A DNA stretch of 64,000 nucleotides. Source: a bacterium (lineage in GTDB: Bacteria; Vulcanimicrobiota; Vulcanimicrobiia; Vulcanimicrobiales; Vulcanimicrobiaceae). The position numbers and the translations under genes were made by a program. The notes beneath the pieces are model-generated. The model did not search any database, had not been told where the DNA came from, and saw only the letters and a list, made by a program, of their open reading frames with translations. Location: assembly GCA_028869385.1 (NCBI GenBank), contig JAGWSR010000021.1, forward strand, positions 1 to 64,000. The letters run 5' to 3'. Numbering within the stretch: the stretch's first letter is position 1; every line of letters begins with the position of its first letter. Shown one piece after another: positions 1 through 64,000 of the stretch.

Positions 1-2
1 AA

Positions 3-2861
3 GCGATCGACGCCACCCTCGACATCGCCGAGCGCTGCCGGTTTCGCCTCGACCGCCGGAGCGGTCAATTCCCGCTCTTTCCGGCGCCCGAAGGTTTCAC
101 GCGTCAGAGCTATCTGCGCGAGCTGGTCTATCGCGGTGCGGCCGAACGCTACGGCACGCCGATCGCGCCGAACGTGGAACGACAGCTCGAATACGAGCTC
201 GGCATCATCGCAAAGATGGATCTCGCGGGCTACTTTCTCATCGTCTGGGATATCGTGCAGGCGGCACATCGCTTCGGCGTGCTCTGCCAGGGGCGCGGAT
301 CCGCCGCGAACTCTGCCGTGTGCTATGCGCTCGGCATCACCGCTGTCGATCCGATCGGCATGAATCTCCTCTTCGAACGTTTCATGTCCGAGGAGCGTCG
401 CGAGATTCCCGATATCGACATCGATTTCGCGCACCAAGACCGCGAAAAGGTGATCCAGTACATCTACGAACGCTACGGCCGCACCAACGCCGCGATGGCC
501 GCCGAAGTGATCACCTACCGCACGCGCTCCGCCCTACGCGACGTCGGCAAAGCCCTCGGCCTCACCCTCGCCCACATAGACCGCATCGTCAAAGAATTCG
601 ACGCCCGAGAATCCCTAGCCGGCGCCACCGGCCAAGGGGATACATGTGCAAACGCAAGCGACCAACGTGCCAACGCAAGCGACGCATGTGCGAACGCAAG
701 CGACGCATGTGCAAATGCAAGCGACGCATGTGTGACGACGAGTGACCAACGTGCAAAGGCGAGTGACCCATGTGTGACGACGAGTGACCAACGTGCAAAG
801 GCGAGTGACCCATGTGTGACGACGAGCAACCCATGTGTCATGCTGAGCTTGTCGAAGCACCCACCCGCCATCACCAAGCGCCGCGATCTCGACGCCGGCA
901 CCAACGTGCGCGTCTCACGCAACGAAGGCCCCGATCCCTACTACTACGGTTTCCGCGGCAAAGATTTCGGCAATGATCCCGATCCCGCAATCCCCGCCCC
1001 CATCGCTGGCGAACTCGCGGAGCGCCTCTATCGTTTCTGCCGCCGCATCGACGGATTTCCGCGCCACATGGGCATCCACTCCGGCGGCATGGTGCTCACG
1101 CGCGATCCGCTCGTACGCGTGGTCCCGGTCGAATGGGCGACGATGCGCGACCGCACCATCATCCAATTCGACAAAGACGACTTACAAGAACTCGGCCTCA
1201 TCAAAATAGACCTCCTAGGCCTCGGCATGCTCTCGCTTCTACGCGAAGCTTTTACTCTCCATAAGCGATGCATCGAGCGTGGTGATGGGCATGCGTTGGG
1301 TGCGGGGCGTCTGAGAATCGGCCGGAGCCAGGATGGCGGGAGGGCGATTTCAGCGAGTAGCGTTTTCGCAGGAAGCGAAAACGCGGGCGTCCCCGCACCC
1401 AATGCATGCCCATCGCCACGCGTCCTTGCATTGCATACCATCCCGCCGGATGACATTGCGACATACGAAATGATATCTAAGGCCGACACGATCGGCGTCT
1501 TTCAGATTGAGTCGCGGGCACAGCAATCTATGTTGCCGCGGATGAAGCCGCGGTGCTTTTACGACATTGTCATGCAGGTGGCGATTATTCGCCCCGGTCC
1601 GATTCAAGGGCAGATGATCCATCCGTTTTTGCGTCGCCGTGCTGGGCTTGAGCCGGTGACGTATCCGCACCCGAAGCTCAAACCCGTGCTCGAACGTACG
1701 CTCGGCGTGCCGTTGTTTCAGGAACAGGGTATGCGGCTTGCGATCGAGGCTGCCGGGTTTTCTGCGGGCGAGGCCGATAAGCTGCGGCGGGCGATGGGGC
1801 ACAAGCGTTCGCGCGAGCGGATGCTCGAGATCTTTCCGCGGCTCGTCGAGGGGATGGTGGAGAACGGGATCGAGCGCGGCGCGGCGGAGCAGTTGTTTCA
1901 CATGCTCGAAGGCTTCGCGGATTATGGTTTCCCTGAGTCGCATGCGGCGAGCTTCGCGCTGCTTGCGTATGCGTCGGCGTATGTGAAGTGCCACTTTCCG
2001 GCGATCTTTGCGGCGGCGATTCTGAACGTGCAGCCGATGGGGTTCTATTCGACCGAGGTGTTGGTGAACGACGCCAAGCGTCACGGCGTGGTAGTGCGGC
2101 CGATCGCGGTGAATGCGAGCGAGTATTGGTCGTGCGTGGAGCCCGATGGGGCGCTGCGCTTGGGATTCCATCTCGTGCGCGGGCTCGGCGAGGTGCAGAA
2201 GGAGCGGTTGCAGCAGGCGGTCGCGCAGGGTGCGTTTCACGATCTGCTCGACTTCGCGCGGCGCACGCAGTTGGAGAAGGAGGCGCTCGAAAATCTCGCG
2301 GTCGCCGATGCGTTCGCACCGTGGTATCGCTCGCGGCGCGACGCGATGTGGGCGTTGCGCGCGTTAGACGAGCGTGAGGCGCGCGGCGAGCTCGGCGCGT
2401 TGATGGACGTGGAGGAGCCCGAGGTCGCGTTCTCCGCCCTGCAGCCGAAAGAGGCGACGGCCTTCGATCTGTGGGCGACCGGCGTGACGCCGCGCGGCCA
2501 AGCGATGCAGCACTTCCGCCCGTTGCTCGATGCCGAGCGGGTGATTCCGGCGGCGCGCCTCGCGGAGATGCCGAACAACCTCGTCTGCCGCGTCGGCGGG
2601 CTCGTTATCACGCGTCAGCGCCCCGGCACGGCCAAAGGCTTCGTTTTCCTCACGCTCGAGGACGAGACGGGACTCGTGAATGTCATCATCCGCCCCGATA
2701 TCTACGAGCGCTTCCGCCGAACGGTTCGCACCTCGAACACCCTCGTGATCGAAGGCAAACTGCAGAAGGAGCAGGGCGCGATCGACCTCATCGCCCGCCG
2801 CATCTGGGCCTTCGACGCCGACGGCCTCGTTGACGGCGTCCGTCCGCGAAATTTCCACTAG
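3..2861 (+). CDS. dnaE2: Error-prone DNA polymerase III alpha subunit DnaE2 (ImuC-like), 5' end outside the window
   Basis: C-family DNA polymerase used in translesion synthesis, normally acting with ImuA/ImuB, which are not in the window. The reading frame is open from base 3, so the PHP domain and true start lie upstream; about 952 residues are visible. The palm motif PDIDIDF with its catalytic aspartates (around 410-432), GRGSAANSAVCYALG, DTIGVFQIESRAQQSMLPR, VRPGPIQG-like IIRPGPIQGQMIHP and GFPESHAASFALLAYASAY are all present. The ESRAQ...SMLP and PESHAASFA forms point to DnaE2 rather than replicative DnaE1. A C-terminal OB fold (about 2560-2800) follows. Two stretches do not belong to the family: a 21-bp tandem repeat block (about 642-860) and a 145-bp inverted-repeat element (1277-1421). 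Both keep the frame open. Confidence 0.93.
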   Translation, partial: AIDATLDIAERCRFRLDRRSGQFPLFPAPEGFTRQSYLRELVYRGAAERYGTPIAPNVERQLEYELGIIAKMDLAGYFLIVWDIVQAAHRFGVLCQGRGSAANSAVCYALGITAVDPIGMNLLFERFMSEERREIPDIDIDFAHQDREKVIQYIYERYGRTNAAMAAEVITYRTRSALRDVGKALGLTLAHIDRIVKEFDARESLAGATGQGDTCANASDQRANASDACANASDACANASDACVTTSDQRAKASDPCVTTSDQRAKASDPCVTTSNPCVMLSLSKHPPAITKRRDLDAGTNVRVSRNEGPDPYYYGFRGKDFGNDPDPAIPAPIAGELAERLYRFCRRIDGFPRHMGIHSGGMVLTRDPLVRVVPVEWATMRDRTIIQFDKDDLQELGLIKIDLLGLGMLSLLREAFTLHKRCIERGDGHALGAGRLRIGRSQDGGRAISASSVFAGSENAGVPAPNACPSPRVLALHTIPPDDIATYEMISKADTIGVFQIESRAQQSMLPRMKPRCFYDIVMQVAIIRPGPIQGQMIHPFLRRRAGLEPVTYPHPKLKPVLERTLGVPLFQEQGMRLAIEAAGFSAGEADKLRRAMGHKRSRERMLEIFPRLVEGMVENGIERGAAEQLFHMLEGFADYGFPESHAASFALLAYASAYVKCHFPAIFAAAILNVQPMGFYSTEVLVNDAKRHGVVVRPIAVNASEYWSCVEPDGALRLGFHLVRGLGEVQKERLQQAVAQGAFHDLLDFARRTQLEKEALENLAVADAFAPWYRSRRDAMWALRALDEREARGELGALMDVEEPEVAFSALQPKEATAFDLWATGVTPRGQAMQHFRPLLDAERVIPAARLAEMPNNLVCRVGGLVITRQRPGTAKGFVFLTLEDETGLVNVIIRPDIYERFRRTVRTSNTLVIEGKLQKEQGAIDLIARRIWAFDADGLVDGVRPRNFH
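642..860 (+). repeat. In-frame 21-bp tandem repeats ending in a REP-like unit, inside dnaE2
   Basis: About nine imperfect 21-bp units occur in tandem, with the core pattern catgtgcaaacgcaagcgac and variants carrying tgtgacgacgagtgac. They end at 836-860 in a copy of the dispersed palindrome read as TGCTGAGCTTGTCGAAGCA. Since 21 bp is seven codons, the reading frame is kept and a low-complexity peptide of ANASDAC/TTSDQRAK type is added between the polymerase palm and the conserved FPRHMGIHSGG segment. Confidence 0.85.
1277..1421. mobile_element. MITE-like inverted-repeat element inserted in frame in dnaE2
   Basis: The arms 1277-1309 and 1388-1421 are reverse complements over about 33 nt with two mismatches and one single-base indel; the core of both is GATGGGCATGC. 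The centre holds a perfect 10-bp hairpin, GCGTTTTCGC (1360-1369) against GCGAAAACGC (1375-1384), with loop AGGAA. The element separates the polymerase segments LREAFTLHKR and LALHTIPPDD, which are adjacent in relatives. No transposase is encoded. No clear target duplication was identified. Confidence 0.7.
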
Positions 2862-2915
2862 CCCGTACCGATAGGTACAAAGACTCAAGGCGCATTCATG
2901 CGGATTGCGAGCCGA

Positions 2916-3857
2916 TTACGTCCATGTGTCGTGCTCGTTGCTGGTCGTCGGTTCGTAGGTGATGTATTGCACGATGCGCGGGAGCGTTGCGCTGTTTCGG
3001 CTTGCGCCGTGGGGTAGCGCCTGATGCCAGATGACGAGGTCGCCCGCGCGGCCGGCGATGGGCTTGGGGTCTAACGAGTAGAGATCGAACGTGCGTGGGT
3101 CGCCGTCGTGGCTGAACGATGTGAGCCAAGCATCGATACGGTGATGAAAGCCCGGCACGCACGTGAATGCGCCTTGGTTCGCTGCGGTATCGGTGAGGTA
3201 GAGGATGCCTTGCAGGCCGAACGGCACCGGCGGCGTCAGGTTGCAGTCGAAGTGAAGCCGCGGGCCGGGGAAGGGCCAGTCGCTTCGCTCGGGCGGATTG
3301 AAGCCGCATTGATCCACGGTTGGATAGAGGTCGCTGCGGCCCCAGAGCTGCTCGAATGCGCGGCGGATGCGCGGGGAGCAGCGGTTCGCCCAGACGGCGT
3401 CGTGATGCAGCAACGGAACCCAGATGCTGTGGCCGTTTGGGCGCGTGTACCAACTCTCGGGATCGTCGCGATCCATGCCGAGATGCCCCCAAATCGCCTC
3501 TTCGGCCGCGCGCCGGGCCGAGGGCGATACGGCGTCGTGCACGACGACGTATCCGTGCTCCTCGAAAAACGCGAGATCATAAGGGCTGAGCACCGCCTCG
3601 TCTGCGGAGGGATCATACGCATCTGGAGCGTTGCCGCGCGCCGTATCGTGCGCGAGGACCCATGCCGTGAACGCCTCGTAGCTCGGCGCCTCATTGTAGA
3701 GATAGGCGATGGTCTCATGGAGTCCCACGCCGAAGGCGCGTAGGAGGGTCGTATCGTGAGCCCAGCGATCGCTGCAGCGCTCGTCGGGGGCGCAGGTACC
3801 CGCACGATCCCGCATCGCGCGTTCCCACAACCCGCGTAGGCCCGCAACATCGAGCAT
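2916..3857 (-). CDS. Phytanoyl-CoA dioxygenase (PhyH) family Fe(II)/2-oxoglutarate enzyme
   Basis: A 313-residue cytoplasmic protein. The C-terminal half is a PhyH-type double-stranded beta-helix. FEEHGYVVVHDAVSP marks the start of the fold, LHFDCNL contains the HxD iron ligands, GDLVIWHQALPHGAS supplies the distal histidine, and the following Arg of PRIVQYITY suits 2-oxoglutarate binding. Enzymes of this family hydroxylate small molecules, and the substrate cannot be read from the sequence. The N-terminal 100 residues are less typical. It is transcribed alone, away from dnaE2 and divergent from the 3.9 kb island. Confidence 0.85.
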   Translation of the reverse strand: MLDVAGLRGLWERAMRDRAGTCAPDERCSDRWAHDTTLLRAFGVGLHETIAYLYNEAPSYEAFTAWVLAHDTARGNAPDAYDPSADEAVLSPYDLAFFEEHGYVVVHDAVSPSARRAAEEAIWGHLGMDRDDPESWYTRPNGHSIWVPLLHHDAVWANRCSPRIRRAFEQLWGRSDLYPTVDQCGFNPPERSDWPFPGPRLHFDCNLTPPVPFGLQGILYLTDTAANQGAFTCVPGFHHRIDAWLTSFSHDGDPRTFDLYSLDPKPIAGRAGDLVIWHQALPHGASRNSATLPRIVQYITYEPTTSNEHDTWT

Positions 3858-3941
3858 ACGGTCTAATTATGAATCGCGCCGCTGCAGATTTCCCGCAAGC
3901 GGGCCGAGCGTTCCCTGAACCGTACCCGCCGGAATCTCGGC

Positions 3942-4604
3942 GTGAGGTCGTCGAACTCGCGAGAACCGGTCGAGGGCTTGAATATATCGCCGTTAAATCC
4001 GTTTCGGAAGAAGCCTCCGAGGCATAGGGAGCCTTGGTCCCCTAAGGGCCCGCCTGATTCGAATGCGCCGAAATCCGAGGTAAATCAATTCGTGAAAGAA
4101 CAGTCGAAATCGCTCGCTAGAAACGTACTGCCGCCCGGATCTCAGACGTATGCAAAGGCATTGAGAAATGCGCAGGGTGATCAACCGGACTGGGAAGCCG
4201 TTCTTCGCCTATTAGACCGTGCTATTGACGAAGGAAGCGCGGAGGCAATGTACGCTAAAGCAACGTGGTATCTCGCAGGCAAGGATCCGCACATATCAAA
4301 GAATATCGCGAAAGCGATGGTGCTGCTCAGAAAAGCCGCTAGCGGTGGCGTGGCTTCGGCAATGTTTGATCTAGCTGTCAGCTATGAGACGGGCGTTGGC
4401 GTCAAGAAAAACGAGAAAAAGGCCTTTGAGTTTTATTTGAGGGCAGCCCTGAATATGGACGAGGACGCAGTAGGGGAAGTTGGTAGATGCTACTACCATG
4501 GCATCGGTGTAACCCGTGATCGACGCATCGGTAAGATTTGGATCGAGCACTCTATCGTGAAAGGGGCGACTGGAGTTGACCCGTTTTCGCGGAGAGATTT
4601 GTGA
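3942..4604 (+). CDS. Sel1-like repeat protein
   Basis: About 220 residues. Several Sel1-type TPR units fill residues 75-205, for example AEAMYAKATWYLAGKDPHIS, ASAMFDLAVSYETGVGVKKN and AVGEVGRCYYHGIGVTRDRR. Such repeats are protein-protein interaction scaffolds. The first 70 residues are basic, proline-rich and not recognisable, and no signal peptide is evident. The GTG start at 3942 is uncertain; an in-frame TTG near 3978 is an alternative. It is the first gene of a stretch whose base composition is clearly more AT-rich than the surroundings. Confidence 0.65.
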   Translation: MRSSNSREPVEGLNISPLNPFRKKPPRHREPWSPKGPPDSNAPKSEVNQFVKEQSKSLARNVLPPGSQTYAKALRNAQGDQPDWEAVLRLLDRAIDEGSAEAMYAKATWYLAGKDPHISKNIAKAMVLLRKAASGGVASAMFDLAVSYETGVGVKKNEKKAFEFYLRAALNMDEDAVGEVGRCYYHGIGVTRDRRIGKIWIEHSIVKGATGVDPFSRRDL

Positions 4605-4660
4605 ATAATAAGCGGTCGAATCGGAATTCCAGCCGCTGAAGGTCACAGCGCCATAGTGAG

Positions 4661-5170
4661 ATGGAAGCAATGAAGAAACATAGCATTCGGGAATGGGTTC
4701 TTTTTAGTCTTACGCACGATAACGCGGGCGCAGCTTTTCACTTCGATCAAATGCTGGACATTTCGTCGCTGGAACAAGGCCGTTCGCTGCTGCGTACGGC
4801 GGAGCGAGTTCTTGAGGCTGCTGCGGCCGCAATTGAAGAGTTCAGAGGCAGTCGAGAGAAAAATGAACTCTGGCCTGTCGTTTATCTTCCGCTTGACGAT
4901 GCTTCCACGGTCGTGAAGCCTTGGGAAGAGGATATGCTCGAAAGCCTAGGCGAGTTGGATGAAAGCCCATCGCTTTCATTGGTTAATAGCGGTCAAGTGT
5001 TAGGGCGATCTTGGGAATGTTACTATATCGGGTTAGGCGATCATTATTTGAAGAACCCCGAAAATGCACTATTCTATCGCTCGAAGCGAACTGAACAGAG
5101 CCGTCGTGAAATGTGGGAGTTTGACACCGGGCTTATTCTCTATCGTAAAGCGATGGAAAGCCTGCTCTGA
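4661..5170 (+). CDS. Protein of unknown function
   Basis: About 169 residues, not recognised. It is acidic and soluble-looking, with no signal peptide or membrane segment. A predicted helical stretch with an Ala-rich run (residues 45-65) is followed by a Trp/Tyr-rich C-terminal half containing SWECYYIGLGDHYLKNPENA. Two starts are possible, ATG 4661 or ATG 4670. It lies in the AT-richer island between the Sel1 gene and another unknown gene. Small soluble proteins of this kind next to Sel1 genes are sometimes immunity or effector accessories, but nothing in the sequence shows that here. Confidence 0.5.
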   Translation: MEAMKKHSIREWVLFSLTHDNAGAAFHFDQMLDISSLEQGRSLLRTAERVLEAAAAAIEEFRGSREKNELWPVVYLPLDDASTVVKPWEEDMLESLGELDESPSLSLVNSGQVLGRSWECYYIGLGDHYLKNPENALFYRSKRTEQSRREMWEFDTGLILYRKAMESLL

Positions 5171-5261
5171 GCTAGCCGCTCTTGGAAGCGGTGGCATAGG
5201 AGCGATAGCTGCGGACGTATCGTCGCAATATGAGCATAAGCGTCAATGAGAAGAAGGCTTC

Positions 5262-5645
5262 GTGGAATTGAGAAATGTTAGTGAGGTTTTCCATCGGCAT
5301 CGCGAATTGACGCGCATCGTGTGGAACCCAGGCATGAGGGAGCACCCAGATTCCGAGATAGAGTTTAATGAACCCGAGCCGAGTCTATTTCGGGCACTCT
5401 TCGAGTCGTTTATCACGCCCATGCCGATCAGAAACGAGGGATCGTATGAGTCGCCCGTATTCCCGCACATCTTCGTGAAATTCCGTAAAGACGTGGGACG
5501 CCGCTACCTGAAAATCGAAGCGGGACGGTGGACCGAGTCTAAAGCAGGTCAAGAATTCGCGAGTCTTGCATTTTCAAAGCTTTTGACTTCGACTTCTGTG
5601 GCGGCGTTTCACGAGATTTCGAGTATGTGCAATGTCGCGTCCTGA
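5262..5645 (+). CDS. Protein of unknown function
   Basis: A 127-residue soluble protein, not recognised. The GTG start is chosen because an in-frame stop lies at 5247 and the purine-rich GAGAAGAAGG at 5248-5257 sits just upstream as a ribosome-binding site. It is charged and mixed alpha/beta in character (for example FVKFRKDVGRRYLKIEAGRW) with no membrane segment. The base composition is like its neighbours in the island. It could be a fragment of a longer gene, because the downstream 200 bp contains no continuation. Confidence 0.45.
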   Translation: MELRNVSEVFHRHRELTRIVWNPGMREHPDSEIEFNEPEPSLFRALFESFITPMPIRNEGSYESPVFPHIFVKFRKDVGRRYLKIEAGRWTESKAGQEFASLAFSKLLTSTSVAAFHEISSMCNVAS

Positions 5646-5856
5646 CCTCTTCTTGCAAAGATGTCGAGGTGGGCAGTGATCTTCTTGTCCGGGCGCTTGA
5701 CGTCGAGGTATTCGTCGACTCATCAATACCCGAGAATTTATGAGTTCGAGTGTTCGCAATCTTGAGCGCTTCTGCTGGCGTTTCCGTGGGCCACTTGGGA
5801 CCTCTGGGCCTCGTAAGCCAGTCCCACAGCCTGCCCCAAAACCACGGTAGGGAGTC

Positions 5857-6162
5857 ATGAAGCAGTTCTTAGCGGCTGTAAGTGTCGGTTTGCTTTGGTC
5901 GAGTGCGCTTTCGTCGGGTTTAACTATGGCCGGGTGGTGTCAAGGCCTCCACATGGCGTGCATCCCAGTGCTACCATTTTGGATTGCGACGATTATGGCG
6001 CTGCTCTTCCCGGCAGTCGTTATTGAGTGTGTTTGTGGCTGGCTACTTCTCAGAGCTACTACAAAGCTGAATTGGCTTTTGCCAGCCACTCTTGTTCTGC
6101 TCATCGCCATGCTGCAAGCGGAGGTAGGCTACATAAGCGGCGGCTCCCTGGGCACGCTCTAG
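5857..6162 (+). CDS. Small integral membrane protein, unknown function
   Basis: 101 residues with three hydrophobic segments (about residues 4-25, 33-65 and 73-92). The start ATG follows a good Shine-Dalgarno, GTAGGGAG, five to seven bases upstream. Four cysteines lie in and around the first two membrane segments. No family recognised. Confidence 0.5.
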   Translation: MKQFLAAVSVGLLWSSALSSGLTMAGWCQGLHMACIPVLPFWIATIMALLFPAVVIECVCGWLLLRATTKLNWLLPATLVLLIAMLQAEVGYISGGSLGTL

Positions 6163-6261
6163 ATGGATAGATGTGATCCGGTGCGTGCATATCGCCGTAT
6201 CGGGCGCATCGCCTGAAACAATGAGCGATAGGGATACGTGTTACCTAAAGGGCGAGTTTTT

Positions 6262-6408
6262 ATGAAGTTTCCGAAGGGCAAGTCAGATGTGCTCCTGTTT
6301 GCCGTATGCGCGATATGCGCGCTTATTGCAATCGTGATTTACAGGATTACCGGGGAACTGCCGTTCGTTGCTGCGACTCGCTGGTTGGTCGGTAAAATAA
6401 GAGGCTGA
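6262..6408 (+). CDS. Possible 48-residue single-span membrane protein
   Basis: The open frame begins MKFPKGKSDVLLF and encodes one hydrophobic helix (residues 11-27, LLFAVCAICALIAIVIY) flanked by a basic N-terminus and a basic C-terminus ending GKIRG, consistent with a small inner-membrane peptide. GGGCGAG upstream is only a weak ribosome-binding site. It follows the 101-residue membrane protein on the same strand. Confidence 0.35.
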   Translation: MKFPKGKSDVLLFAVCAICALIAIVIYRITGELPFVAATRWLVGKIRG

Positions 6409-6769
6409 AGCCGCCTTATGATTCGACCCGAATAGTCGCGTACGGTTCTCGATCTGGGCTGATCTGGCGGCGACGCGGTGCTGAGCGGCCGTCTTGCCTG
6501 TCGTGTAAGGCTGCTAGTGATGAGTCGCGCCCGTGCGGATCGTTTGGGTCGCAAGTGAAATCATCGCGCGGCAACTACAACTCATATTACCCGCGCCGCG
6601 CTTTGGGGAATTCGGCTCCCGAAGAGTTTGCTCTACGAGTGAGGAACACTATGCACGAGGCCGCCGTTTCTAGAGAACCCGCGGTCTGAAAACCGGCACA
6701 AGACCCTGACCGTCGAACCTCTACAGTTCTGCCCGGCTTCATGACGGGGCCGAAACCACCGGGGATGGA
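6409..6769. other. Gene-free stretch in the island
   Basis: No convincing gene, tRNA-like cloverleaf, repeat or terminator was found here. The segment keeps the mixed, AT-richer composition of the island and may be decayed coding DNA. Confidence 0.5.
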
Positions 6770-6891
6770 ATGCAGCTAATTTTCGACGCAGCAAGTCCGA
6801 GTAATTTGATTCTTCCGATTGCGGCGCCGCTCGCGCCTGTAGCGGTGTATATTTTGGGAAAATCAAAGATAGATCGTAAGTCGGCGGTAAG

Positions 6892-7221
6892 GTGTTTGCG
6901 GTTGGTACAATCGCTCTATTTCTTTTCTTTGCGGCGTTTTTCTGGGGAAATGTCGTTCGTGTTGAGTATGACTACGCTCTCGGGCACGTTCAAGTTGCCG
7001 ATGGAGTGATAAAGGAGTATCGCGCAAGCGATGACGGAAAATTCGTTTCGTTTGTGGTGAGCGGAACTAAATTTAATGTATCATGTTGCACTCCGGATCC
7101 AGTTTACAGGGGCACCCCGATTGGAAACCTTGTGCCGGGACTTCTCGGCGACGGAATGCGCGTCAAGATTACGTACCTGAGGACTGGCGAAATCGTGCGA
7201 ATCTTAACTGATCGAATATGA
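6892..7221 (+). CDS. Membrane-anchored protein of unknown function, N-terminus possibly lost by frameshift
   Basis: 109 residues: one membrane helix (residues 2-22) and then a beta-rich domain of about 80 residues ending GDGMRVKITYLRTGEIVRIL. The start shown is a GTG without a good ribosome-binding site. In the -1-related frame, an ATG at 6770 preceded by GGGGATGGA opens a frame that reads a hydrophobic N-terminus up to about 6890. Joining the two by a single -1 shift near AAGG (6889-6892) gives a continuous two-helix protein. This gene may therefore be the 3' part of a frameshifted gene starting at 6770. No named family assigned. Confidence 0.5.
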   Translation: MFAVGTIALFLFFAAFFWGNVVRVEYDYALGHVQVADGVIKEYRASDDGKFVSFVVSGTKFNVSCCTPDPVYRGTPIGNLVPGLLGDGMRVKITYLRTGEIVRILTDRI

Positions 7222-7292
7222 TGAGGATTACGCCTGGGTCAACTCCAGCCGAAGCCGCAGAGCGCGCGGCCCTTGCAATGGCGCTCAAATGA
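7218..7292 (+). CDS. Possible 24-residue peptide between two unknown genes
   Basis: ATGATG at the stop of the previous frame opens a short alanine-rich frame (MMRITPGSTPAEAAERAALA...) whose TGA overlaps the ATG of the next gene (AAATGATG). The two-sided start/stop overlap is the only evidence that it is translated; it could equally be a fragment. Confidence 0.2.
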   Translation: MMRITPGSTPAEAAERAALAMALK

Positions 7293-7855
7293 TGAAAAGG
7301 AATGGAGACTTTTATCGAATTGCTGCTGAGGCATTCGAAGTTCTTCTCCGAGAGCATTCGTTCCGCGTCTCTGCTATCGACGCGACCTCTGTGACATTTA
7401 CTAATGGCGCCGTCGAGCTGTCGGTCTTTCACGATTCCCCGGGGGATGTGGTGGATGCGTGCGTTCGCCGTAACAGTGAGGGCGATTGGATTTATCTGGA
7501 AACGTTATCCCGCGAATTCGAGGTCGCACGCCCCTATACGCAGGCCTTTGATGCGAAGTCAACGAGGGCTGCGCTAGACAAGATTTCGTCGTTTTTTCAA
7601 TGCTTTGGCCCTCAGCTGTTTCTAGGAGATGAGACCTATTTTTCGCTGCTGGAACAGCAACAGCGGACGCGCGACCACGAAGATAATCGAATCATGCACA
7701 GGCACGCGACGGTTGCGGCTTTGCGGGAAGCCCTAACGAGTGGAGATTATGAGCTTGCGTTCGATGCAGCCACCAAATTGGATCCGCCACTGAGCGCAGA
7801 AGAGGCGGTACTGAAAAAGCGTGTAGATCTGCTAAAGAGGGGTAGCTCGGAGTAG
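7289..7855 (+). CDS. Protein of unknown function
   Basis: 188 residues, soluble, not recognised. The N-terminal 100 residues look alpha/beta (FRVSAIDATSVTFTNGAVEL). The C-terminal 60 residues look helical, with a Gln/Arg/His-rich stretch LEQQQRTRDHEDNRIMHRHA. No signal peptide. It is the last apparently intact gene before the IS3-family insertion, and its codon use is like the other island genes. Confidence 0.5.
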   Translation: MMKRNGDFYRIAAEAFEVLLREHSFRVSAIDATSVTFTNGAVELSVFHDSPGDVVDACVRRNSEGDWIYLETLSREFEVARPYTQAFDAKSTRAALDKISSFFQCFGPQLFLGDETYFSLLEQQQRTRDHEDNRIMHRHATVAALREALTSGDYELAFDAATKLDPPLSAEEAVLKKRVDLLKRGSSE

Positions 7856-7975
7856 CGAGGTGGGCTGGCTCGGGAGTCATGGACGCCTTGGATCGGGTGC
7901 AGGAGCAACTGGTTCGCGTCAACTAAGCGGCAGCAGCATGGGAGTTTGGAGTGTCGGGCCAACAACATTGAGTAA

Positions 7976-8155
7976 TTGATCTCGGGATGGCATCCGTCAC
8001 AAGATCGTGCCGATATTATCGAAGATATTTCACGTGCTTCCAAAGCTGTGAACAATGCAGTAGCCGTTCACGTGAATGGCCTGGTTTACGAATATGTCAG
8101 CGCGCAACTGGCGAGTGCTGCCCTTAAGGCGCTTTCGGGTGATGGGTATAGCGTG
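7976..8155 (+). pseudogene. Fragment of an unknown gene cut by the IS element
   Basis: An open frame of about 60 codons begins directly after an in-frame TAA at 7973 with TTG and no ribosome-binding site. It reads ISGWHPSQDRADIIEDISRA and ends in the IS left end, where eight foreign codons and a stop (8183-8185) follow. Upstream bases 7856-7975 hold only very short frames. The N-terminus may therefore also be missing. Confidence 0.4.
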
Positions 8156-8167
8156 TGGTGTAGCCCC
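8156..8167. repeat. IS left terminal inverted repeat
   Basis: TGGTGTAGCCCC, the perfect inverse of 9358-9369. The similarity continues imperfectly to about 8192. Confidence 0.85.
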
Positions 8168-8172
8168 AAGAG

Positions 8173-9033
8173 TTACGCCGCTTGAAATTGTGGGGTAGTG
8201 ATGTCATGAGCTTCGCGGTGCCGCCGTGCAAATGCTTCCGGCGTGAGGTATCTCAGCCGGCATTGCGGTCGCCGCGTGTTGAAGTGGATCCAGCGAGCGG
8301 CAGCGGAGCGCATCTCGTCGAGCGTGAGGAACCAATGCTCGTTGAGAAACTCGTCGCGATACCGAGCGTTGAAGCTCTCGCACTTCCCGTTTTGCGTCGG
8401 CTTGCCGGGATCGATGTAGTGCCAGCGGATACCGCGCATCGCCGCCCACTTGCGCGTGATCAAGCTCGCGAACTCCGGACCGTTATCGGTCTTGACAACA
8501 TCGGGCATCCCGTACTCCGCGATCGCGCGCTCCAGTACGGCGATCACGCGCCGAGACGGCAGCGACGAATCGATCTCTTGTGCAACGCTCTCGCCGGTGA
8601 ACTCGTCGATGACGTTGAGCGTCCGCGTTTTCCGGCCGCTCGTCAGCGTGTCGTGCACGAAGTCCATGGACCATCGTTCATTCGGGCGCGTTGCCGGATT
8701 CGTCGCGCCGTTACGCACGTACCGGGCGTGCCGCTTACGACGCTTGGCAACTTGCATTCCGGCGGCACGGTAGATACGAAAGAACCGCTTATGATTGACG
8801 ACGACGCCGTGATCTTGACCGAGCAAGAAATGCAGCACGCGGTAGCCGGTGCGGTTGTTGTCGATGGCGAGTTTCCGTAGATGCTTCAGCACGAACTCGT
8901 CGTCGATCCGCTTGAGGCGATAGCGAATCGTCGATCGCGAGCAGCCGATCAATCGGCAGGCTCGACGTTCGCTGTAACCGCGCGTCGTACGAAGCTCGTG
9001 CACCGCTGCGCGACGGCGGGCCGAGCTTACCAT
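8173..9033 (-). CDS. IS3-family transposase OrfB (DDE integrase domain)
   Basis: 286 residues. An N-terminal HTH_21-like region ([16 protein letters not shown]) is followed by an rve-type catalytic core. WSMDFVHD has the first Asp, VKTDNGPEF the second and [12 protein letters not shown] the Glu, so the DDE triad is complete. It is probably made mainly as an OrfAB fusion through -1 frameshifting on A7 at 9033-9039; its own ATG overlaps the orfA end. The stop lies inside the left inverted repeat. Confidence 0.93.
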
Positions 9034-9293
9034 TTTTTTGCGTTGAGGTGCTTGAGGGCGTCGATGTCCATCGCTTGGTCGGCGACGATCCGCTTGAGGC
9101 GCGCGTTCTCGGCTTCGAGTTGCTTCATCCGGGCGAGATCGCTGACGTCGAGGCCGCCGTACTTGGCCTTCCAGTTCCGTAGCGTGTTCTCGTGGATGCC
9201 GTGCTTACGGCAGATCTCTGCGGTCTTGCCCGTCGCATCATGCTCCTTGAGGATCGCGACGATCTGGGACTCGGTAAAGCGGGACTTTCGCAA
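9027..9293 (-). CDS. IS3-family OrfA (HTH DNA-binding protein)
   Basis: 88 residues. A helix-turn-helix ([19 protein letters not shown], about residues 23-41) recognises the element ends, and a leucine-zipper-like stretch ([20 protein letters not shown]) mediates oligomerisation. It ends AKKW just after the slippery A run. Confidence 0.92.
9033..9039 (-). other. Probable -1 programmed frameshift site between orfA and orfB
   Basis: Seven consecutive A residues on the coding strand followed by TGG. Slippage by -1 here joins orfA to orfB, the usual way IS3-family elements make the active transposase. Confidence 0.7.
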
Positions 9294-9357
9294 GAAGGGT
9301 CTCCTCGTTCGAGGCTCTTGGCCTCAGAGACCGCAATTCCATTTGGCTCAGAATCCG

Positions 9358-9369
9358 GGGGCTACACCA
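9358..9369. repeat. IS right terminal inverted repeat
   Basis: GGGGCTACACCA, the perfect inverse of 8156-8167. The similarity continues inward imperfectly to about 9334. Confidence 0.85.
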
Positions 9370-9479
9370 AACCACCATGCTCGCGATTCTTCTTCGCCAC
9401 TAGGCCAGCGTTAGGCTCGACGCGCTCATCGGCCGTGACCGATGAGGAATCACGGCGCGTCTTCTGCAAGAACCTCATC

Positions 9480-10262
9480 ATGAGCGACGCACGCATGCCC
9501 GTCATCTTCTTCGGCCACGGGAACCCGATGAACGCCCTCGCCGATGGGCCGTACGCGCGTGCCTGGCGTGCCATCGGCAGCGCGCTCCCGCGGCCGCGCG
9601 CGATTCTTGCGATCTCTGCGCATTGGTATCTTCCGGCCGGGCTGGTCACCGCCGACGAGCATCCGCGCACCATCCACGACTTCGGGGGATTTCCCCGCGC
9701 GCTCTACGAGATGACCTACCCGGCCCCCGGCGATCCGGCGCTCGCGGATCGCGTCGTCGAACTTCTCGCACCGCAGCCGGTGCACGCCGATCGTTCATGG
9801 GGACTCGATCACGGCACGTGGGCGGTGCTCTGCCACGTCTATCCCGACGCCGATATTCCGGTCGTGCAACTGAGCATTGACGAACGCCTCACGCCGAGCG
9901 AGCATTACGAGCTCGCGCGGCGCCTGCGCCCGCTGCGCGACGAAGGCGTGCTCATCGTAGCGAGCGGGAATCTCGTGCATAATCTCCACACCTACGCGTG
10001 GGGTCGTCACGCGCAGGAGCCGTATGCGTGGGCGCTGCGCTTTGAAACGAAAGCGCGCGAGCTGTTGCTCGCGCGCGATTTCGATCCGTTGGTCGAGTAC
10101 GAAGCACTCGGCGAGGACGCGATGCTCTCCGCACCGACGCCCGAACACTATCTTCCGCTCGTCTATGCGATGGGTGCCGCCGACGAACGCGACGAGATCG
10201 CGTTCCCCGTCGAAGGCATCGACGGCGGCTCCGTCTCGATGTTGAGCGTGCGGTTCGGCTAA
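9480..10262 (+). CDS. LigB-type extradiol dioxygenase (4,5-DOPA dioxygenase / YgiD family)
   Basis: 260 residues, cytoplasmic. Class III extradiol ring-cleaving dioxygenase fold using a metal (Zn or Fe) to open catechol-type rings. Metal-ligand motifs are visible: FFGHGNPMNAL (His near residue 12), ISAHWYLP (about 48-55), LDHGTWAVL (His about 110) and SGNLVHNLH (His about 165-170). The first ATG outside the IS (9480) is taken as the start; ATG 9495 (MPVIFFGHG) is also possible. It is convergent with the cytochrome gene, with four bases between stops. The natural substrate is not deducible. Confidence 0.88.
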   Translation: MSDARMPVIFFGHGNPMNALADGPYARAWRAIGSALPRPRAILAISAHWYLPAGLVTADEHPRTIHDFGGFPRALYEMTYPAPGDPALADRVVELLAPQPVHADRSWGLDHGTWAVLCHVYPDADIPVVQLSIDERLTPSEHYELARRLRPLRDEGVLIVASGNLVHNLHTYAWGRHAQEPYAWALRFETKARELLLARDFDPLVEYEALGEDAMLSAPTPEHYLPLVYAMGAADERDEIAFPVEGIDGGSVSMLSVRFG

Positions 10263-10266
10263 GCCG

Positions 10267-10782
10267 CTACTGCGCGACGCCCGCGACGTCGGCCTCGGTG
10301 ACGGCGCTTGCTTTATTGCCCCACGACGAGCGGATGTAGGTGACGACGGCCGCGATGTCCGCGTTGGAGAGCGACTGTCCCCACGCCGGCATCATGCCGT
10401 TGTAGGTGTGGCCGGCGACTTGGATCTTGCCGTTGAGTCCGTACTTCAGAATGTGGATGACCTGTTTCGCATCGCCGGTGACGACCGGGTTTCCGGCGAG
10501 CGGCGGGAACGAGCCCGCGAGTCCGGTGCCTTGCGCTTGGTGGCAGCTCGAACAGTTCGTTTCGTACACCTTCGCGCCGTCGGCGGCGGCGGCACCGTTC
10601 TGCGCGACCATCGCGCTCGACGCTGCGGGTGACGCGGCTTCGGTGGCGGCGGTGCTCGCCGCGGCCGTCGCGGCAGCGGTCGCGCTGGCCGTCGTGCTGC
10701 TCGAGTCGCTGCTCTTGGAACAGGCTCCGAGTGCGAGCACGAGTGCGAGCCCGGCGAGCCCAATCTTGGTGAGACGCTCCAT
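10267..10782 (-). CDS. Lipid-anchored class I cytochrome c
   Basis: 171 residues. A lipoprotein signal with lipobox LALGAC (Cys about 20) is followed by an Ala/Ser/Thr-rich linker (about 25-65) and one cytochrome c domain with haem motif CSSCH and probable Met ligand in NGMMPAWGQ. It would carry electrons at the outer face of the inner membrane. The start is ATG 10782 rather than the upstream GTG 10797, because AAAGGAG lies seven bases before it. The partner oxidase or reductase is not in the window. Confidence 0.88.
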   Translation of the reverse strand: MERLTKIGLAGLALVLALGACSKSSDSSSTTASATAAATAAASTAATEAASPAASSAMVAQNGAAAADGAKVYETNCSSCHQAQGTGLAGSFPPLAGNPVVTGDAKQVIHILKYGLNGKIQVAGHTYNGMMPAWGQSLSNADIAAVVTYIRSSWGNKASAVTEADVAGVAQ

Positions 10783-10823
10783 GAACGCTCCTTTCACGAG
10801 TTGACGTCTGAGCCTCTAGTCTA

Positions 10824-11609
10824 TCACGTCGGAGTTGGCTCGGCGATCTGCACGCTCCTCGTCTGCGCGAACTGCTCGAATGCCTCGAGCGACGACGGCA
10901 GCGGGCGGATCAGCACGGTCAGCGTTCCTTCGTGCTGCGAACGCTCGGCCGCGCGCTCGAGCATGAACCGCACGTAGCTCTCGGAGGTACGGTCGTCGGC
11001 CGTAACGTCGCGCGAGAGCAGCGGCACCCGTGCGCGCGCGAAGGCATGCGGATCGGCATCACCGCGCTCATCGAAGAACGCGAGCCCCGTTCCCGCGAGC
11101 GCGCGCGGCATCTGCGCGCTATCGCGCGACGCGACGCCTTCGAACGCGCCGAACGTCGCGCGCAGCGTCGCGAGCTCGGCGGCCGACGGCGGCTGGTTCA
11201 CGTGCACGAAGATGCGCGCCCCCGCGTCGTGCGCGAGCCGCGCGAACGCGAGCGCCTGCGGTGCGTGCGGATCGAGGTCGAATGCGAAGGGAACGCCGGC
11301 GTGCAAGAATGCGGCCTCGATGCGGGCGGACCAGCCGCAGAGGCCCACCACGAACGCGAGCCGCGCCGGGCGCCAACCCGCCGAGGCGACGTCGGCGCGC
11401 TCGACCACCACGTCGTCGTCGCTGAAGAGATCCTCCACCGCCGCATCCGAGGCACCGCCGCCGAGTACCGCACGCGTACTCGCGACCGGCGCGGGACGCA
11501 AGGTCACGACCGCCGGCGGATGAATCCCGGCCGCACCGCCGAGAAATCCCGCGCCGATCGCGAGCAGCGCTAGAGCGATGACGACGAGGGAGAGCGCGTT
11601 GGTCCGCAT
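10824..11609 (-). CDS. Divergent polysaccharide deacetylase-like (YibQ/DUF610-type) membrane-anchored protein
   Basis: About 261 residues: one N-terminal membrane helix (residues 5-28), a Pro/Ala-rich linker, then a domain arranged like YibQ-type divergent polysaccharide deacetylases. RLAFVVGLCGW is followed by PFAFDLDPHAPQALAFARLA, FVHVNQPP, a G/VASRDSAQ segment and GLAFFDERGDAD. The family is thought to act in the envelope; its chemistry is poorly known and metal ligands are not obvious here. It overlaps the rodA end by about 40 bases and sits where Actinobacteria carry a penicillin-binding protein gene. Confidence 0.6.
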   Translation of the reverse strand: MRTNALSLVVIALALLAIGAGFLGGAAGIHPPAVVTLRPAPVASTRAVLGGGASDAAVEDLFSDDDVVVERADVASAGWRPARLAFVVGLCGWSARIEAAFLHAGVPFAFDLDPHAPQALAFARLAHDAGARIFVHVNQPPSAAELATLRATFGAFEGVASRDSAQMPRALAGTGLAFFDERGDADPHAFARARVPLLSRDVTADDRTSESYVRFMLERAAERSQHEGTLTVLIRPLPSSLEAFEQFAQTRSVQIAEPTPT

Positions 11610-12838
11610 ACGCGTGCGCTCATGGCCCACATCAGCGCGATCAAGAGAAAGTTCGCGACGAGCGAACTTCCGCCGTAGGAGAGAAACGGCAACGTGATGC
11701 CGGTGAGCGGAAAGAGTCCGATCACGCCGCCGACGATGATGAACACCTGAAAGCCGAGCGTCGCCGCGAGCCCCGCGGAGACGAGCTTGGCGTAGAGATC
11801 CGGCTGATTCGCGCTCCCCGCGAGCATGCGTTTGATCAGCACGGCGAAGAGTCCGATCAGCACGAACGCGCCGATGAAGCCGAACTCCTCGGAGAACGCC
11901 GCGTAGATGTAATCGGTCGCGACGTCGGGGATGAAGCCCGGATGCCCGAGCCCGAACCCGGTGCCGAAGAGTCCGCCTGCGGCGAGCGCATAGTACGACT
12001 GCGACGACTGATACCCGGCGCCGAGCGGATCGCTAAACGGGTTGTGCCAGACGGCGACGCGCGTCTGCACGTACGGATAATGATGCATCGCCCAAAAGAC
12101 CGCGATCGCGAAGATCGCCACGCCCGCGATCACGATGTCGAGGCGGCGCGTGGCGACGTAGAGCAGCGCCGCGAAGGTCGAGAGCAAGAGCGCCGCCATG
12201 CCGAGATCGCGCTGCAGCACGAGGATCGCCATCGACGCGCCCCAGCCGATGAAGAGCGGTCCGAGGTACTTGAGATTCGCGCGAAACGACCACGGCTTCG
12301 CGGCGGCGATCACGTCGGCGGTCTCGGCGAGATAGCCCGCGAGAAAAAAGACGATGAAGAGCTTGATGAGTTCGATCGGTTCGTACTGAATCGGACCGAG
12401 CTTGATCCACAGGCGCGCGCCGTTGACTTCTTGTCCGAAGACGAGCAGCAGCGCGAAGAGCACGAGCGAGCCGACGACCCAGAGGTACTTGATCGCGGCG
12501 AAGCGTCGGAAATTGGTGAAGATCGGCCCCATGGCGATCGCGAGCACGAGCGAGACCACGAGCCACAGCTCTTGCTTGCGCGCGAGGTCGGGCGAGAGCC
12601 GGGCGACGAGCGCGAGGCCGAGCGAGGCGAGCACCACCGCAAGCGCGGGCAGCACGTCGTCGCGCTTAGTCGTCGCGGGCTGCCACGCCACCCAGACGAG
12701 CGCGAGCGCCGCGAGCAGCACGAGCATCCAGATCGGCCCGAGCGACGCGGCGGGCACGTACGCGAGCAAGAGCGCGGAGACGGCGATGGCGCCGAGCATC
12801 GGCGCCACGCGCCGCGCGCCGCGGGTTAGAACGTCCAC
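11570..12838 (-). CDS. rodA: FtsW/RodA/SpoVE-family peptidoglycan glycosyltransferase
   Basis: 422 residues with about ten membrane helices, a SEDS protein polymerising lipid II in cell elongation or division. Family signatures are visible: GPIQYEPIELIKLFIVFFLA, PFSDPLGAGYQSSQSYYALA, the GLGHPGFIPDVATDYIYA stretch (replacing the usual Q-K-FLPE-TDFIF motif) and the C-terminal GITLPFLSYGGSSL. The start is the GTG overlapping the PP2C stop (ACGTTCTAA). Context in the FHA-PP2C operon favours RodA over FtsW. The usual class B PBP partner is absent from the operon. Confidence 0.92.
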   Translation of the reverse strand: MDVLTRGARRVAPMLGAIAVSALLLAYVPAASLGPIWMLVLLAALALVWVAWQPATTKRDDVLPALAVVLASLGLALVARLSPDLARKQELWLVVSLVLAIAMGPIFTNFRRFAAIKYLWVVGSLVLFALLLVFGQEVNGARLWIKLGPIQYEPIELIKLFIVFFLAGYLAETADVIAAAKPWSFRANLKYLGPLFIGWGASMAILVLQRDLGMAALLLSTFAALLYVATRRLDIVIAGVAIFAIAVFWAMHHYPYVQTRVAVWHNPFSDPLGAGYQSSQSYYALAAGGLFGTGFGLGHPGFIPDVATDYIYAAFSEEFGFIGAFVLIGLFAVLIKRMLAGSANQPDLYAKLVSAGLAATLGFQVFIIVGGVIGLFPLTGITLPFLSYGGSSLVANFLLIALMWAMSARVCGPTRSPSSSSL

Positions 12839-13578
12839 GCCGTCGTGAAGACGATCAGGGCGAGCATCGCGGCCACGGCGATTGCGACGCGCGCAACGGG
12901 CGCGCGCTCGGGAGCGTGGGAACGAATGGGGACGGGTACTTCCGGCGCGGTGTCGTCGTCGTCGAAGCGCACGACCAGCATGTGCTCGCTCGGTCCCGCC
13001 TCCTCGACGTGCGCGATCAGCGCGCGGCGATCCACCTCGCCCCGCACGCGATGGCCGAGCAGCATCATCACGTCGCCGGGCGCCACGTCGAGGCTCGTCA
13101 CCGCGACGTCGAGCGCGGCGCTCGTGCCGAGCGCGCGTCCGAGCAGCGGAATCTGCGCGTCGTCGAAGGTATCGTCGCCGGTGAGCGCGCGCACCTCGCC
13201 GCGATGGGCGAGATAGGCCGCGGTGCCGCCCGCGTGCAGCACGAACGCGTGCGAGCGCAGCACGAGCGCGGCGGTGATCGAGGAGCCGGCCGTCACGTAA
13301 TCATCGTGCGATGCCGCGCGGGCAAAGAGTTCGGTATTCACGCGCGCGAGGACCCCGAGCATCGCGGTCGCGGCCGTTCCGGTGCGCCCGATCGCCCGGC
13401 GGAAGCGATCGCCGCGCATCCGACGCTCGCACTCGGCGCGCAATCGGCCGAGCGCGGCGGGCGCCGCCGCGACGCCGTCAACCGTGCCGAACCCGCGCGC
13501 GACCGCGAAGAGCCAGGCGTGCGGCCCCAACTGCAGCGAGAGACACGAGGCACGATCGCCTCGAATCGCTACGTCCAC
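12826..13578 (-). CDS. Degenerate PP2C-like domain protein (probable pseudo-phosphatase) with C-terminal membrane helix
   Basis: 250 residues. The fold signature of a PP2C/PstP phosphatase is recognisable in order: AWLFAVARGFGTVDG (for VADGMGG), VTAGSSITAALVL (for GSTAVVAL), HAGGTAAYLAHRGEVRAL (for GDSRAYLxRxGxL), LLGRALG and GDVMMLLGHRV (for DxLLLCSDGL). The metal-binding aspartates of DG, GDS and SDG are replaced by R, G and GH, and no NED motif is visible at the N-terminus, so catalysis is unlikely. A membrane helix follows at the C-terminus (about 230-248). The GTG start overlaps the FHA stop (GTGGACGTAG). It may bind phosphoproteins or FHA partners instead. Confidence 0.75.
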   Translation of the reverse strand: MDVAIRGDRASCLSLQLGPHAWLFAVARGFGTVDGVAAAPAALGRLRAECERRMRGDRFRRAIGRTGTAATAMLGVLARVNTELFARAASHDDYVTAGSSITAALVLRSHAFVLHAGGTAAYLAHRGEVRALTGDDTFDDAQIPLLGRALGTSAALDVAVTSLDVAPGDVMMLLGHRVRGEVDRRALIAHVEEAGPSEHMLVVRFDDDDTAPEVPVPIRSHAPERAPVARVAIAVAAMLALIVFTTAWTF

Positions 13579-13988
13579 GGTTTCAAATCCTCGACGGTGA
13601 TGCGCGTGACGCCGACATCGATCTCGTCGCCTTCGCGAACCTCGATGGGACTCGTGATCCGGCGTCCGTTGAGAAAGGTTCCGTTCCGGCTCCCCAGGTC
13701 CCGCAGATAGACGACGCCCTGCCGCGGCTCCAGCCGCGCGTGGCTCCGGCTCACCTCGGGATCGCGCAGGACCACCGTGCACGTGTCCGCACGGCCGATC
13801 TCGAGCGGGGCGTTCGTCTCGAGCGCGCGTGGCGTGCCGCCTTCGACGATCGCGAGGCGCATGCGCATCGGCGCGAAGGGGTCGAGCTCGGCGGCATCGC
13901 GCCGCGGTCGCGCCGCGACGATGGCCACCACCGCGAGCGCCGCGAGCATCTCGAGCGAGCCGATCCGCAGCGTCGACGCCGGAATCAC
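13569..13988 (-). CDS. Membrane-anchored FHA-domain protein (FhaB/FipA-like)
   Basis: 139 residues: an N-terminal membrane helix (about residues 10-27), then an FHA domain (about 55-135) with the phosphothreonine-binding residues in EIGRADTCTVVLRDPEVSRSH and DLGSRNGTFLNGRRI. FHA domains bind phospho-Thr peptides. In actinobacterial operons FhaB links Ser/Thr kinase signalling to SEDS/PBP wall synthesis. The GTG start overlaps the stop of the upstream FHA gene (GAGTGATT). Confidence 0.88.
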   Translation of the reverse strand: MIPASTLRIGSLEMLAALAVVAIVAARPRRDAAELDPFAPMRMRLAIVEGGTPRALETNAPLEIGRADTCTVVLRDPEVSRSHARLEPRQGVVYLRDLGSRNGTFLNGRRITSPIEVREGDEIDVGVTRITVEDLKPWT

Positions 13989-14683
13989 TCGCGCGCCTCC
14001 AGGCGCATCTGCGTGTTGCCGAACGTGATCTCGTCGCCCGACGACATGCGCCGCGTCGTCACGCGCTCGCCGTTGACGAACGTGCCGTTGGTCGAGCCGA
14101 GGTCGTCGAGCAGCACGGCGTCGCGCTCGATCCGAATCTCCGCGTGCGTGCGCGAGACGCTCGGATCGACGAGAAAGATGTCGCACTCTTCGCTGCGACC
14201 GATCGTCGCGCGTTCGTCGATAAAAAACACGCCGTACGCGGGCACGCCTTTGAGCATGCGCAGATGGTAGCGCCGAGGCAGCACGTCTTCCGGCGTCTTC
14301 GGAATCGAGATCGTCACGTCGCTGGCGACGCCGATATCGACCATGCCCACCGGAACGCTCTCGCGCGCCTGCATCGCGACGTTGGGTCCGCCGTCGTAGA
14401 AATAGACGCCGACGCGACCGGCCATGTCGCGCAAGAGCTCGGCCCACTCGCGTTCGAGGTACCCTCGATGCTCCGCCAGACGCGCAAAATCGTCGGGATG
14501 CACGTACACGAGGTAGGATCCCGGTGCGAGCAGATGCCCGTCCTCGCCGCGCGTGCGCGCCTCCATGGTGGCGACGAGTTTGCGCGCGACGACGGCCGGT
14601 TCGAGATCGCTCGGAAAGGTCGTCGCGAAGGCGCGTTCGATGAAGGCCGCGCAGGCCGCTTCGATGCGGGTAAACCAGCTCAT
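13985..14683 (-). CDS. DUF3662-FHA protein (FhaA-like)
   Basis: 232 residues. The N-terminal DUF3662 domain (about 1-120, beginning FTRIEAACAAFIERAF and containing DLEPAVVARKL) is joined to a C-terminal FHA domain (about 145-230) with RATIGRSEECDIFLVDPSVS and LDDLGSTNGTFVNGERV. The same architecture occurs in FhaA of Actinobacteria, where it binds the MviN/Wag31 wall machinery. It follows rsmB by 19 bases and overlaps the second FHA gene. Confidence 0.9.
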   Translation of the reverse strand: MSWFTRIEAACAAFIERAFATTFPSDLEPAVVARKLVATMEARTRGEDGHLLAPGSYLVYVHPDDFARLAEHRGYLEREWAELLRDMAGRVGVYFYDGGPNVAMQARESVPVGMVDIGVASDVTISIPKTPEDVLPRRYHLRMLKGVPAYGVFFIDERATIGRSEECDIFLVDPSVSRTHAEIRIERDAVLLDDLGSTNGTFVNGERVTTRRMSSGDEITFGNTQMRLEARE

Positions 14684-14702
14684 CGCATCGCCATCGTGGC
14701 CG

Positions 14703-16034
14703 CTACCGCCGCTCGAGCCTCGCGATGAAGAACCCGTCGCGACCCTCGAGACCGGGCGGCACCAGAACGTCGCCGTCCTCGGTGACCAGCGACTCGTACG
14801 CCGACGGGATCAATCCGCGTTCGAAATTGTTGTGAGCCAAGAACCATGCGATGACGTCGGTCGTCTCCCTCGGGTCCGTCGAACACACGGCGTACACCAG
14901 CGCTCCGCCTTCGTGGACCGCGGGGGCGATGCGTTCGAGCAGTGCCCGCTGGGTCCGCGCTAGCCGTTCGCCGTCGCCCGGCTGCTTCTTCCAGCGGGCC
15001 TCGGGATGGCGCCCGATGACGCCGATCCCCGAGCAGGGCGCATCGACCAGCACGCGGTCGAAGCGCGCTCCGGGCTCCAACAGGTCGCCCGTGGCGTCGC
15101 CGACGACGGTTCCGGCGGCGAACCCCGCGGCTTCGAGCCGCGCCTGCAGCACCGTCGCCTTGCGCGACTCGAGCTCGATGCAGAGTTCGGTCCCCTCGCC
15201 CGCCAAGCGCGCGCCGATCTGCAGCGCCTTGTTGCCGCGTCCGCTGCACACGTCGAGAACCGCCTCGCCCGGCTGAGGGTTGAGCACGTCCACCGGCATG
15301 GCCGAGCTCTCCGACTGCGTCCACCACGCCCCGGCCGCTTCGGCCTCGCGACGGCGAAGATAGGCGGCGTCTTCCACCAACAACGAGGTCGGAACGATCG
15401 GCGAGCGGCGTGCCGTCACCCCGTCGGCGGCGAAGCGCTCGATTAGGGCCTCGGGCGCCACCCGCTGCGTGTTGACGCTCGCGGCGGCGCGCGCCGGATC
15501 GTTGAGCGCGGAACAGATCGCCTCGGTCATCGGGCCGAAGACGCCGCGGAACTGCCGCACGATCCACGTCGGCAACGAGTAGCGCGTGCCGAGGTACTCG
15601 TCCTCGTTCTCGAAGAGCTCGCGCGTCGGTTCGGCCGGGCGCTCGCGCAGAAAGCGGCGCAGCACCGCATTGACGAGATTCGCCACGCCGCGATGCCCGT
15701 GACGCTTTGCGAGGTTGACGAACTCGAAGACCGTCGCGTGCTCGTCCGCACGCGTGTACGCGAGTTCGTACACCGCCAAGCGGAGGATCTCGCGGATCGC
15801 GGGCGGCAATTGCGCCGCGCGATCGCCGATGAACGGCTGCAGATACCAATCGAGCGCGCGTCGCATCTTGATCGCGCCGTAGGCGAGCTCCGTCGCGAAC
15901 GCGCGGTCGCGCGAGTCGAGTCCCGCCTTCGAAGCGCGGTAGTCGAGCGCTTCCTGCGCGCCGCGCTCCATGCCGACGCCCGGCAGCGGAAAGACGTCCC
16001 GAATTGCTTGGAACGCGGTCTCGCGAGCGTTCAT
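14703..16034 (-). CDS. rsmB: 16S rRNA (cytosine-967-C5)-methyltransferase RsmB
   Basis: 443 residues. An N-terminal NusB-like RNA-binding domain (about 1-135) is followed by the SAM-dependent methyltransferase domain with DVCSGRGNKALQIG (SAM), VDAPCSGIGVIGRHPEARWK (first Cys) and YAVCSTDPRET (catalytic Cys). It methylates C967 of 16S rRNA. The ATG overlaps the fmt stop (GTATGA) and is preceded by AGGGAGAAG within the fmt coding region. Confidence 0.95.
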   Translation of the reverse strand: MNARETAFQAIRDVFPLPGVGMERGAQEALDYRASKAGLDSRDRAFATELAYGAIKMRRALDWYLQPFIGDRAAQLPPAIREILRLAVYELAYTRADEHATVFEFVNLAKRHGHRGVANLVNAVLRRFLRERPAEPTRELFENEDEYLGTRYSLPTWIVRQFRGVFGPMTEAICSALNDPARAAASVNTQRVAPEALIERFAADGVTARRSPIVPTSLLVEDAAYLRRREAEAAGAWWTQSESSAMPVDVLNPQPGEAVLDVCSGRGNKALQIGARLAGEGTELCIELESRKATVLQARLEAAGFAAGTVVGDATGDLLEPGARFDRVLVDAPCSGIGVIGRHPEARWKKQPGDGERLARTQRALLERIAPAVHEGGALVYAVCSTDPRETTDVIAWFLAHNNFERGLIPSAYESLVTEDGDVLVPPGLEGRDGFFIARLERR

Positions 16035-16870
16035 ACTTCTCCCTTTGCACGGCGCGACTGTAAATATGCCGCACCCGACATGCGCCCCCGATTGGGCGCG
16101 ATTACTTCGTCGAGCACGAGTTCGCCGCGCTCCACGTGCGCTCGCACGATCTTCACCATCTCGCCCCCGATCTCGGCGCGCGCTCCGGGCTGCGGCGCGT
16201 ACGCGCGCACCGCATTCACTACGCGCTCCGCGGGCCACCGTAGATCCACGAGCGTATCGTCTTTCGCGATCGGCCTCGTGATGCTGGGCTCGCCGATTTG
16301 CGGATGGTGCGCGAGCGCGCCGACGCGCGCGAGTTCCAGCGCGCGTCCGAGCAATTCGGCGCCGAATTCCGCGAGGCGATCGTGCAACTCGCCGTAGCGT
16401 TCGTCGGGTTCGATCGCCACGCGCTCTTGTAACACGAGGTCGCCCGTGTCCATGCCCGCGTCCATCAGCATGATGCTCACGCCGGTCTCGCGGTCGCCCG
16501 CGAGCAGCGCGCTCTGAATCGGCGTCGCGCCGCGATAGCGCGGCAGCAGCGAGGGATGCACGTTGAGCGCGCCCGCCCGCGGGAGATCGAGCAGCGTTTG
16601 CGGCAGAATCTTTCCGTACGACGCGAGCGCGAAGATATCGAACGGACCGCTCGCCGCGATCTCCTGCGCGAATGGTTTGAGGCGCAGCGGTTCGTACACG
16701 CGCAGCCCCAGTTCGAGCGCGGCGGCCTTCACCGGCGTCGGCGTGAGGCGCTGCCCGCGTCCGGCCGGACGATCGGGCTGCGTGACGACGCCGACGATTT
16801 CGCATGCGGCTGCGACGACGCGCAGGCTCGGAACGGCGAAAGCGCTCGTTCCGAAAAAGAGGGCGCGCAA
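16031..16870 (-). CDS. fmt: Methionyl-tRNA formyltransferase
   Basis: 279 residues, slightly shorter than the usual 310. It formylates initiator Met-tRNA using 10-formyl-THF. Family motifs are FFGTSAFAVPSL, VVTQPDRPAGRGQRLTPTPV, the formyl-transfer core LNVHPSLLPRYRGATPIQ with catalytic Asn/His, and MDAGMDTGD. The C-terminal OB-type domain is short. It is four bases downstream of def in the def-fmt-rsmB operon. Confidence 0.95.
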   Translation of the reverse strand: MRALFFGTSAFAVPSLRVVAAACEIVGVVTQPDRPAGRGQRLTPTPVKAAALELGLRVYEPLRLKPFAQEIAASGPFDIFALASYGKILPQTLLDLPRAGALNVHPSLLPRYRGATPIQSALLAGDRETGVSIMLMDAGMDTGDLVLQERVAIEPDERYGELHDRLAEFGAELLGRALELARVGALAHHPQIGEPSITRPIAKDDTLVDLRWPAERVVNAVRAYAPQPGARAEIGGEMVKIVRAHVERGELVLDEVIAPNRGRMSGAAYLQSRRAKGEV

Positions 16871-16874
16871 CGGA

Positions 16875-17399
16875 TCAGTACGCTTGCGCTTGCGCGGCGT
16901 CGGCGATCGCTTGTTCTTCTTCGGTCTCCGCCTTGCGGAGATTCTGCGCGCGGTCGATGTAGAGCACGCCGTTGAGGTGGTCGATTTCGTGCTGCAGGCA
17001 CTGCGCGAAGAGGCCGCGTCCCTCGAGACGAATCTTCTGCCCGTTCCGGTCGAGACCGCTCACGGCGACGTGATTGAAACGCGCGATCTCGCCGACGTAC
17101 CCCGGCACCGAGAGACAGCCCTCGGTCATCTCGATCTCTTCTTCGGCGAGCTCGATCTTCGGATTGATGACGACGGCCGGCTCGGTCTCGTCGTCCTGAA
17201 TGTCCATCACGAAGAACCGTTTGGAGACGTTGACCTGCGGCGCGGCGAGGCCGACGCCCGGCGCGGCGTACATCGTCTCGAACATGTCGTCGATGAGCTG
17301 CTGGAATAGCGGGTCGGAAATCTCTTTCGGATCGACCTTCTTCGCCACTTTTCGCAACGTCGGATGGCCGTCCTGAATGATCTCTCGGATGTAGGGCAT
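16875..17399 (-). CDS. def: Peptide deformylase
   Basis: 174 residues. It removes the N-formyl group from new proteins. All three metal/active-site motifs are present: GVGLAAPQV, EGCLSVPGY and HEIDHLNG. ATG 17399 (MPYIREIIQDG) is the family-consistent start. It is the first gene of a minus-strand run reaching the deacetylase-like gene at 10.8 kb. TAGAAT (around 17408-17413 on the minus strand) lies so close to the ATG that the mRNA could be almost leaderless, but no good -35 box accompanies it. Confidence 0.95.
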   Translation of the reverse strand: MPYIREIIQDGHPTLRKVAKKVDPKEISDPLFQQLIDDMFETMYAAPGVGLAAPQVNVSKRFFVMDIQDDETEPAVVINPKIELAEEEIEMTEGCLSVPGYVGEIARFNHVAVSGLDRNGQKIRLEGRGLFAQCLQHEIDHLNGVLYIDRAQNLRKAETEEEQAIADAAQAQAY

Positions 17400-17433
17400 G
17401 GCCCTGTATTCTACACCACGAAGCGCTTGCCTC

Positions 17434-17997
17434 ATGCTCGCCTTGGTCGCAGCCCTCAAGCCGCTCCCGGCACTCGCGCTCGCCCTCCTGGCCTGGCGCG
17501 GCGAGGCGCCGCGACTGCTCGCGGTGGGGCTCGTCTTTGCGGCGCTCGGTGACGCGCTGCTCCTGGGCCGCGGCGATACGTGGTTTCTCGCCGGGATGCT
17601 CGCCTTCGCGGCGATGCATCTTTGCTACATCGCCGCGTTCGCCCGCGCCGGGCACCCCTTACCGTGGAAGGCGAAGGGGTTCGTCGGCGCCTACGTCGCG
17701 GCGCTCGTCGGGAATCTCGTGCTCCTCGTGCCCCACGCGGGGCCGATGCGCCTACCCCTCGTCGTCTATAGCGCGCTGCTCGTCGCGATGGCGAGTATGT
17801 CGCTGCGCGTCGGATTGCTCGCGGGAATCGGCGGCGCGCTCTTCATGGCGAGCGACACGCTGCTCGCGTTCGCCAAGTTCGCGCCGGCGTTTCCGCTCGC
17901 ACCGTCGCTCGCGCAAGCGCTCGTGCTCGTCACGTACTACGCCGCGCAACTCCTGATCGTCACCGGGATGCTCCGCGCGAAGCCTACTGCGTCGTAA
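17434..17997 (+). CDS. YhhN-family (lysoplasmalogenase-like) membrane protein
   Basis: About 187 residues with seven to eight predicted membrane helices and the YhhN/TMEM86 pattern: KPLPALALALLAW, GLVFAALGDALLLG, FLAGMLAFAAMHLCYIAAF and the C-terminal YYAAQLLIVTGML. Related proteins hydrolyse the vinyl-ether bond of lysoplasmalogens, with conserved acidic residues as in GD and SD(TLLA), both seen here. ATG 17434 is preferred; ATG 17398 would overlap the def start on the opposite strand. The 3' end overlaps the convergent lipoprotein gene by 14 bases. Confidence 0.8.
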   Translation: MLALVAALKPLPALALALLAWRGEAPRLLAVGLVFAALGDALLLGRGDTWFLAGMLAFAAMHLCYIAAFARAGHPLPWKAKGFVGAYVAALVGNLVLLVPHAGPMRLPLVVYSALLVAMASMSLRVGLLAGIGGALFMASDTLLAFAKFAPAFPLAPSLAQALVLVTYYAAQLLIVTGMLRAKPTAS

Positions 17998-18457
17998 AGG
18001 TCGCGCCGGGAATCGTGAACGGGGTGCAGTTCGAACTCGGCAGGTTGATGCCGATCGCGGTCACCTGCGTGCCCGCGGCGAACGGCGCAATCAACTGCAC
18101 CTGCTCGTAGGTCGGATTCGCGAAGCTCGGGGTCTGCGAGCCGGACGGCAATTGGCTCGCCGCGATCTGCGCGAGCGTGTAGTAGGTCTGCGACGAGAGG
18201 TTGGGACCGGCGAGCGCAAGGTTGTAGGTGTTGTTCGCGAGCGGCGTCGAGACGGCGACGACGATCTGCGCGAGATTGTCGGGCACGGCCGTCGCACCGG
18301 GCGCGGGATAGACGAGCGCGGCGGTCAGCGAGGTCGGTAGACACGTCGGCCCCGGCGTCGGAGCGGTCACGCTCGAACCGCCGCCGCCGCCGCACGCGGC
18401 GAAGGCGAGCAGGGCGCCGAGCGCGACGATGCTTCCGAGAATCGTTCGTTGCTTCAT
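17984..18457 (-). CDS. Secreted lipoprotein of unknown function
   Basis: 157 residues. A lipoprotein signal with lipobox AFAAC (Cys about 22) and a Gly/Ser/Thr/Pro linker is followed by an Ig-like beta domain (about 40-157; LVYPAPGATAVPDNLAQIVV resembles bacterial Ig-like/SbsA-type repeats). No catalytic motif. Four bases lie between its start and the hslU stop, so it may be cotranscribed behind hslVU. Confidence 0.7.
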   Translation of the reverse strand: MKQRTILGSIVALGALLAFAACGGGGGSSVTAPTPGPTCLPTSLTAALVYPAPGATAVPDNLAQIVVAVSTPLANNTYNLALAGPNLSSQTYYTLAQIAASQLPSGSQTPSFANPTYEQVQLIAPFAAGTQVTAIGINLPSSNCTPFTIPGATFTTQ

Positions 18458-18461
18458 CACG

Positions 18462-19904
18462 TTACAGAATGTACCCCGAGAGGTCCGCGTTTTCAACGAT
18501 GTCGGCCAACCGCTCGCGCACGTAGGCCGCATCCACCGTCACCGACCCGCTCGTCTCCGGCGCCGCGAAGCTCGCGTCGTCGAGCACGCGCTCGAGCACG
18601 GTGTGCAGGCGGCGCGCGCCGATGTTCTCGGCCTGCTCGTTGACCTGCATGGCGAATCGCGCGATCTGCTCGATCGCATCGGGCGTGAAGTCGAGCATCA
18701 TGCCCTCGGTCGCGAGCAGCGCCCGGTACTGCTCGATCAGCGCGTTCTTCGGCTGCGTGAGGATCGTCTTGAAATCCTCGGCGGTGAGCGAGTCGAGCTC
18801 CACGCGAATCGGAAAGCGCCCCTGCAGTTCGGGGATGAGATCCGAAGGCTTGCTCACGTGGAAGGCGCCCGCCGCGATGAAGAGCACGTGGTCGGTCTTC
18901 ACCGGGCCGTACTTGGTGTTGACCGTCGAGCCTTCGACGATGGGCAGAATGTCGCGCTGCACGCCCTCGCGCGAGACATCGGGGCCGCGCGCGCCTTCGC
19001 GTCCGGCGACTTTGTCGATCTCGTCGATGAAGATGATGCCGTCTTCGCTCGCGCGGCGAATCGCCTCGCGCTTGACCGCATCCATGTCGATGAGCTTGCT
19101 GGCCTCTTCCTGCGCGAAGATGCGTCGCGCCTCGGCGACGGTGACACGCTTCTTCGTGCGGCGCTTGGGAACGAGCCCGCCGAGCATCTCGCCGAGATCG
19201 CCGCCACCCATGCCGCCCTGGTCCATGCCGCCCCCGATCATGCCGATCGGCAGCGTCGGCTGCTCTTCGACGTCGATCTCGATCAAGCGCACGTCGTAGA
19301 AGCCGCGCTCGATCTCCGCGCGCGTCTGCTCGCGGATGCGTTGCGCGTCGCTCGGCGGCGCGGGCGGCGGTTGCGGCGTCGGTTGCGGCTGCTGCGGAAA
19401 CGTGTTGCCGAAGATCGAGCCGAGCGTCGCGGCGAAGGGATTGTTCTGGCCTTGCGGCTGACGCGGTGCGGTCTCGGGATGCAGCACGTCGATCACGCGC
19501 TCCACCGCCTGTTTCTCGGCGAGCTCCGCCACCTCGGCGCGCCGTTCGTCGGTGAGCATGCGCACGGCAGCTTCGACGAGATCGCGCACCATGGACTCGA
19601 CGTCGCGCCCGACATAGCCGACCTCGGTGTACTTGGTCGCTTCGACTTTCACGAATGGCGCGCCGACGAGCCCCGCGAGTCGACGCGCGATCTCGGTCTT
19701 GCCGACGCCGGTCGGCCCGATCATCAAGATATTCTTCGGCGTGATCTCGTGGCGCAGGTCGCCCGGCACGCGCGCGCGGCGATAGCGATTGCGCAGTGCG
19801 ACGGCGACGGCGCGTTTGGCCTTCGCCTGCCCGACGATGAAGGCGTCGAGTTCGGCGACGATCTGTCGCGGCGTCAGCGCGGAATCGGTAGCGGTCGCGT
19901 TCAC
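18462..19904 (-). CDS. hslU: ATP-dependent protease ATPase subunit HslU (ClpY)
   Basis: 480 residues. AAA+ unfoldase that feeds proteins to HslV. Walker A is [17 protein letters not shown], Walker B is [10 protein letters not shown], and the pore loop region [14 protein letters not shown] is intact. The C-terminal ...DLSGYIL tail that docks into HslV is present. The I-domain (about 130-240) carries a Pro/Gln-rich insertion ([14 protein letters not shown]). The start overlaps the hslV stop by four bases. Confidence 0.97.
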
Positions 19905-20431
19905 GAAAGCGTCTCCACGGTGATGTCGTCGTTGGTGTAGATACAGATCTCGCCCGCGATTTCGAGCGCCTTGCGCGCGATCTCGTCGGAAGCGAGCGTG
20001 GTGTTGCGCACGAGCGCGGCCGCGGCGGCCTGCGCGTAGGGGCCGCCGCTGCCGATCGCCGCGATGCCTTCGTCGGGCTCGATCACGTCGCCCGTTCCCG
20101 AGAGCACGAAGAGATGCTCCGGCGTTCCCACGATCAGCAGCGCCTCGAGGCGCCGCAGCGCACGATCCTGGCGCCAGTCCTTGGCGAGCTCGACCGCGGC
20201 GCGCGTGACGTCTTTGAACTCGTTGAACTTCTTCTCGAACTTCTCGAGCAGCGTGATGCCGTCGGCCGCCGATCCGGCGAAGCCCGCGAGCACCTTGCCG
20301 CCCGCGATCTTGCGAACCTTGCGCGCGCTGTGTTTGACGATCGTTTTGTCGAGCGTCACCTGGCCGTCGCCCGCGATAGCAAGCATGCCATCGCGACGCA
20401 CGGCGAGAATGGTCGTGGAGCGGATCTTCAT
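19901..20431 (-). CDS. hslV: ATP-dependent protease peptidase subunit HslV (ClpQ)
   Basis: 176 residues. Proteasome-beta-like threonine peptidase. The catalytic Thr follows a five-residue leader ([15 protein letters not shown]), with the conserved [13 protein letters not shown] and [14 protein letters not shown]. It forms the HslVU complex with the next gene. Only 39 bases separate it from the divergent SIMPL gene. Confidence 0.97.
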
Positions 20432-20470
20432 ATCGTCACATTTCTACCCCGTTGCGGGATACGAGGTTTC

Positions 20471-21184
20471 ATGCGACCGATTTCATCCATGCTTGCGCTC
20501 TGCGCCGCGCTCGCGCTCCCCGCGAGCGCCCTCGCCCAGGGCATCCCCGTACGCTCGGGCATCGCGCCCCCCTCGACCCCGGCTCGCGGCATCACCGTCA
20601 CCGGATCGGCCACCACCAACATCCCGGCGACCAAGGTGCAGATCATGCTGATGTTCTCGACGCGCAATGGGGCGCTCACCCTCAACGCGATGGCCCTCCA
20701 GCCGGTCATCGACGCGCTCGTCGCATCGGGCGTACCCCGCGACGCCGTGCAGTTGCCGCTCTCGCTCGGCAGCCCGGCCAACGTGAACAACGTCACCATC
20801 ACGGGCACGGTCGAGCACCCCACCGCCGCCATGGTGCGCGACGGCATCCAGCGCGTCGGCGCGGCGATCGCAACGCTGAACAACACCGTGCTGAGCTCGG
20901 CCAACGTGCGCGCGATCGCCGAGAACTGCTCGGCGGGACAAGACGCGGCGCATGCGCGCGCGATCGCCGACGCTCGCGCGAAAGCCACGTCCATCGCCGC
21001 GCAGCTCGGCGTGAAGCTCGGGCCGGTTATCGCGGTCAACGCCTTCGACCCGCCGCTCCAGAACGGCGCGTGCGTGTGGCAGTATTACGTGGGCGCCAAT
21101 ATGCCGAATGCGCCGACCGGGGCGCAAGAGTTCGTGAGCGTACCGGTGCTCTCCAACGTGCAGATCACGTTCGGAATCAAATAG
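20471..21184 (+). CDS. Secreted SIMPL (DUF541) domain protein
   Basis: 237 residues. A signal peptide (about 1-22, ending ASALAQG) is followed by a SIMPL domain starting GITVTGSATTNIPATKVQIM and including ARAKATSIAAQLGVKLGPVI, the usual helical signature. Bacterial SIMPL proteins are periplasmic or surface proteins of uncertain role, some linked to oxidative stress. It lies opposite in direction to hslV and trmFO; the 3' end overlaps trmFO by eight bases. Confidence 0.85.
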   Translation: MRPISSMLALCAALALPASALAQGIPVRSGIAPPSTPARGITVTGSATTNIPATKVQIMLMFSTRNGALTLNAMALQPVIDALVASGVPRDAVQLPLSLGSPANVNNVTITGTVEHPTAAMVRDGIQRVGAAIATLNNTVLSSANVRAIAENCSAGQDAAHARAIADARAKATSIAAQLGVKLGPVIAVNAFDPPLQNGACVWQYYVGANMPNAPTGAQEFVSVPVLSNVQITFGIK

Positions 21185-22667
21185 CGGCGGGAACGCTCGG
21201 CGCGACCGCGGCGGCATACGCCGCGAGCGCGTCGAGCGCACGCTGGGCGAGCGCTCCGCGCCGCGCCTTCTTATCGCGAATCTCGCGCTCGAGCGGCGGA
21301 AACGGCGCCCACGTCACGTTCGCCGGCTGAAAGTCGTGCGTCTCGGTATTCTGCAGGTGCGCGACGACCGCGCCGAGCGCGGTCACACGCGGCACGGCGA
21401 CCGGCGATAACGCGAGGATCTGCCGCGCCGCGTGAATGCCCGCCATCATGCCGCACGCGGCGGCTTCGACGTAGCCCTCGGCGCCGGTGATCTGCCCCGC
21501 GAAATAGAGCGCATCGTGCCCCCGCAGGCGCAGCGACGCATCGAGCAGCCGCGGCGAATCGATGAACGTATTGCGGTGCATGACGCCCAGGCGCAGCCAC
21601 TCGGCGTTCGCGAGGCCCGGAAACTTTCCGAAGGCGAGCTTCTGTGACGGCCACGACAAGCGCGTTTGAAAGCCGACGAGGTTGAACGCGCTGCCTTCGG
21701 CGTTCTCTTTACGCAGTTGCACGACCGCATGCGGTGTCTTGCCCGTGCGCGGATCGCGCAGCCCGACCGGTTTGAGCGGCCCGAAGCGCAGCACGTCGTC
21801 GCCGCGATCGGCCATCTCCTCGATCGGCAGACAGCCTTCGAAATACTTCACGGCGCCCGCGTCCATCTCGAACTCTTTCGGCTGATGACGCTCGAGCGTG
21901 CGCAGATCGTGCAGCAGTTCTTGATACTGCTCGCGGTCGAGCGGAATGTTGAGATAGTCGTCGCCCTCGCCCTTGTCATAGCGAGACTTCCGGTACATCT
22001 GCGACTCATCGATCGAATCCGCCGCCACGATCGGCGAAGCCGCATCGTAATAATGCAAACGCCCCTTCGACAAGCTCAGGGTGACACCACCAGACGCCGC
22101 ACCCGCACCACCCGTGTCATGCTTAGCCGCACCCGTGTCATGCGGAGCTACGCCTGTGTCATGCGGAGCTACGTCTGTGTCATGCGGAGCTACGTGTGTG
22201 TCATCCTGAGCTTGTCGAAGGAGGGCATCGATCTCTGCGGCGAGCGCGTCGCCCGGAAGAGGGCCGCAGGCGACGATGACCGGACGGTCGCGCGGAATCG
22301 TGGTCACCTCTTCGCGGTGCACGGTGATGAGCGGATGCTCGAGGATGCGTCGTTCGACCGCGGCGGCAAAGAGATCGCGATCGACGGCGAGCGCGCCGCC
22401 CGCGGGCACCGCCGCTTCGCGTGCGGAGACGATGATCGCCGAGTCCAAGCGCGCAAGCTCTTCTTTGAGCAGCCCGACGGCATTCTCCAGCGCGGCGCCG
22501 CGCAGCGAATTACTGCAGACCAGTTCCGCGAGACGATCGGTCACGTGCGCCGGCCCGCGACGCAGCGGACGCATCTCGTAGAGATCGACGGGCACGCCGC
22601 GCTGCGCGGCCTGCCACGCAGCCTCGCACCCCGCAAGCCCGCCACCAATCACCATAAGGCGCTGCAT
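21177..22667 (-). CDS. trmFO: Methylenetetrahydrofolate-tRNA-(uracil-54-C5)-methyltransferase TrmFO
   Basis: About 496 residues against about 440 in the family. FAD/folate enzyme that makes m5U54 in tRNA. The FAD-binding start MVIGGGLAGCEAAW, the VCSNSLRG signature with the catalytic Cys region, KYFEGCLPIEEMA, GFQTRLSWPSQK and the C-terminal GQITGAEGYVEAAACGMMAG are present. An insertion of about 53 residues (nt 22063-22222; VAPHDTDVAPHDTGVAPHDT and LSLSKG) is translated from repeat DNA between the first FAD half and the YYDAASPIV motif. The start is the ATG after GAGGATGAGT. Confidence 0.93.
   Translation of the reverse strand: MQRLMVIGGGLAGCEAAWQAAQRGVPVDLYEMRPLRRGPAHVTDRLAELVCSNSLRGAALENAVGLLKEELARLDSAIIVSAREAAVPAGGALAVDRDLFAAAVERRILEHPLITVHREEVTTIPRDRPVIVACGPLPGDALAAEIDALLRQAQDDTHVAPHDTDVAPHDTGVAPHDTGAAKHDTGGAGAASGGVTLSLSKGRLHYYDAASPIVAADSIDESQMYRKSRYDKGEGDDYLNIPLDREQYQELLHDLRTLERHQPKEFEMDAGAVKYFEGCLPIEEMADRGDDVLRFGPLKPVGLRDPRTGKTPHAVVQLRKENAEGSAFNLVGFQTRLSWPSQKLAFGKFPGLANAEWLRLGVMHRNTFIDSPRLLDASLRLRGHDALYFAGQITGAEGYVEAAACGMMAGIHAARQILALSPVAVPRVTALGAVVAHLQNTETHDFQPANVTWAPFPPLEREIRDKKARRGALAQRALDALAAYAAAVAPSVPAAI
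22063..22222. repeat. In-frame repeat block inside trmFO: two inverted REP-like units around 21-bp repeats
   Basis: The left end (22063-22088) reads CCCTTCGACAAGCTCAGGG and the right end (22200-22222) reads TCATCCTGAGCTTGTCGAAG, its inverse. Between them lie four to five 21-bp units with core TGTGTCATGCGGAGCTACG. The block adds about 53 codons without disrupting the frame. Confidence 0.85.
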
Positions 22668-22691
22668 ACTCATCCTCAACTATTTCGAAGC

Positions 22692-22962
22692 AGCCGCACG
22701 ACGCGGCTGAAGGTTCGGAGCGCACGATGCGCGCCCGGCCGAAGGCCGGCCGAACCGTAGCCGCACGGATGCGGCTGAAGGTTCGGAGCGCACGATGCGC
22801 GCCCGGCCAAAGGCCGGCCGAACCGTAGCCGCACGGATGCGGCTGAAGGTTCGGAGCGCACGATGCGCGCCCGGCCGAAGGCCGGCCGAACCGTAGCCGC
22901 ACGGATGCGGCTGAAGGTTCGGAGCGAACGATGCGCGCCCGGCCGAAGGCCGGCCGAACCGT
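22692..22962. repeat. Four tandem 68-bp palindromic repeats between topA and trmFO
   Basis: Copies begin at 22692 (67 bp), 22759, 22827 and 22895 and are nearly identical. Each contains three nested inverted repeats: AGCCGCA/TGCGGCT, GCGCA/TGCGC and GGTTCGG/CCGAACC, the last enclosing GGCCGAAGGCC. An extra CCCGGCCGAACCGTC follows the last copy. The array fills almost the whole 309-bp gap, and no gene is seen in it. There are no spacers of the CRISPR kind. Confidence 0.9.
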
Positions 22963-22976
22963 CCCGGCCGAACCGT

Positions 22977-25145
22977 CTATACTTCCGCGAGTTCGCGGTC
23001 GTCGGTCGGATCCTCACCGCTCGCCTTCGGCGCGAGCGACGAGACGTCGTGCTCTTTATCCGCCGCGCACTCGAGCAGCACGACTCCGCCGCGACGATTC
23101 TTCGCGACCACGTGGCTGCCGCAGGTCGGACACGGCTCGGGGATCACGCGATCCCACGAGACGAAGTCGCATTTCGGATAGTTGGCGCAGCCGTAGAACG
23201 TACGTCCCTTCTTCGACCGGCGTTCGACGACTATGCCGCCGTCCTTGGGACACTTCGCGCCCGTGTCTTTCACGATCGGCTTCGTCGTCTTGCACTCCGG
23301 ATATCCCGTGCACGAGATGAACTTGCCGAAACGACCGGTCTTGATGACCATCGGGCGCGAGCAGTTCGGGCAGATCTCGTCGGTCGGCTCGTCTTTGATC
23401 TCGATGCGCGGCAGCTTCTTCTCCGCCTCGTCGAGCTCGGTCTGGAACGGCCCGTAGAAATCGCGAAGGATCGCGACCCAGTCCTGATGACCCTCCGCGA
23501 CCTTATCGAGCGAGCCCTCCATCGCGGCCGTGAATTTCAGATCGACGATGTCTTTGAAATGCTCGGCGAGCAAGTCGTTGACGGCGATGCCGATGTCGGT
23601 GGGCTTGAAGCGCCGATCCTCTTGCGTCACGTAGCCGCGCGCCTGGATCGTATCCACGATCGTCGAGTAGGTCGAGGGGCGGCCGATGCCGTTCTCTTCG
23701 AGCGCTTTGACGAGCGTCGCTTCGGTATAGCGCGGGGGCGGCTCGGTGAAGTGCTGCTTTGCGTCGAGCTTGGAGCAGTCGAGCGCGTCGCCTTCGTGCA
23801 GTTCGGGGAGTCGCACGCGCCCTTTGCCCTTTGCGCTGCCGGTTGCCGCATCGCTTTTCTCGGCCGCCGCATCCTCGTCGCGACCTTCTTCATATACGCG
23901 GGTGAAGCCGAGAAACTTGACGACGCTGCCGGTCGAGCGGAACGTGTACTCGCCCGCCACGATGTCGACCGCGGTCTGGTCGAAGACCGCCGCAGCCATC
24001 TGCGAGGCGACGAAGCGCTCCCAGATGAGTGTGTAGAGGCGCAGTTCGTCGCGCTTGAGGATGTGCGCCACGCTCTCCGGCGTGCGCGTCACGCTCGTCG
24101 GACGAATCGCTTCGTGCGCGTCTTGGGCGCCTTCGCGCACCTTGTGCGCGCGGCCGCCGTGGAACGCCTCGCCGTACGCCCCGAGGATGTACTCGCGAGC
24201 GGCGTCGCGGGCCGAGTCGCTGATGCGCGTCGAGTCGGTACGCATGTAGGTGATGAGACCCTGCGTTCCCTCGCTGCCGCCGAGATCCACGCCTTCGTAG
24301 AGCCCCTGGGCGATCTGCATCGTGCGGCGCACGCGCAGGCGCAGCTTGCGCGACGCCTCTTGTTGGAGCGTCGAGGTCGTGAACGGCGCGGGCGCGTTGC
24401 GGCGCACCTCGCGATGCTTGACGGCGCCGACCGTGAAGCGCGCGCCTTCGAGCGCGGCGAGCACTTCGTCGGCTTCGGCCTTCTTCGTGATCTCGAACTT
24501 CTCGCCGCGGCGCGCGACGAGGTCGGCCGGAAAGACGATCGCCGGATCGCGATCGGTCGCGAGCGACGCGGTGAGGCTCCAATATTCGCGCGGAACGAAG
24601 GCGCCGATCTCGCGCTCCCGATCCACGATCAAGCGAACGGCGACCGATTGGACGCGGCCCGCGGAGAGACCGCCGCGCACCTTGGCCCAGAGCAACGGCG
24701 AGATCTTGTAGCCGACCAGGCGATCGAGGATGCGGCGCGCCTGCTGCGCGTTCACGCGATCCATGTCGATGCGATGCGGCTCCTTGAGAGCGGCCAGCGC
24801 CGCGTCTTTGGTGATCTCATGGAGTTCGATGCGCTTGGGATCCGGGAGCTTCAGCAACTCGGCTAGATGCCACGCGATCGCTTCGCCTTCGCGATCGGGG
24901 TCGGTCGCGAGGAATACGTCGCTCGCGCTTTTGACTGCGCTTTTCAGCTCCTTGATCACGTCGCCTTTGCCTTTGATCGTCAGATACTTCGGCGCGAAGT
25001 CGTGCTCGACGTCCACCCCGAGCGTACTCTTGGGAAGATCGCGCACGTGACCGACCGACGCTTTGACCACGTAGCGCGGCGGGAGAAACTTCTTGATCGT
25101 GCGCGCCTTGGTCGGCGACTCGACGATGATCAGGGGCTTTTTCAC
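22977..25145 (-). CDS. topA: DNA topoisomerase I
   Basis: 722 residues, type IA topoisomerase relaxing negative supercoils. The Toprim domain starts KKPLIIVESPTKARTIKKFL with acidic DPDREGEA. The active-site Tyr is in QGLITYMRTDSTRIS. Three C-terminal zinc ribbons (about 575-700) each carry CxxC pairs (CPNCSRPM..., CPKDGGIV... in variant form, CPTCGSHV...). The family-consistent start is GTG 25145. A TATACT box ends seven bases before this GTG, suggesting a leaderless mRNA. topA is divergent from a histone H1-like gene and followed by the 68-bp repeats and trmFO. Confidence 0.96.
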   Translation of the reverse strand: MKKPLIIVESPTKARTIKKFLPPRYVVKASVGHVRDLPKSTLGVDVEHDFAPKYLTIKGKGDVIKELKSAVKSASDVFLATDPDREGEAIAWHLAELLKLPDPKRIELHEITKDAALAALKEPHRIDMDRVNAQQARRILDRLVGYKISPLLWAKVRGGLSAGRVQSVAVRLIVDREREIGAFVPREYWSLTASLATDRDPAIVFPADLVARRGEKFEITKKAEADEVLAALEGARFTVGAVKHREVRRNAPAPFTTSTLQQEASRKLRLRVRRTMQIAQGLYEGVDLGGSEGTQGLITYMRTDSTRISDSARDAAREYILGAYGEAFHGGRAHKVREGAQDAHEAIRPTSVTRTPESVAHILKRDELRLYTLIWERFVASQMAAAVFDQTAVDIVAGEYTFRSTGSVVKFLGFTRVYEEGRDEDAAAEKSDAATGSAKGKGRVRLPELHEGDALDCSKLDAKQHFTEPPPRYTEATLVKALEENGIGRPSTYSTIVDTIQARGYVTQEDRRFKPTDIGIAVNDLLAEHFKDIVDLKFTAAMEGSLDKVAEGHQDWVAILRDFYGPFQTELDEAEKKLPRIEIKDEPTDEICPNCSRPMVIKTGRFGKFISCTGYPECKTTKPIVKDTGAKCPKDGGIVVERRSKKGRTFYGCANYPKCDFVSWDRVIPEPCPTCGSHVVAKNRRGGVVLLECAADKEHDVSSLAPKASGEDPTDDRELAEV

Positions 25146-25152
25146 GGGGCTA

Positions 25153-25182
25153 AGTATACTCCCGGGGTCAAGACGCGGGCAA
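25153..25182 (-). promoter_or_regulatory. Probable sigma70-type topA promoter
   Basis: On the minus strand, TTGCCC (25182-25177), an 18-bp spacer and TATACT (25158-25153). The predicted +1 falls on or next to the GTG start codon. Confidence 0.5.
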
Positions 25183-25201
25183 ACGAAGCGGCACGGCGAG
25201 G

Positions 25202-25252
25202 GCGCGCGTGCGCGCGTACGCGTGCGCACGTATGCGCGCACACGTGCGCGCG
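25202..25252. other. 51-nt perfect purine-pyrimidine alternation (Z-DNA candidate)
   Basis: Every base from 25202 to 25252 alternates purine/pyrimidine, mostly CG and CA/TG steps with a single TA/TAT interruption type, for example GCGCGCGTACGCGTGCGCAC. The tract lies between the -35 boxes of topA (25177-25182) and of the H1-like gene (25255-25260). Confidence 0.85.
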
Positions 25253-25254
25253 AT

Positions 25255-25283
25255 TTGCAGAATTTGTCGAAATCCTTTATAGT
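25255..25283 (+). promoter_or_regulatory. Probable sigma70 promoter of the histone H1-like gene
   Basis: TTGCAG (25255-25260), a 17-bp spacer and TATAGT (25278-25283). It starts three bases after the alternating tract. Confidence 0.6.
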
Positions 25284-25299
25284 GCGCTTAAAGCGCACT
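25281..25299. promoter_or_regulatory. Operator-like palindrome over the start site of the H1-like gene
   Basis: AGTGCGCTT-A-AAGCGCACT, a perfect 9-bp inverted repeat that overlaps the end of the -10 box and the expected +1. The half-site GTGCGCT recurs at 25300-25306. This placement would suit a repressor. Confidence 0.5.
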
Positions 25300-25321
25300 G
25301 TGCGCTGTCCAAATAACGTCG

Positions 25322-25339
25322 TCGTCCCCCGGGGGACGA
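25322..25339. promoter_or_regulatory. 18-bp perfect palindrome next to the ribosome-binding site
   Basis: TCGTCCCCC/GGGGGACGA, directly upstream of GAGGAGGA. In RNA it could form a hairpin that partly hides the Shine-Dalgarno. The same GGGGGACGA arm recurs in the terminator after the gene. Confidence 0.45.
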
Positions 25340-25349
25340 GGAGGAATGA

Positions 25350-25829
25350 ATGGACTCCGATACCATGACGAATGGCGAAACGATGGGTGACGCCAAAAAA
25401 CCGCGCCGCAAAGCGACGCGCCGCAAAGCCGCCGGTACTCGCAAGAAAGCTGCGGGCGGACGTAAGAAGGCTGCGGGCGGACGCAAGAAGGCCGCGGGCG
25501 GACGCAAGAAGGCCGCGGGCGGACGTAAGAAAGCCGCGGGCGGACGCAAGAAGGCCGCGGGCGGACGTAAGAAAGCTGCGGGCGGACGCAAGAAAGCCGC
25601 CGGCGGACGTAAGAAGGCCGCGGGACGCAAGAAAGCCGCTGGACGCAAAAAGGCCGGCGGACGCAAGAAAGCCGCAGGCGGACGCAAGAAGGCCGCTGGA
25701 CGCAAAAAGGCCACCGGCCGCAAAAAGGCCACGCGCAAAGCCGCAGGCGGACGTAAGAAAGCCGCTGGCGGACGCAAGAAGGCCGCGGGCGGACGCAAGA
25801 AAGCTGCGGGCCGCAAAAAGAAAGCCTAA
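25350..25829 (+). CDS. Histone H1-like Lys/Ala-rich DNA-binding protein
   Basis: 159 residues. A short acidic start (MDSDTMTNGETMGDAKK) is followed by about 20 tandem copies of a KKAAGGR/KKAAGR type unit running to the C-terminus. The composition is nearly all Lys, Arg, Ala and Gly, as in bacterial H1-like proteins (Hc1/Hc2, AlgP, HupS tails) that coat and compact DNA. No structured domain is visible. ATG 25350 follows GAGGAGGA. The repeat number is likely variable between strains because the DNA itself is a near-perfect 21-bp tandem repeat. It is divergent from topA and ends at a strong terminator. Confidence 0.88.
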   Translation: MDSDTMTNGETMGDAKKPRRKATRRKAAGTRKKAAGGRKKAAGGRKKAAGGRKKAAGGRKKAAGGRKKAAGGRKKAAGGRKKAAGGRKKAAGRKKAAGRKKAGGRKKAAGGRKKAAGRKKATGRKKATRKAAGGRKKAAGGRKKAAGGRKKAAGRKKKA

Positions 25830-25849
25830 CGCACACGCGTAGCTTTAAT

Positions 25850-25891
25850 GAAGGGGGACGATCGTCACGATCGTCCCCCTTCAACATTTTT
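25850..25891. terminator. Strong bidirectional intrinsic terminator
   Basis: A perfect 15-bp stem (25850-25864 with 25868-25882, GAAGGGGGACGATCG) and loop TCA, followed by AACATTTTT. It ends the H1-like gene and probably also the converging TPR operon. Confidence 0.85.
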
Positions 25892-25894
25892 GCT

Positions 25895-27205
25895 TCAGCC
25901 GTGCGCGAGTTCGGCCCGCGCGTCCGCGGCTTCAAACGGATCGAACGCCGGGTTCATTCGCAGCGCTGCCCGCAACCGCGCGCGTCCGCGAGCGGCATCG
26001 CCGGTATGAATTTCGACGATGCCTGCGTGGTACTGGATCTCCGCATCCTGCGTTCCGTACCGCACCGCGCGCTCCGTGTACGAACGCGCGTCGCGCCACC
26101 GCCCCATCCGCGCGAGCACCCATCCGAGCGTGTCGTCGGCGTAGATCTCATCGCCGCGCTTCGCATAGTCGCTGCGGGCCGCGCGTAACGCCGCCCCCAG
26201 GTGCACGCGCCGCTGCGCATAGTAGTTGGCCAGGAGCCGGTCGTTGATGCCTTGCGTATTGAACAGGCGTTGTTCGGCATCGATGAGCGCGTCGGTCTGC
26301 GCCGCCGCATCGCGCTCGCCGAGGGCGCGCTGCGCGTCGGCTTCGTAGCCGAGCACCTGCGGCAGCGGATAGAGCTGCGCGCTCCGACTCGCGGCCGCGA
26401 GCGCCGCGTGCCAACGCTGCTGCGCCCGATAGAGCCGCGCTTGCCACATGAGCGCCATCGCATTGTTCGGAAAATCCGCGAGCGCCAGGTCGTACTCGCG
26501 TTGCGCCGCCCCAAAATCGCCCGCCTCGAAGGCGAGTTGACCCGCGCGCATGTGGAACCACGAGCGGGTGTAGGCCGGTATCGAGACATCGGAATCGATC
26601 GAGCGGATCGCGGTCGCGATCAGCGCGCGAGCGTGGTCGAGGTGCCCGGTCAATTCGTCGAGTCGCGCGCGAACGGAGTCCACGGTGGGATTCTCCGCCG
26701 GAGCGCGTGGAATGCGCGCGAGCGTGGTGTCGGCGCGCGAGTACTCGCCGAGCTCCATCTCGAGCGATGCGATCTGCGCGAGTGCGTTGGCGTTACTCGG
26801 TTCGCCCTCCCACGCCGCGCGCTCGTGCACGAGCGCCTTGCGGAAATGATGGTAGGTCAGCAGCGCCGCCGCGAGCGTCATCTGACCCGCGGTATTGCCC
26901 TGCGGCTGGAGCTGGATGGAGCGCTCCGCGAGACGCTCGGCGCGCGTCACGTCGGATAGGTCGCTCTGCTCGCGAAAGCGCTGGAGATAGAGTCCCGCGA
27001 GCATTCGCATCTCGATCTGATCGTCGGGATGCGCGCGCACCTGGCGCTCGTAGAACGATACCAGCCGGTCGCGCGACTCGTAGTCGCGGACGAGCGGCGC
27101 GGGCGTGAAGGACGCCGCGGGAGCACGGTGAGCGCCGAGCACCGGCCAGAGGGCGAGCGCCGTTACGGCGCCCGCCATGATGGCCGCGAGAGACCGTGCG
27201 GTCAC
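25895..27205 (-). CDS. Exported tetratricopeptide-repeat protein
   Basis: 436 residues. An N-terminal hydrophobic signal/anchor (about 5-30) is followed by many TPR-like units, e.g. RAERLAERSIQLQPQGNTAG, KALVHERAAWEGEPSNANAL, GAAQREYDLALADFPNNAMA and RDARSYTERAVRYGTQDAEI. It is probably a periplasmic scaffold. It is the last gene of the minus-strand operon with two transporters and the split DUF4331 protein, 15 bases after the lipoprotein, so it likely works with them. Confidence 0.82.
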   Translation of the reverse strand: MTARSLAAIMAGAVTALALWPVLGAHRAPAASFTPAPLVRDYESRDRLVSFYERQVRAHPDDQIEMRMLAGLYLQRFREQSDLSDVTRAERLAERSIQLQPQGNTAGQMTLAAALLTYHHFRKALVHERAAWEGEPSNANALAQIASLEMELGEYSRADTTLARIPRAPAENPTVDSVRARLDELTGHLDHARALIATAIRSIDSDVSIPAYTRSWFHMRAGQLAFEAGDFGAAQREYDLALADFPNNAMALMWQARLYRAQQRWHAALAAASRSAQLYPLPQVLGYEADAQRALGERDAAAQTDALIDAEQRLFNTQGINDRLLANYYAQRRVHLGAALRAARSDYAKRGDEIYADDTLGWVLARMGRWRDARSYTERAVRYGTQDAEIQYHAGIVEIHTGDAARGRARLRAALRMNPAFDPFEAADARAELAHG

Positions 27206-27220
27206 GCGAGAGACTCCACG

Positions 27221-27808
27221 CTAGATCGGAGCCTGCGCGTACGGGAATGCCGCGCCGACTTGATTGGTGGCCGCGACGTGATCGTCAGTGAGACACGGCG
27301 ACTCCTTGCCGTCGTCGGGCACGACGTTGAGCGCGGAGAGCGTGTTGCCGAAGAGCGCACCGAGCGAGATCTTGATCGTGTCGTCGGTCAACGAACGGCC
27401 GCCGAACGTGCTGCCGGTCGCGCCGCCCGTCTCGACGCCGAGGTAGGCCGCGGTCGTCGCGTTCTGCGAGAGATCGGCGACCATCTCGTTCGGATAGAGG
27501 ATGGACTGCAGCGCCTGCGCCGTCGCCGCGGAGCGTCCCGCGACGTTGGTCGTAAACGAACCGATCTCACCCTGCAGCGTCGGATCGTTGTAGGGCTCGG
27601 TGCGATTGGTCGTGTCGTGATCGGCGAAGTTTTCGAATGCCTCCTTCACCGCCGGACGCGAGAGCAATTCGACCTGCACGTACTTGGCGTTCGCACCGCT
27701 GCCGCCCGCCGACGGCGGATTGGGAATCGTGCCGCTACCGCTGCACGCGGCGACGCCGATGGCGAGCGCGGCACCGACGGCCGCGCCGATAACTAGATTC
27801 TTGATCAT
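27221..27808 (-). CDS. Lipoprotein equal to the C-terminal half of a DUF4331 domain
   Basis: 195 residues. A lipoprotein signal with lipobox GVAAC (Cys about 22) and a Gly/Pro linker is followed by the segment that ends DUF4331 proteins: VQVELLSRPAVKEAFENF, YLGVETGG, FGGRSLTDDTIKISLGAL and final DDHVAATNQVGAAFPYAQ. The family is exported and of unknown function. The missing N-terminal half is encoded by the gene directly upstream, nine bases away. Confidence 0.72.
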   Translation of the reverse strand: MIKNLVIGAAVGAALAIGVAACSGSGTIPNPPSAGGSGANAKYVQVELLSRPAVKEAFENFADHDTTNRTEPYNDPTLQGEIGSFTTNVAGRSAATAQALQSILYPNEMVADLSQNATTAAYLGVETGGATGSTFGGRSLTDDTIKISLGALFGNTLSALNVVPDDGKESPCLTDDHVAATNQVGAAFPYAQAPI

Positions 27809-27817
27809 GATTCTCCC

Positions 27818-28606
27818 TTAGCTCCCCGTCGTCGTCGCGGTCGTGGCCCACACGCCGACTTGGCCGAGTGCGGAACCGCTCGGTTCGAGCATCGTTTTCG
27901 GCAGTTCGACGGCGATCTGAAGCACGTTGAAATTGGCCAGGATGTTGCTCGCGGGCGTCGTTAGACAGCCCTGCGCATTACCCGCGGGGAAGCCGTTGAA
28001 CGACGACGCGGTGGCGGGCGGCGGCGTCGCACCGCTCTGATGGTACTGATAATTTCGATCGGGCACGATCTTGAAGAACTGCGCGAGATCGAAGAAGAAC
28101 GGATCGCGACGCGGACCCGCAAACACCTGGATTTGTCCGTTATCGAGCGAGGTCACCTGATTGAACGGCACGTTCCCGGTCGTCTTGACGAGCGTGTTCG
28201 TCGTGCCGACCTCGTTCGGCGCGGAGGGGCCGTACATGGTCAGCGTCTGACCCTGACCCGTCCCGTTGACGGTAAATTGGATAACGTTCTTTTCGGCGTA
28301 ATCCTTGTTCGCGATATTGCTCGCGATCTTGAACTGGTAGAGCACGGCCGGATCGAACGCATACTGCGCGCTCGACGACATGCCGCCGGGGATGAGCGGA
28401 TAGACGTCCATCGCGAGGACGACGTTATTGGCGTTGTCGGGCGCCGGATAGACGAAGAGATCGGTGATGTCGGCGCCGGGACGCGCGACGACGGTCGGCG
28501 AGTCTTGATGATCAGACCCGCGCGCCGCGCGCACGCCGTAGAGCGCGATCGTGAAGACGAGCAAAGCCGTCGTCGCGATCGTCGCGAAGGCTCGAAGAGC
28601 TCTCAT
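27818..28606 (-). CDS. Secreted protein equal to the N-terminal half of a DUF4331 domain
   Basis: 262 residues. A signal peptide (about 1-28) is followed by the DUF4331 opening SDHQDSPTVVARPGADITDL and FVYPAPDNANNVVLAMDVYP. The middle has DPAVLYQFKI, FAGPRRDPFFFDLAQF, and the last part NFNVLQIAVELPKTML ... VGVWATT, where full-length relatives continue into the half found in the next gene. The ATG overlaps the stop of the NiCoT-type gene. Confidence 0.8.
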   Translation of the reverse strand: MRALRAFATIATTALLVFTIALYGVRAARGSDHQDSPTVVARPGADITDLFVYPAPDNANNVVLAMDVYPLIPGGMSSSAQYAFDPAVLYQFKIASNIANKDYAEKNVIQFTVNGTGQGQTLTMYGPSAPNEVGTTNTLVKTTGNVPFNQVTSLDNGQIQVFAGPRRDPFFFDLAQFFKIVPDRNYQYHQSGATPPPATASSFNGFPAGNAQGCLTTPASNILANFNVLQIAVELPKTMLEPSGSALGQVGVWATTATTTGS

Positions 28607-29403
28607 GGTACTTGCTCCATTAGCGAGTCGACGCGGCGGGATGCGCGCGTCGCGTAAACAACCCAGACGAAGACGGCGAGGAGCGACGCGACGAGCGCGA
28701 GGCTTACCGACAGGTCCGAGACGGGCGGTCTCCAACCGAATTCGCAGGCGAATTCGTATGCCGCAACCGCGACGGCAAAGCTGGTGATGGCGAGGATCCA
28801 CACGCGCATGACCCGAGGGAGATCGCCGTTGCGATACGAGACGAGCCGATGCACGAGCACCGAATCGAGCGTATCCGTGCAGATCATGCCGGTCGAGAAC
28901 ATCGAGCCGACGACGAGCGCCCCGATCACGCCGGCGTCGGCGCCGAAGGCGACCGCGTACGCCGCGATCTGACTCGACGTCTCGAACCCGAATCCGAAGA
29001 GCAGGCCGACCGGAAGCGCGAGCCACGGCGAACTCCCCTCGCGCAGCGCGCGTGGCAGCATCCGCGTCTTCAAGCCGAAGAGCCGATCGTTCTGGCCCGC
29101 GGCGAGCTGACGCAGGTTGATCGCGGCGATGCCCAAGAGCACGACGATGGAGATCCACGTGCCGATGTGCTCGACGAGTGCGCCGTGCGCGGCGAATTTG
29201 GTGCCCAAGAAGCCCACGAGCGCCGCGATCGCGAGAACCATGACCGTGTGACCGCCGGCGAAGATCGCGCCGACGAAGCGCGAGAGGCGCGGCGCGCGAT
29301 CGGCCGAGTTGCGCGTGAGGTTATCGATCGCCGCGAGATGATCGGGATCGGCGCCGTGTCGCAGCCCGAGCGCATAGACGGTGAAGGCGTTGCTGAAGAT
29401 CAT
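28603..29403 (-). CDS. NiCoT/HoxN-like nickel-cobalt transporter
   Basis: 266 residues with about seven to eight membrane helices. The metal signature RHGADPDHLAAIDN (HX4DH, in helix II) is present, as are the GGHTVMVLAIAALVGFL and GLLFGFGFETSSQI segments of the NiCoT family. It probably moves Ni(II) or Co(II) across the inner membrane. The ATG overlaps the stop of the upstream NicO-type gene and its own stop overlaps the DUF4331 start, so translation is coupled. Confidence 0.85.
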   Translation of the reverse strand: MIFSNAFTVYALGLRHGADPDHLAAIDNLTRNSADRAPRLSRFVGAIFAGGHTVMVLAIAALVGFLGTKFAAHGALVEHIGTWISIVVLLGIAAINLRQLAAGQNDRLFGLKTRMLPRALREGSSPWLALPVGLLFGFGFETSSQIAAYAVAFGADAGVIGALVVGSMFSTGMICTDTLDSVLVHRLVSYRNGDLPRVMRVWILAITSFAVAVAAYEFACEFGWRPPVSDLSVSLALVASLLAVFVWVVYATRASRRVDSLMEQVP

Positions 29404-30926
29404 GCCTGCACCGCCGAGTGGGCGTGCGCGTGCTGCGCCGCGAGCGCATAGCCCGCGATCGCGAGGGCGGCGAGGCCGGCGATCGCCCATGCCGACGCAT
29501 GGACGCCCTGCGCGACGAAGCCTTGGCCCACCATCACCGCACCGACGAGCGAGATCAACGTCGCCGAGATCAGCGGCCCCGCTTGCACCAGGCGATCGAA
29601 GCGCCCGCTGCGCGAGGCCCACGCCGCGCCGTGCACCACTGCGATGCCGAGTCCGGTCAGCACGGCGGCCAGACCCATGCTAAAGATGACGATCAAGAGC
29701 AGGCCGTAGCCGAGTTGATGCAGGCGCAGCGCCGCGAGCATCACGACGATCGCCGCCGGACAGGGCGCCACGCCACCGCTCATCGCCGCGACGACGGCGC
29801 CGCGGAAATCGATCGGACCATCGCCCGGAATCGCGTGCGAATGCCCGTGCTCGTCACCGTCGCCGTGGTGGTGGTCGGCGGTGAAGCCGTGCGTGTGGCC
29901 GTGTTCGTCGCCGTGCTCGTGCCCGCGGCGCGCGGCGACGCTACGAGCGAGATTGCGCGCGCCGATAAACGCGACCGCGACGCCGGAGAGCAGGGTGATC
30001 CACGGATAGATGGATTCCGAAACGAAGCTCGCCGCGAAGAAGAGCACCACGCCGAGGATCAAGACGCCGATCGTATGCGCGAAGGTGAGCGAGGCCGCGA
30101 GGATCGCGGCTTGGCGAACCGTCGCTCGCGTACCGACGAGCGTGAAGGCGAGCAGCGCCTTGCCGTGTCCCGGCTCGATCGCGTGGAGCGCGCCGAGGCC
30201 AAAGGCGACGAGCATCGTCAAGAGCACGAAGAGCGGCGAACGATCGGAGCGCGCAAACATATCGGAGAGCGCGTTGGTGCGCACGATGGATGCCGAGCCG
30301 TTGACGTCGGGAGCCGCGTCGTCGCTCGCGACGAGATGCTGCGGCAGGCCGTGCGCATCGAGCGTGAAGCGCACGGCGCCGACGCGGCGCGGCGAACCCA
30401 CGAGTTGCCGCGGATAGTGCCGCAACTCGTGGGTCGGCTCGCTCCCCGGCGCAACGACGATGTCCTTCCAGCCGATGCGCCGGTCCGCGTACACTCCGTC
30501 ATTGACGCTCACGTCATGCGTACCGCGAGCGAGCGGCGAAGTGAAATCTGCAACCCAATAAAGAATCGGGAGTCCGCCCGCTCCGGGGCGCAACCGTGCA
30601 TGCACGTCGCGAAGGGTGAGCGTCACCGGAGCGCCGTCGACGCGAAGGTGAAATCCGTCGCGCACGGTCGCGACCTCACCATGCGCCCACGCCTGCAGCT
30701 GCGCGTCGTTCCACGTCGCGTTCGCGGAGCTCGCGCGCATGATCTGAAACGTCGGAATCTCCGCGATGTCGAGCACGTAGCGCACGCGCAACGTTCCCGA
30801 GCGCGCATCGAGCAGCGCGAGATGATTGATCGTGAAGTTGCCGAGCGGATGCGCGCTCGCGACGCCGCACGAGCCGATCAACGACAGCACGAAGGAGAGC
30901 AACCACACGCAGCGGTGTAATCGCAC
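29400..30926 (-). CDS. NicO/RcnA-type nickel-cobalt transporter with extracytoplasmic N-terminal domain
   Basis: About 508 residues. A signal peptide ends ASAHPLG. A 200-residue beta-rich exported domain (NFTINHLALLDARSGTLRVR ... EIPTFQ) is followed by the NicO-type transporter with six helices: LGALHAIEPGHGKALLAF, SLTFAHTIGVLILG and APCPAAIVVMLAAL. A His/Asp/Glu-rich cytoplasmic loop (HEHGDEHGHTHGF ... HHHGDGDEHGHSH) between helices III and IV is typical for metal binding. GTG 30926 is preferred because GGAGG lies five bases upstream. It is the first gene of the five-gene operon. Confidence 0.85.
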   Translation of the reverse strand: MRLHRCVWLLSFVLSLIGSCGVASAHPLGNFTINHLALLDARSGTLRVRYVLDIAEIPTFQIMRASSANATWNDAQLQAWAHGEVATVRDGFHLRVDGAPVTLTLRDVHARLRPGAGGLPILYWVADFTSPLARGTHDVSVNDGVYADRRIGWKDIVVAPGSEPTHELRHYPRQLVGSPRRVGAVRFTLDAHGLPQHLVASDDAAPDVNGSASIVRTNALSDMFARSDRSPLFVLLTMLVAFGLGALHAIEPGHGKALLAFTLVGTRATVRQAAILAASLTFAHTIGVLILGVVLFFAASFVSESIYPWITLLSGVAVAFIGARNLARSVAARRGHEHGDEHGHTHGFTADHHHGDGDEHGHSHAIPGDGPIDFRGAVVAAMSGGVAPCPAAIVVMLAALRLHQLGYGLLLIVIFSMGLAAVLTGLGIAVVHGAAWASRSGRFDRLVQAGPLISATLISLVGAVMVGQGFVAQGVHASAWAIAGLAALAIAGYALAAQHAHAHSAVQA

Positions 30927-30997
30927 GCGAACCTCCACTTTCTCGGGCGCTAGTTGTGCCTATAACGGAGCGTTCGCGCGCGTGGATTGCCGCATGC

Positions 30998-31033
30998 AAA
31001 AAAAAGATGCCCTCGGCGGCAGCCGAGGGCATC
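30998..31033 (-). terminator. Intrinsic terminator after oppF
   Basis: On the minus strand, the 12-bp stem GATGCCCTCGGC/GCCGAGGGCATC (31006-31017 and 31022-31033) with a 4-nt loop, followed by eight T residues. It ends the dxs-secG-oppD-oppF transcript just before the nickel operon promoter region. Confidence 0.9.
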
Positions 31034-31058
31034 GCGAGCTTCTTGTCTCGCGCGGCGA

Positions 31059-32098
31059 CTATGCGTCGCTCGCGAGAATCACCGGTCCGTTTGCGAGATC
31101 CGGCGCGCGTCCGTCGTGTTCTTCGACCCAATGGCACGCGGTGTACTGTCCGCGCCCGTATTCGCGAAACGCGGGCTGTTCGTGCCTGCAGCGCTCGAAC
31201 GCGACCGGACAGCGCGTGTGAAAGCGGCAGCCTTCCGGCGGGTTGACGGGCGAGGGAATATCGCCGGTCAGTACGATGCGCTCGCGGCGCTGATCGCGGC
31301 TCGGATCGGGAATCGGAATCGCCGAGAGGAGCGCTTGCGTGTACGGATGCAGCGGATTTTCGTAGAGCACGTCGCGATCGGCGAGTTCGACGATCTTGCC
31401 GACGTACATCACGGCGACGCGCGTCGAGATGTGGCGCACCACCGAGAGATCGTGCGCGATAAAGAGATAGGTCAGCCCGAATTGCGCCTGCAGATCCTCG
31501 AGCAGATTGATGACCTGGGCCTGAATCGAGACGTCGAGCGCGGAGACCGGCTCGTCGCAGACGATGAACTTGGGATTGACCGCGAGGGCGCGCGCGATGC
31601 CCACGCGCTGACGCTGGCCGCCCGAGAATTCGTGCGGATAGCGGTTGGCGCTGTACGGGCGCAGGCCGACGAGCTTCAGCAGCTCCTGCACGCGCTCCTC
31701 AACCTCGGCGCCTTTTGCGAGGCCGTGGATGCGAAGCGGTTCGGCGATGATCTCGCCGACCGACATGCGCGGATTTAAGCTCGCGAACGGATCTTGAAAG
31801 ATGATCTGCATCTCGCGGCGCAGTCGACGCAAATGCGCGCGGTCGAGCGTCGTGACGTCGGTGCCGTCGAAGTGAATCTCGCCGCTCGTCCGTTCGAGCA
31901 AGCGGAGAATCAGGCGGCCGATCGTCGTCTTGCCCGAGCCCGACTCGCCGACGAGGCCGAGCGTCTCACCGGAGGCGATCGAGAAGTCCACACCGTCGAC
32001 GGCCTTGACGTCGCCCACGTGGCGCGAGAAGAGCCCGGCGTGAATGGGGAAGTACTTGACGAGGTTGCGTACCTCGAGGAGCGGCTGCACCGGCTCGC

Positions 32099-32102
<4 letters not shown>
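31059..32102 (-). CDS. oppF: Oligopeptide/dipeptide ABC transporter ATP-binding protein (OppF/DppF type)
   Basis: 347 residues. Walker [15 protein letters not shown]-loop [17 protein letters not shown], signature [15 protein letters not shown], Walker [15 protein letters not shown] and the oligo_HPY C-terminal motif [20 protein letters not shown] with the conserved cysteines. GTG 32102 overlaps the oppD stop (GTGA). Permease and binding-protein genes are not in the window, so the substrate is unknown. Confidence 0.93.
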
Positions 32103-33100
<998 letters not shown>

Positions 33101-33108
33101 GTGCGGTG

Positions 33109-33483
33109 CTAGATCCCGGTGAGCGACAGGAAGAACGCGCACACGACGAAGATCACCGCCGCCACGCCCGTAATGCGCTGCAGCTGTTCTTCGGCGCCGA
33201 GACGACCGCGATAGGTGGATTCGACGCGTCCGCCGATCGTGCCCGAGAGGCCTTCTTGTTTGGTCGTCTGCAACGCGAGCAGCACGATCAACGCGACCGC
33301 CGCGACCACGAAGACGCCCGCAATCGAGTGCGTGAGCCAGCTCGCGTGCATTTGGAAGAAGGTTTGCGGCATCTGCACCTGCGGTGCCGTGAGGGTCACG
33401 GGCGCCGCGGCGCCTTGCGGCACCGGGAGCGAGGTGACTTGAACGTGGGGCTGCGCGGTTGCCGCCGCTGCGACTTGGCTCAA
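33109..33483 (-). CDS. secG: Preprotein translocase subunit SecG
   Basis: 124 residues, longer than usual because of a 45-residue Gln/Pro/Ala-rich N-terminal extension. The SecG core has two membrane helices (about 53-72 and 105-122) joined by the typical QTTKQEGLSGTIGGR loop. It is part of the SecYEG channel. The TTG start overlaps the dxs stop (CGTTGA). Confidence 0.8.
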   Translation of the reverse strand: MSQVAAAATAQPHVQVTSLPVPQGAAAPVTLTAPQVQMPQTFFQMHASWLTHSIAGVFVVAAVALIVLLALQTTKQEGLSGTIGGRVESTYRGRLGAEEQLQRITGVAAVIFVVCAFFLSLTGI

Positions 33484-35393
33484 CGAATTATCTCCTGACG
33501 ACGATCTTCGAACGCACGAGTGACCGCCCGCGCGACGGATTCCGCGGAAAGGCCGAAGAGCGCTCGTTGCCGGGCTTGTGAATCGTGCTGGACGAGCACG
33601 TCGGCGATACCGATCCGCTCGACGTGGAGGCCCAGGCCGCGATCCGACACGCTCTCTACGACCGCCGACCCGAAGCCGCCTGCGAGGGCGTGCTCTTCGA
33701 GGGTGATGACCACGGCGTGGTCGCGGGCGAGTTCCTCGAGGAGCGCCCCGTCCACGGGCTTGGCGAAGCGGGCGTTCACGACGGTCGGCAGCCGGTCCGA
33801 CGGGCCGAACTCGCCGCTCGCGAGGAGGTCGTAGGCGTCGAGCGCGACGTCAACGGTATTCCCCAAGGCGACGAGCGCCACACCCTTACCGCGGCGCAGC
33901 ACCTCGGCCTTGCCCTGCGCGATCGGGGCGATCGGATCCGCATGGCGGCCGCTCGTGGAGCCACGCGGGTAGCGCAGCGCGGCCGGCGTTCCGAGCGCGA
34001 GCGCATGCTCGAGCATCGGCAGCACTTCATCCTCGTTGCGCGGCGCGAGCACCGTCATGTTCGGCAGCGTCCGTAGGTACGCGACGTCGTAGAGCCCCAT
34101 GTGCGTGGGTCCGTCGTCGCCGACGAGTCCCGCGCGATCCATCGCGAAGACGACCGGCAGATTCTGCACGCACACGTCGTGCACGATCTGATCGTACGCG
34201 CGCTGCAGGAAGGTCGAGTAGATCGCGCAGACCGGTTGCAGCCCCGCGGTGGCCGCACCGGCCGCCATGCAGACCGCGTGCGCCTCGGCGATGCCGACGT
34301 CGAAGAACCGCTCGGGATACTGCTTGGCGAACTTCGAGAGCTTCGTGCCGTCGGGCATCGCGGCGGTGATGCCGATCACCTTCGGATTCTTCGCCGCGAT
34401 CACGTTGAGCGCGTTCGCGAACGCATCGGAGAAGGTCGGTCGCGCGTCGGGCTTGATTTCGAGCTTACCGTTCTCCACGTCGAAAGCCGACGAAACGCCG
34501 TGAAACGTGCGCGAGTCCTTCTCCGCGGGCTCGTAACCCTTGCCCTTAACGGTGCGCACGTGCAGCAGCACGGGTCCGGCAACGCCTTTCGCCGTTTCGA
34601 GCGCGGCGACGAGCGCGTCCATGTTGTGCCCGTCGAACGGGCCCATGTAGCGGAAGCCGAGCTCTTCGAAGATCACCGCCGTCTTTTCGGCCGGCGCGAC
34701 GAAGCGCATCGCGCCCATCTCGGCCGACGCGAACGCCTTGCGCGCGGTCCCGCCGAAGGGAAGGTGTTCGAAAACGCCCTTCGCGCGTTCGCGCACGAAG
34801 TTGGCGAAGGGCTTGCTGCGCAGCATCGAGAGATACGAGGCGATCGAGCCCACATTCGGGGCGATCGACATCTCGTTGTCGTTGAGAATGACGATGAAAT
34901 TCGTCTTGAGCTGTCCCGCATTGTTCAGCGCTTCGTACGCGAGGCCGCCGGTCAGCGCCCCGTCGCCGAGCACCGCGACGACCGTTTCGTCACCGCCCGC
35001 GAGATCGCGCGCGATCGCCATGCCGTACGCCGCCGAGACCGACGTCGAGGCATGTCCCGCACCGAACTGATCGTACTCCGACTCGGTGCGCATCGCGAAC
35101 CCCGAGATGCCGCCGCCTTGACGCAGCGTGGCGAAGCGTTCGCGCCGCCCGGTGAGGATCTTGTGCACGTAGACCTGATGCGAGACGTCCCACACGAGCT
35201 TGTCGATGGGGAGGTTCAGCACGCGGTGCAGCGCGATCGTCAGTTCGACGACGCCGAGATTCGGAGCGAGGTGGCCGCCGTTACGCGAGCAGGTGACGAC
35301 GAGCATATCGCGGATCTCGCGGGCGAGAACCTCGAGCTCGTCGTGAGCCAGCGCCTTGACGTCGGCGGGGGTGGCAATCCGTTCGATGAGCAT
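33480..35393 (-). CDS. dxs: 1-deoxy-D-xylulose-5-phosphate synthase
   Basis: 637 residues. A ThDP enzyme making DXP from pyruvate and glyceraldehyde 3-phosphate, the first step of the MEP isoprenoid pathway. It has DVSHQVYVHKILTGRRERF, GHASTSVSAAYGMAIAR, the ThDP/Mg motif VLGDGALTGGLAYEALNNAG, DVGIAEAHAVCMAAGAA (catalytic Glu), AMDRAGLVGDDGPTHMGLYD and LRYPRGS. ATG 35393 is the family-consistent start, without a clear Shine-Dalgarno. It is the first gene of a four-gene overlapping run and is divergent from the PAP2-like gene. Confidence 0.97.
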   Translation of the reverse strand: MLIERIATPADVKALAHDELEVLAREIRDMLVVTCSRNGGHLAPNLGVVELTIALHRVLNLPIDKLVWDVSHQVYVHKILTGRRERFATLRQGGGISGFAMRTESEYDQFGAGHASTSVSAAYGMAIARDLAGGDETVVAVLGDGALTGGLAYEALNNAGQLKTNFIVILNDNEMSIAPNVGSIASYLSMLRSKPFANFVRERAKGVFEHLPFGGTARKAFASAEMGAMRFVAPAEKTAVIFEELGFRYMGPFDGHNMDALVAALETAKGVAGPVLLHVRTVKGKGYEPAEKDSRTFHGVSSAFDVENGKLEIKPDARPTFSDAFANALNVIAAKNPKVIGITAAMPDGTKLSKFAKQYPERFFDVGIAEAHAVCMAAGAATAGLQPVCAIYSTFLQRAYDQIVHDVCVQNLPVVFAMDRAGLVGDDGPTHMGLYDVAYLRTLPNMTVLAPRNEDEVLPMLEHALALGTPAALRYPRGSTSGRHADPIAPIAQGKAEVLRRGKGVALVALGNTVDVALDAYDLLASGEFGPSDRLPTVVNARFAKPVDGALLEELARDHAVVITLEEHALAGGFGSAVVESVSDRGLGLHVERIGIADVLVQHDSQARQRALFGLSAESVARAVTRAFEDRRQEIIR

Positions 35394-35516
35394 GGTGACC
35401 GGCCTTGGTTCGCCGAGCCCCGCACCCTGGCCCGCTTGCGTCGCTCGGGGCAAACGTCGGGCGATGGGTGCCGGATTCCCGGGAGGCCCGCAGGCGGGCG
35501 GCTAAGTAGGGGCCCG

Positions 35517-36161
35517 ATGCACGACCCGATCCCGGAGCTCGTGCCGATCAAGAATCGCAAGGCCTGGCGCGACCTCGCGCGCATCCTTTCGACGGTCTTC
35601 AACCCCTTCTTGACGGCGCTCGCGCTCTTCATCATCCTCGCCCACGCGAGCGCGCGCGGGACGCTGGATTTTTGGTGGCTGCTCTTCCTCTCGACGTTCT
35701 TCACGTCGCTCGGGCCGATGCTCTACGTCTTCTGGCTCTACGGCACCGACCGCATCTCCGATCTCGACATGTCAGTGCGTCACGAGCGCGAGGCCGTCTT
35801 CGGCGCGTTCGTCGTCTTTTACTTACTCGGCACGCTCGCCATGCTCGCGACGCACGCGCCGCGTTTGATGGTCGCTTCGATGGCGGCCTACACGCTCTCG
35901 ACGCTCGTCGTGCAGTACATCACCCGCTATTGGAAGATCAGCACGCACGCGCTCGGCATCACCGCGCCGCTCGTCGCGCTCACGCTGCTCTACGGCAGCG
36001 AGACGCTGCCGTTTCTCGTGCTGATCCCCATGGTCGGTTGGGCGCGCGTCTATCTCAAAGCGCACACGCTCATGCAGGTGATCGCCGGCGCCGCGCTCGC
36101 GACCGTATCGACGATCGTCTTCTTCCACCTCTTCCACGTCGGCACGAACGTCTCGCTCTGA
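35517..36161 (+). CDS. PAP2-like integral membrane protein with altered phosphatase motifs
   Basis: 214 residues, about six helices. The last third resembles PAP2/type-2 phosphatidic acid phosphatases: KISTHALGITAPLVALTLL stands where PSGH is expected and GWARVYLKAHTLMQVIAGA where SR(V/I)xLGxH(Y/F)xxDVxxG is expected. The His of both motifs and the Arg remain, but the first KxxxxxxRP motif is not evident. It may act on isoprenoid or lipid phosphates, which would fit its position beside dxs; this is only an inference. Confidence 0.6.
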   Translation: MHDPIPELVPIKNRKAWRDLARILSTVFNPFLTALALFIILAHASARGTLDFWWLLFLSTFFTSLGPMLYVFWLYGTDRISDLDMSVRHEREAVFGAFVVFYLLGTLAMLATHAPRLMVASMAAYTLSTLVVQYITRYWKISTHALGITAPLVALTLLYGSETLPFLVLIPMVGWARVYLKAHTLMQVIAGAALATVSTIVFFHLFHVGTNVSL

Positions 36162-36184
36162 GCGAACGCCACGTGCATCGACCG

Positions 36185-36252
36185 CGCTCGTACCTATCGA
36201 GCGGGAGGTGCGCTCGGCCACCCTCCGGGAAAAGGGGCAGCAACAGCACCCC
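36185..36252 (+). other. Structured leader with three possible hairpins
   Basis: CGCTCG/CGAGCG (36185-36203), GGAGGTG/CACCCTCC (36204-36226, one bulged base) and GGGG/CCCC (36234-36252) lie in series between the PAP2-like gene and the small secreted protein. No T-run follows, so a terminator is less likely than an RNA leader element. Confidence 0.35.
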
Positions 36253-36277
36253 TACTTCTCAGCAAAGGATCGCGTTC

Positions 36278-36652
36278 GTGCGCACAATGCTCAGGCTTCG
36301 CGCCATCATTCCCCTTCTCGCCCTAGCCCTGATGGTGGTCACCTCGGCAACGGGCCTTGCCTGCGACAAGAGCTTCGTTCTCATCAATCGCAGCAACAAA
36401 ACCATCGTCGCATTCTTCGCCTCTCCGCACGCATCGAATCGTTGGGAGGATAACATCCTCGGCAGCGACTCGCTCGAGCCCGGCTTGCGGGACGGCATCG
36501 ATATGAAGAGCGACCAGCGCCACTACAGTCTCTACGACATCAAAGCCGTGTTTGCCGACGGCACGAAGGTCGAAGGCGCGCGATTCAACCTCTGCCGAGT
36601 CGCCTACATCGGCGTTTACAACCACAAAGTCATGTACCGAAACGGACACTAG
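36278..36652 (+). CDS. Small secreted protein, first of two paralogues
   Basis: 124 residues. A signal peptide (about 1-27) ends at GLACDKSF. The mature part of about 97 residues has FVLINRSNKTIVAFFASPHA, NRWEDNILGSD, a Leu/Pro-Gly turn, HYSLYDIKAVFADGTKVEGA and NLCRVAYIGVY. Two cysteines (LAC and NLC) probably form a disulfide. The pattern (aromatic strands, W-x-D-x-L-G, YD-x-K/R-x-x-F-x-D-G) is a widespread small exported domain without known function. The GTG start follows AAAGGA. No enzyme motif. Confidence 0.65.
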   Translation: MRTMLRLRAIIPLLALALMVVTSATGLACDKSFVLINRSNKTIVAFFASPHASNRWEDNILGSDSLEPGLRDGIDMKSDQRHYSLYDIKAVFADGTKVEGARFNLCRVAYIGVYNHKVMYRNGH

Positions 36653-36762
36653 CCCAACGCGACGTCGCGCGCCGGTTTCTGACAGGCACATCCGCACCTA
36701 GCATTGAAGCGCCCACTATTATTGACTCTTATCACCAACCCAGGTCAATCGGGAGCTTCCAC

Positions 36763-37143
36763 GTGCGCATGATTCTCAAGTCCGGGGCGATCGCATCAGC
36801 GCTCGCACTCGTTCTGCTGGCGGTGACGACCACCGCCGGCCTCGCCTGCAATAAAAACTTCTTGGTCTTCAATCGTACCGACAAGACGATGGTCAAATTC
36901 TTCGTCTCGCCGCATCAGGCGGACGACTGGGAAGACAATCTGCTCAGCGCCGACGACCCGATCGAGCCCGACACGAAATCCCCCATCGACATGAGCGACG
37001 ACGACCGTGAGGTGAGCCTCTACGACGTCAAAGCGGTGTTCGATGACGGCTCGAAGAGCGTCGGCGGCAACATCAACCTCTGCCGCGCGACGGCAATCTA
37101 CATCTACAGCAACAAGGTCACCTACGACGAGGCCGACCACTAG
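36763..37143 (+). CDS. Small secreted protein, second paralogue
   Basis: 126 residues. It is aligned end to end with the preceding gene: signal peptide to about residue 28 (GLACNKNF), FLVFNRTDKTMVKFFVSPHQ, DDWEDNLLSADD, SLYDVKAVFDDGSK and NLCRATAIYIY. The same cysteine pair is kept, but the mature protein is more acidic. GTG is preceded by CGGGAG. A TTGAC/GTCAA inverted repeat (36722-36748) lies in the 110-bp gap between the two genes. A terminator follows. Confidence 0.65.
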   Translation: MRMILKSGAIASALALVLLAVTTTAGLACNKNFLVFNRTDKTMVKFFVSPHQADDWEDNLLSADDPIEPDTKSPIDMSDDDREVSLYDVKAVFDDGSKSVGGNINLCRATAIYIYSNKVTYDEADH

Positions 37144-37160
37144 CGCCGATGCGGGCGCCA

Positions 37161-37205
37161 AAAAACGAAGGGAGCGCGTCGCACGACGCGCTCCCTTCAT
37201 TTCTC
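37161..37205. terminator. Bidirectional intrinsic terminator
   Basis: A perfect 14-bp stem (37167-37180 with 37185-37198, GAAGGGAGCGCGTC) and loop GCAC, flanked by AAAAAA on the left and ATTTCTC on the right. It separates the secreted-protein gene from the convergent aldehyde dehydrogenase gene. Confidence 0.85.
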
Positions 37206-37230
37206 GCAGGGGATCGGACCGAGCGGGCGT

Positions 37231-38763
<1,533 letters not shown>

Positions 38764-38765
38764 CT

Positions 38766-40139
38766 TTACACTCCTGTCTTGGTTCGTTCCGACAGCACCG
38801 CGAGCGATGCGGCGATCTGCGCGCACACGTAGTCGGCTTGCGCTTCGGTAATCGTCAGCGGCGGCTCGATCCGCACGACGCGAGCATTTACGAGCGTGCC
38901 CGAGACCAGTATCCCTCGATCGAGCAGCAGCTTACCGAGTTCGAAGCCCGTCTCGTTATCGATGAATTCGATCGCCATCAAGAGCCCCTTGCCGCGCACA
39001 TCAACGACGAGGCGCGGATACTCCTTCGTCGCCTCACGCAAGCCGGCGAGCATGCGCACGCCCATCGTCGCGGCACGCTCGGGCAGCCGCTCTTCGAGCA
39101 GCACGTTGATCGTCGCGATCGCCGCCGCGCACGCGAGCGGATTGCCGCCGAAGGTGGTCGTGTGGAGAAACGGGTTCTCGAAGAGACTCGAAAAGACATC
39201 GCGCGTCGCGACGACCGCGCCCGCCGGCATCACGCCGCCGCCGAAGGCCTTCGCGAGACAGATGATATCGGGCTCGACGCCGTAGTGTTCGAAGCAGAAC
39301 ATCTTGCCCGTGCGGCCCATGCCGGTCTGCACTTCGTCGAGAATGAGCAGCGCTCCAAACTCGTCGCAGAGCGCGCGCACGCCGCGCAGATACCCGTCGT
39401 CGGGAACGTTCACGCCGCCTTCACCTTGGATCGGTTCGAGCAAGACCGCTCCGACGTCTTCGCCCACGGTCCGCAGCCACTCGAACTTCCCGCGTAACTC
39501 GGAGAGATCGTTGAACGGAAAGTGCTCGATATTCGGCAGCATCGCACCGAAGGGACGACGGAACTCGCCCTTGGCGCTCACCGAGAGCGACCCGTAGCTC
39601 TTGCCGTGAAAGCCCTTGAGCGCGGCGATGATGGTCTGCTTTTGCGGATTGTAGGCACGCGCGAGTTTCAGCGCCGCCTCGACCGATTCGGTTCCGCTGT
39701 TACAGAAAAAGACGTACTGCAGCTTCTCCGGCAGCAGCATCGTGAGCGCCTTGGCGAGCATCGCGCGCAATGGATCGAGCAGATCCTGACTGTGCAACGG
39801 CTGACGCTCGAGTTGCGCCTTGACGGCGGCGACGACTTTGGGGTGCCGGTGACCGACGTTGAAGATGCCGAAACCGCCGAGGCAGTCGATATACTCCTTG
39901 CCGTTGACGTCGCGGTAGCCGTTCGGTCCGGAGTCGGCCCACTCCACGGCAGCCGCGGCGTGTTCGACCGACGTTGCCTTGCGATACTCCAAGAATCCGG
40001 GGTTGACGTGATCGCGGAAATTCTCCACGGTCTCGCGCGTGATCCACGCCGCTTGTTCGGGCGTGACCTCGCGCGATTCGATCAGTTCGAGTAACCGACT
40101 CGTATAGGCGTATGCATCCGATTGTGCGCGTTCAAGAAT
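38766..40139 (-). CDS. patA: Putrescine aminotransferase (PatA/YgjG type), ATT start proposed
   Basis: 457 residues from the proposed ATT start. PLP class III transaminase converting putrescine to 4-aminobutanal. Close PatA signatures are [63 protein letters not shown], the PLP region [17 protein letters not shown], the Schiff-base Lys in [15 protein letters not shown] and [19 protein letters not shown]. From the first canonical codon (GTG 40028) it would lack about 37 family residues ([20 protein letters not shown]...) and has no Shine-Dalgarno. ATT 40139 has AAAGGAG nine bases upstream. Confidence 0.9.
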
Positions 40140-40155
40140 TTTCTTTCACTCCTTT
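40137..40155 (-). promoter_or_regulatory. Ribosome-binding site and non-canonical ATT start of patA
   Basis: AAAGGAG (40155-40149), a nine-base spacer and ATT (40139-40137), in frame with patA. The stop TGA at 40148-40146 closes the frame upstream, so no ATG, GTG or TTG is available between the stop and GTG 40028. Confidence 0.6.
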
Positions 40156-40168
40156 AGTAATGGTGCTC

Positions 40169-40271
40169 GCCCTTCGACAAGCTCGCCCTTCGACAAGCTC
40201 AGGGTGACACGGGGGAGGGGGCGAGGCTGGGGTGATGCGTGTGATGTGTCACCCTGAGCCTGTCGAAGGGC
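40169..40271. repeat. REP-like palindromes between gabT and patA
   Basis: Two direct units (40169-40211, CCCTTCGACAAGCTC then CCCTTCGACAAGCTCAGGG) face one inverted unit (40246-40271, CACCCTGAGCCTGTCGAAGG). Transcribed RNA can form a long hairpin between gabT and patA. The inverted unit also encodes the last codons of gabT. Confidence 0.85.
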
Positions 40272-41541
40272 TGCCGAGCACGTCGTGCACGGCGTCGGCG
40301 ATGTGCGCGAGTGCGTCGTTAAGCATGGCGTCGTCGATCACCAGCGGAACGAGGACGCGGATGACGTTGCCTTCGCCCGCGGGCATCAGCAGCACGCCGC
40401 GCTCGCGCGCGCGCTCGACGATGCGCGCGACGACGGGCTCGTCGCGCTGCACGAACTCGATGCCGATCATCGCGCCGATGCCGCGCACCTCGGCGACGTC
40501 GGCCGGATAGCGCGCGGCCAGATCGTCGAAAGCGGAACGCACGCGCGCGCCGATCGCGCCGGCGCGTGCGAAGAAGGCGCCGTCCATCAAGTCGATCGTC
40601 GCGAGCGCGGCCGCGCACGCGACCGGATTGCCCGCATAGGTGCCGCCGAGTCCGCCCGGGCCCGGCGCATCCATGATCTCCGCCTTGCCGACGACCGCCG
40701 CGAGCGGCATGCCGCCCGCGAGCGACTTGGCGGTCGTCACCAGATCGGGCTCGATGCCGTAGTGCTCGCTTGCGAAGAACGCGCCGGTGCGGCCGAAACC
40801 GCTCTGAATCTCGTCGCAGATGAGCACGATGCCTTCGCGGGTGCAGCGATCGCGCAGCGCCTGCATGTACGCGTGCGGAACCGGAACGAAGCCACCCTCG
40901 CCGAGCACCGGCTCGATGATGATCGCGGCGACGCGTTCGGGCGAGATCGTGCTGGCGAAGATCTCGTCGAGCGCATCGAGCGCGCGCTGTACGCTCCACC
41001 CGTGCAGTTCGTGCGGAAACGGCGCGTGCACGATCTCGCTGCAGAACGGCCCGTAATTCTGCTTGTACGGCGCGTTCTTGCCGGTCATAGAGAGCGCGAG
41101 CAGCGTGCGTCCGTGATATCCGTGCTGAAACGCGATCACGCCCGGTCGTCCGGTGTAGTGGCGCGCGATCTTCACGGCGTTCTCGGTCGCCTCGGCGCCG
41201 GTCGAGAGCAAGAGCGTCTTCTTGCGCGACGGGCCGGGCGCGATGCGATTGAGCGTCTCGGCGAGCGCGACGTACGGCTCGTACGAGGTCACCTGAAAGC
41301 TCACATGGGTGAAGGCGCGCGCCTGCGCGGCGATCGCGTCGACGATGGCGGGATTGGCATGGCCCGCGTTCATCACGCCGATGCCGCCGACGAAATCCAC
41401 GTAGGCGCGTCCGTCGGCATCCCAGAGCGTGGCGCCCTCGCCGCGCACGACGGCGATCGGATGCACGCACCCGACCCCGCGCGGCACGCTCGCGGCGCGG
41501 CGGCGCCCGATCTCGGCACTAGAGGTACGGAGGGCCTGCAC
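40249..41541 (-). CDS. gabT: 4-aminobutyrate aminotransferase
   Basis: 430 residues, PLP class III transaminase, probably GABA to succinate semialdehyde. It has YVDFVGGIGVMNAGHANP, LLSTGAEATENAVKIAR, VIAFQHGYHGRTLLALSMTG, ICDEIQSGFGRTGAFF, Schiff-base Lys in TTAKSLAGGMPLAAVVG and GTYAGNPVACAAALA. The last codons, GSPSTGSG-stop, are read from a REP-like unit. It is the first gene of gabT-patA-ALDH and divergent from pucR. Confidence 0.9.
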   Translation of the reverse strand: MQALRTSSAEIGRRRAASVPRGVGCVHPIAVVRGEGATLWDADGRAYVDFVGGIGVMNAGHANPAIVDAIAAQARAFTHVSFQVTSYEPYVALAETLNRIAPGPSRKKTLLLSTGAEATENAVKIARHYTGRPGVIAFQHGYHGRTLLALSMTGKNAPYKQNYGPFCSEIVHAPFPHELHGWSVQRALDALDEIFASTISPERVAAIIIEPVLGEGGFVPVPHAYMQALRDRCTREGIVLICDEIQSGFGRTGAFFASEHYGIEPDLVTTAKSLAGGMPLAAVVGKAEIMDAPGPGGLGGTYAGNPVACAAALATIDLMDGAFFARAGAIGARVRSAFDDLAARYPADVAEVRGIGAMIGIEFVQRDEPVVARIVERARERGVLLMPAGEGNVIRVLVPLVIDDAMLNDALAHIADAVHDVLGSPSTGSG

Positions 41542-41667
41542 GGTCGCTTGGGATCCTTTCCGAAAGAGGAGCGCCCCTTAAGCCTACGGTAGACCTATGC
41601 CCGCGCTCTACGGTCGCGCGAAACAATTTTCAAGCGAATCTTCGTTCGACCGCACGAAAGGAATAGC

Positions 41668-43272
41668 ATGAAGCTCGCGGAGGTTCTCGCGCTCCCCGCC
41701 TTTGCAAGCGCTACCGTGGTCGCCGGTGCCGAGCATCTCGAGCGCGAGATCACCTGGTCGCACGTGGTGGATATGCCCGACCCGATGCCCTGGGTGCGCC
41801 CCGGCTTTCTGCTGCTCACGACCGGCTTCAGCTGGCCGAAGGGCGAGGAGGCCCAGCGGCGGCAGGTCGCCGATCTCGCGGCGCGCGAGATCGCGGGTGT
41901 CGTTCTCGCCGTGCCGCGCTACGTGACGCACTTCTCCGAGGCCGAGCGCGACCAAGCGAATGTCTCGGGACTCCCGCTCATCGAGATTCCGTTCGAGGTT
42001 CCCTTCGCGCAGCTCACCGAACAGTTGCACCGCGCACTGATGGCCGAACCGTACACGATCATCGAGCGCGCGGAGCAGATTCACCGCGCGCTGATGCGGA
42101 TGGCGACGCGCGAGGTGACGCTCGACGAGATTGCCGCGGAGCTCTCGCGCCTGATCGAACGCTCGGTAACCTTCGAAGATCCCTCCGGTAACGTGCTCGC
42201 CGCGGCGTCGTTCGGCGAAGACGTGGACGACGTGCGACGACAGACGCTCGAACTCGGGCGCAGTCCGCTCGAAGTCGTCGGCACGCTCGAACGCAGCGCG
42301 CTCAACCGCCGCATACGCGCCTCCGAAAAGCCGCTGCGCATCGCCGCGATACCCGAACTCGGCATGAGCGCGCGCGTCGCGTGTCCGATCCGCATCGGCA
42401 CCGAGCTCGCAGGCGTCGTGTGGATCATCGAAGGGCGCGAGCCCCTGAACGAACTCGATCATCGCGCGGCCGAGTACGCCGCGCTCGTCGCCGCGATTCA
42501 CATCGCCCATCAACGCGAACTCAGCACCACCGAAGCGCGCCTCGGGTACGCCTCGTTCCTGTCGTTGCTCGAAGGGGAGCCCGGCGGCGTTCCGATCGCC
42601 GACGAGCGCGTACGGCTCCTCGGCTTCGACGCATCGTCACACTATCGCGTGGCGATCGTCTCGATTCCGCAGGCGTTGCCGCTCGACCGCAACGGACTCG
42701 AGCGACGCGACCGGGTCGCGACGACCGTGCGCGATGCGCTGCGCAAGCGCGGGCGCGAAGCGCTCGTGACCGTCTCGCTCAACCTCGTGCCCTTTCTGCT
42801 GCCTGCGGGTCTCGACGCCGCGGAGATCGTCGCCGCGCTGGGCGACCCGTCACTCTCCGTCGTGATCGGGCGCGAGCATCACGGTATCGACGGGGCCCGC
42901 ACGAGCTACCGCGAGGCGCTCTCGCTGCTCTCGTATCGCGACCGTCCGCGCCTCGCGACCTACGACGATCTGCTCGTCCCGCGCGTGATCATGGGCGACC
43001 CGGCGGCGCGCGCTCAGTTCCTCGACGATTTCTTCACCCCGCTCCGCGGCAAGAAGAACGGCCGCGAACTCGCGACCGCGCTCCTGACGCTCGCGCGCCA
43101 CGGATTTCGGTTTCGGCAGGCGGCCGAAGCGCTCGCGATCCACCCCAACACGCTGCGCTACCGCCTCGACCGGGTCTCCGAGACGCTCGGGATCGAGCTC
43201 GGCGACGCGGACGTCCAATTCCGCGTGCAACTCGCGGCCCGACTGCTCGACGTCGAGCAGCGCGATTGGTAA
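41668..43272 (+). CDS. PucR-family transcriptional regulator
   Basis: 534 residues. The N-terminal PucR domain (about 1-120, LPAFASATVVAGAEHLEREI) and a central GAF-like/GGDEF-like region are followed by the C-terminal PucR HTH_30 (about 470-530, RQAAEALAIHPNTLRYRLDRV). Such proteins regulate purine, GABA or polyamine use in many bacteria. The ATG follows AAAGGA. It is divergent from gabT across a 126-bp region, so it probably controls the gabT-patA-ALDH transcript. Confidence 0.88.
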   Translation: MKLAEVLALPAFASATVVAGAEHLEREITWSHVVDMPDPMPWVRPGFLLLTTGFSWPKGEEAQRRQVADLAAREIAGVVLAVPRYVTHFSEAERDQANVSGLPLIEIPFEVPFAQLTEQLHRALMAEPYTIIERAEQIHRALMRMATREVTLDEIAAELSRLIERSVTFEDPSGNVLAAASFGEDVDDVRRQTLELGRSPLEVVGTLERSALNRRIRASEKPLRIAAIPELGMSARVACPIRIGTELAGVVWIIEGREPLNELDHRAAEYAALVAAIHIAHQRELSTTEARLGYASFLSLLEGEPGGVPIADERVRLLGFDASSHYRVAIVSIPQALPLDRNGLERRDRVATTVRDALRKRGREALVTVSLNLVPFLLPAGLDAAEIVAALGDPSLSVVIGREHHGIDGARTSYREALSLLSYRDRPRLATYDDLLVPRVIMGDPAARAQFLDDFFTPLRGKKNGRELATALLTLARHGFRFRQAAEALAIHPNTLRYRLDRVSETLGIELGDADVQFRVQLAARLLDVEQRDW

Positions 43273-43364
43273 ACCGAGCGCTTCGCTCCCGCTTGTGTAG
43301 TCGGGACAGAAAACCGCTCTACTTTTGTCGCTGAGCCACATAGGCTTAACATTTTCTTAGGCGG

Positions 43365-43370
43365 TACACT
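43365..43370 (+). promoter_or_regulatory. Possible -10 box of the TonB-receptor gene
   Basis: TACACT lies 10 bases before the ATG at 43381, and no Shine-Dalgarno follows it, so the transcript may be nearly leaderless. No clear -35 box was found. Confidence 0.3.
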
Positions 43371-43380
43371 ACTCGCACCT

Positions 43381-46300
43381 ATGATCAAACGATTGATAGC
43401 TGCGAGTCTGCTGCTCGCGCTCTTCTGCACGACCAGCCCGGCCCTGGCGGGTACGACGGGCAGCCTCAAAGGCCAGATCACCGACGCCCAGACGCACGCG
43501 CCGATCGCCGGCGCCACGGTCTCGGCGGTCTCGGCCTCGCAGAGTGCGACGGTAACGACCGACGCCTCCGGAACCTACGTCTTCATCTCGCTCGCGCCCG
43601 ACACGTACACCGTGAGCGTCGCGCACGCCGGATACGACACCCAATCGATTCCGGGGCAGTCGATCTTCGCGGATCAGACGAGCGCCCTGAACGTGCCGCT
43701 CGCCAAGACGCTCAAGACCATTGCGAAGACGCGTGCGAGCGCGTCTTCGTTCGTTCGGTCCGGTACGACGAGCGACGTGTACTCGGTCAACGCCGCGGGG
43801 CAGCAAGCCGCGCGCGCGCTCGGCGGAAGCGGCAGCTTAGATCAAGCCTACAGCGCGATCGCGAGCGTTCCGGGCGTGAGTATTCCCACGGGACAGCAAG
43901 GCTGGTATCAAAGCGTTTTCATTCGCGGCGGCGACTACGATCAGGTCGCGTACGAATTCGACGGCATCCCGGTGCTGCGCGAATCGGACGGCGCGCCGAT
44001 CACCACGCTCAGCGTGCTCGGCCAGCAAGAGGTGCAGGTCTATACGGGCGGCACCCCCGCGACGTCGGACTCGCCCGGACTCGCCGGCTACATTAATCAG
44101 GTCATCAAGACGGGCACCTATCCCGGCTACGGCACCGCCTCGATCGGGATCGGCGCTCCGACGTTCTATCACAAGCTCTCCGTCGAAGCGGGCGGCGCTT
44201 CGCCCGACCGTACGTTTTCGTACTACGTCGGCATCGCCGGCGCGAATACAGCGTACCGCTACGGCGATCAATTCAATGCCGTCTCGGATCCGCTGTACTA
44301 CTATCCGCTGACGATTCCGACGACGAATAGCTCGTACAACATCCTCGACGGTTCGTGCAATAACGTGACGCTCGCGCCGGGTCAAGCCTGCGACGCCAGC
44401 ATCGCGTACGGCGCGCAATTCAGCCCCGGCTCCGCATGGACGCAGGCGACGAACGAGGATCGCGAATCGATCGTCAACTTCCACTTCGCGATCCCGCACA
44501 AACACGATGCGGGTCGCGACGACTTGCAAATGCTCTACGTCACGGGCAACATCCTCACGAGCTACTACGCCTCGGCGAACGACATCGGCGCACCGCAGAT
44601 GAGCTTTCTCGACGCGAACGTCGCGAACGGCGGCGGCTACTATACCGGAGCGGTCTTCGGAGCGCCCGACCCCAACGCGTTCTCGAGCGCGCAGTTCCCG
44701 AGCGCGCAAGAGATCGGCCTGAATCAACCGATTCCGGTGAACCAGCGTGACGGCGGCAGCAACGGATACTCGATCGAGAAGCTGCAGTACCAGCGCAACA
44801 TCAACGAGCGTTCGTATCTCCGCGCGATCGGCTACTCCGAGTACACGAATTGGTTCCTCAACGGTCCCAATAGCGCAAATCAGCTCTTCGGCGCGACCCT
44901 CGCGGATTACGAAGTGCTCGGCCACGTGTACGGCGGAAGTCTAATCTACTCAAACAGCCTCTCCGACAAGCATCTCTTGACCGGATCGGTCTCGTATCAG
45001 ACGCAGAAGCTGCAGACCTACAACGCGACGTTCGATCCGATCGATTCGACCGGACAGTTCGGGAGCGTCTTCACCAATCTCACCGACGGCAGCCACTGCT
45101 ACGATCCCGGCAGCGGCACCTACACGTCGTGCTACTCGCAGACGGTCTTCAGCCCCGGCATGGCCGTGCCGACCATCGACTGCGCGGCGCTCGCGGGAAC
45201 GCCCGCCTGCACGAACAACGCGCAGTTCCGCGTTACCGAGAACGGCCAGAACGCGCAGGTCGATAACGTCACGCCGAAGTTCTCGTCGATCGCGTTGACC
45301 GACAGCTATCGTCCGAACGACAAGCTCACGATCAACGCCGGCGCCCGCTTCGACCACTTCGCCTACGTGCTCGACAATCTCGCTGCCGGATACCCGGCTC
45401 GCCAGTTCTGGTTCAACGCGTACAACAACGAGCATTGCAGCGCGCTCGGCCTGGACAACGTGCTCGGCACCCTCGATCCGAACACCGGCGCCCTCACCTG
45501 TCCCACCGGCTATACGGCGATGAATACTCCGGGCTACGGCTTCGTCAACTCGACCGGCGGAACCACGTCGCAGAACGTGTTCCAGCCGCGTCTGGCAGCG
45601 ACGTACGTGCTCAACTCGACGACCGTGCTCCGCGGCTCGATCGGCGTGTACGCGCGCCCGGCCGCGACGTCGTACCACGAGTACAACACCTACCAACAAG
45701 ATCTCCCGAGCTTCATGTCGCAGTTCTCGGCGCTCGGCTACCTCTCGCCCGACCACAACGTGCGCGCCGACACCTCGACCAACGCGGACTTCTCCTACGA
45801 GCACCGCTTCCCCAAATCGGGACTCTCGGTGAAGCTCTCTCCCTTCTACCGCACCACGAACAACCAACTGCAGTACCTCGCGATCAGCGCGCTCGGCGGC
45901 ACCCTCGCCGGCATCAACGTCGGCACGCTACGCTCGTACGGGCTCGAGTTCGCCGCGCAGTTCGGCGACTTCAGCCGCGACGGGCTCTCGGGCATGTTCT
46001 CGTACACCTACACGAATACGCACACCCGTTACAAATCGCTCGACAACGGCCTGAACATCGTGGACGTGCTCAACAGCTCGATCGAGCAGTACAACTCCTA
46101 CACTTCCGCCTGCGCGGCCAACGAGAACACCGCGCAATGCGGCAAAGGCCTCTACGCCGCCAACGGCGCCGCCTCGTTCAACAACAACGGCGTGACGGTG
46201 GCCAATCCGTACTACTCGAGCGCGCCGCAGCCGCTGATGGATCCGGGCGGTTCGTATGTGCCCTACGACGTGATTCCGAGCGCCTTCGCGAGCGGTAACA

Positions 46301-46878
46301 GCTATGCGGTCCCCGACGTCGCCTCGCTCGTGCTCAACTACAAGCGCGGCAAGTTCGCGATCACGCCGAGCTTCTCGTACAACTCGGGATCGTACTACGG
46401 TTCCCCGCTCGCCATGCCGGGCTACGTGCCGCAAGGCTGCACGCAAGATCCCGCCGCGACACCGAACACGCCCGGCGTGAGTTGCGGTTCGGGCGGTGCC
46501 GTCTTCGTCCCCGATCCCTACACCGGCAAGTTCGACGGATTCGGCACGCTGCGCGAACCCTCGCAGCTCGTCATGAACCTGCAGATGAGCTATCAGGTAA
46601 ATCCGCGCATGAAGCTGACCGTCATCGCGAACAACCTCTACAACAAGTGCTTCCAGCGCGGCTACGCGTGGGATACGAATACGGCCTGTTGGTACTCGAG
46701 TCTGCCGTCGAACGCGCTGGCGCCGAACGGTCCGGGCACGCAGCCCGGCGCCTTCCTCGCAACGCCGCCGGTGCAGCTCGCGTATCCCTATGGCATCTGG
46801 TTCAACAACACGCAAGTCGGGGTCACCTCCGCTCGCCAGCCCTTCCAACTCACCGTGGACCTGGACATCAAGCTGTAG
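43381..46878 (+). CDS. TonB-dependent receptor with carboxypeptidase-like regulatory domain
   Basis: 1165 residues, outer-membrane transporter. The signal peptide (about 1-23) ends PALAG. A carboxypeptidase-regulatory-like domain (about 27-110, GSLKGQITDAQTHAPIAGAT) precedes the plug (about 130-250, YQSVFIRGGDYDQVAYEFDG, GGTPATSDSPGLAGYINQVI). The rest is beta-barrel strands, with several loop cysteine pairs such as GSCNNVTLAPGQACD. The C-terminal strand QPFQLTVDLDIKL lacks the usual terminal Phe. The ligand is not deducible, and no tonB/exbBD is nearby. The next gene, an amine oxidase, starts three bases on. Confidence 0.88.
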   Translation: MIKRLIAASLLLALFCTTSPALAGTTGSLKGQITDAQTHAPIAGATVSAVSASQSATVTTDASGTYVFISLAPDTYTVSVAHAGYDTQSIPGQSIFADQTSALNVPLAKTLKTIAKTRASASSFVRSGTTSDVYSVNAAGQQAARALGGSGSLDQAYSAIASVPGVSIPTGQQGWYQSVFIRGGDYDQVAYEFDGIPVLRESDGAPITTLSVLGQQEVQVYTGGTPATSDSPGLAGYINQVIKTGTYPGYGTASIGIGAPTFYHKLSVEAGGASPDRTFSYYVGIAGANTAYRYGDQFNAVSDPLYYYPLTIPTTNSSYNILDGSCNNVTLAPGQACDASIAYGAQFSPGSAWTQATNEDRESIVNFHFAIPHKHDAGRDDLQMLYVTGNILTSYYASANDIGAPQMSFLDANVANGGGYYTGAVFGAPDPNAFSSAQFPSAQEIGLNQPIPVNQRDGGSNGYSIEKLQYQRNINERSYLRAIGYSEYTNWFLNGPNSANQLFGATLADYEVLGHVYGGSLIYSNSLSDKHLLTGSVSYQTQKLQTYNATFDPIDSTGQFGSVFTNLTDGSHCYDPGSGTYTSCYSQTVFSPGMAVPTIDCAALAGTPACTNNAQFRVTENGQNAQVDNVTPKFSSIALTDSYRPNDKLTINAGARFDHFAYVLDNLAAGYPARQFWFNAYNNEHCSALGLDNVLGTLDPNTGALTCPTGYTAMNTPGYGFVNSTGGTTSQNVFQPRLAATYVLNSTTVLRGSIGVYARPAATSYHEYNTYQQDLPSFMSQFSALGYLSPDHNVRADTSTNADFSYEHRFPKSGLSVKLSPFYRTTNNQLQYLAISALGGTLAGINVGTLRSYGLEFAAQFGDFSRDGLSGMFSYTYTNTHTRYKSLDNGLNIVDVLNSSIEQYNSYTSACAANENTAQCGKGLYAANGAASFNNNGVTVANPYYSSAPQPLMDPGGSYVPYDVIPSAFASGNSYAVPDVASLVLNYKRGKFAITPSFSYNSGSYYGSPLAMPGYVPQGCTQDPAATPNTPGVSCGSGGAVFVPDPYTGKFDGFGTLREPSQLVMNLQMSYQVNPRMKLTVIANNLYNKCFQRGYAWDTNTACWYSSLPSNALAPNGPGTQPGAFLATPPVQLAYPYGIWFNNTQVGVTSARQPFQLTVDLDIKL

Positions 46879-46881
46879 ATC

Positions 46882-48459
46882 ATGCCGAGAAGCATCCAAG
46901 CTCGCGCGTTGCTGACCACGCGCCGTGACTTCGCACGCCTCACGCTCGGCGCAGCGGCCTCGGCGATCCTCGCTCCCGCGTTCGGTACGGCGCGTTCGCT
47001 CGCGGCGGGTCGCGAGGTGATCGCCGTCGTCGGCGCGGGCATCGCGGGGCTCACCTGCGCGATGACGCTGCACGACGCGGGCCATCCCGCGACCGTCTTC
47101 GAGTCCTCCGATCGTCTCGGTGGACGCATGCACTCCAACTGGACCTACTGGAACGACGGTCAGCACACCGAGTGGTGCGGCGCGATGATCGACTCCAAAC
47201 ACGTGCACATGCACGCACTCGCGCGCCGCTTCAACCAACCCTTGATCGACACGTGGCAGCCGCTCGCCAAGGGCGCGCGCGACACCTCGTACTTTCACAA
47301 GCGCTATTACCCGATGATCCAGGCCGACCGCGATTTTGCGCCGGTCTATCGCGTGCTGCGCGAACAACTCGCCAAGCTCGGCGAGGTGACGACGTGGGAT
47401 TCGGCCACGCCGCTCGCGCACGAACTGGACCACACGAGCATGGCGCAGTGGATCGACCGCTACGTGCCGGGCGGACGCGCTTCGCAGCTTGGCGCGCTCA
47501 TCGACGACGCGCTCGCCAACGAGTACGGCGTTGCGACCGACCAGCAGAGCTCGCTCAACCTCGTGTACATGCTCGGGCTGCAAGAGCACTACGGCACGCA
47601 CGGCGGCGAGATGAACGTGCTCGGCTACTCGGATCAACGCTACACGACGCGCTACGGCAACCAACGCTTGGCGATGGCCGTGGCCGGCTCGCTGCCGAAA
47701 GGCAGCATTCGCTACGAGCATCGCCTCGAAGCGATCCGTCGCCGCCCGCGCGGCGATTACGAACTCACCTTTTCCACCCCGCACGGCACGGTGAAGGAGC
47801 AGTACGATCGCGTTGTGCTCGCGCTGCCGTTCATGGTGCTGCGCGGCCTCGACTACGCGGGCGCGGGCTTCGACGCCCGCAAGCGTAACGCGATCGAGAA
47901 CCTCGGTTACGGCGTCCACACGAAGCTGCACGTGCAGTTCGACGGCAAACCCTGGTACGGCAAGGGTCCGTGGCCGCATCCGGCAGACGGCCAGATCTGG
48001 ACCGACACCGGATTCCAGAACTCGATCGACTTCTCGCTCGGTCAACCGGGCCGCAGCGGTATCATCGAGCGCTTTACCTACGGTACCGCGGGCCTGCTGG
48101 GTGTACCCGGCCAGCCATACGCCGACGCGCAGCAATCACCCGAGGTGCGTAACGTGGTCGAACGCTTCTTCGCGCAGCTCGACGAGATCTGGCCGGGCGT
48201 CTCCAAGCATTGGAACGGCAAAGCGACCGTCGGCAACGCGCAGGCCGATCCGAACATCCTCGCGAGCTACTCGTGCTGGCTGCTCGGCCAATACACGACG
48301 ATCGCCGGCTACGAACAGGTGCGCCAAGGCCGCGTGCACTTCGCGGGCGAGCACTGCTCGGTCAACAACCAAGGCTTCATGGAGGGCGGCGCCGAGACCG
48401 GCATCGCCGCCGCCCACGAAATCCTCGCCGATTACGGCATGCGCAACGCATCCCACTAA
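46882..48459 (+). CDS. Tat-exported flavin amine oxidase (monoamine oxidase family)
   Basis: 525 residues. The twin-arginine signal TTRRDFARLTLGAAASA (about 12-30) suggests export as a folded flavoprotein. The FAD dinucleotide motif VVGAGIAGLTCAMTLHDAG and SSDRLGGRMHSN (GG doublet) are followed by the substrate domain. C-terminal VHFAGEHCSVNNQGFMEGGA completes the FAD site. It would oxidise amines or amino acids to aldehydes with release of ammonia and H2O2. It is translationally close-coupled to the TonB receptor, suggesting that the receptor's ligand or its breakdown product is the substrate. Confidence 0.87.
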   Translation: MPRSIQARALLTTRRDFARLTLGAAASAILAPAFGTARSLAAGREVIAVVGAGIAGLTCAMTLHDAGHPATVFESSDRLGGRMHSNWTYWNDGQHTEWCGAMIDSKHVHMHALARRFNQPLIDTWQPLAKGARDTSYFHKRYYPMIQADRDFAPVYRVLREQLAKLGEVTTWDSATPLAHELDHTSMAQWIDRYVPGGRASQLGALIDDALANEYGVATDQQSSLNLVYMLGLQEHYGTHGGEMNVLGYSDQRYTTRYGNQRLAMAVAGSLPKGSIRYEHRLEAIRRRPRGDYELTFSTPHGTVKEQYDRVVLALPFMVLRGLDYAGAGFDARKRNAIENLGYGVHTKLHVQFDGKPWYGKGPWPHPADGQIWTDTGFQNSIDFSLGQPGRSGIIERFTYGTAGLLGVPGQPYADAQQSPEVRNVVERFFAQLDEIWPGVSKHWNGKATVGNAQADPNILASYSCWLLGQYTTIAGYEQVRQGRVHFAGEHCSVNNQGFMEGGAETGIAAAHEILADYGMRNASH

Positions 48460-48467
48460 GCGCCCCC

Positions 48468-48600
48468 GTGTCACCCTGAGCCCGTCGAAGGGCCCGTGTA
48501 CCCCTGCGCCTGTCGAAGGGCACACTGTGTCACCCTGAGCCTGTCGAAGGGCCATCGTAAAGCACTGCAGTCGCCCTTCGACAGGCTCAGGGTGACACGG
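48468..48600. repeat. Cluster of REP-like palindromes between convergent genes
   Basis: Three units in one direction (48468-48492, about 48497-48521, 48528-48551) of the type GTCACCCTGAGCCTGTCGAAG, the second diverged, and one inverse unit (about 48572-48599). The third and fourth units form a perfect inverted repeat of about 25 bp around a 20-base loop, able to fold as a hairpin from either strand. Confidence 0.9.
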
Positions 48601-48608
48601 GCAGGGCG

Positions 48609-50108
48609 TTAGCCGCTCGTCGGCATCGAGAAGCCCTGGCGGTCGGGTGATTCCGACCAGCGTGCGGTGACGCTCTTCATGCGGGTGTAGAAGCGCACGC
48701 CCTCGGGGCCGTGTACGTGGTGATCGCCGAAGAGCGAGGCTTTCCAGCCGCCGAAGCTGTTGAATGCCATCGGCACGGGAATCGCGACGTTGATGCCGAC
48801 CATGCCCGCGGTGACCTTGCGCTCGAAGTAGCGCGCGTGCGCGCCGTCGCGCGTGAAGATGGCGGCCCCGTTGCCGAATTCGTGTCCCGCAATCAGCTCG
48901 AGCGCGGCATCGAGCGACGGCACGCGCACGACGCAGAGCACGGGACCGAAGATCTCTTCGCGGTAGATGCGCATCTCGGGCTTGACGCGGTCGAAAAGCG
49001 TCGGGCCAAGAAAGAAACCCTCACGCTGCGCGACGGCATGCGTGCGTCCGTCCGCGACGAGGCGCGCGCCCTCTCGCTCGCCGAGCTCGATGTAGCTCGC
49101 GACCCGTTCGCGATGCTCGCGCGTTACGAGCGGCCCCATCTCCGCATCGGGAACATCGCCCGCATCCACGCGCAGCGTCGCGATCCGGCGCTCGATGCGC
49201 GCGACGAGTTCGTCGGCGGTCGCGTCGCCCACGGCTACGGCGACCGAGATCGCCATGCAGCGCTCGCCCGCCGATCCGTAGGCCGCGCCGACGAGCGCCT
49301 CGACCGTCGCATCCATCTCCGCGTCGGGCATCACGACGAGATGATTTTTTGCGCCCCCGAGTGCCTGCACGCGCTTGCCGTGCTCGTTCGCGCTCGTAAA
49401 GACGTGTCGCGCGATCGGGGTAGAGCCGACGAAGCTCACCGCCGCGACGTCGGGATGTTCGATCAACGCGTTCACGACCGCCGCACCGCCGTTGACGACG
49501 TTGAAGACGCCCTTGGGGAGCCCGGCGTCGCGCAGCAGCTTCGCCATCTCGATTCCGAGCGACGGATCGCGCTCGCTCGGCTTGAGCACGAACGTATTGC
49601 CGCAGGCAAGCGCGACGGGAAACATCCACATCGGAACCATCGCGGGAAAGTTGAACGGAGTGATGCCGACGCACACCCCGAGCGGCTGACGCAACGCATA
49701 CGCGTCGATATCGCGGCTCACGCCCGCGCTGAATTCTCCCTTGAGCAACTGCGGGATGCCGCACGCGAAATCGACGACGTCGAGCCCGCGCAGCACCTCG
49801 GCGCGAGCGTCGTCGCGCGTTTTGCCGTGCTCCGCCGTGACGAGCGCCGCGAGGCGATCGAGGTTCGCGTGCATCAGTTCGCGGAAGCGAAAGAGCACGT
49901 TCGCGCGCTGCAGCGGCGAGCGCGACGACCACTCCGGAAATGCATCGGCCGCGCTGCGCACCGCGGCGTCGGCCTCGGCGGCTCCGCCGAGCACGACGGC
50001 GGCCTGCTGCTCGCCGGTCGCGGGATTCCACACCGGCTGCGTGGCGCCGCGCGCCGCGATCTCCTCGCCGCCGATGAAGTGTCCGACCGTTCGCAGGCTC
50101 AGTTGCAC
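48609..50108 (-). CDS. mmsA: Methylmalonate-semialdehyde dehydrogenase, CoA-acylating (MmsA-like)
   Basis: 499 residues, CoA-dependent ALDH. It has [65 protein letters not shown], catalytic Cys in [14 protein letters not shown] and [20 protein letters not shown], all typical of MmsA/IolA. It would convert malonate semialdehyde or methylmalonate semialdehyde to acetyl- or propionyl-CoA. The GTG start overlaps the end of the aminotransferase gene (TCGTGCAACTGA), supporting a beta-alanine or valine degradation unit. Confidence 0.92.
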
Positions 50109-51427
50109 GAAAACGCCTCCAGCGCGTCGCCGAGCGCGCGCAGTCCTTCGATGAGTTCGTCGCGCGCAATGGTGAGCGGCGGCGTGACGAGGATGATGTT
50201 GTATCGGCCGAACGCATAGACGCCGCGCGCGCGAAGATCGGCGAGCAACTTCGGCAGCGGTCCGGCATTCGAGCCCTGCCACGCCGCGATCGGCTCCTTT
50301 GTCGTTCGGTCCTTCACCAACTCGACCGCCCAGAACGCACCGACGCCGCGCGCGTCGCCGACGTAGGCGCTGCGCGCCGCGACCTCGGCGAGTCCCTCGC
50401 GAATCCAGCCCTCGATCTCGTTCGCGCGCGCGAAGAGCCCTTCGCGCTCGTACACGTCGAGCGCCGCCGCGGCCGCGGCCATCGCGAGCGGGTGACCGGA
50501 GAACGTATGGCCGCACTGCAGCGCGTGCTCGTCGAAGTAGCGCGCGAGCGACTCGCGCACGAGCACACCCCCGAGCGGGACGTACGCCGAGGTCACCGCC
50601 TTGGCGAAGGTGATCATATCGGGCGTTACGTCGAATTTCACCGACGCGAACGCCGCGCCCGTGCGTCCGAAGCCGCACATCACCTCATCGAACACGAGCA
50701 CGATGCCGTGCTTCGTGCAGAGTTCGCGGAGTGCGCGCAGGTAGCCGTCGGGATAGACGATCGCGCCGTTGGTTCCGACCACGGGCTCAATCAGAATCGC
50801 TGCCACCGCCTGCGGATTTTCGTAGGTGAGGACGAGTTCGAGATGCTCGATCGCGCGCGCCGTCTCGACGCGCGGATCGTCGGTGTGGAACGGACTGCGA
50901 TACGGGTTCGGCGCGAAGAAGTGCACGACACCCGGCATCCCCGGCTCGTTCGCCCAGCGGCGATTCTCGCCCGTGAGCGAGCCCGCGCCCGGTGCCGATC
51001 CATGAAACGAGCGGTAAGCGGCGAGCACCTTGTGGCGACCCGTGATCGCGCGCGCCATCTTCACCGCATCTTCGTTTGCTTCACCGCCGCCGGTCGTGAA
51101 GAACGCGCGACAGCCTTCTTCCCACGGCGCATGCGACGAGAGGCGCTGCGCGAGGCGCGCGCGCGTCGCGTTGAAGAACTGCGGCGATGCGTAGGTGAGG
51201 CGCGCGGCTTGCTCCGCGATCGCCTGCGCGACGTGCGGATGCGCGTGGCCGAGATTGACGGCGACGAGTCCGGCGGAGAGATCGAGATAGCGTTTGCCGT
51301 CGGCGTCGTAGAGGTACGAGCCTTCGGCGCGTTCGATCGTCGGCATCGTCACACTCGCCTGCGCTGACCACGGCGTGAGCACGAAACGGCGATGGAGGGC
51401 GGTGGTGTCGAGGGTCTGCGTCGTCAT
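50099..51427 (-). CDS. Class III omega-aminotransferase (beta-alanine:pyruvate type)
   Basis: 442 residues, PLP enzyme. It has [58 protein letters not shown] (an extended GS-rich motif typical of this subgroup), [16 protein letters not shown] and Schiff-base Lys in [15 protein letters not shown]. It probably transaminates beta-alanine or a related omega-amino acid to malonate semialdehyde, the substrate of the next gene. The ATG overlaps the permease stop by four bases. Confidence 0.87.
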
Positions 51428-52821
51428 GATGCGTGTTCCGTTGCGGCGCTCTCCGCCGCGGTGACGTCGGGTGCGATGATCTGCGCGCCGCGCAGCGAGA
51501 CGCGATAGAGCACGAGCCCGACCGCGAGATAGACCAGAAAGAGATACGGAAACCAATTCGTCGGCGCCGATGGCACCGGATAAAAGAGCGTGATCGCGGC
51601 CGCCGCGAGGAAGAGGCACGACAGCGCTGCGACGATCGTGTCGACGACGCGAAGCTCGCCGATGCGCCGCAGATACTTCGGCGCGGCGACGGAGATGAGG
51701 AGATACACGGCGATGAAGCTCAGCGAACTGAGCGTTCCGCAGTAGTTGAAGATGTCGATCGGCGCGACGTGCAGCGCGTACATGCCGACGCCGATCGCGA
51801 ACATCACCGCGACCGTCCACGCGAGCGCCACGTGCGGGGTGCGAAAGCGCGGATGGATCGCCGCGAGGCCGCGCGGCAGCAGGCGGCTCTGCGCCATCGG
51901 CAGCACGATGCGCGCCGCCGTGTTCACGCACGCGAGCGCGACCGAGAACGACGAACAGATCGCACCGATCGTGATCGGAATTTTGAGGTACCCCGCTTGG
52001 AATGCGTCGGCCAGGTTCCAGAGCGGGGCGCTCATCTGATCGAGCGGCGGTTTCGAACCGTGCAGGCCCAGAATTTCGGTGTACATCACGAGCACGAAGA
52101 ACGCACCGGCGATGATCACGCTCCAGATCACGGCGCGCGGAATCGTCACGAGCGGGTTGCGCGCTTCGTCGCCAAACGCCGTCGCGCTCTCGAATCCGAC
52201 GAAGCTGAAGATCGCCGTTGCGATGCCGAGCCCGATGCTCGCGTGGCTCGCCCCCTCGAGATGGAGTTGCGCGAGGTCGAGGTGCGGGCCATGTTTGAAG
52301 AGCACGATGCCGACGAGCGTGCAGATGATCGCCACCGAGATCGTCTCGAGCACGAGCATGATGATCGTCGAGAGCGCCACGTCGCGCACGGCGAGCAGCC
52401 AGCACACGACGCCGAGGCCGACCATGACGACGAGGGCCGGGACCGACGCCCCGAATGCGCTCGCGAGCAGCCCGATAAAGAGCGCCTGCGCGCCGAACTG
52501 CGAGGCGCCGACAAAGACATACGCCCACACGAGACTCCAGCCGGAGAGCGTGCCGACGGCCGGTCCGAGCTCCTCGGCCGCATAGAGGAACATCGAGCCC
52601 GCGCCCGTCGCGCGCCGGGCGAAGTGATTCAGATTCATCGCCACGAGCAGCAGCATGACGCCGCCGAAGACGTAGGCGAGCCACGAGCCGTACCCCGCCG
52701 CACCGAACATGTAGGGCGCGATGAGGACCGGCGTCATACTGAGCCCGATGAGCGCGACCGAGGCGGCAAGCACCTCGACGAACGAGAGCGAGCCGCTCCG
52801 GAGCTGGTTCTTCTCCTGCAT
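51424..52821 (-). CDS. APC-family amino acid/amine permease
   Basis: 465 residues, about twelve helices. The APC opening SLSFVEVLAASVALIGLSMT is followed by GWSLVWAYVFVGASQF, FSFVGFESATAFGDEARNPL (APC signature) and SRLLPRGLAAIHPRFRTPHV. Putative importer of the substrate used by the aminotransferase and MmsA encoded just downstream. ATG 52821 heads a three-gene minus-strand operon that diverges from an aldehyde dehydrogenase gene over about 120 bp. Confidence 0.88.
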   Translation of the reverse strand: MQEKNQLRSGSLSFVEVLAASVALIGLSMTPVLIAPYMFGAAGYGSWLAYVFGGVMLLLVAMNLNHFARRATGAGSMFLYAAEELGPAVGTLSGWSLVWAYVFVGASQFGAQALFIGLLASAFGASVPALVVMVGLGVVCWLLAVRDVALSTIIMLVLETISVAIICTLVGIVLFKHGPHLDLAQLHLEGASHASIGLGIATAIFSFVGFESATAFGDEARNPLVTIPRAVIWSVIIAGAFFVLVMYTEILGLHGSKPPLDQMSAPLWNLADAFQAGYLKIPITIGAICSSFSVALACVNTAARIVLPMAQSRLLPRGLAAIHPRFRTPHVALAWTVAVMFAIGVGMYALHVAPIDIFNYCGTLSSLSFIAVYLLISVAAPKYLRRIGELRVVDTIVAALSCLFLAAAAITLFYPVPSAPTNWFPYLFLVYLAVGLVLYRVSLRGAQIIAPDVTAAESAATEHAS

Positions 52822-52855
52822 GCACTCGTAAGGGTAGCGGATGCTCGACCGGCTC

Positions 52856-52869
52856 GGCCATGTATGGCC
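52856..52869. promoter_or_regulatory. Palindrome in the divergent region between permease and ALDH operons
   Basis: GGCCAT-GT-ATGGCC. Its position between two divergent catabolic operons suits a regulator site, but no bound protein is known. Confidence 0.3.
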
Positions 52870-52940
52870 ACACAAAAGTTGGCACGATTTATGTCCGCCT
52901 CCCCAAAGGCGCGCGTCGGGCACGATCCAAAGTAGGCTCC

Positions 52941-54320
52941 ATGCCCGAGTATCTGACCGTTCACAGCCCGTGGGACGGGAGTATCGTCGAGCGCGTCCCG
53001 ATCGCCGACGCCGCCGCGATGGATGCGGCGATCGCCGCGGCCGTCCGCGCGCAGCCTATCGTCGCAGCCCTCGCGCGCCACGAACGCCAAGCGGTCCTCC
53101 GCCGCATCGCCGCGAGCCTGGCCCGGGAGCGCGAACGCCTCGCCGAGCTGATGGTGCGCGAATCGGGCAAGCCGCGCCGCTTCGCTCGGGTCGAAGTGGA
53201 CCGCGCGATCTCCACCTTTTCGCTCGCCGCCGACGAAGTGACGCGCACCGGCGGAGAGATCGTGCCGCTCGACGTCACCGCGGCGGGCGTCGGCTACACG
53301 GCGCTCGTCGACCGACGCCCGGTCGGCGTCATCGGCGCGATCGCGCCGTTCAACTTTCCGTTGAATCTCGTCGCGCACAAGCTCGCGCCCGCAATCGCCG
53401 TCGGGAACGCCGTCGTACTGAAAGCTCCACCGCAAGCCCCGCTCTGCGCCTTCGAACTGGGCAAGATCGTGCACGAAGCCGGCTGGCCCGCGGATGCCCT
53501 CACCGTGCTCCACGCGCCGGTCGAGGTGGCGCAGGCGCTCGCGACCGACGAACGCATCGCGATGCTTTCGTTCACCGGCTCGAGTACGGTCGGCTGGCAT
53601 CTCAAGAGCATCGCGGGGCGCAAGCGCGTGGCGCTCGAGCTCGGCGGCAACGCCGCCGCGATCGTCTGCGACGACGCGGATCTCGACTGGGCCGCGAAGC
53701 GCTGCGCGCTCGGCTCGTTCGCGCAGAGCGGACAGGTCTGCATCAAGGTGCAGCGCATCTACGTCGCGCGTTCGCGCTACGATGCGTTCCTCGAACGCTT
53801 GCTGGCCGAGACGGCGCACCTGAAAGCGGGAGACCCGAGCGACGACGACACCATCGTCGGGCCGCTCATCGACACCGCGGCGGCCGATCGCGTGGAGCGC
53901 TGGATTCGCGAGGCGCTCGCGGGCGGCGCGACGCTCCTCGCCGGCGGCACGCGCGCGCGCGACGTCATCGCGCCGACGCTGCTTGCCGATACCACACCCG
54001 ATATGCTCGTCGAATGTGAAGAGATCTTCGGCCCCGTTACCACGATCGTCGCCGTGGATGATCTCGACGCGGGAATCGCACGCGCGAACGCGTCGCGCTA
54101 CGGCCTGCAGGCGGGGGTCTTCACCAACGACGTGCGCGCGATCGCGCGTGCCTTCGAGGGGCTCGACGTCGGCGGGGTGGTGATCAACGACTACCCGACG
54201 CTGCGCATCGATAACTTCCCCTACGGCGGGATCAAGGAGAGCGGCTTCGGCCGCGAAGGCGTGCGTTACGCGATGGACGAGATGAGCGAGTTAAAAACCC
54301 TCGTGGTGAAGTACCGTTGA
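52941..54320 (+). CDS. Aldehyde dehydrogenase (lactaldehyde/glyceraldehyde-type ALDH)
   Basis: 459 residues. It has GVIGAIAPFNFPLNLVAHKL, SFTGSSTVGWHLKSIAG, catalytic Glu in VALELGGNAAAIVCDDAD, catalytic Cys in FAQSGQVCIKVQRIYV and C-terminal DNFPYGGIKESGFGREGVRY. Members of this subgroup oxidise small hydroxy- or semialdehydes and some act as succinate-semialdehyde dehydrogenase, which would complete the GABA route. ATG 52941 follows AGTAGG. The TGA overlaps the TTG start of the next permease. Confidence 0.88.
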   Translation: MPEYLTVHSPWDGSIVERVPIADAAAMDAAIAAAVRAQPIVAALARHERQAVLRRIAASLARERERLAELMVRESGKPRRFARVEVDRAISTFSLAADEVTRTGGEIVPLDVTAAGVGYTALVDRRPVGVIGAIAPFNFPLNLVAHKLAPAIAVGNAVVLKAPPQAPLCAFELGKIVHEAGWPADALTVLHAPVEVAQALATDERIAMLSFTGSSTVGWHLKSIAGRKRVALELGGNAAAIVCDDADLDWAAKRCALGSFAQSGQVCIKVQRIYVARSRYDAFLERLLAETAHLKAGDPSDDDTIVGPLIDTAAADRVERWIREALAGGATLLAGGTRARDVIAPTLLADTTPDMLVECEEIFGPVTTIVAVDDLDAGIARANASRYGLQAGVFTNDVRAIARAFEGLDVGGVVINDYPTLRIDNFPYGGIKESGFGREGVRYAMDEMSELKTLVVKYR

Positions 54321-55705
54321 AAGGGCTCTTCGCCCGTCAACCCCTCGCGTGGAGCACCCCCGAGAACGCCGGACCGAAACTCCGCCGCGCGCTCGGCTGG
54401 CCCGCGCTCACCGCGATCGGCCTGGGCACGATGCTCGGCGGTATCTTCCCCACGATCGGCGCGGGCGCGCACGCCGCCGGACCGGGAGTAATCATCGCCT
54501 TCGGGCTCTCCGGGTTGGTGAGCCTCTGCGTCGCGCTGTGTTACGCCGAGTTCGCCTCGATGGTTCCGGTCGCCGGAAGTGCCTACACGTACGCGTACGC
54601 AACGCTCGGTGAAGTCGTCGCGTGGGTGATCGGCTGGGACCTCGTGCTCGAGTACGGGCTCTCGGTCGCGCCTACGGCGGCATCGTGGTCGGATTACGCG
54701 CAACATCTGCTCGCGCAGGTCGGCGTGACGCTCCCGCACTGGGCGCAGACCGGCGCGATCGTGTCGGGACAGGTCGATATCATCGCCTCGCTCTCGGTGC
54801 TCGCGATCACGGTCCTGATCGCGGTCGGCATCCGCGAATCGGCGAGCGTCAACGCGACGCTCGTCGTGTTTCAGATCGTGACGATGCTCGTCTTCATCGC
54901 GGCGACGATCGGCGCCGTCCATCCGGCGAACCTGCATCCCATCGCGCCCTTTGGGTGGCACGGTATCTTGAGCGGATCGGCGCTCGTCTTCTTCGCCTAC
55001 ATCGGCTTCGATACGGTCACGGTCGCGTCGGAGGAGGCGCACGACCCGGTCAAGCACGTGCCGCTCGCGATCGTGCTCGCACTCGTCATCGGCACGCTGC
55101 TCTACATCGCGCTCACGTTCTTCACCGTCGCCGCGCTGCCGTTCGGCAAACTGAGCGACGGGGCCGCGATGCTCGACGCATTGCAGGCCGCAACCAGCAA
55201 TCCCGCGGCGTACTGGCTCGTCGCGCTCGGCGGCCTCGCGGGCAACACCACGGTGATGCTCACCTCGCTGCTCGGTCAGGTGCGCATCTTCTACGTGATG
55301 TCGCGCGACCGGCTGCTCCCCGAAAGCGTGGCGAAGGTGCATCCGCGCTTTCGTACGCCGGCCACGATGACGCTCGTCACGGGCAGCATCGTCGCGGTGC
55401 TCGCGGCGGCGCTACCGCTCGACCAATTGCTCACGCTCGTCAATATCGGCACGCTCGCCGCGTTCGCGATCGTCTGCGTCGGCGTGCTCGTACTGCGCTT
55501 CGTCGAACCCGACGCGCCGCGTCCGTTCCGCGCGCCGCTCGTCTGGGTCTTCGCGATCCTCGGCGCAGGCTCGTGCATCTACCTGATCACCGGACTTACC
55601 CTGCCGACCTGGATCCGCTTCGGCGTTTGGTTCGTCATCGGCATCGCGATCTACGCCGCCTACGGCTATCGCAAATCGCACCTGCGCACGCTTCCGCGCC
55701 CTTAG
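54317..55705 (+). CDS. APC-family (cationic amino acid transporter-like) permease
   Basis: 462 residues, about twelve to thirteen helices. The N-terminal RRALGWPALTAIGLGTMLGG opening, SMVPVAGSAYTYAYATLGEV, VFFAYIGFDTVTVASEEAHD and MSRDRLLPESVAKVHPRFRT are characteristic of the YfnA/CAT branch. Putative uptake of cationic amino acids or amines. The TTG start overlaps the ALDH stop (CGTTGA). The 3' end overlaps the convergent efflux adaptor gene by four bases. Confidence 0.9.
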   Translation: MKGLFARQPLAWSTPENAGPKLRRALGWPALTAIGLGTMLGGIFPTIGAGAHAAGPGVIIAFGLSGLVSLCVALCYAEFASMVPVAGSAYTYAYATLGEVVAWVIGWDLVLEYGLSVAPTAASWSDYAQHLLAQVGVTLPHWAQTGAIVSGQVDIIASLSVLAITVLIAVGIRESASVNATLVVFQIVTMLVFIAATIGAVHPANLHPIAPFGWHGILSGSALVFFAYIGFDTVTVASEEAHDPVKHVPLAIVLALVIGTLLYIALTFFTVAALPFGKLSDGAAMLDALQAATSNPAAYWLVALGGLAGNTTVMLTSLLGQVRIFYVMSRDRLLPESVAKVHPRFRTPATMTLVTGSIVAVLAAALPLDQLLTLVNIGTLAAFAIVCVGVLVLRFVEPDAPRPFRAPLVWVFAILGAGSCIYLITGLTLPTWIRFGVWFVIGIAIYAAYGYRKSHLRTLPRP

Positions 55706-56874
55706 TCGCCGCCGCCCGCCGGGGCGAGTAACTCGAACGCACCTCGCGCGGCGACGCGATCGCCCGCGCGCAGGCCGGAGCGAATCTCGGCGAGCCGCGC
55801 ATCTTCGTGCGCGATCTCGACGGTGCGCTCGGCGAATTTGAAGCTGCCGTCCTTCTGCCGTTGCCGCACGAAGACGACGTTCTCGCCGCTCTGCGGATCG
55901 GCGACGACGGCGCTCTGCGGAACGAGCAAACCCTTCACGTGCGCGACCGTTATGCGCGCGCGCACGGCGCTGCCGGCGACGGCGCCGTCGGGAACGCCAC
56001 TCAGCACGACCGTGGCGGCTTGCGTCGTCGGATCGACGGCGGGCACGACCGCGGTCACGTGGCCGCGCGCGTGCGCGGAGCCATCGGCGAGCATGATATC
56101 GGCCGCGTTGCCGACCGCGATCTGCGCGGCGTCGGCGGACGGCACTTGCAGCGTTACCTCGCCTTGCGCGGCCGGGCCGAGCGCGATCACCGGCGTGCTC
56201 GAATCGACGCCTTCGCCGGGCCGATGCAGAATCGCGGTGATCACGCCGGCACTCGGCGCGCGCAGGGTTGCGTTTGCAAGGTCGGTCGCAGCGAGTTCGG
56301 AGCGCGACGCCGCGCTCGCGGCGGCGGCCTGCGCGGCGATGCGCTCCGCGCTCGCACCGCGCGAGGCCGCTTCGTCGCTCGCGAGTTGCGCGCGGGCGCT
56401 CTCGACATCTTTCATCGCGGCAACGCCGGCAGCGTAGAGATGGCGCGAGCGCGCGAGCGCGGCGCGATCCACGGCGAGCTGCGTGCCGTACTTGTCCACC
56501 GCGGCGGCCTGCGCTTGCGCGTCGGCGGCCCGAGCATCGGCGGAGGCTTGCTGCGCGGCGAGCGCGAGCGGACGCATGTCGAGCGCGGCGAGCGCCTGCC
56601 CGGCGCTCACGTGCTCGCCGACGTGCACGTAGATGTTTCGCAAGATCCCCGGACTCGCAAACGCCAGTTGCGCTTGCGTGCCCGCGGGTGCCCCAACGCG
56701 TCCGGTCTCATCGAGCGTCACGTCGTAACCGGCGTAACGCACGGTCGCGAGCGCGACGCTCGGTGCGGCGTCGGCTCCGGCGTTCGCCGTTCCGTTCGTG
56801 CGGTGCAGCACGACGAAGGCGAGAATACCGACGGCGACGACGGCCCCGAGGGCCCACCAAATCCAACTACGCAT
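55702..56874 (-). CDS. RND efflux periplasmic adaptor (MFP/HlyD family)
   Basis: 390 residues. N-terminal anchor (about 3-22). Lipoyl half-motif (GILRNIYVHVGEHVSAGQAL), an Ala-rich helical hairpin (about 95-180), second lipoyl half (ATLRAPSAGVITAILHRPGE), then beta-barrel and membrane-proximal domains ending LRAGDRVAARGAFELL. It bridges the RND pump and the outer-membrane channel. ATG 56874 overlaps the stop of the TolC-like gene. Confidence 0.88.
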   Translation of the reverse strand: MRSWIWWALGAVVAVGILAFVVLHRTNGTANAGADAAPSVALATVRYAGYDVTLDETGRVGAPAGTQAQLAFASPGILRNIYVHVGEHVSAGQALAALDMRPLALAAQQASADARAADAQAQAAAVDKYGTQLAVDRAALARSRHLYAAGVAAMKDVESARAQLASDEAASRGASAERIAAQAAAASAASRSELAATDLANATLRAPSAGVITAILHRPGEGVDSSTPVIALGPAAQGEVTLQVPSADAAQIAVGNAADIMLADGSAHARGHVTAVVPAVDPTTQAATVVLSGVPDGAVAGSAVRARITVAHVKGLLVPQSAVVADPQSGENVVFVRQRQKDGSFKFAERTVEIAHEDARLAEIRSGLRAGDRVAARGAFELLAPAGGGD

Positions 56875-58093
56875 GCGAATCACCAATCTCCAGTTCGAAC
56901 GTTGCCTGCGCGCGCTCGAGCGCGTAGCGCGCCGAGATATCGTTCACGAGCGCCTGCTCGTAGGTGACGCGCGCCGATTCCACGTCGAGGCTCGAACTCG
57001 CACCGCTGCGATATCCCTCTCGAACGGCAGCGAACTCCGCGCGCGCTTGCTCGAGCGCGCGATCGGAGGCGCGGAGCGCTGCCTCGTCGCCGATTGCGGT
57101 GCGCGCCGCCGACGCGACCTCGATCGTCACGCTGCGCCGCGCCTTCTCGAGCATCGCCCGCGCTTGCGCGAGCCGCGCTCGTTCGGCGAGCACGCGGTCG
57201 TGCGCGGCGCCGATGACCGGAAGCGTAAGCTGCACGTTCGCACTCGGGCCGTGCACGTTGATCCCGCTATCGGTGCCGCTCGTCTCCCCCGCCGAGAGCG
57301 TCAACAGCGGAAGGCCGCCGCGGCGCGCGACCTCGACGGCGTGCTCTTCGGCCGAAACGTCGGCCTGCGCGGCGGCGATTTCCGGACGCGAAGCGAGCGC
57401 CGACGCAACGGCGGCGGACGGCTCGATCGCGAGCCGATGCGGCTGCGGCGCCCGCATGTCGACGGTGTTGAGGGCCGAGGGATCCAGCCCCGCAGTCTGT
57501 TCCAGCACGTCGTCGGCGTTCTGCACGTCGGCTCGCGCGCGGGCGAGATCGGCCTGCGCGAGCGCGATCGCGACGTCGGCGCGCACCACGTCGAGCTTCG
57601 GCGCGTCGCCGGCATCGAACCGGAGCTTCGCGGCCCGCGCCTGCGCGCGCGCATCGGTGAGCGCCGCCTCGCGCGCGCCGAGCGTAGCGTGCGCGTCGAG
57701 CGCGCCGAAGTAGGCGGAGATCGCGGCGATGCGCTCGGTACGCTGCGCATCGCGCAGGTCGGCCTGTGCCGCGACCAGTTGCGCGTTGGCTTCGGCGGCG
57801 GCCGGTGCATACGCGAGCAGGTCGCCGAGCGTCACCTGTGCGCCGAGCGTCGTGAGGCGCTGCTCGATGGTCTCTCCCGGCGCGTTGCCGCCCTGCGGCG
57901 CCGCGTTGTAATTCGCGGTGAGTGCCGGCCCGTACGAGGCCTTCGCCGCGGCCAGGTTCGCGCGCGCTTCGTCGACCCTCGCCGATGCCGCCGCCACGTC
58001 GGGCGAGTGCGCGATCGCGGCGCGCTCCGCATCCGCAAGCGAGAGATGCGCGAACGTCTGCAGCGTGACGCCGAGCACGAGCGCGTGTATCAT
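56867..58093 (-). CDS. TolC-like outer membrane efflux protein
   Basis: 408 residues. OEP family with two repeated helical segments (LSLADAERAAIAHSPDVAAA and VSAEEHAVEVARRGGLPLLT) and the alanine-rich coiled regions typical of the periplasmic tunnel. The N-terminus is hydrophobic and short, so the signal peptide is weak or atypical. The ATG overlaps the RND pump stop. Confidence 0.82.
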   Translation of the reverse strand: MIHALVLGVTLQTFAHLSLADAERAAIAHSPDVAAASARVDEARANLAAAKASYGPALTANYNAAPQGGNAPGETIEQRLTTLGAQVTLGDLLAYAPAAAEANAQLVAAQADLRDAQRTERIAAISAYFGALDAHATLGAREAALTDARAQARAAKLRFDAGDAPKLDVVRADVAIALAQADLARARADVQNADDVLEQTAGLDPSALNTVDMRAPQPHRLAIEPSAAVASALASRPEIAAAQADVSAEEHAVEVARRGGLPLLTLSAGETSGTDSGINVHGPSANVQLTLPVIGAAHDRVLAERARLAQARAMLEKARRSVTIEVASAARTAIGDEAALRASDRALEQARAEFAAVREGYRSGASSSLDVESARVTYEQALVNDISARYALERAQATFELEIGDSHA

Positions 58094-61000
58094 ACGCTCA
58101 CCTCGCGTCGCCCGGTAAACCCGGCATAGAGCACCGGAATCACCACGAGCGTGAACGCGGTTGCGGTCGAGAGACCGCCGATGACGGCGATCGCGAGCGG
58201 ACGCTCCATCGCCGCGCCCGAGCCGATTCCGAGCGCGAGCGGCAAGAGGCCGCCGATCGCCGCGAAGGTCGTCATCAGAATCGGCCGCAAGCGGGTGCGG
58301 CCCGCCGCGACGAGCGCGTCTTCGATCGAATCACCCGCGATGCGGCGCTGATTCGCGACGTCGATGAGCAAGATGCCATTCTTCACCACGATCCCTACGA
58401 GCAGCAGCAACCCCATGAACGAGGACACGTTGAACGGCGTCTTCGTAAGAAAGAGCGCGAGCGCGACGCCGATGAGCGCGAGCGGAATCGCGGTGAGGAT
58501 CACGAGCGGCAAGCGAAACGAGCGAAACGTCGCGAGCATCACCGAAAAGACCAGCACGACCGCAATGCCAATCACCGTCGCGAACTCGCTGAAGGATTTC
58601 TGTTGAATGCGGTACTCGCCGCCGATCTCCGCGGAGTATCCCGGCGGCAGGTGCGCTTGCGCGAGCACGCGCTTGACGCCCGCGATGACGGTCGAGAGAT
58701 TCGCACCGCTGATCGTCGCGGTGATGCGGATCAACCGCGCTCCGTTCTCTTCGAAAATCGACGTCGCGAGTTGCGAGGGCGCGAGGTGGGAGAGCGACCC
58801 GATGCCCACCGGTCCGCTCGGCGTGATGACGTTCGCGGCAGCGAGCGGCGCGTCGCCTTCGACCGCGACGCGCACGGGAATGAGATTGTAGGGGCCGGGA
58901 ACGTTCGCCGCAACGCCCCCCTGCTGCTGCGCGGTCAGCGCGTCGGCGAGGGAGGACGGCTGCAAGCCGAGGTCCGCGAGCGCGCGTTGATTCGGTGCGA
59001 CGCGAATCGTCGGATCGGTATAGACTACGCCAGAAAAGACGTCGGTGACCCCGTTCACCGTGCCGAGCTTGTCGGCGATCGCGTTCGCGTAGGTGACGAG
59101 CGTCGCCTGATCCGGGCCAATCAGTGAGATTTCGAGCGGCGCGGGCACGCCCGAAACGTCGTTGATCATATCTTCGAGGATTTGATGAAAGTCGAAGTTC
59201 GCCGACGGCAACGCGGCGGCCATGCGGTCGCGTAGCCGTCCGCTCACGACGTCGTAATCCGCACGCTCGTTCGCGGGCTTGAGTTCGACGCGTATCGTGC
59301 CGCTGTTTTGCGGAGTCGGCGAGTACCCGTTGGTGTCGAGGCCCGTCCAGCGCCCGACGGCGACGACGGCCGGATCGGCTTTGATGATGCGCTCCAGCTG
59401 CGTCGCGGCGGCGTCGGTCGCGGCGAGCGTGGTCCCGACCGGCAGTTGATACGAGATCTCGAACTGGCCCTCATCGAGCTTCGGCAAGAAATCGCTCGGC
59501 AGCCGTGCGAGCAGCGCGACGGTGACGACGAGCACGAGCGCCGAGGCAACGTACACGCGCGGACGGTGCGCGAGCGTCCAACGCAGCAACGGCTCGTAGC
59601 GTTCGAGTACGCGCCCGATCGGGTCGTCATGCCCTTCGTGATCCTGATCGCCGGGGCGCACGAGCAGCTTCGCGAGCACCGGGGCGAGCAGCAGCGCGAG
59701 GAGCAGCGAGACGACGAGCGACGCACCGAGCGTGAGCGCGAGCGCGCGAAAGAAAAAGCCGGAGACGCCCGAGAGCAGCGCGAGCGGAACGAAGACGACG
59801 ACCGTCGTCGTGGTGGAGGCAACCATCGCGCCGCCGATCTGCGACATCGCAAACCGCACCGTCTCCGCCATGGGCCGCGACGGGTTCTCGTGGTGGTTTC
59901 GCGCGATGTTCTCGATTACCACGATCGCGTCGTCAATGATCAGCCCGACCGCGATTGCGAGACCGCCAACGCTCATCAAGTTGAGCGTTTGGCCGGCGAG
60001 TCCGATCACGAAGATCGCGATCGCCATGGCGATCGGAATGACGATCGCCGCGACGAGCGTCATGCGCAGGTTGCGCAAGAACACGAAGATGACCAGAATC
60101 GCGAGGAACGCACCGATCAGAATGGCGTCGCGAAGCGATGTCTGCGACTCTTTCACGAGCGTCGTCTGATCCCAAAACTTCGTGAACGAGGTTCCTTCGG
60201 GCAGCGCGCGCGCGATCGTCTTCGCGCGCGTTGCGATGGCGTCGGCCATCTTCACCGCGTCCGCGCCGGGGAGCGCGTAGAAGCTCACGATGACGGCATG
60301 GTGCGCGTCGAAGCTCACGGCGTCGGTCGGCGGGGCAACGCCGAGACGCACCGCGCCGAGCGCCCCGAGTGGCACGGCGCCGTGTTTGGTCGGAACCGCG
60401 ACGCGCGCGAGGTCCGATGCGGTACGGATGCCCGCATCGACCACGACGACGTTGCGCACGTAGTGCCGCTGCTCGAGGCCGACGGCGGTGACGGCGGTCG
60501 CCTGGGCCAGCGCCTGCGAGACATCGGCGGCGGCGAGACCGTACTGTGCGAGCGCGCCCGCGTTCAGCTCCACGTGATACTCGCGCTGCGGCCCACCCGC
60601 CACCGCGACGCGCGCGAGGCCCGGCACGCCGTAGAATCGCGGGGCCATGGATTGCTGCGCGAGTTCGTGCAGCAGCGTCTGCGACATCGTCGTGGAGGCG
60701 AGCGCGTATGAGGTGATCGGCTCGCCGTTCGGATTGATGACGTTCGCCTGCACCGCGGCGTTGGGCGGCAACGCGCTCGACGTCTGCGCGATCGCCTGAT
60801 CCACGTAGGTGAGATCGGTCTGCACGCTCGTCTTCGGATCGAACTCCACGATGAATTCGGCGTTGCCTTGCGCCGACGTGGTCTGCACGCGCGTCACCGA
60901 GGGTAAGCCCTGAAAGGCGCGCTCGAGCGGCACGCCGACGGCGATGCGCACCTGATCCGGCGGCAGATTGCCGACGTCGGCCACCACGTCGATGCGCGAG

Positions 61001-61125
61001 AAGGACATCGTGGGAAAGATGCTCGCCGGAATAGAGACGTACGCGAACACGCCGAGCACCGTGAGCACGGCGACGAGAAAGACGATGACCTTCTCGTACC
61101 GCGCTCCTACCGTTGCAAAATCCAT
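58090..61125 (-). CDS. RND-family multidrug/metal efflux pump (AcrB-like)
   Basis: 1011 residues, twelve helices and two large periplasmic loops. It has VNIP-like VSIPASIFPTMSFSRIDV, the helix IV proton-relay motif VGLIIDDAIVVIENIAR, GSTPTT-type MVASTTTTVVVFVPLALLSG, and GLLLLVGIVVKNGILLIDVA in helix X. It exports small toxic compounds by proton antiport. It lies 11 bases after the sensor kinase, so pump expression is tied to the two-component system. Confidence 0.94.
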   Translation of the reverse strand: MDFATVGARYEKVIVFLVAVLTVLGVFAYVSIPASIFPTMSFSRIDVVADVGNLPPDQVRIAVGVPLERAFQGLPSVTRVQTTSAQGNAEFIVEFDPKTSVQTDLTYVDQAIAQTSSALPPNAAVQANVINPNGEPITSYALASTTMSQTLLHELAQQSMAPRFYGVPGLARVAVAGGPQREYHVELNAGALAQYGLAAADVSQALAQATAVTAVGLEQRHYVRNVVVVDAGIRTASDLARVAVPTKHGAVPLGALGAVRLGVAPPTDAVSFDAHHAVIVSFYALPGADAVKMADAIATRAKTIARALPEGTSFTKFWDQTTLVKESQTSLRDAILIGAFLAILVIFVFLRNLRMTLVAAIVIPIAMAIAIFVIGLAGQTLNLMSVGGLAIAVGLIIDDAIVVIENIARNHHENPSRPMAETVRFAMSQIGGAMVASTTTTVVVFVPLALLSGVSGFFFRALALTLGASLVVSLLLALLLAPVLAKLLVRPGDQDHEGHDDPIGRVLERYEPLLRWTLAHRPRVYVASALVLVVTVALLARLPSDFLPKLDEGQFEISYQLPVGTTLAATDAAATQLERIIKADPAVVAVGRWTGLDTNGYSPTPQNSGTIRVELKPANERADYDVVSGRLRDRMAAALPSANFDFHQILEDMINDVSGVPAPLEISLIGPDQATLVTYANAIADKLGTVNGVTDVFSGVVYTDPTIRVAPNQRALADLGLQPSSLADALTAQQQGGVAANVPGPYNLIPVRVAVEGDAPLAAANVITPSGPVGIGSLSHLAPSQLATSIFEENGARLIRITATISGANLSTVIAGVKRVLAQAHLPPGYSAEIGGEYRIQQKSFSEFATVIGIAVVLVFSVMLATFRSFRLPLVILTAIPLALIGVALALFLTKTPFNVSSFMGLLLLVGIVVKNGILLIDVANQRRIAGDSIEDALVAAGRTRLRPILMTTFAAIGGLLPLALGIGSGAAMERPLAIAVIGGLSTATAFTLVVIPVLYAGFTGRREVSV

Positions 61126-61136
61126 CTACGCAGGTA

Positions 61137-62510
61137 TCATGCCTCGCCGAGATGACGCGCGGATGAACGCAAGGTGACCAAAACGCGCGCCCCGTGCGGT
61201 GCGACATTCGTCAGGGTGATGCTGCCGCCGTGCGCCCGAACGATCGCCTCGGCGATCGAGAGCCCGAGGCCGCTGCTGCCGCGACGACGCGCCGGGTCGC
61301 CGCGCCAGAAGCGCTCGGTTCCATGGGCCAGCGCGTCGTCCGAGAAGCCGAGGCCGTCGTCGGTGACGCTCACCTCGATGCCGTTCGCTGCGGCGCTCAC
61401 CGCGACGCGAATCTCGCTCGCGGCGAAGTCGAGCGCATTGTGCAGCACGGCCGCGAAGGCGCGGTCGAGTGCGAGCGCATCGCCGTCCACGAGCGCCTCG
61501 TCGGACACATCCGTCGCGATGGCGATGCCGCGCGAGGCAGCGGTGGGGCGAAAGCGCTCGACGGCGAGCAGCACGATCTCGCCCACATCGGCTCGCTCGA
61601 TCTGCAGCCGCGCGGAATCGGCGCGCGCCGCGACGAGCAGCGAACCGACGAGCGCATCGATACGTTCGACCTCACCCGCAACGGTCGCGAGCGCCGCGCG
61701 ATACTCCGCGGCGCCGCGCTCCTTAGCGAGCGCGACGTCGGTCTCGGCGCGCATCACCGCAAGCGGCGCGCGCAATTCGTGCGAGGCGTCGGCCGTAAAT
61801 TGTCGCTGGCGGGCGAAGGCGGCCTCGAGCCGGTCGAGCATCCGGTCGAAGGCGGAGCCGAGTCGTCCCAATTCGTCGCTTCCGTGCCCGCCGATACGAC
61901 GCGAAAGATCGTGCGCTTCGATCTCGGTCGCGACTTCCGTGAAGCGCTCGAGCGGTGCCAGCGCGCGCCGTGCGAGGCTCGATGAGAGTGCCGCAACCAC
62001 CGCACCGAGCGCGAGCGCCGCGAGCAGCATCACGATCGCCGCGTCGCGGTCGAATTCGTCGATAAAATCGCTGCTCTGCCAGACCGCTACCACACCGAAG
62101 ACGTCATTGCCGCGCGAGACCGTGTCGAGCGCCGCGCGCAGATCGTGCACGCCGCTGCGCAGACGTACGCGTGCGAGTCCGCCGCGCGCCTCGCGCGCCG
62201 CCTCCCTAACCGCCGCGGGCACCGCGCTCGTCGTCTGCGCGATGATATCGCCGCGCGCGCCGAAGACCGCGCCCTCCATCGCTCCCGCGAGTGCCTGCTG
62301 CATCTGTAGGCGATCCTCGGCGTCGAAGCTGATTTTGCCGTGATGCACGTCCACGAGCGCGGTGACGGCCGACGCCGCCGTGGTGAGACGCTCGTCGAGC
62401 GAGCGGCGCAACGCGCGATCCACCGACGCAACCGAGACGAGCGCGAAGACCGCGACGGCGGCGGCAAACGCGACGGCGTAGATCCAGGCGAGCCGCGCGC
62501 GCAGGTTCAC
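61137..62510 (-). CDS. Two-component sensor histidine kinase
   Basis: 457 residues. Two membrane helices (about 7-29 and 160-182) bracket a periplasmic sensor region of about 130 residues. A HAMP domain (about 183-240) is followed by the H-box FTADASHELRAPLAVMRAE with phospho-accepting His, N-box AAVLHNALDFA, G1 VTDDGLGFSDDAL and G2 GSSGLGLSIAEAIVRAHGG. GTG 62510 overlaps the regulator stop. It probably senses envelope or toxic stress and controls the adjacent pump. Confidence 0.92.
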   Translation of the reverse strand: MNLRARLAWIYAVAFAAAVAVFALVSVASVDRALRRSLDERLTTAASAVTALVDVHHGKISFDAEDRLQMQQALAGAMEGAVFGARGDIIAQTTSAVPAAVREAAREARGGLARVRLRSGVHDLRAALDTVSRGNDVFGVVAVWQSSDFIDEFDRDAAIVMLLAALALGAVVAALSSSLARRALAPLERFTEVATEIEAHDLSRRIGGHGSDELGRLGSAFDRMLDRLEAAFARQRQFTADASHELRAPLAVMRAETDVALAKERGAAEYRAALATVAGEVERIDALVGSLLVAARADSARLQIERADVGEIVLLAVERFRPTAASRGIAIATDVSDEALVDGDALALDRAFAAVLHNALDFAASEIRVAVSAAANGIEVSVTDDGLGFSDDALAHGTERFWRGDPARRRGSSGLGLSIAEAIVRAHGGSITLTNVAPHGARVLVTLRSSARHLGEA

Positions 62511-63175
62511 GCGCCCATCCGATAGCCGATGCCGCGCACCGTGTGAAAGAGCGGGGTCTCGCCGTCGCCGTCGATCTTCACGCGCAGCCGACGCACGTAC
62601 ACGTCCACCACGTTCGAGGTAGTCTCCGACGTTCGATCCCAAAGTGCGGTCTCGATCATCGGCCGCGTGAGCACCCGCCCCGCGTTGCGCATGAAGTACT
62701 CCAGAAACGCAAGTTCGCGCGCCGTCAACTGCACCTCGCGTGAGCCGCGCCGCACGCGACGCGTCGCGAGATCGAGATCGAGGTCGCCAACGCGCAGCAA
62801 GCTCGGTGCCGGAGGGGCCTCGCGACGTGTCACCGATCGTAGGCGCGCAAGCAACTCACGAAAGGCAAAGGGCTTGCGCACGTAGTCGTCGGCGCCGGCA
62901 TCGAGGCCTGCGACCACGTCCTCGGTCTCGTCGCGCGACGTCGCCACCACGATCGGCGTCGTGACGCCCTCGGCACGCACGCCGCGCAGCAGCGAGAGCC
63001 CATCCATCCCCGGAAGATTGAGATCGAGCACGATCGCGTCGTAGCCCTCGTCGAGGGCGAGGTCGCGCGCGAGCATGCCGTCGCCCGCGCAGTCCACCAC
63101 GTGGCCTTCGTCTTCGAGGCCGCGTCGCAGCGCGTCGGCGAGACGCTCGTCATCCTCAACGATCAAGAGTCGCAC
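62507..63175 (-). CDS. OmpR/PhoB-family response regulator
   Basis: 222 residues. The receiver domain has the acidic pocket [11 protein letters not shown], phospho-acceptor Asp in [13 protein letters not shown] and conserved Lys in [15 protein letters not shown]. The winged-helix output domain (about 130-222) includes [20 protein letters not shown] and [16 protein letters not shown]. It is the first gene of the regulator-kinase-pump-channel-adaptor operon. The 64-bp gap to the divergent chemoreceptor-like gene must hold its promoter. Confidence 0.94.
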
Positions 63176-63238
63176 GGTTCAAGGCCTTTACGAAGGGAAC
63201 GGCAGGAACCCTCGGTGGGCACCCGTAGTAGGCGAGCA

Positions 63239-64000
63239 ATGACTGAGGGCGTAGCGCGTCAACACGACGCGCAATTCGACCGGTTCAACGCGAGCATCTC
63301 CGCTGCGGTCGAGGCCGTTCGGCACGCCTCCGAAGCGATCGCCGCGACCGCGCAAGAGCAGACGACCCTCATGGTCGCCCTGTCGGACACCGCCGATACC
63401 CTCGCCGTTGCCTCGCGCGAGACCGCCGATCGCCTGCACACCGCCCAATCCTCGGCACGCGTCGCCGCTTCCGACCTCGGCGACTCGTTCGAAGTCATCG
63501 AAAATCTGCTCACCTCGGTGCAGCAGCTCGCCGAGCTCTCGGCGAGCACCGCCGATGCCATGGACGATTTCGGTCGCTTGATGAGCGAGATCGGTCGCAT
63601 GACCGAGTTCGTGGAGGACGTCTCCGACGAGACGCAGCTGCTCGCGCTCAACGCCGCGATCGAGGCCGCGCGCGCCGGCAAACACGGCCTGGGCTTCGCC
63701 GTCGTCGCGGGCGAAGTCGGACGACTCGCCAAGACCACGAGCGAGTCCACGACGACGATCAAAAATCTCGTGGTCGAGATTCAACACGAAGCCGAGGCCA
63801 CGATTCGCTCGGTCCGCGCGAACGCGGAGCGTTCGGCCGAATCGGCGCCGCTCGCCGAGATGGCGCGCATGTCGCTCGCCGAGATCGCCGAACTCGCGGC
63901 CGATCTCTCGGTCGGCATCGACCGCGCGGTCGTCGCGGGACGCGAGCACTCGAACGGCGCCGCGCAGATGCGCAAGGAGACTGACGCACTCGCGAACGTC
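63239..64000 (+). CDS. Methyl-accepting chemotaxis-like protein, soluble, 3' end outside the window
   Basis: 254 residues visible, open at the window edge. It is a long coiled coil without membrane helices, with the chemoreceptor hairpin tip [20 protein letters not shown] and [20 protein letters not shown] (about 135-175). The tip binds CheA/CheW in chemoreceptors. Without a membrane anchor or visible sensor domain it would be a cytoplasmic signal transducer, unless a C-terminal domain lies beyond the window. ATG 63239 is the first in-frame start. Confidence 0.85.

Follow-up and report, generated by a model that had tools for sequence, protein, structure and literature searches.

Does the region between a bacterial topA gene and its divergent neighbour harbour a DNA element that is selected for its structure? 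The question arises from a 64-kb stretch of DNA analysed here in full (hereafter, the window). In it, an initial annotation had described a tract of alternating purines and pyrimidines, 51 nt long, between the promoters of topA and of a gene for a histone H1-like protein, and had proposed that it acts as a supercoil sensor or buffer. The alternation between 25202 and 25252 is indeed exact, without a break. Whether Z-DNA plays evolved roles in bacteria has been difficult to test, as candidate sites are weak and scattered.

A single long alternating tract between two divergent genes

Named relatives of its TopA indicate that the window comes from a metagenome-assembled genome of Candidatus Eremiobacterota. 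The topA gene encodes a standard bacterial type IA enzyme, which matches TIGR01051 (topA_bact) and contains Toprim, Topoisom_bac and zinc-ribbon domains. The divergent gene codes for a protein with approximately 28% Lys and AAGGRKK repeats. Searches of this ORF against Pfam and NCBIfam gave no family match, and the denomination 'H1-like' rests on its composition and repeats. The features of the locus are collected in Table 1.

Table 1. Features predicted in and around the topA/H1-like intergenic region (window coordinates)
Feature	Position	Strand	Remarks
topA, type IA DNA topoisomerase I, 722 aa	22977..25145	-	Pfam Toprim/Topoisom_bac/Zn_ribbon_Top1; TIGR01051
topA discriminator TAGCCCC	25146..25152	-	GC-rich; GTG start directly after
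topA promoter TTGCCC-18-TATACT	25153..25182	-	conserved across family
Z-prone purine/pyrimidine-alternating tract	25202..25252	no strand	51 nt, unbroken
H1-like gene promoter TTTGCA/TTGCAG-(17-18)-TATAGT	25254..25283	+	ATGCAAAT edge kept in relatives
Perfect palindrome AGTGCGCTT-A-AAGCGCACT, 9-bp	25281..25299	+	predicted start of H1-like transcript; partly conserved
5'UTR hairpin TCGTCCCCCGGGGGACGA (TCGTCC..GGACGA)	25322..25344	+	directly before GGAGG ribosome-binding site of H1-like gene
H1-like Lys/Ala/Arg-rich repeat protein, 159 aa	25350..25829	+	divergent from topA

Between 24900 and 26000, the only sigma-70-like sites are those of the topA and H1-like pair, for 0.1 expected in shuffles. 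The topA -35 box lies 19 bp from the tract, as originally annotated (TTGCCC-18-TATACT at 25182..25153). The 2-bp gap reported on the other side also holds, as 1-2 bp depending on whether the H1-like -35 is TTTGCA at 25254 or TTGCAG at 25255, with the -10 TATAGT at 25278-25283. As the GTG start of topA (25145) comes only seven bases after the -10, the topA mRNA is probably leaderless. An extra TTGAC at 25166-25171 (-), located 7 bp before the topA -10 and shared by families f1, f2 and f3, does not match a plain -35 at such a distance. On the other side of topA, repeated GC-rich units occupy positions 22680-23017, between a trmFO-like gene and topA, and show up as recurring peptide blocks (SAGLRPGAHR.LRTFSRIRAATVRPAFGRARIVRSEPSAAS) when spurious ORFs are translated.

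On the H1-like side, the AGTGCGCTT-A-AAGCGCACT palindrome is a possible operator. The TCGTCC..GGACGA hairpin before GGAGG is the single such site in the genome; most f1 genomes retain it, although its inner pairs and loops vary, and translation of the H1-like gene may be under its control. A terminator-like stem of 16 pairs with a T-rich tail is found 3' of that gene, at 25849-25883 (+).

The tract itself is a long, CG/CA-rich alternating run of the type that defines Z-DNA-forming sequences, its pyrimidine-purine steps being CG (16), CA (4), TG (3) and TA (2). The longest other alternating run in the window measures 20 nt, and Markov simulations of order 1-5 (60 simulated 64-kb sequences for each order) gave runs of at most 28 nt. 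A geometric tail fitted to the runs of the window predicts about 5e-6 runs of at least 51 nt genome-wide. In the 3.08-Mb genome, the sole match to a 24-nt alternation scan in RY phase is the tract itself, as it is for a 32-nt scan; results for the genome as a whole rest on pattern searches of this kind, and the Z scores given below on individual loci. Chance arising from high GC is thus ruled out by the Markov models, the tail fit and the whole-genome scans.

Other trivial origins were discarded as well. The tract is not a simple microsatellite, since it mixes CG, CA, TG and TA steps and no short unit covers it as a whole. Open frames do cross it, but the conserved topA start is the GTG at 25145 and the tract lies beyond. 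A structured RNA was rejected, as the tract is upstream of both predicted transcripts and belongs to no Rfam family: no match reached the gathering threshold, and those below it were of low complexity.

Alternation retained among relatives while the letters change

In 60 genomes, a search for 36-nt alternation gave matches in only four, the window's own genome included, and each time just upstream of topA. We extended the search to family and order (103 genomes, 30-nt alternation in either phase). Runs of at least 30 nt were found in nine genomes, eight of which carry them between topA and a divergent H1-like gene. The annotation had reasoned that equally long tracts scattered elsewhere would speak against its proposal; the genome analysed here has none, and the topA site is the location in eight of the nine tract-bearing genomes. 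These eight genomes span four genera (g1, g31, g52 and g10), with runs of 51 nt in both G000 and G001, 43 in G002, 44 in G032, 58 in G093 and 59 in G094, and shorter ones of 30 nt in G011 and G089. The G002 tract consists of 17+43 nt, interrupted once over a length of about 61 nt. In G091, the ninth genome, the run is a (GCGTGC)n hexamer microsatellite located where a contig ends. In G013 (genus g12), alternation extends over 29+27 nt with one break; this genome and the eight above make up the set of nine tracts used below.

Shorter or broken Z-prone stretches are present at the topA site of many other f1 genomes and of all four f2 genomes, and none were found there in the sister family f3 or in more distant families. 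Judged by protein composition, an H1-like neighbour is present in approximately 73 of 83 f1 genomes and in 2/2 f2 genomes with enough flanking sequence; by the same criterion, a divergent H1-like neighbour was found in no f3 genome. The tract is not essential to the gene pair, since several f1 genera (e.g. G005, G007, G016 and G029) keep topA and the H1-like gene without any notable Z-prone stretch. The topA regions of low-GC Bacillota showed nothing similar to the tract. Within the family, the resolution of a tree of TopA N-termini is too poor for counting gains and losses of the tract.

Evidence for selection comes from two pairs of related tracts. The ungapped 51-nt tracts of G000 and G001 differ by 15 transitions and no transversions, and those of G093 and G094 show 21 differences over 58 sites, every one of them a transition. 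Phase-aligned alternating tracts can differ by transitions alone, and the informative part is that alternation has survived such divergence. At topA fourfold sites, transversion rates amount to 0.281 (G000/G001) and 0.272 (G093/G094), from which 14.4 and 15.8 transversions are predicted in the respective tracts, for none observed in either; the probabilities of zero transversions are about 5e-8 and 1e-8. In the tract flanks, most changes are transversions, with 13 among 18 differences in the first pair and 13 among 23 in the second. With no transversions in two pairs, the relatives display the constraint on alternation that is expected of a conserved regulatory element. The annotation had asked whether alternation is conserved upstream of topA in relatives; it is, while the sequence is not. 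Selection on the alternation of the tract is well supported by these comparisons.

The edges of the tracts behave differently. On the H1 side, all nine tracts end at a distance of 4-7 bp from GCAAA in the -35 region, whereas on the topA side the position of the edge varies by about 20 bp. The initial picture of an alternating tract between two promoters stands, with one modification: the anchor point is the H1-like -35, not topA. This anchoring suggests that the tract may act first on the H1-like promoter.

Calculated Z-DNA propensity and competing explanations

We calculated the ease of flipping with Z-Hunt-type energies and a simple two-state model, so that absolute sigma values are rough; in a 5-kb domain, the predicted B-Z midpoint of the tract is at a sigma of about -0.035 to -0.038. 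A Z-DNA predictor had been suggested by the annotation, and this model, applied to the window and to the loci of relatives, ranks the tract as the easiest to flip. Its midpoint in the two-state model is approximately -0.0376, versus -0.0409 for the best of the remaining 200-nt pieces in the window; among the relatives' loci (25 loci, 1,388 pieces), the best midpoint, -0.0391, is also harder to reach. Of the upstream regions of topA, 24% in f1, 50% in f2 and none in f3 lie below the first background percentile; the f1 enrichment has a p value of 3e-11, or 2e-4 with genus medians. When the sites of a 5-kb domain compete in the model, the tract is predicted to flip first and to draw almost the whole probability, with a P(Z) of 0.41 at a sigma of -0.035, 0.89 at -0.0375 and 0.99 at -0.040, and a 0.5% probability of flipping elsewhere.

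The composition of the tracts complicates this picture. TA, the worst step for Z-DNA, occurs 42 times within the tracts versus 21 expected (both strands counted), CG is also in excess, and CA/TG are depleted. Because of the TA excess and the CA/TG depletion, Z energy is not minimised in the tracts. This is a second modification of the initial picture, as the letters of the tract are not optimised for the lowest Z energy. Neither the bias in steps nor the occurrence of CGTACG in all nine tracts is accounted for by Z energy. The TA excess, together with the over-representation of CGTACG, is also the reason why two other readings have to be weighed, one invoking protein sites and the other neutral, hairpin-templated maintenance.

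The tract might be an array of binding sites, either for a regulator that recognises CG-rich palindromes like GCGTACGC or for an autoregulating H1-like protein, with alternation as a by-product of the motif. CGTACG is present in all nine tracts, with 14 copies versus 3.7 expected in alternation-preserving shuffles, and GCGTACGC has 10 copies versus 2.1. The tract also adjoins the H1-like -35, where a repressor or an activator could work. However, CGTACG varies widely in count and position, with one or two copies per tract centred 70-118 bp from topA, and no other word is fixed. A fixed operator was rejected on these grounds, CGTACG being enriched yet without a fixed place. It is common elsewhere too, with 38 occurrences in the window, and alternation kept over 43-59 nt goes beyond the needs of one or two sites. 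We consider this explanation unlikely.

Alternatively, a tract that arose once in an ancestor at this site might owe its lasting alternation to dinucleotide slippage and hairpin-templated correction, by which mismatches become transitions and breaks are mended, with no benefit to the host. The fast, transition-only change (29% of tract sites, versus 11% transitions at fourfold sites), the excess of self-complementary CG and TA steps and the differing lengths of the tracts are in line with such a process. It is nevertheless difficult to reconcile with the lack of transversions in two separate pairs, when about 14 and 16 were expected, and with the fixed edge on the H1 side, and the tracts are not simple repeats. 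Hairpins are no stronger than in alternation-preserving shuffles: the folding energies (MFE) of all nine tracts lie within those of the shuffles, and none has the self-complementarity beyond alternation that a cruciform calls for, so that a hairpin or cruciform element was rejected as such. Furthermore, Z-prone stretches recur at the topA site in f2, and a sequence prone to decay is unlikely to have lasted by chance. Neutral persistence thus appears distinctly unlikely.

It is very unlikely that alternation was selected for another physical property. Such a property could be a hinge of dense, flexible pyrimidine-purine steps, ease of melting, extrusion of a cruciform, or a means to keep the alpha-CTD of RNA polymerase and nucleoid proteins off the H1-like upstream region. 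The excess of TA steps (flexible yet poor for Z-DNA) would agree with this reading, as would the location of the tract where an UP element of the H1-like promoter is expected. However, hairpins are no stronger than in shuffles, a GC-rich tract disfavours melting, and strict alternation over 43-59 nt is a known requirement of Z-DNA, not of flexibility.

A candidate supercoil buffer and its known counterparts

Our preferred explanation, which we regard as reasonably probable, is that selection maintains the tract as a cis element encoded by structure, a B-Z supercoil buffer or sensor that couples topA and the H1-like gene to local torsion. Of the initial proposal, uniqueness, position and kept alternation are borne out; from these and from the calculated ease of flipping, we infer Z-DNA formation in vivo, buffering and a regulatory effect, of either sign, on the promoters. 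Divergent transcription of topA and the H1-like gene would cause negative supercoils to accumulate between them, and beyond a local superhelical density of about -0.035 the tract would turn from B- to Z-DNA, over about 20-26 bp at first and up to about 50 bp later. By model arithmetic (51 bp x 0.179 per bp, plus junctions), the flipped tract could absorb up to about 10 turns. Torsion would then be held near the flip threshold, which might buffer both promoters and limit topological cross-talk, and topA would be able to respond to local torsion, as would the H1-like gene with its -35 right beside the tract. Owing to its GC-rich discriminator, TAGCCCC, the topA promoter is expected to be activated by negative supercoiling; GC-rich discriminators are known to favour promoters activated in this manner (PMC8422995).

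It is tempting to go further and to view the locus as a B-Z switch that occurs naturally in the chromosome, is maintained through selection for alternation and not for its letters, and gives topoisomerase I and the H1-like protein a common torsion threshold, in other words as a structure-based supercoiling homeostat of bacteria, a proposal that we make tentatively. If it is true, TopA and the H1-like protein would be tied into one torsion-linked unit, and the locus would provide a natural, genetically tractable example in which the conformation of DNA senses or buffers supercoiling. In this group of uncultured bacteria (Candidatus Eremiobacterota), each genome with the tract has a single site, located at the topoisomerase I gene, with strongly constrained alternation and drifting letters. 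Our literature search, with many subscription papers outside its reach, found no report of a Z-prone tract at topA, which is weak evidence of novelty.

The Escherichia coli topA promoter is supercoiling-sensitive. In Streptomyces, high negative supercoiling induces the topA promoter (PMC5055605), and the locus described here would resemble topA p1 of Streptomyces coelicolor in tying topA to negative supercoiling in a homeostatic loop. It differs by the long Z-prone tract beside an H1-like gene, as neither Z-DNA nor a divergent partner features in the Streptomyces work (PMC5055605). As in the SIBZ survey of mouse genes (PMC3024258) and in c-myc, a Z-prone sequence is located where transcription-driven negative supercoiling collects; the SIBZ survey, however, describes a statistical enrichment over many eukaryotic genes (PMC3024258), whereas here there is one unique, alternation-conserved bacterial tract. 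A survey of prokaryotes found RY patterns to be generally suppressed, with no strong tie to a gene class (PMC4060949). The tract belongs to the same pattern class, and here the sole long run of the genome sits at topA. Its predicted flipping under transcription-driven torsion is like that of the plasmids of Rahmouni and Wells (1989, cited in PMC3024258), in which localised supercoiling reportedly stabilises Z-DNA in vivo. Those plasmids were engineered reporters, whereas the tract is a natural chromosomal element kept by evolution. Z-DNA as an absorber of torsion is thus already known, and what appears to be new is a conserved natural case that involves topoisomerase I and an H1-like protein.
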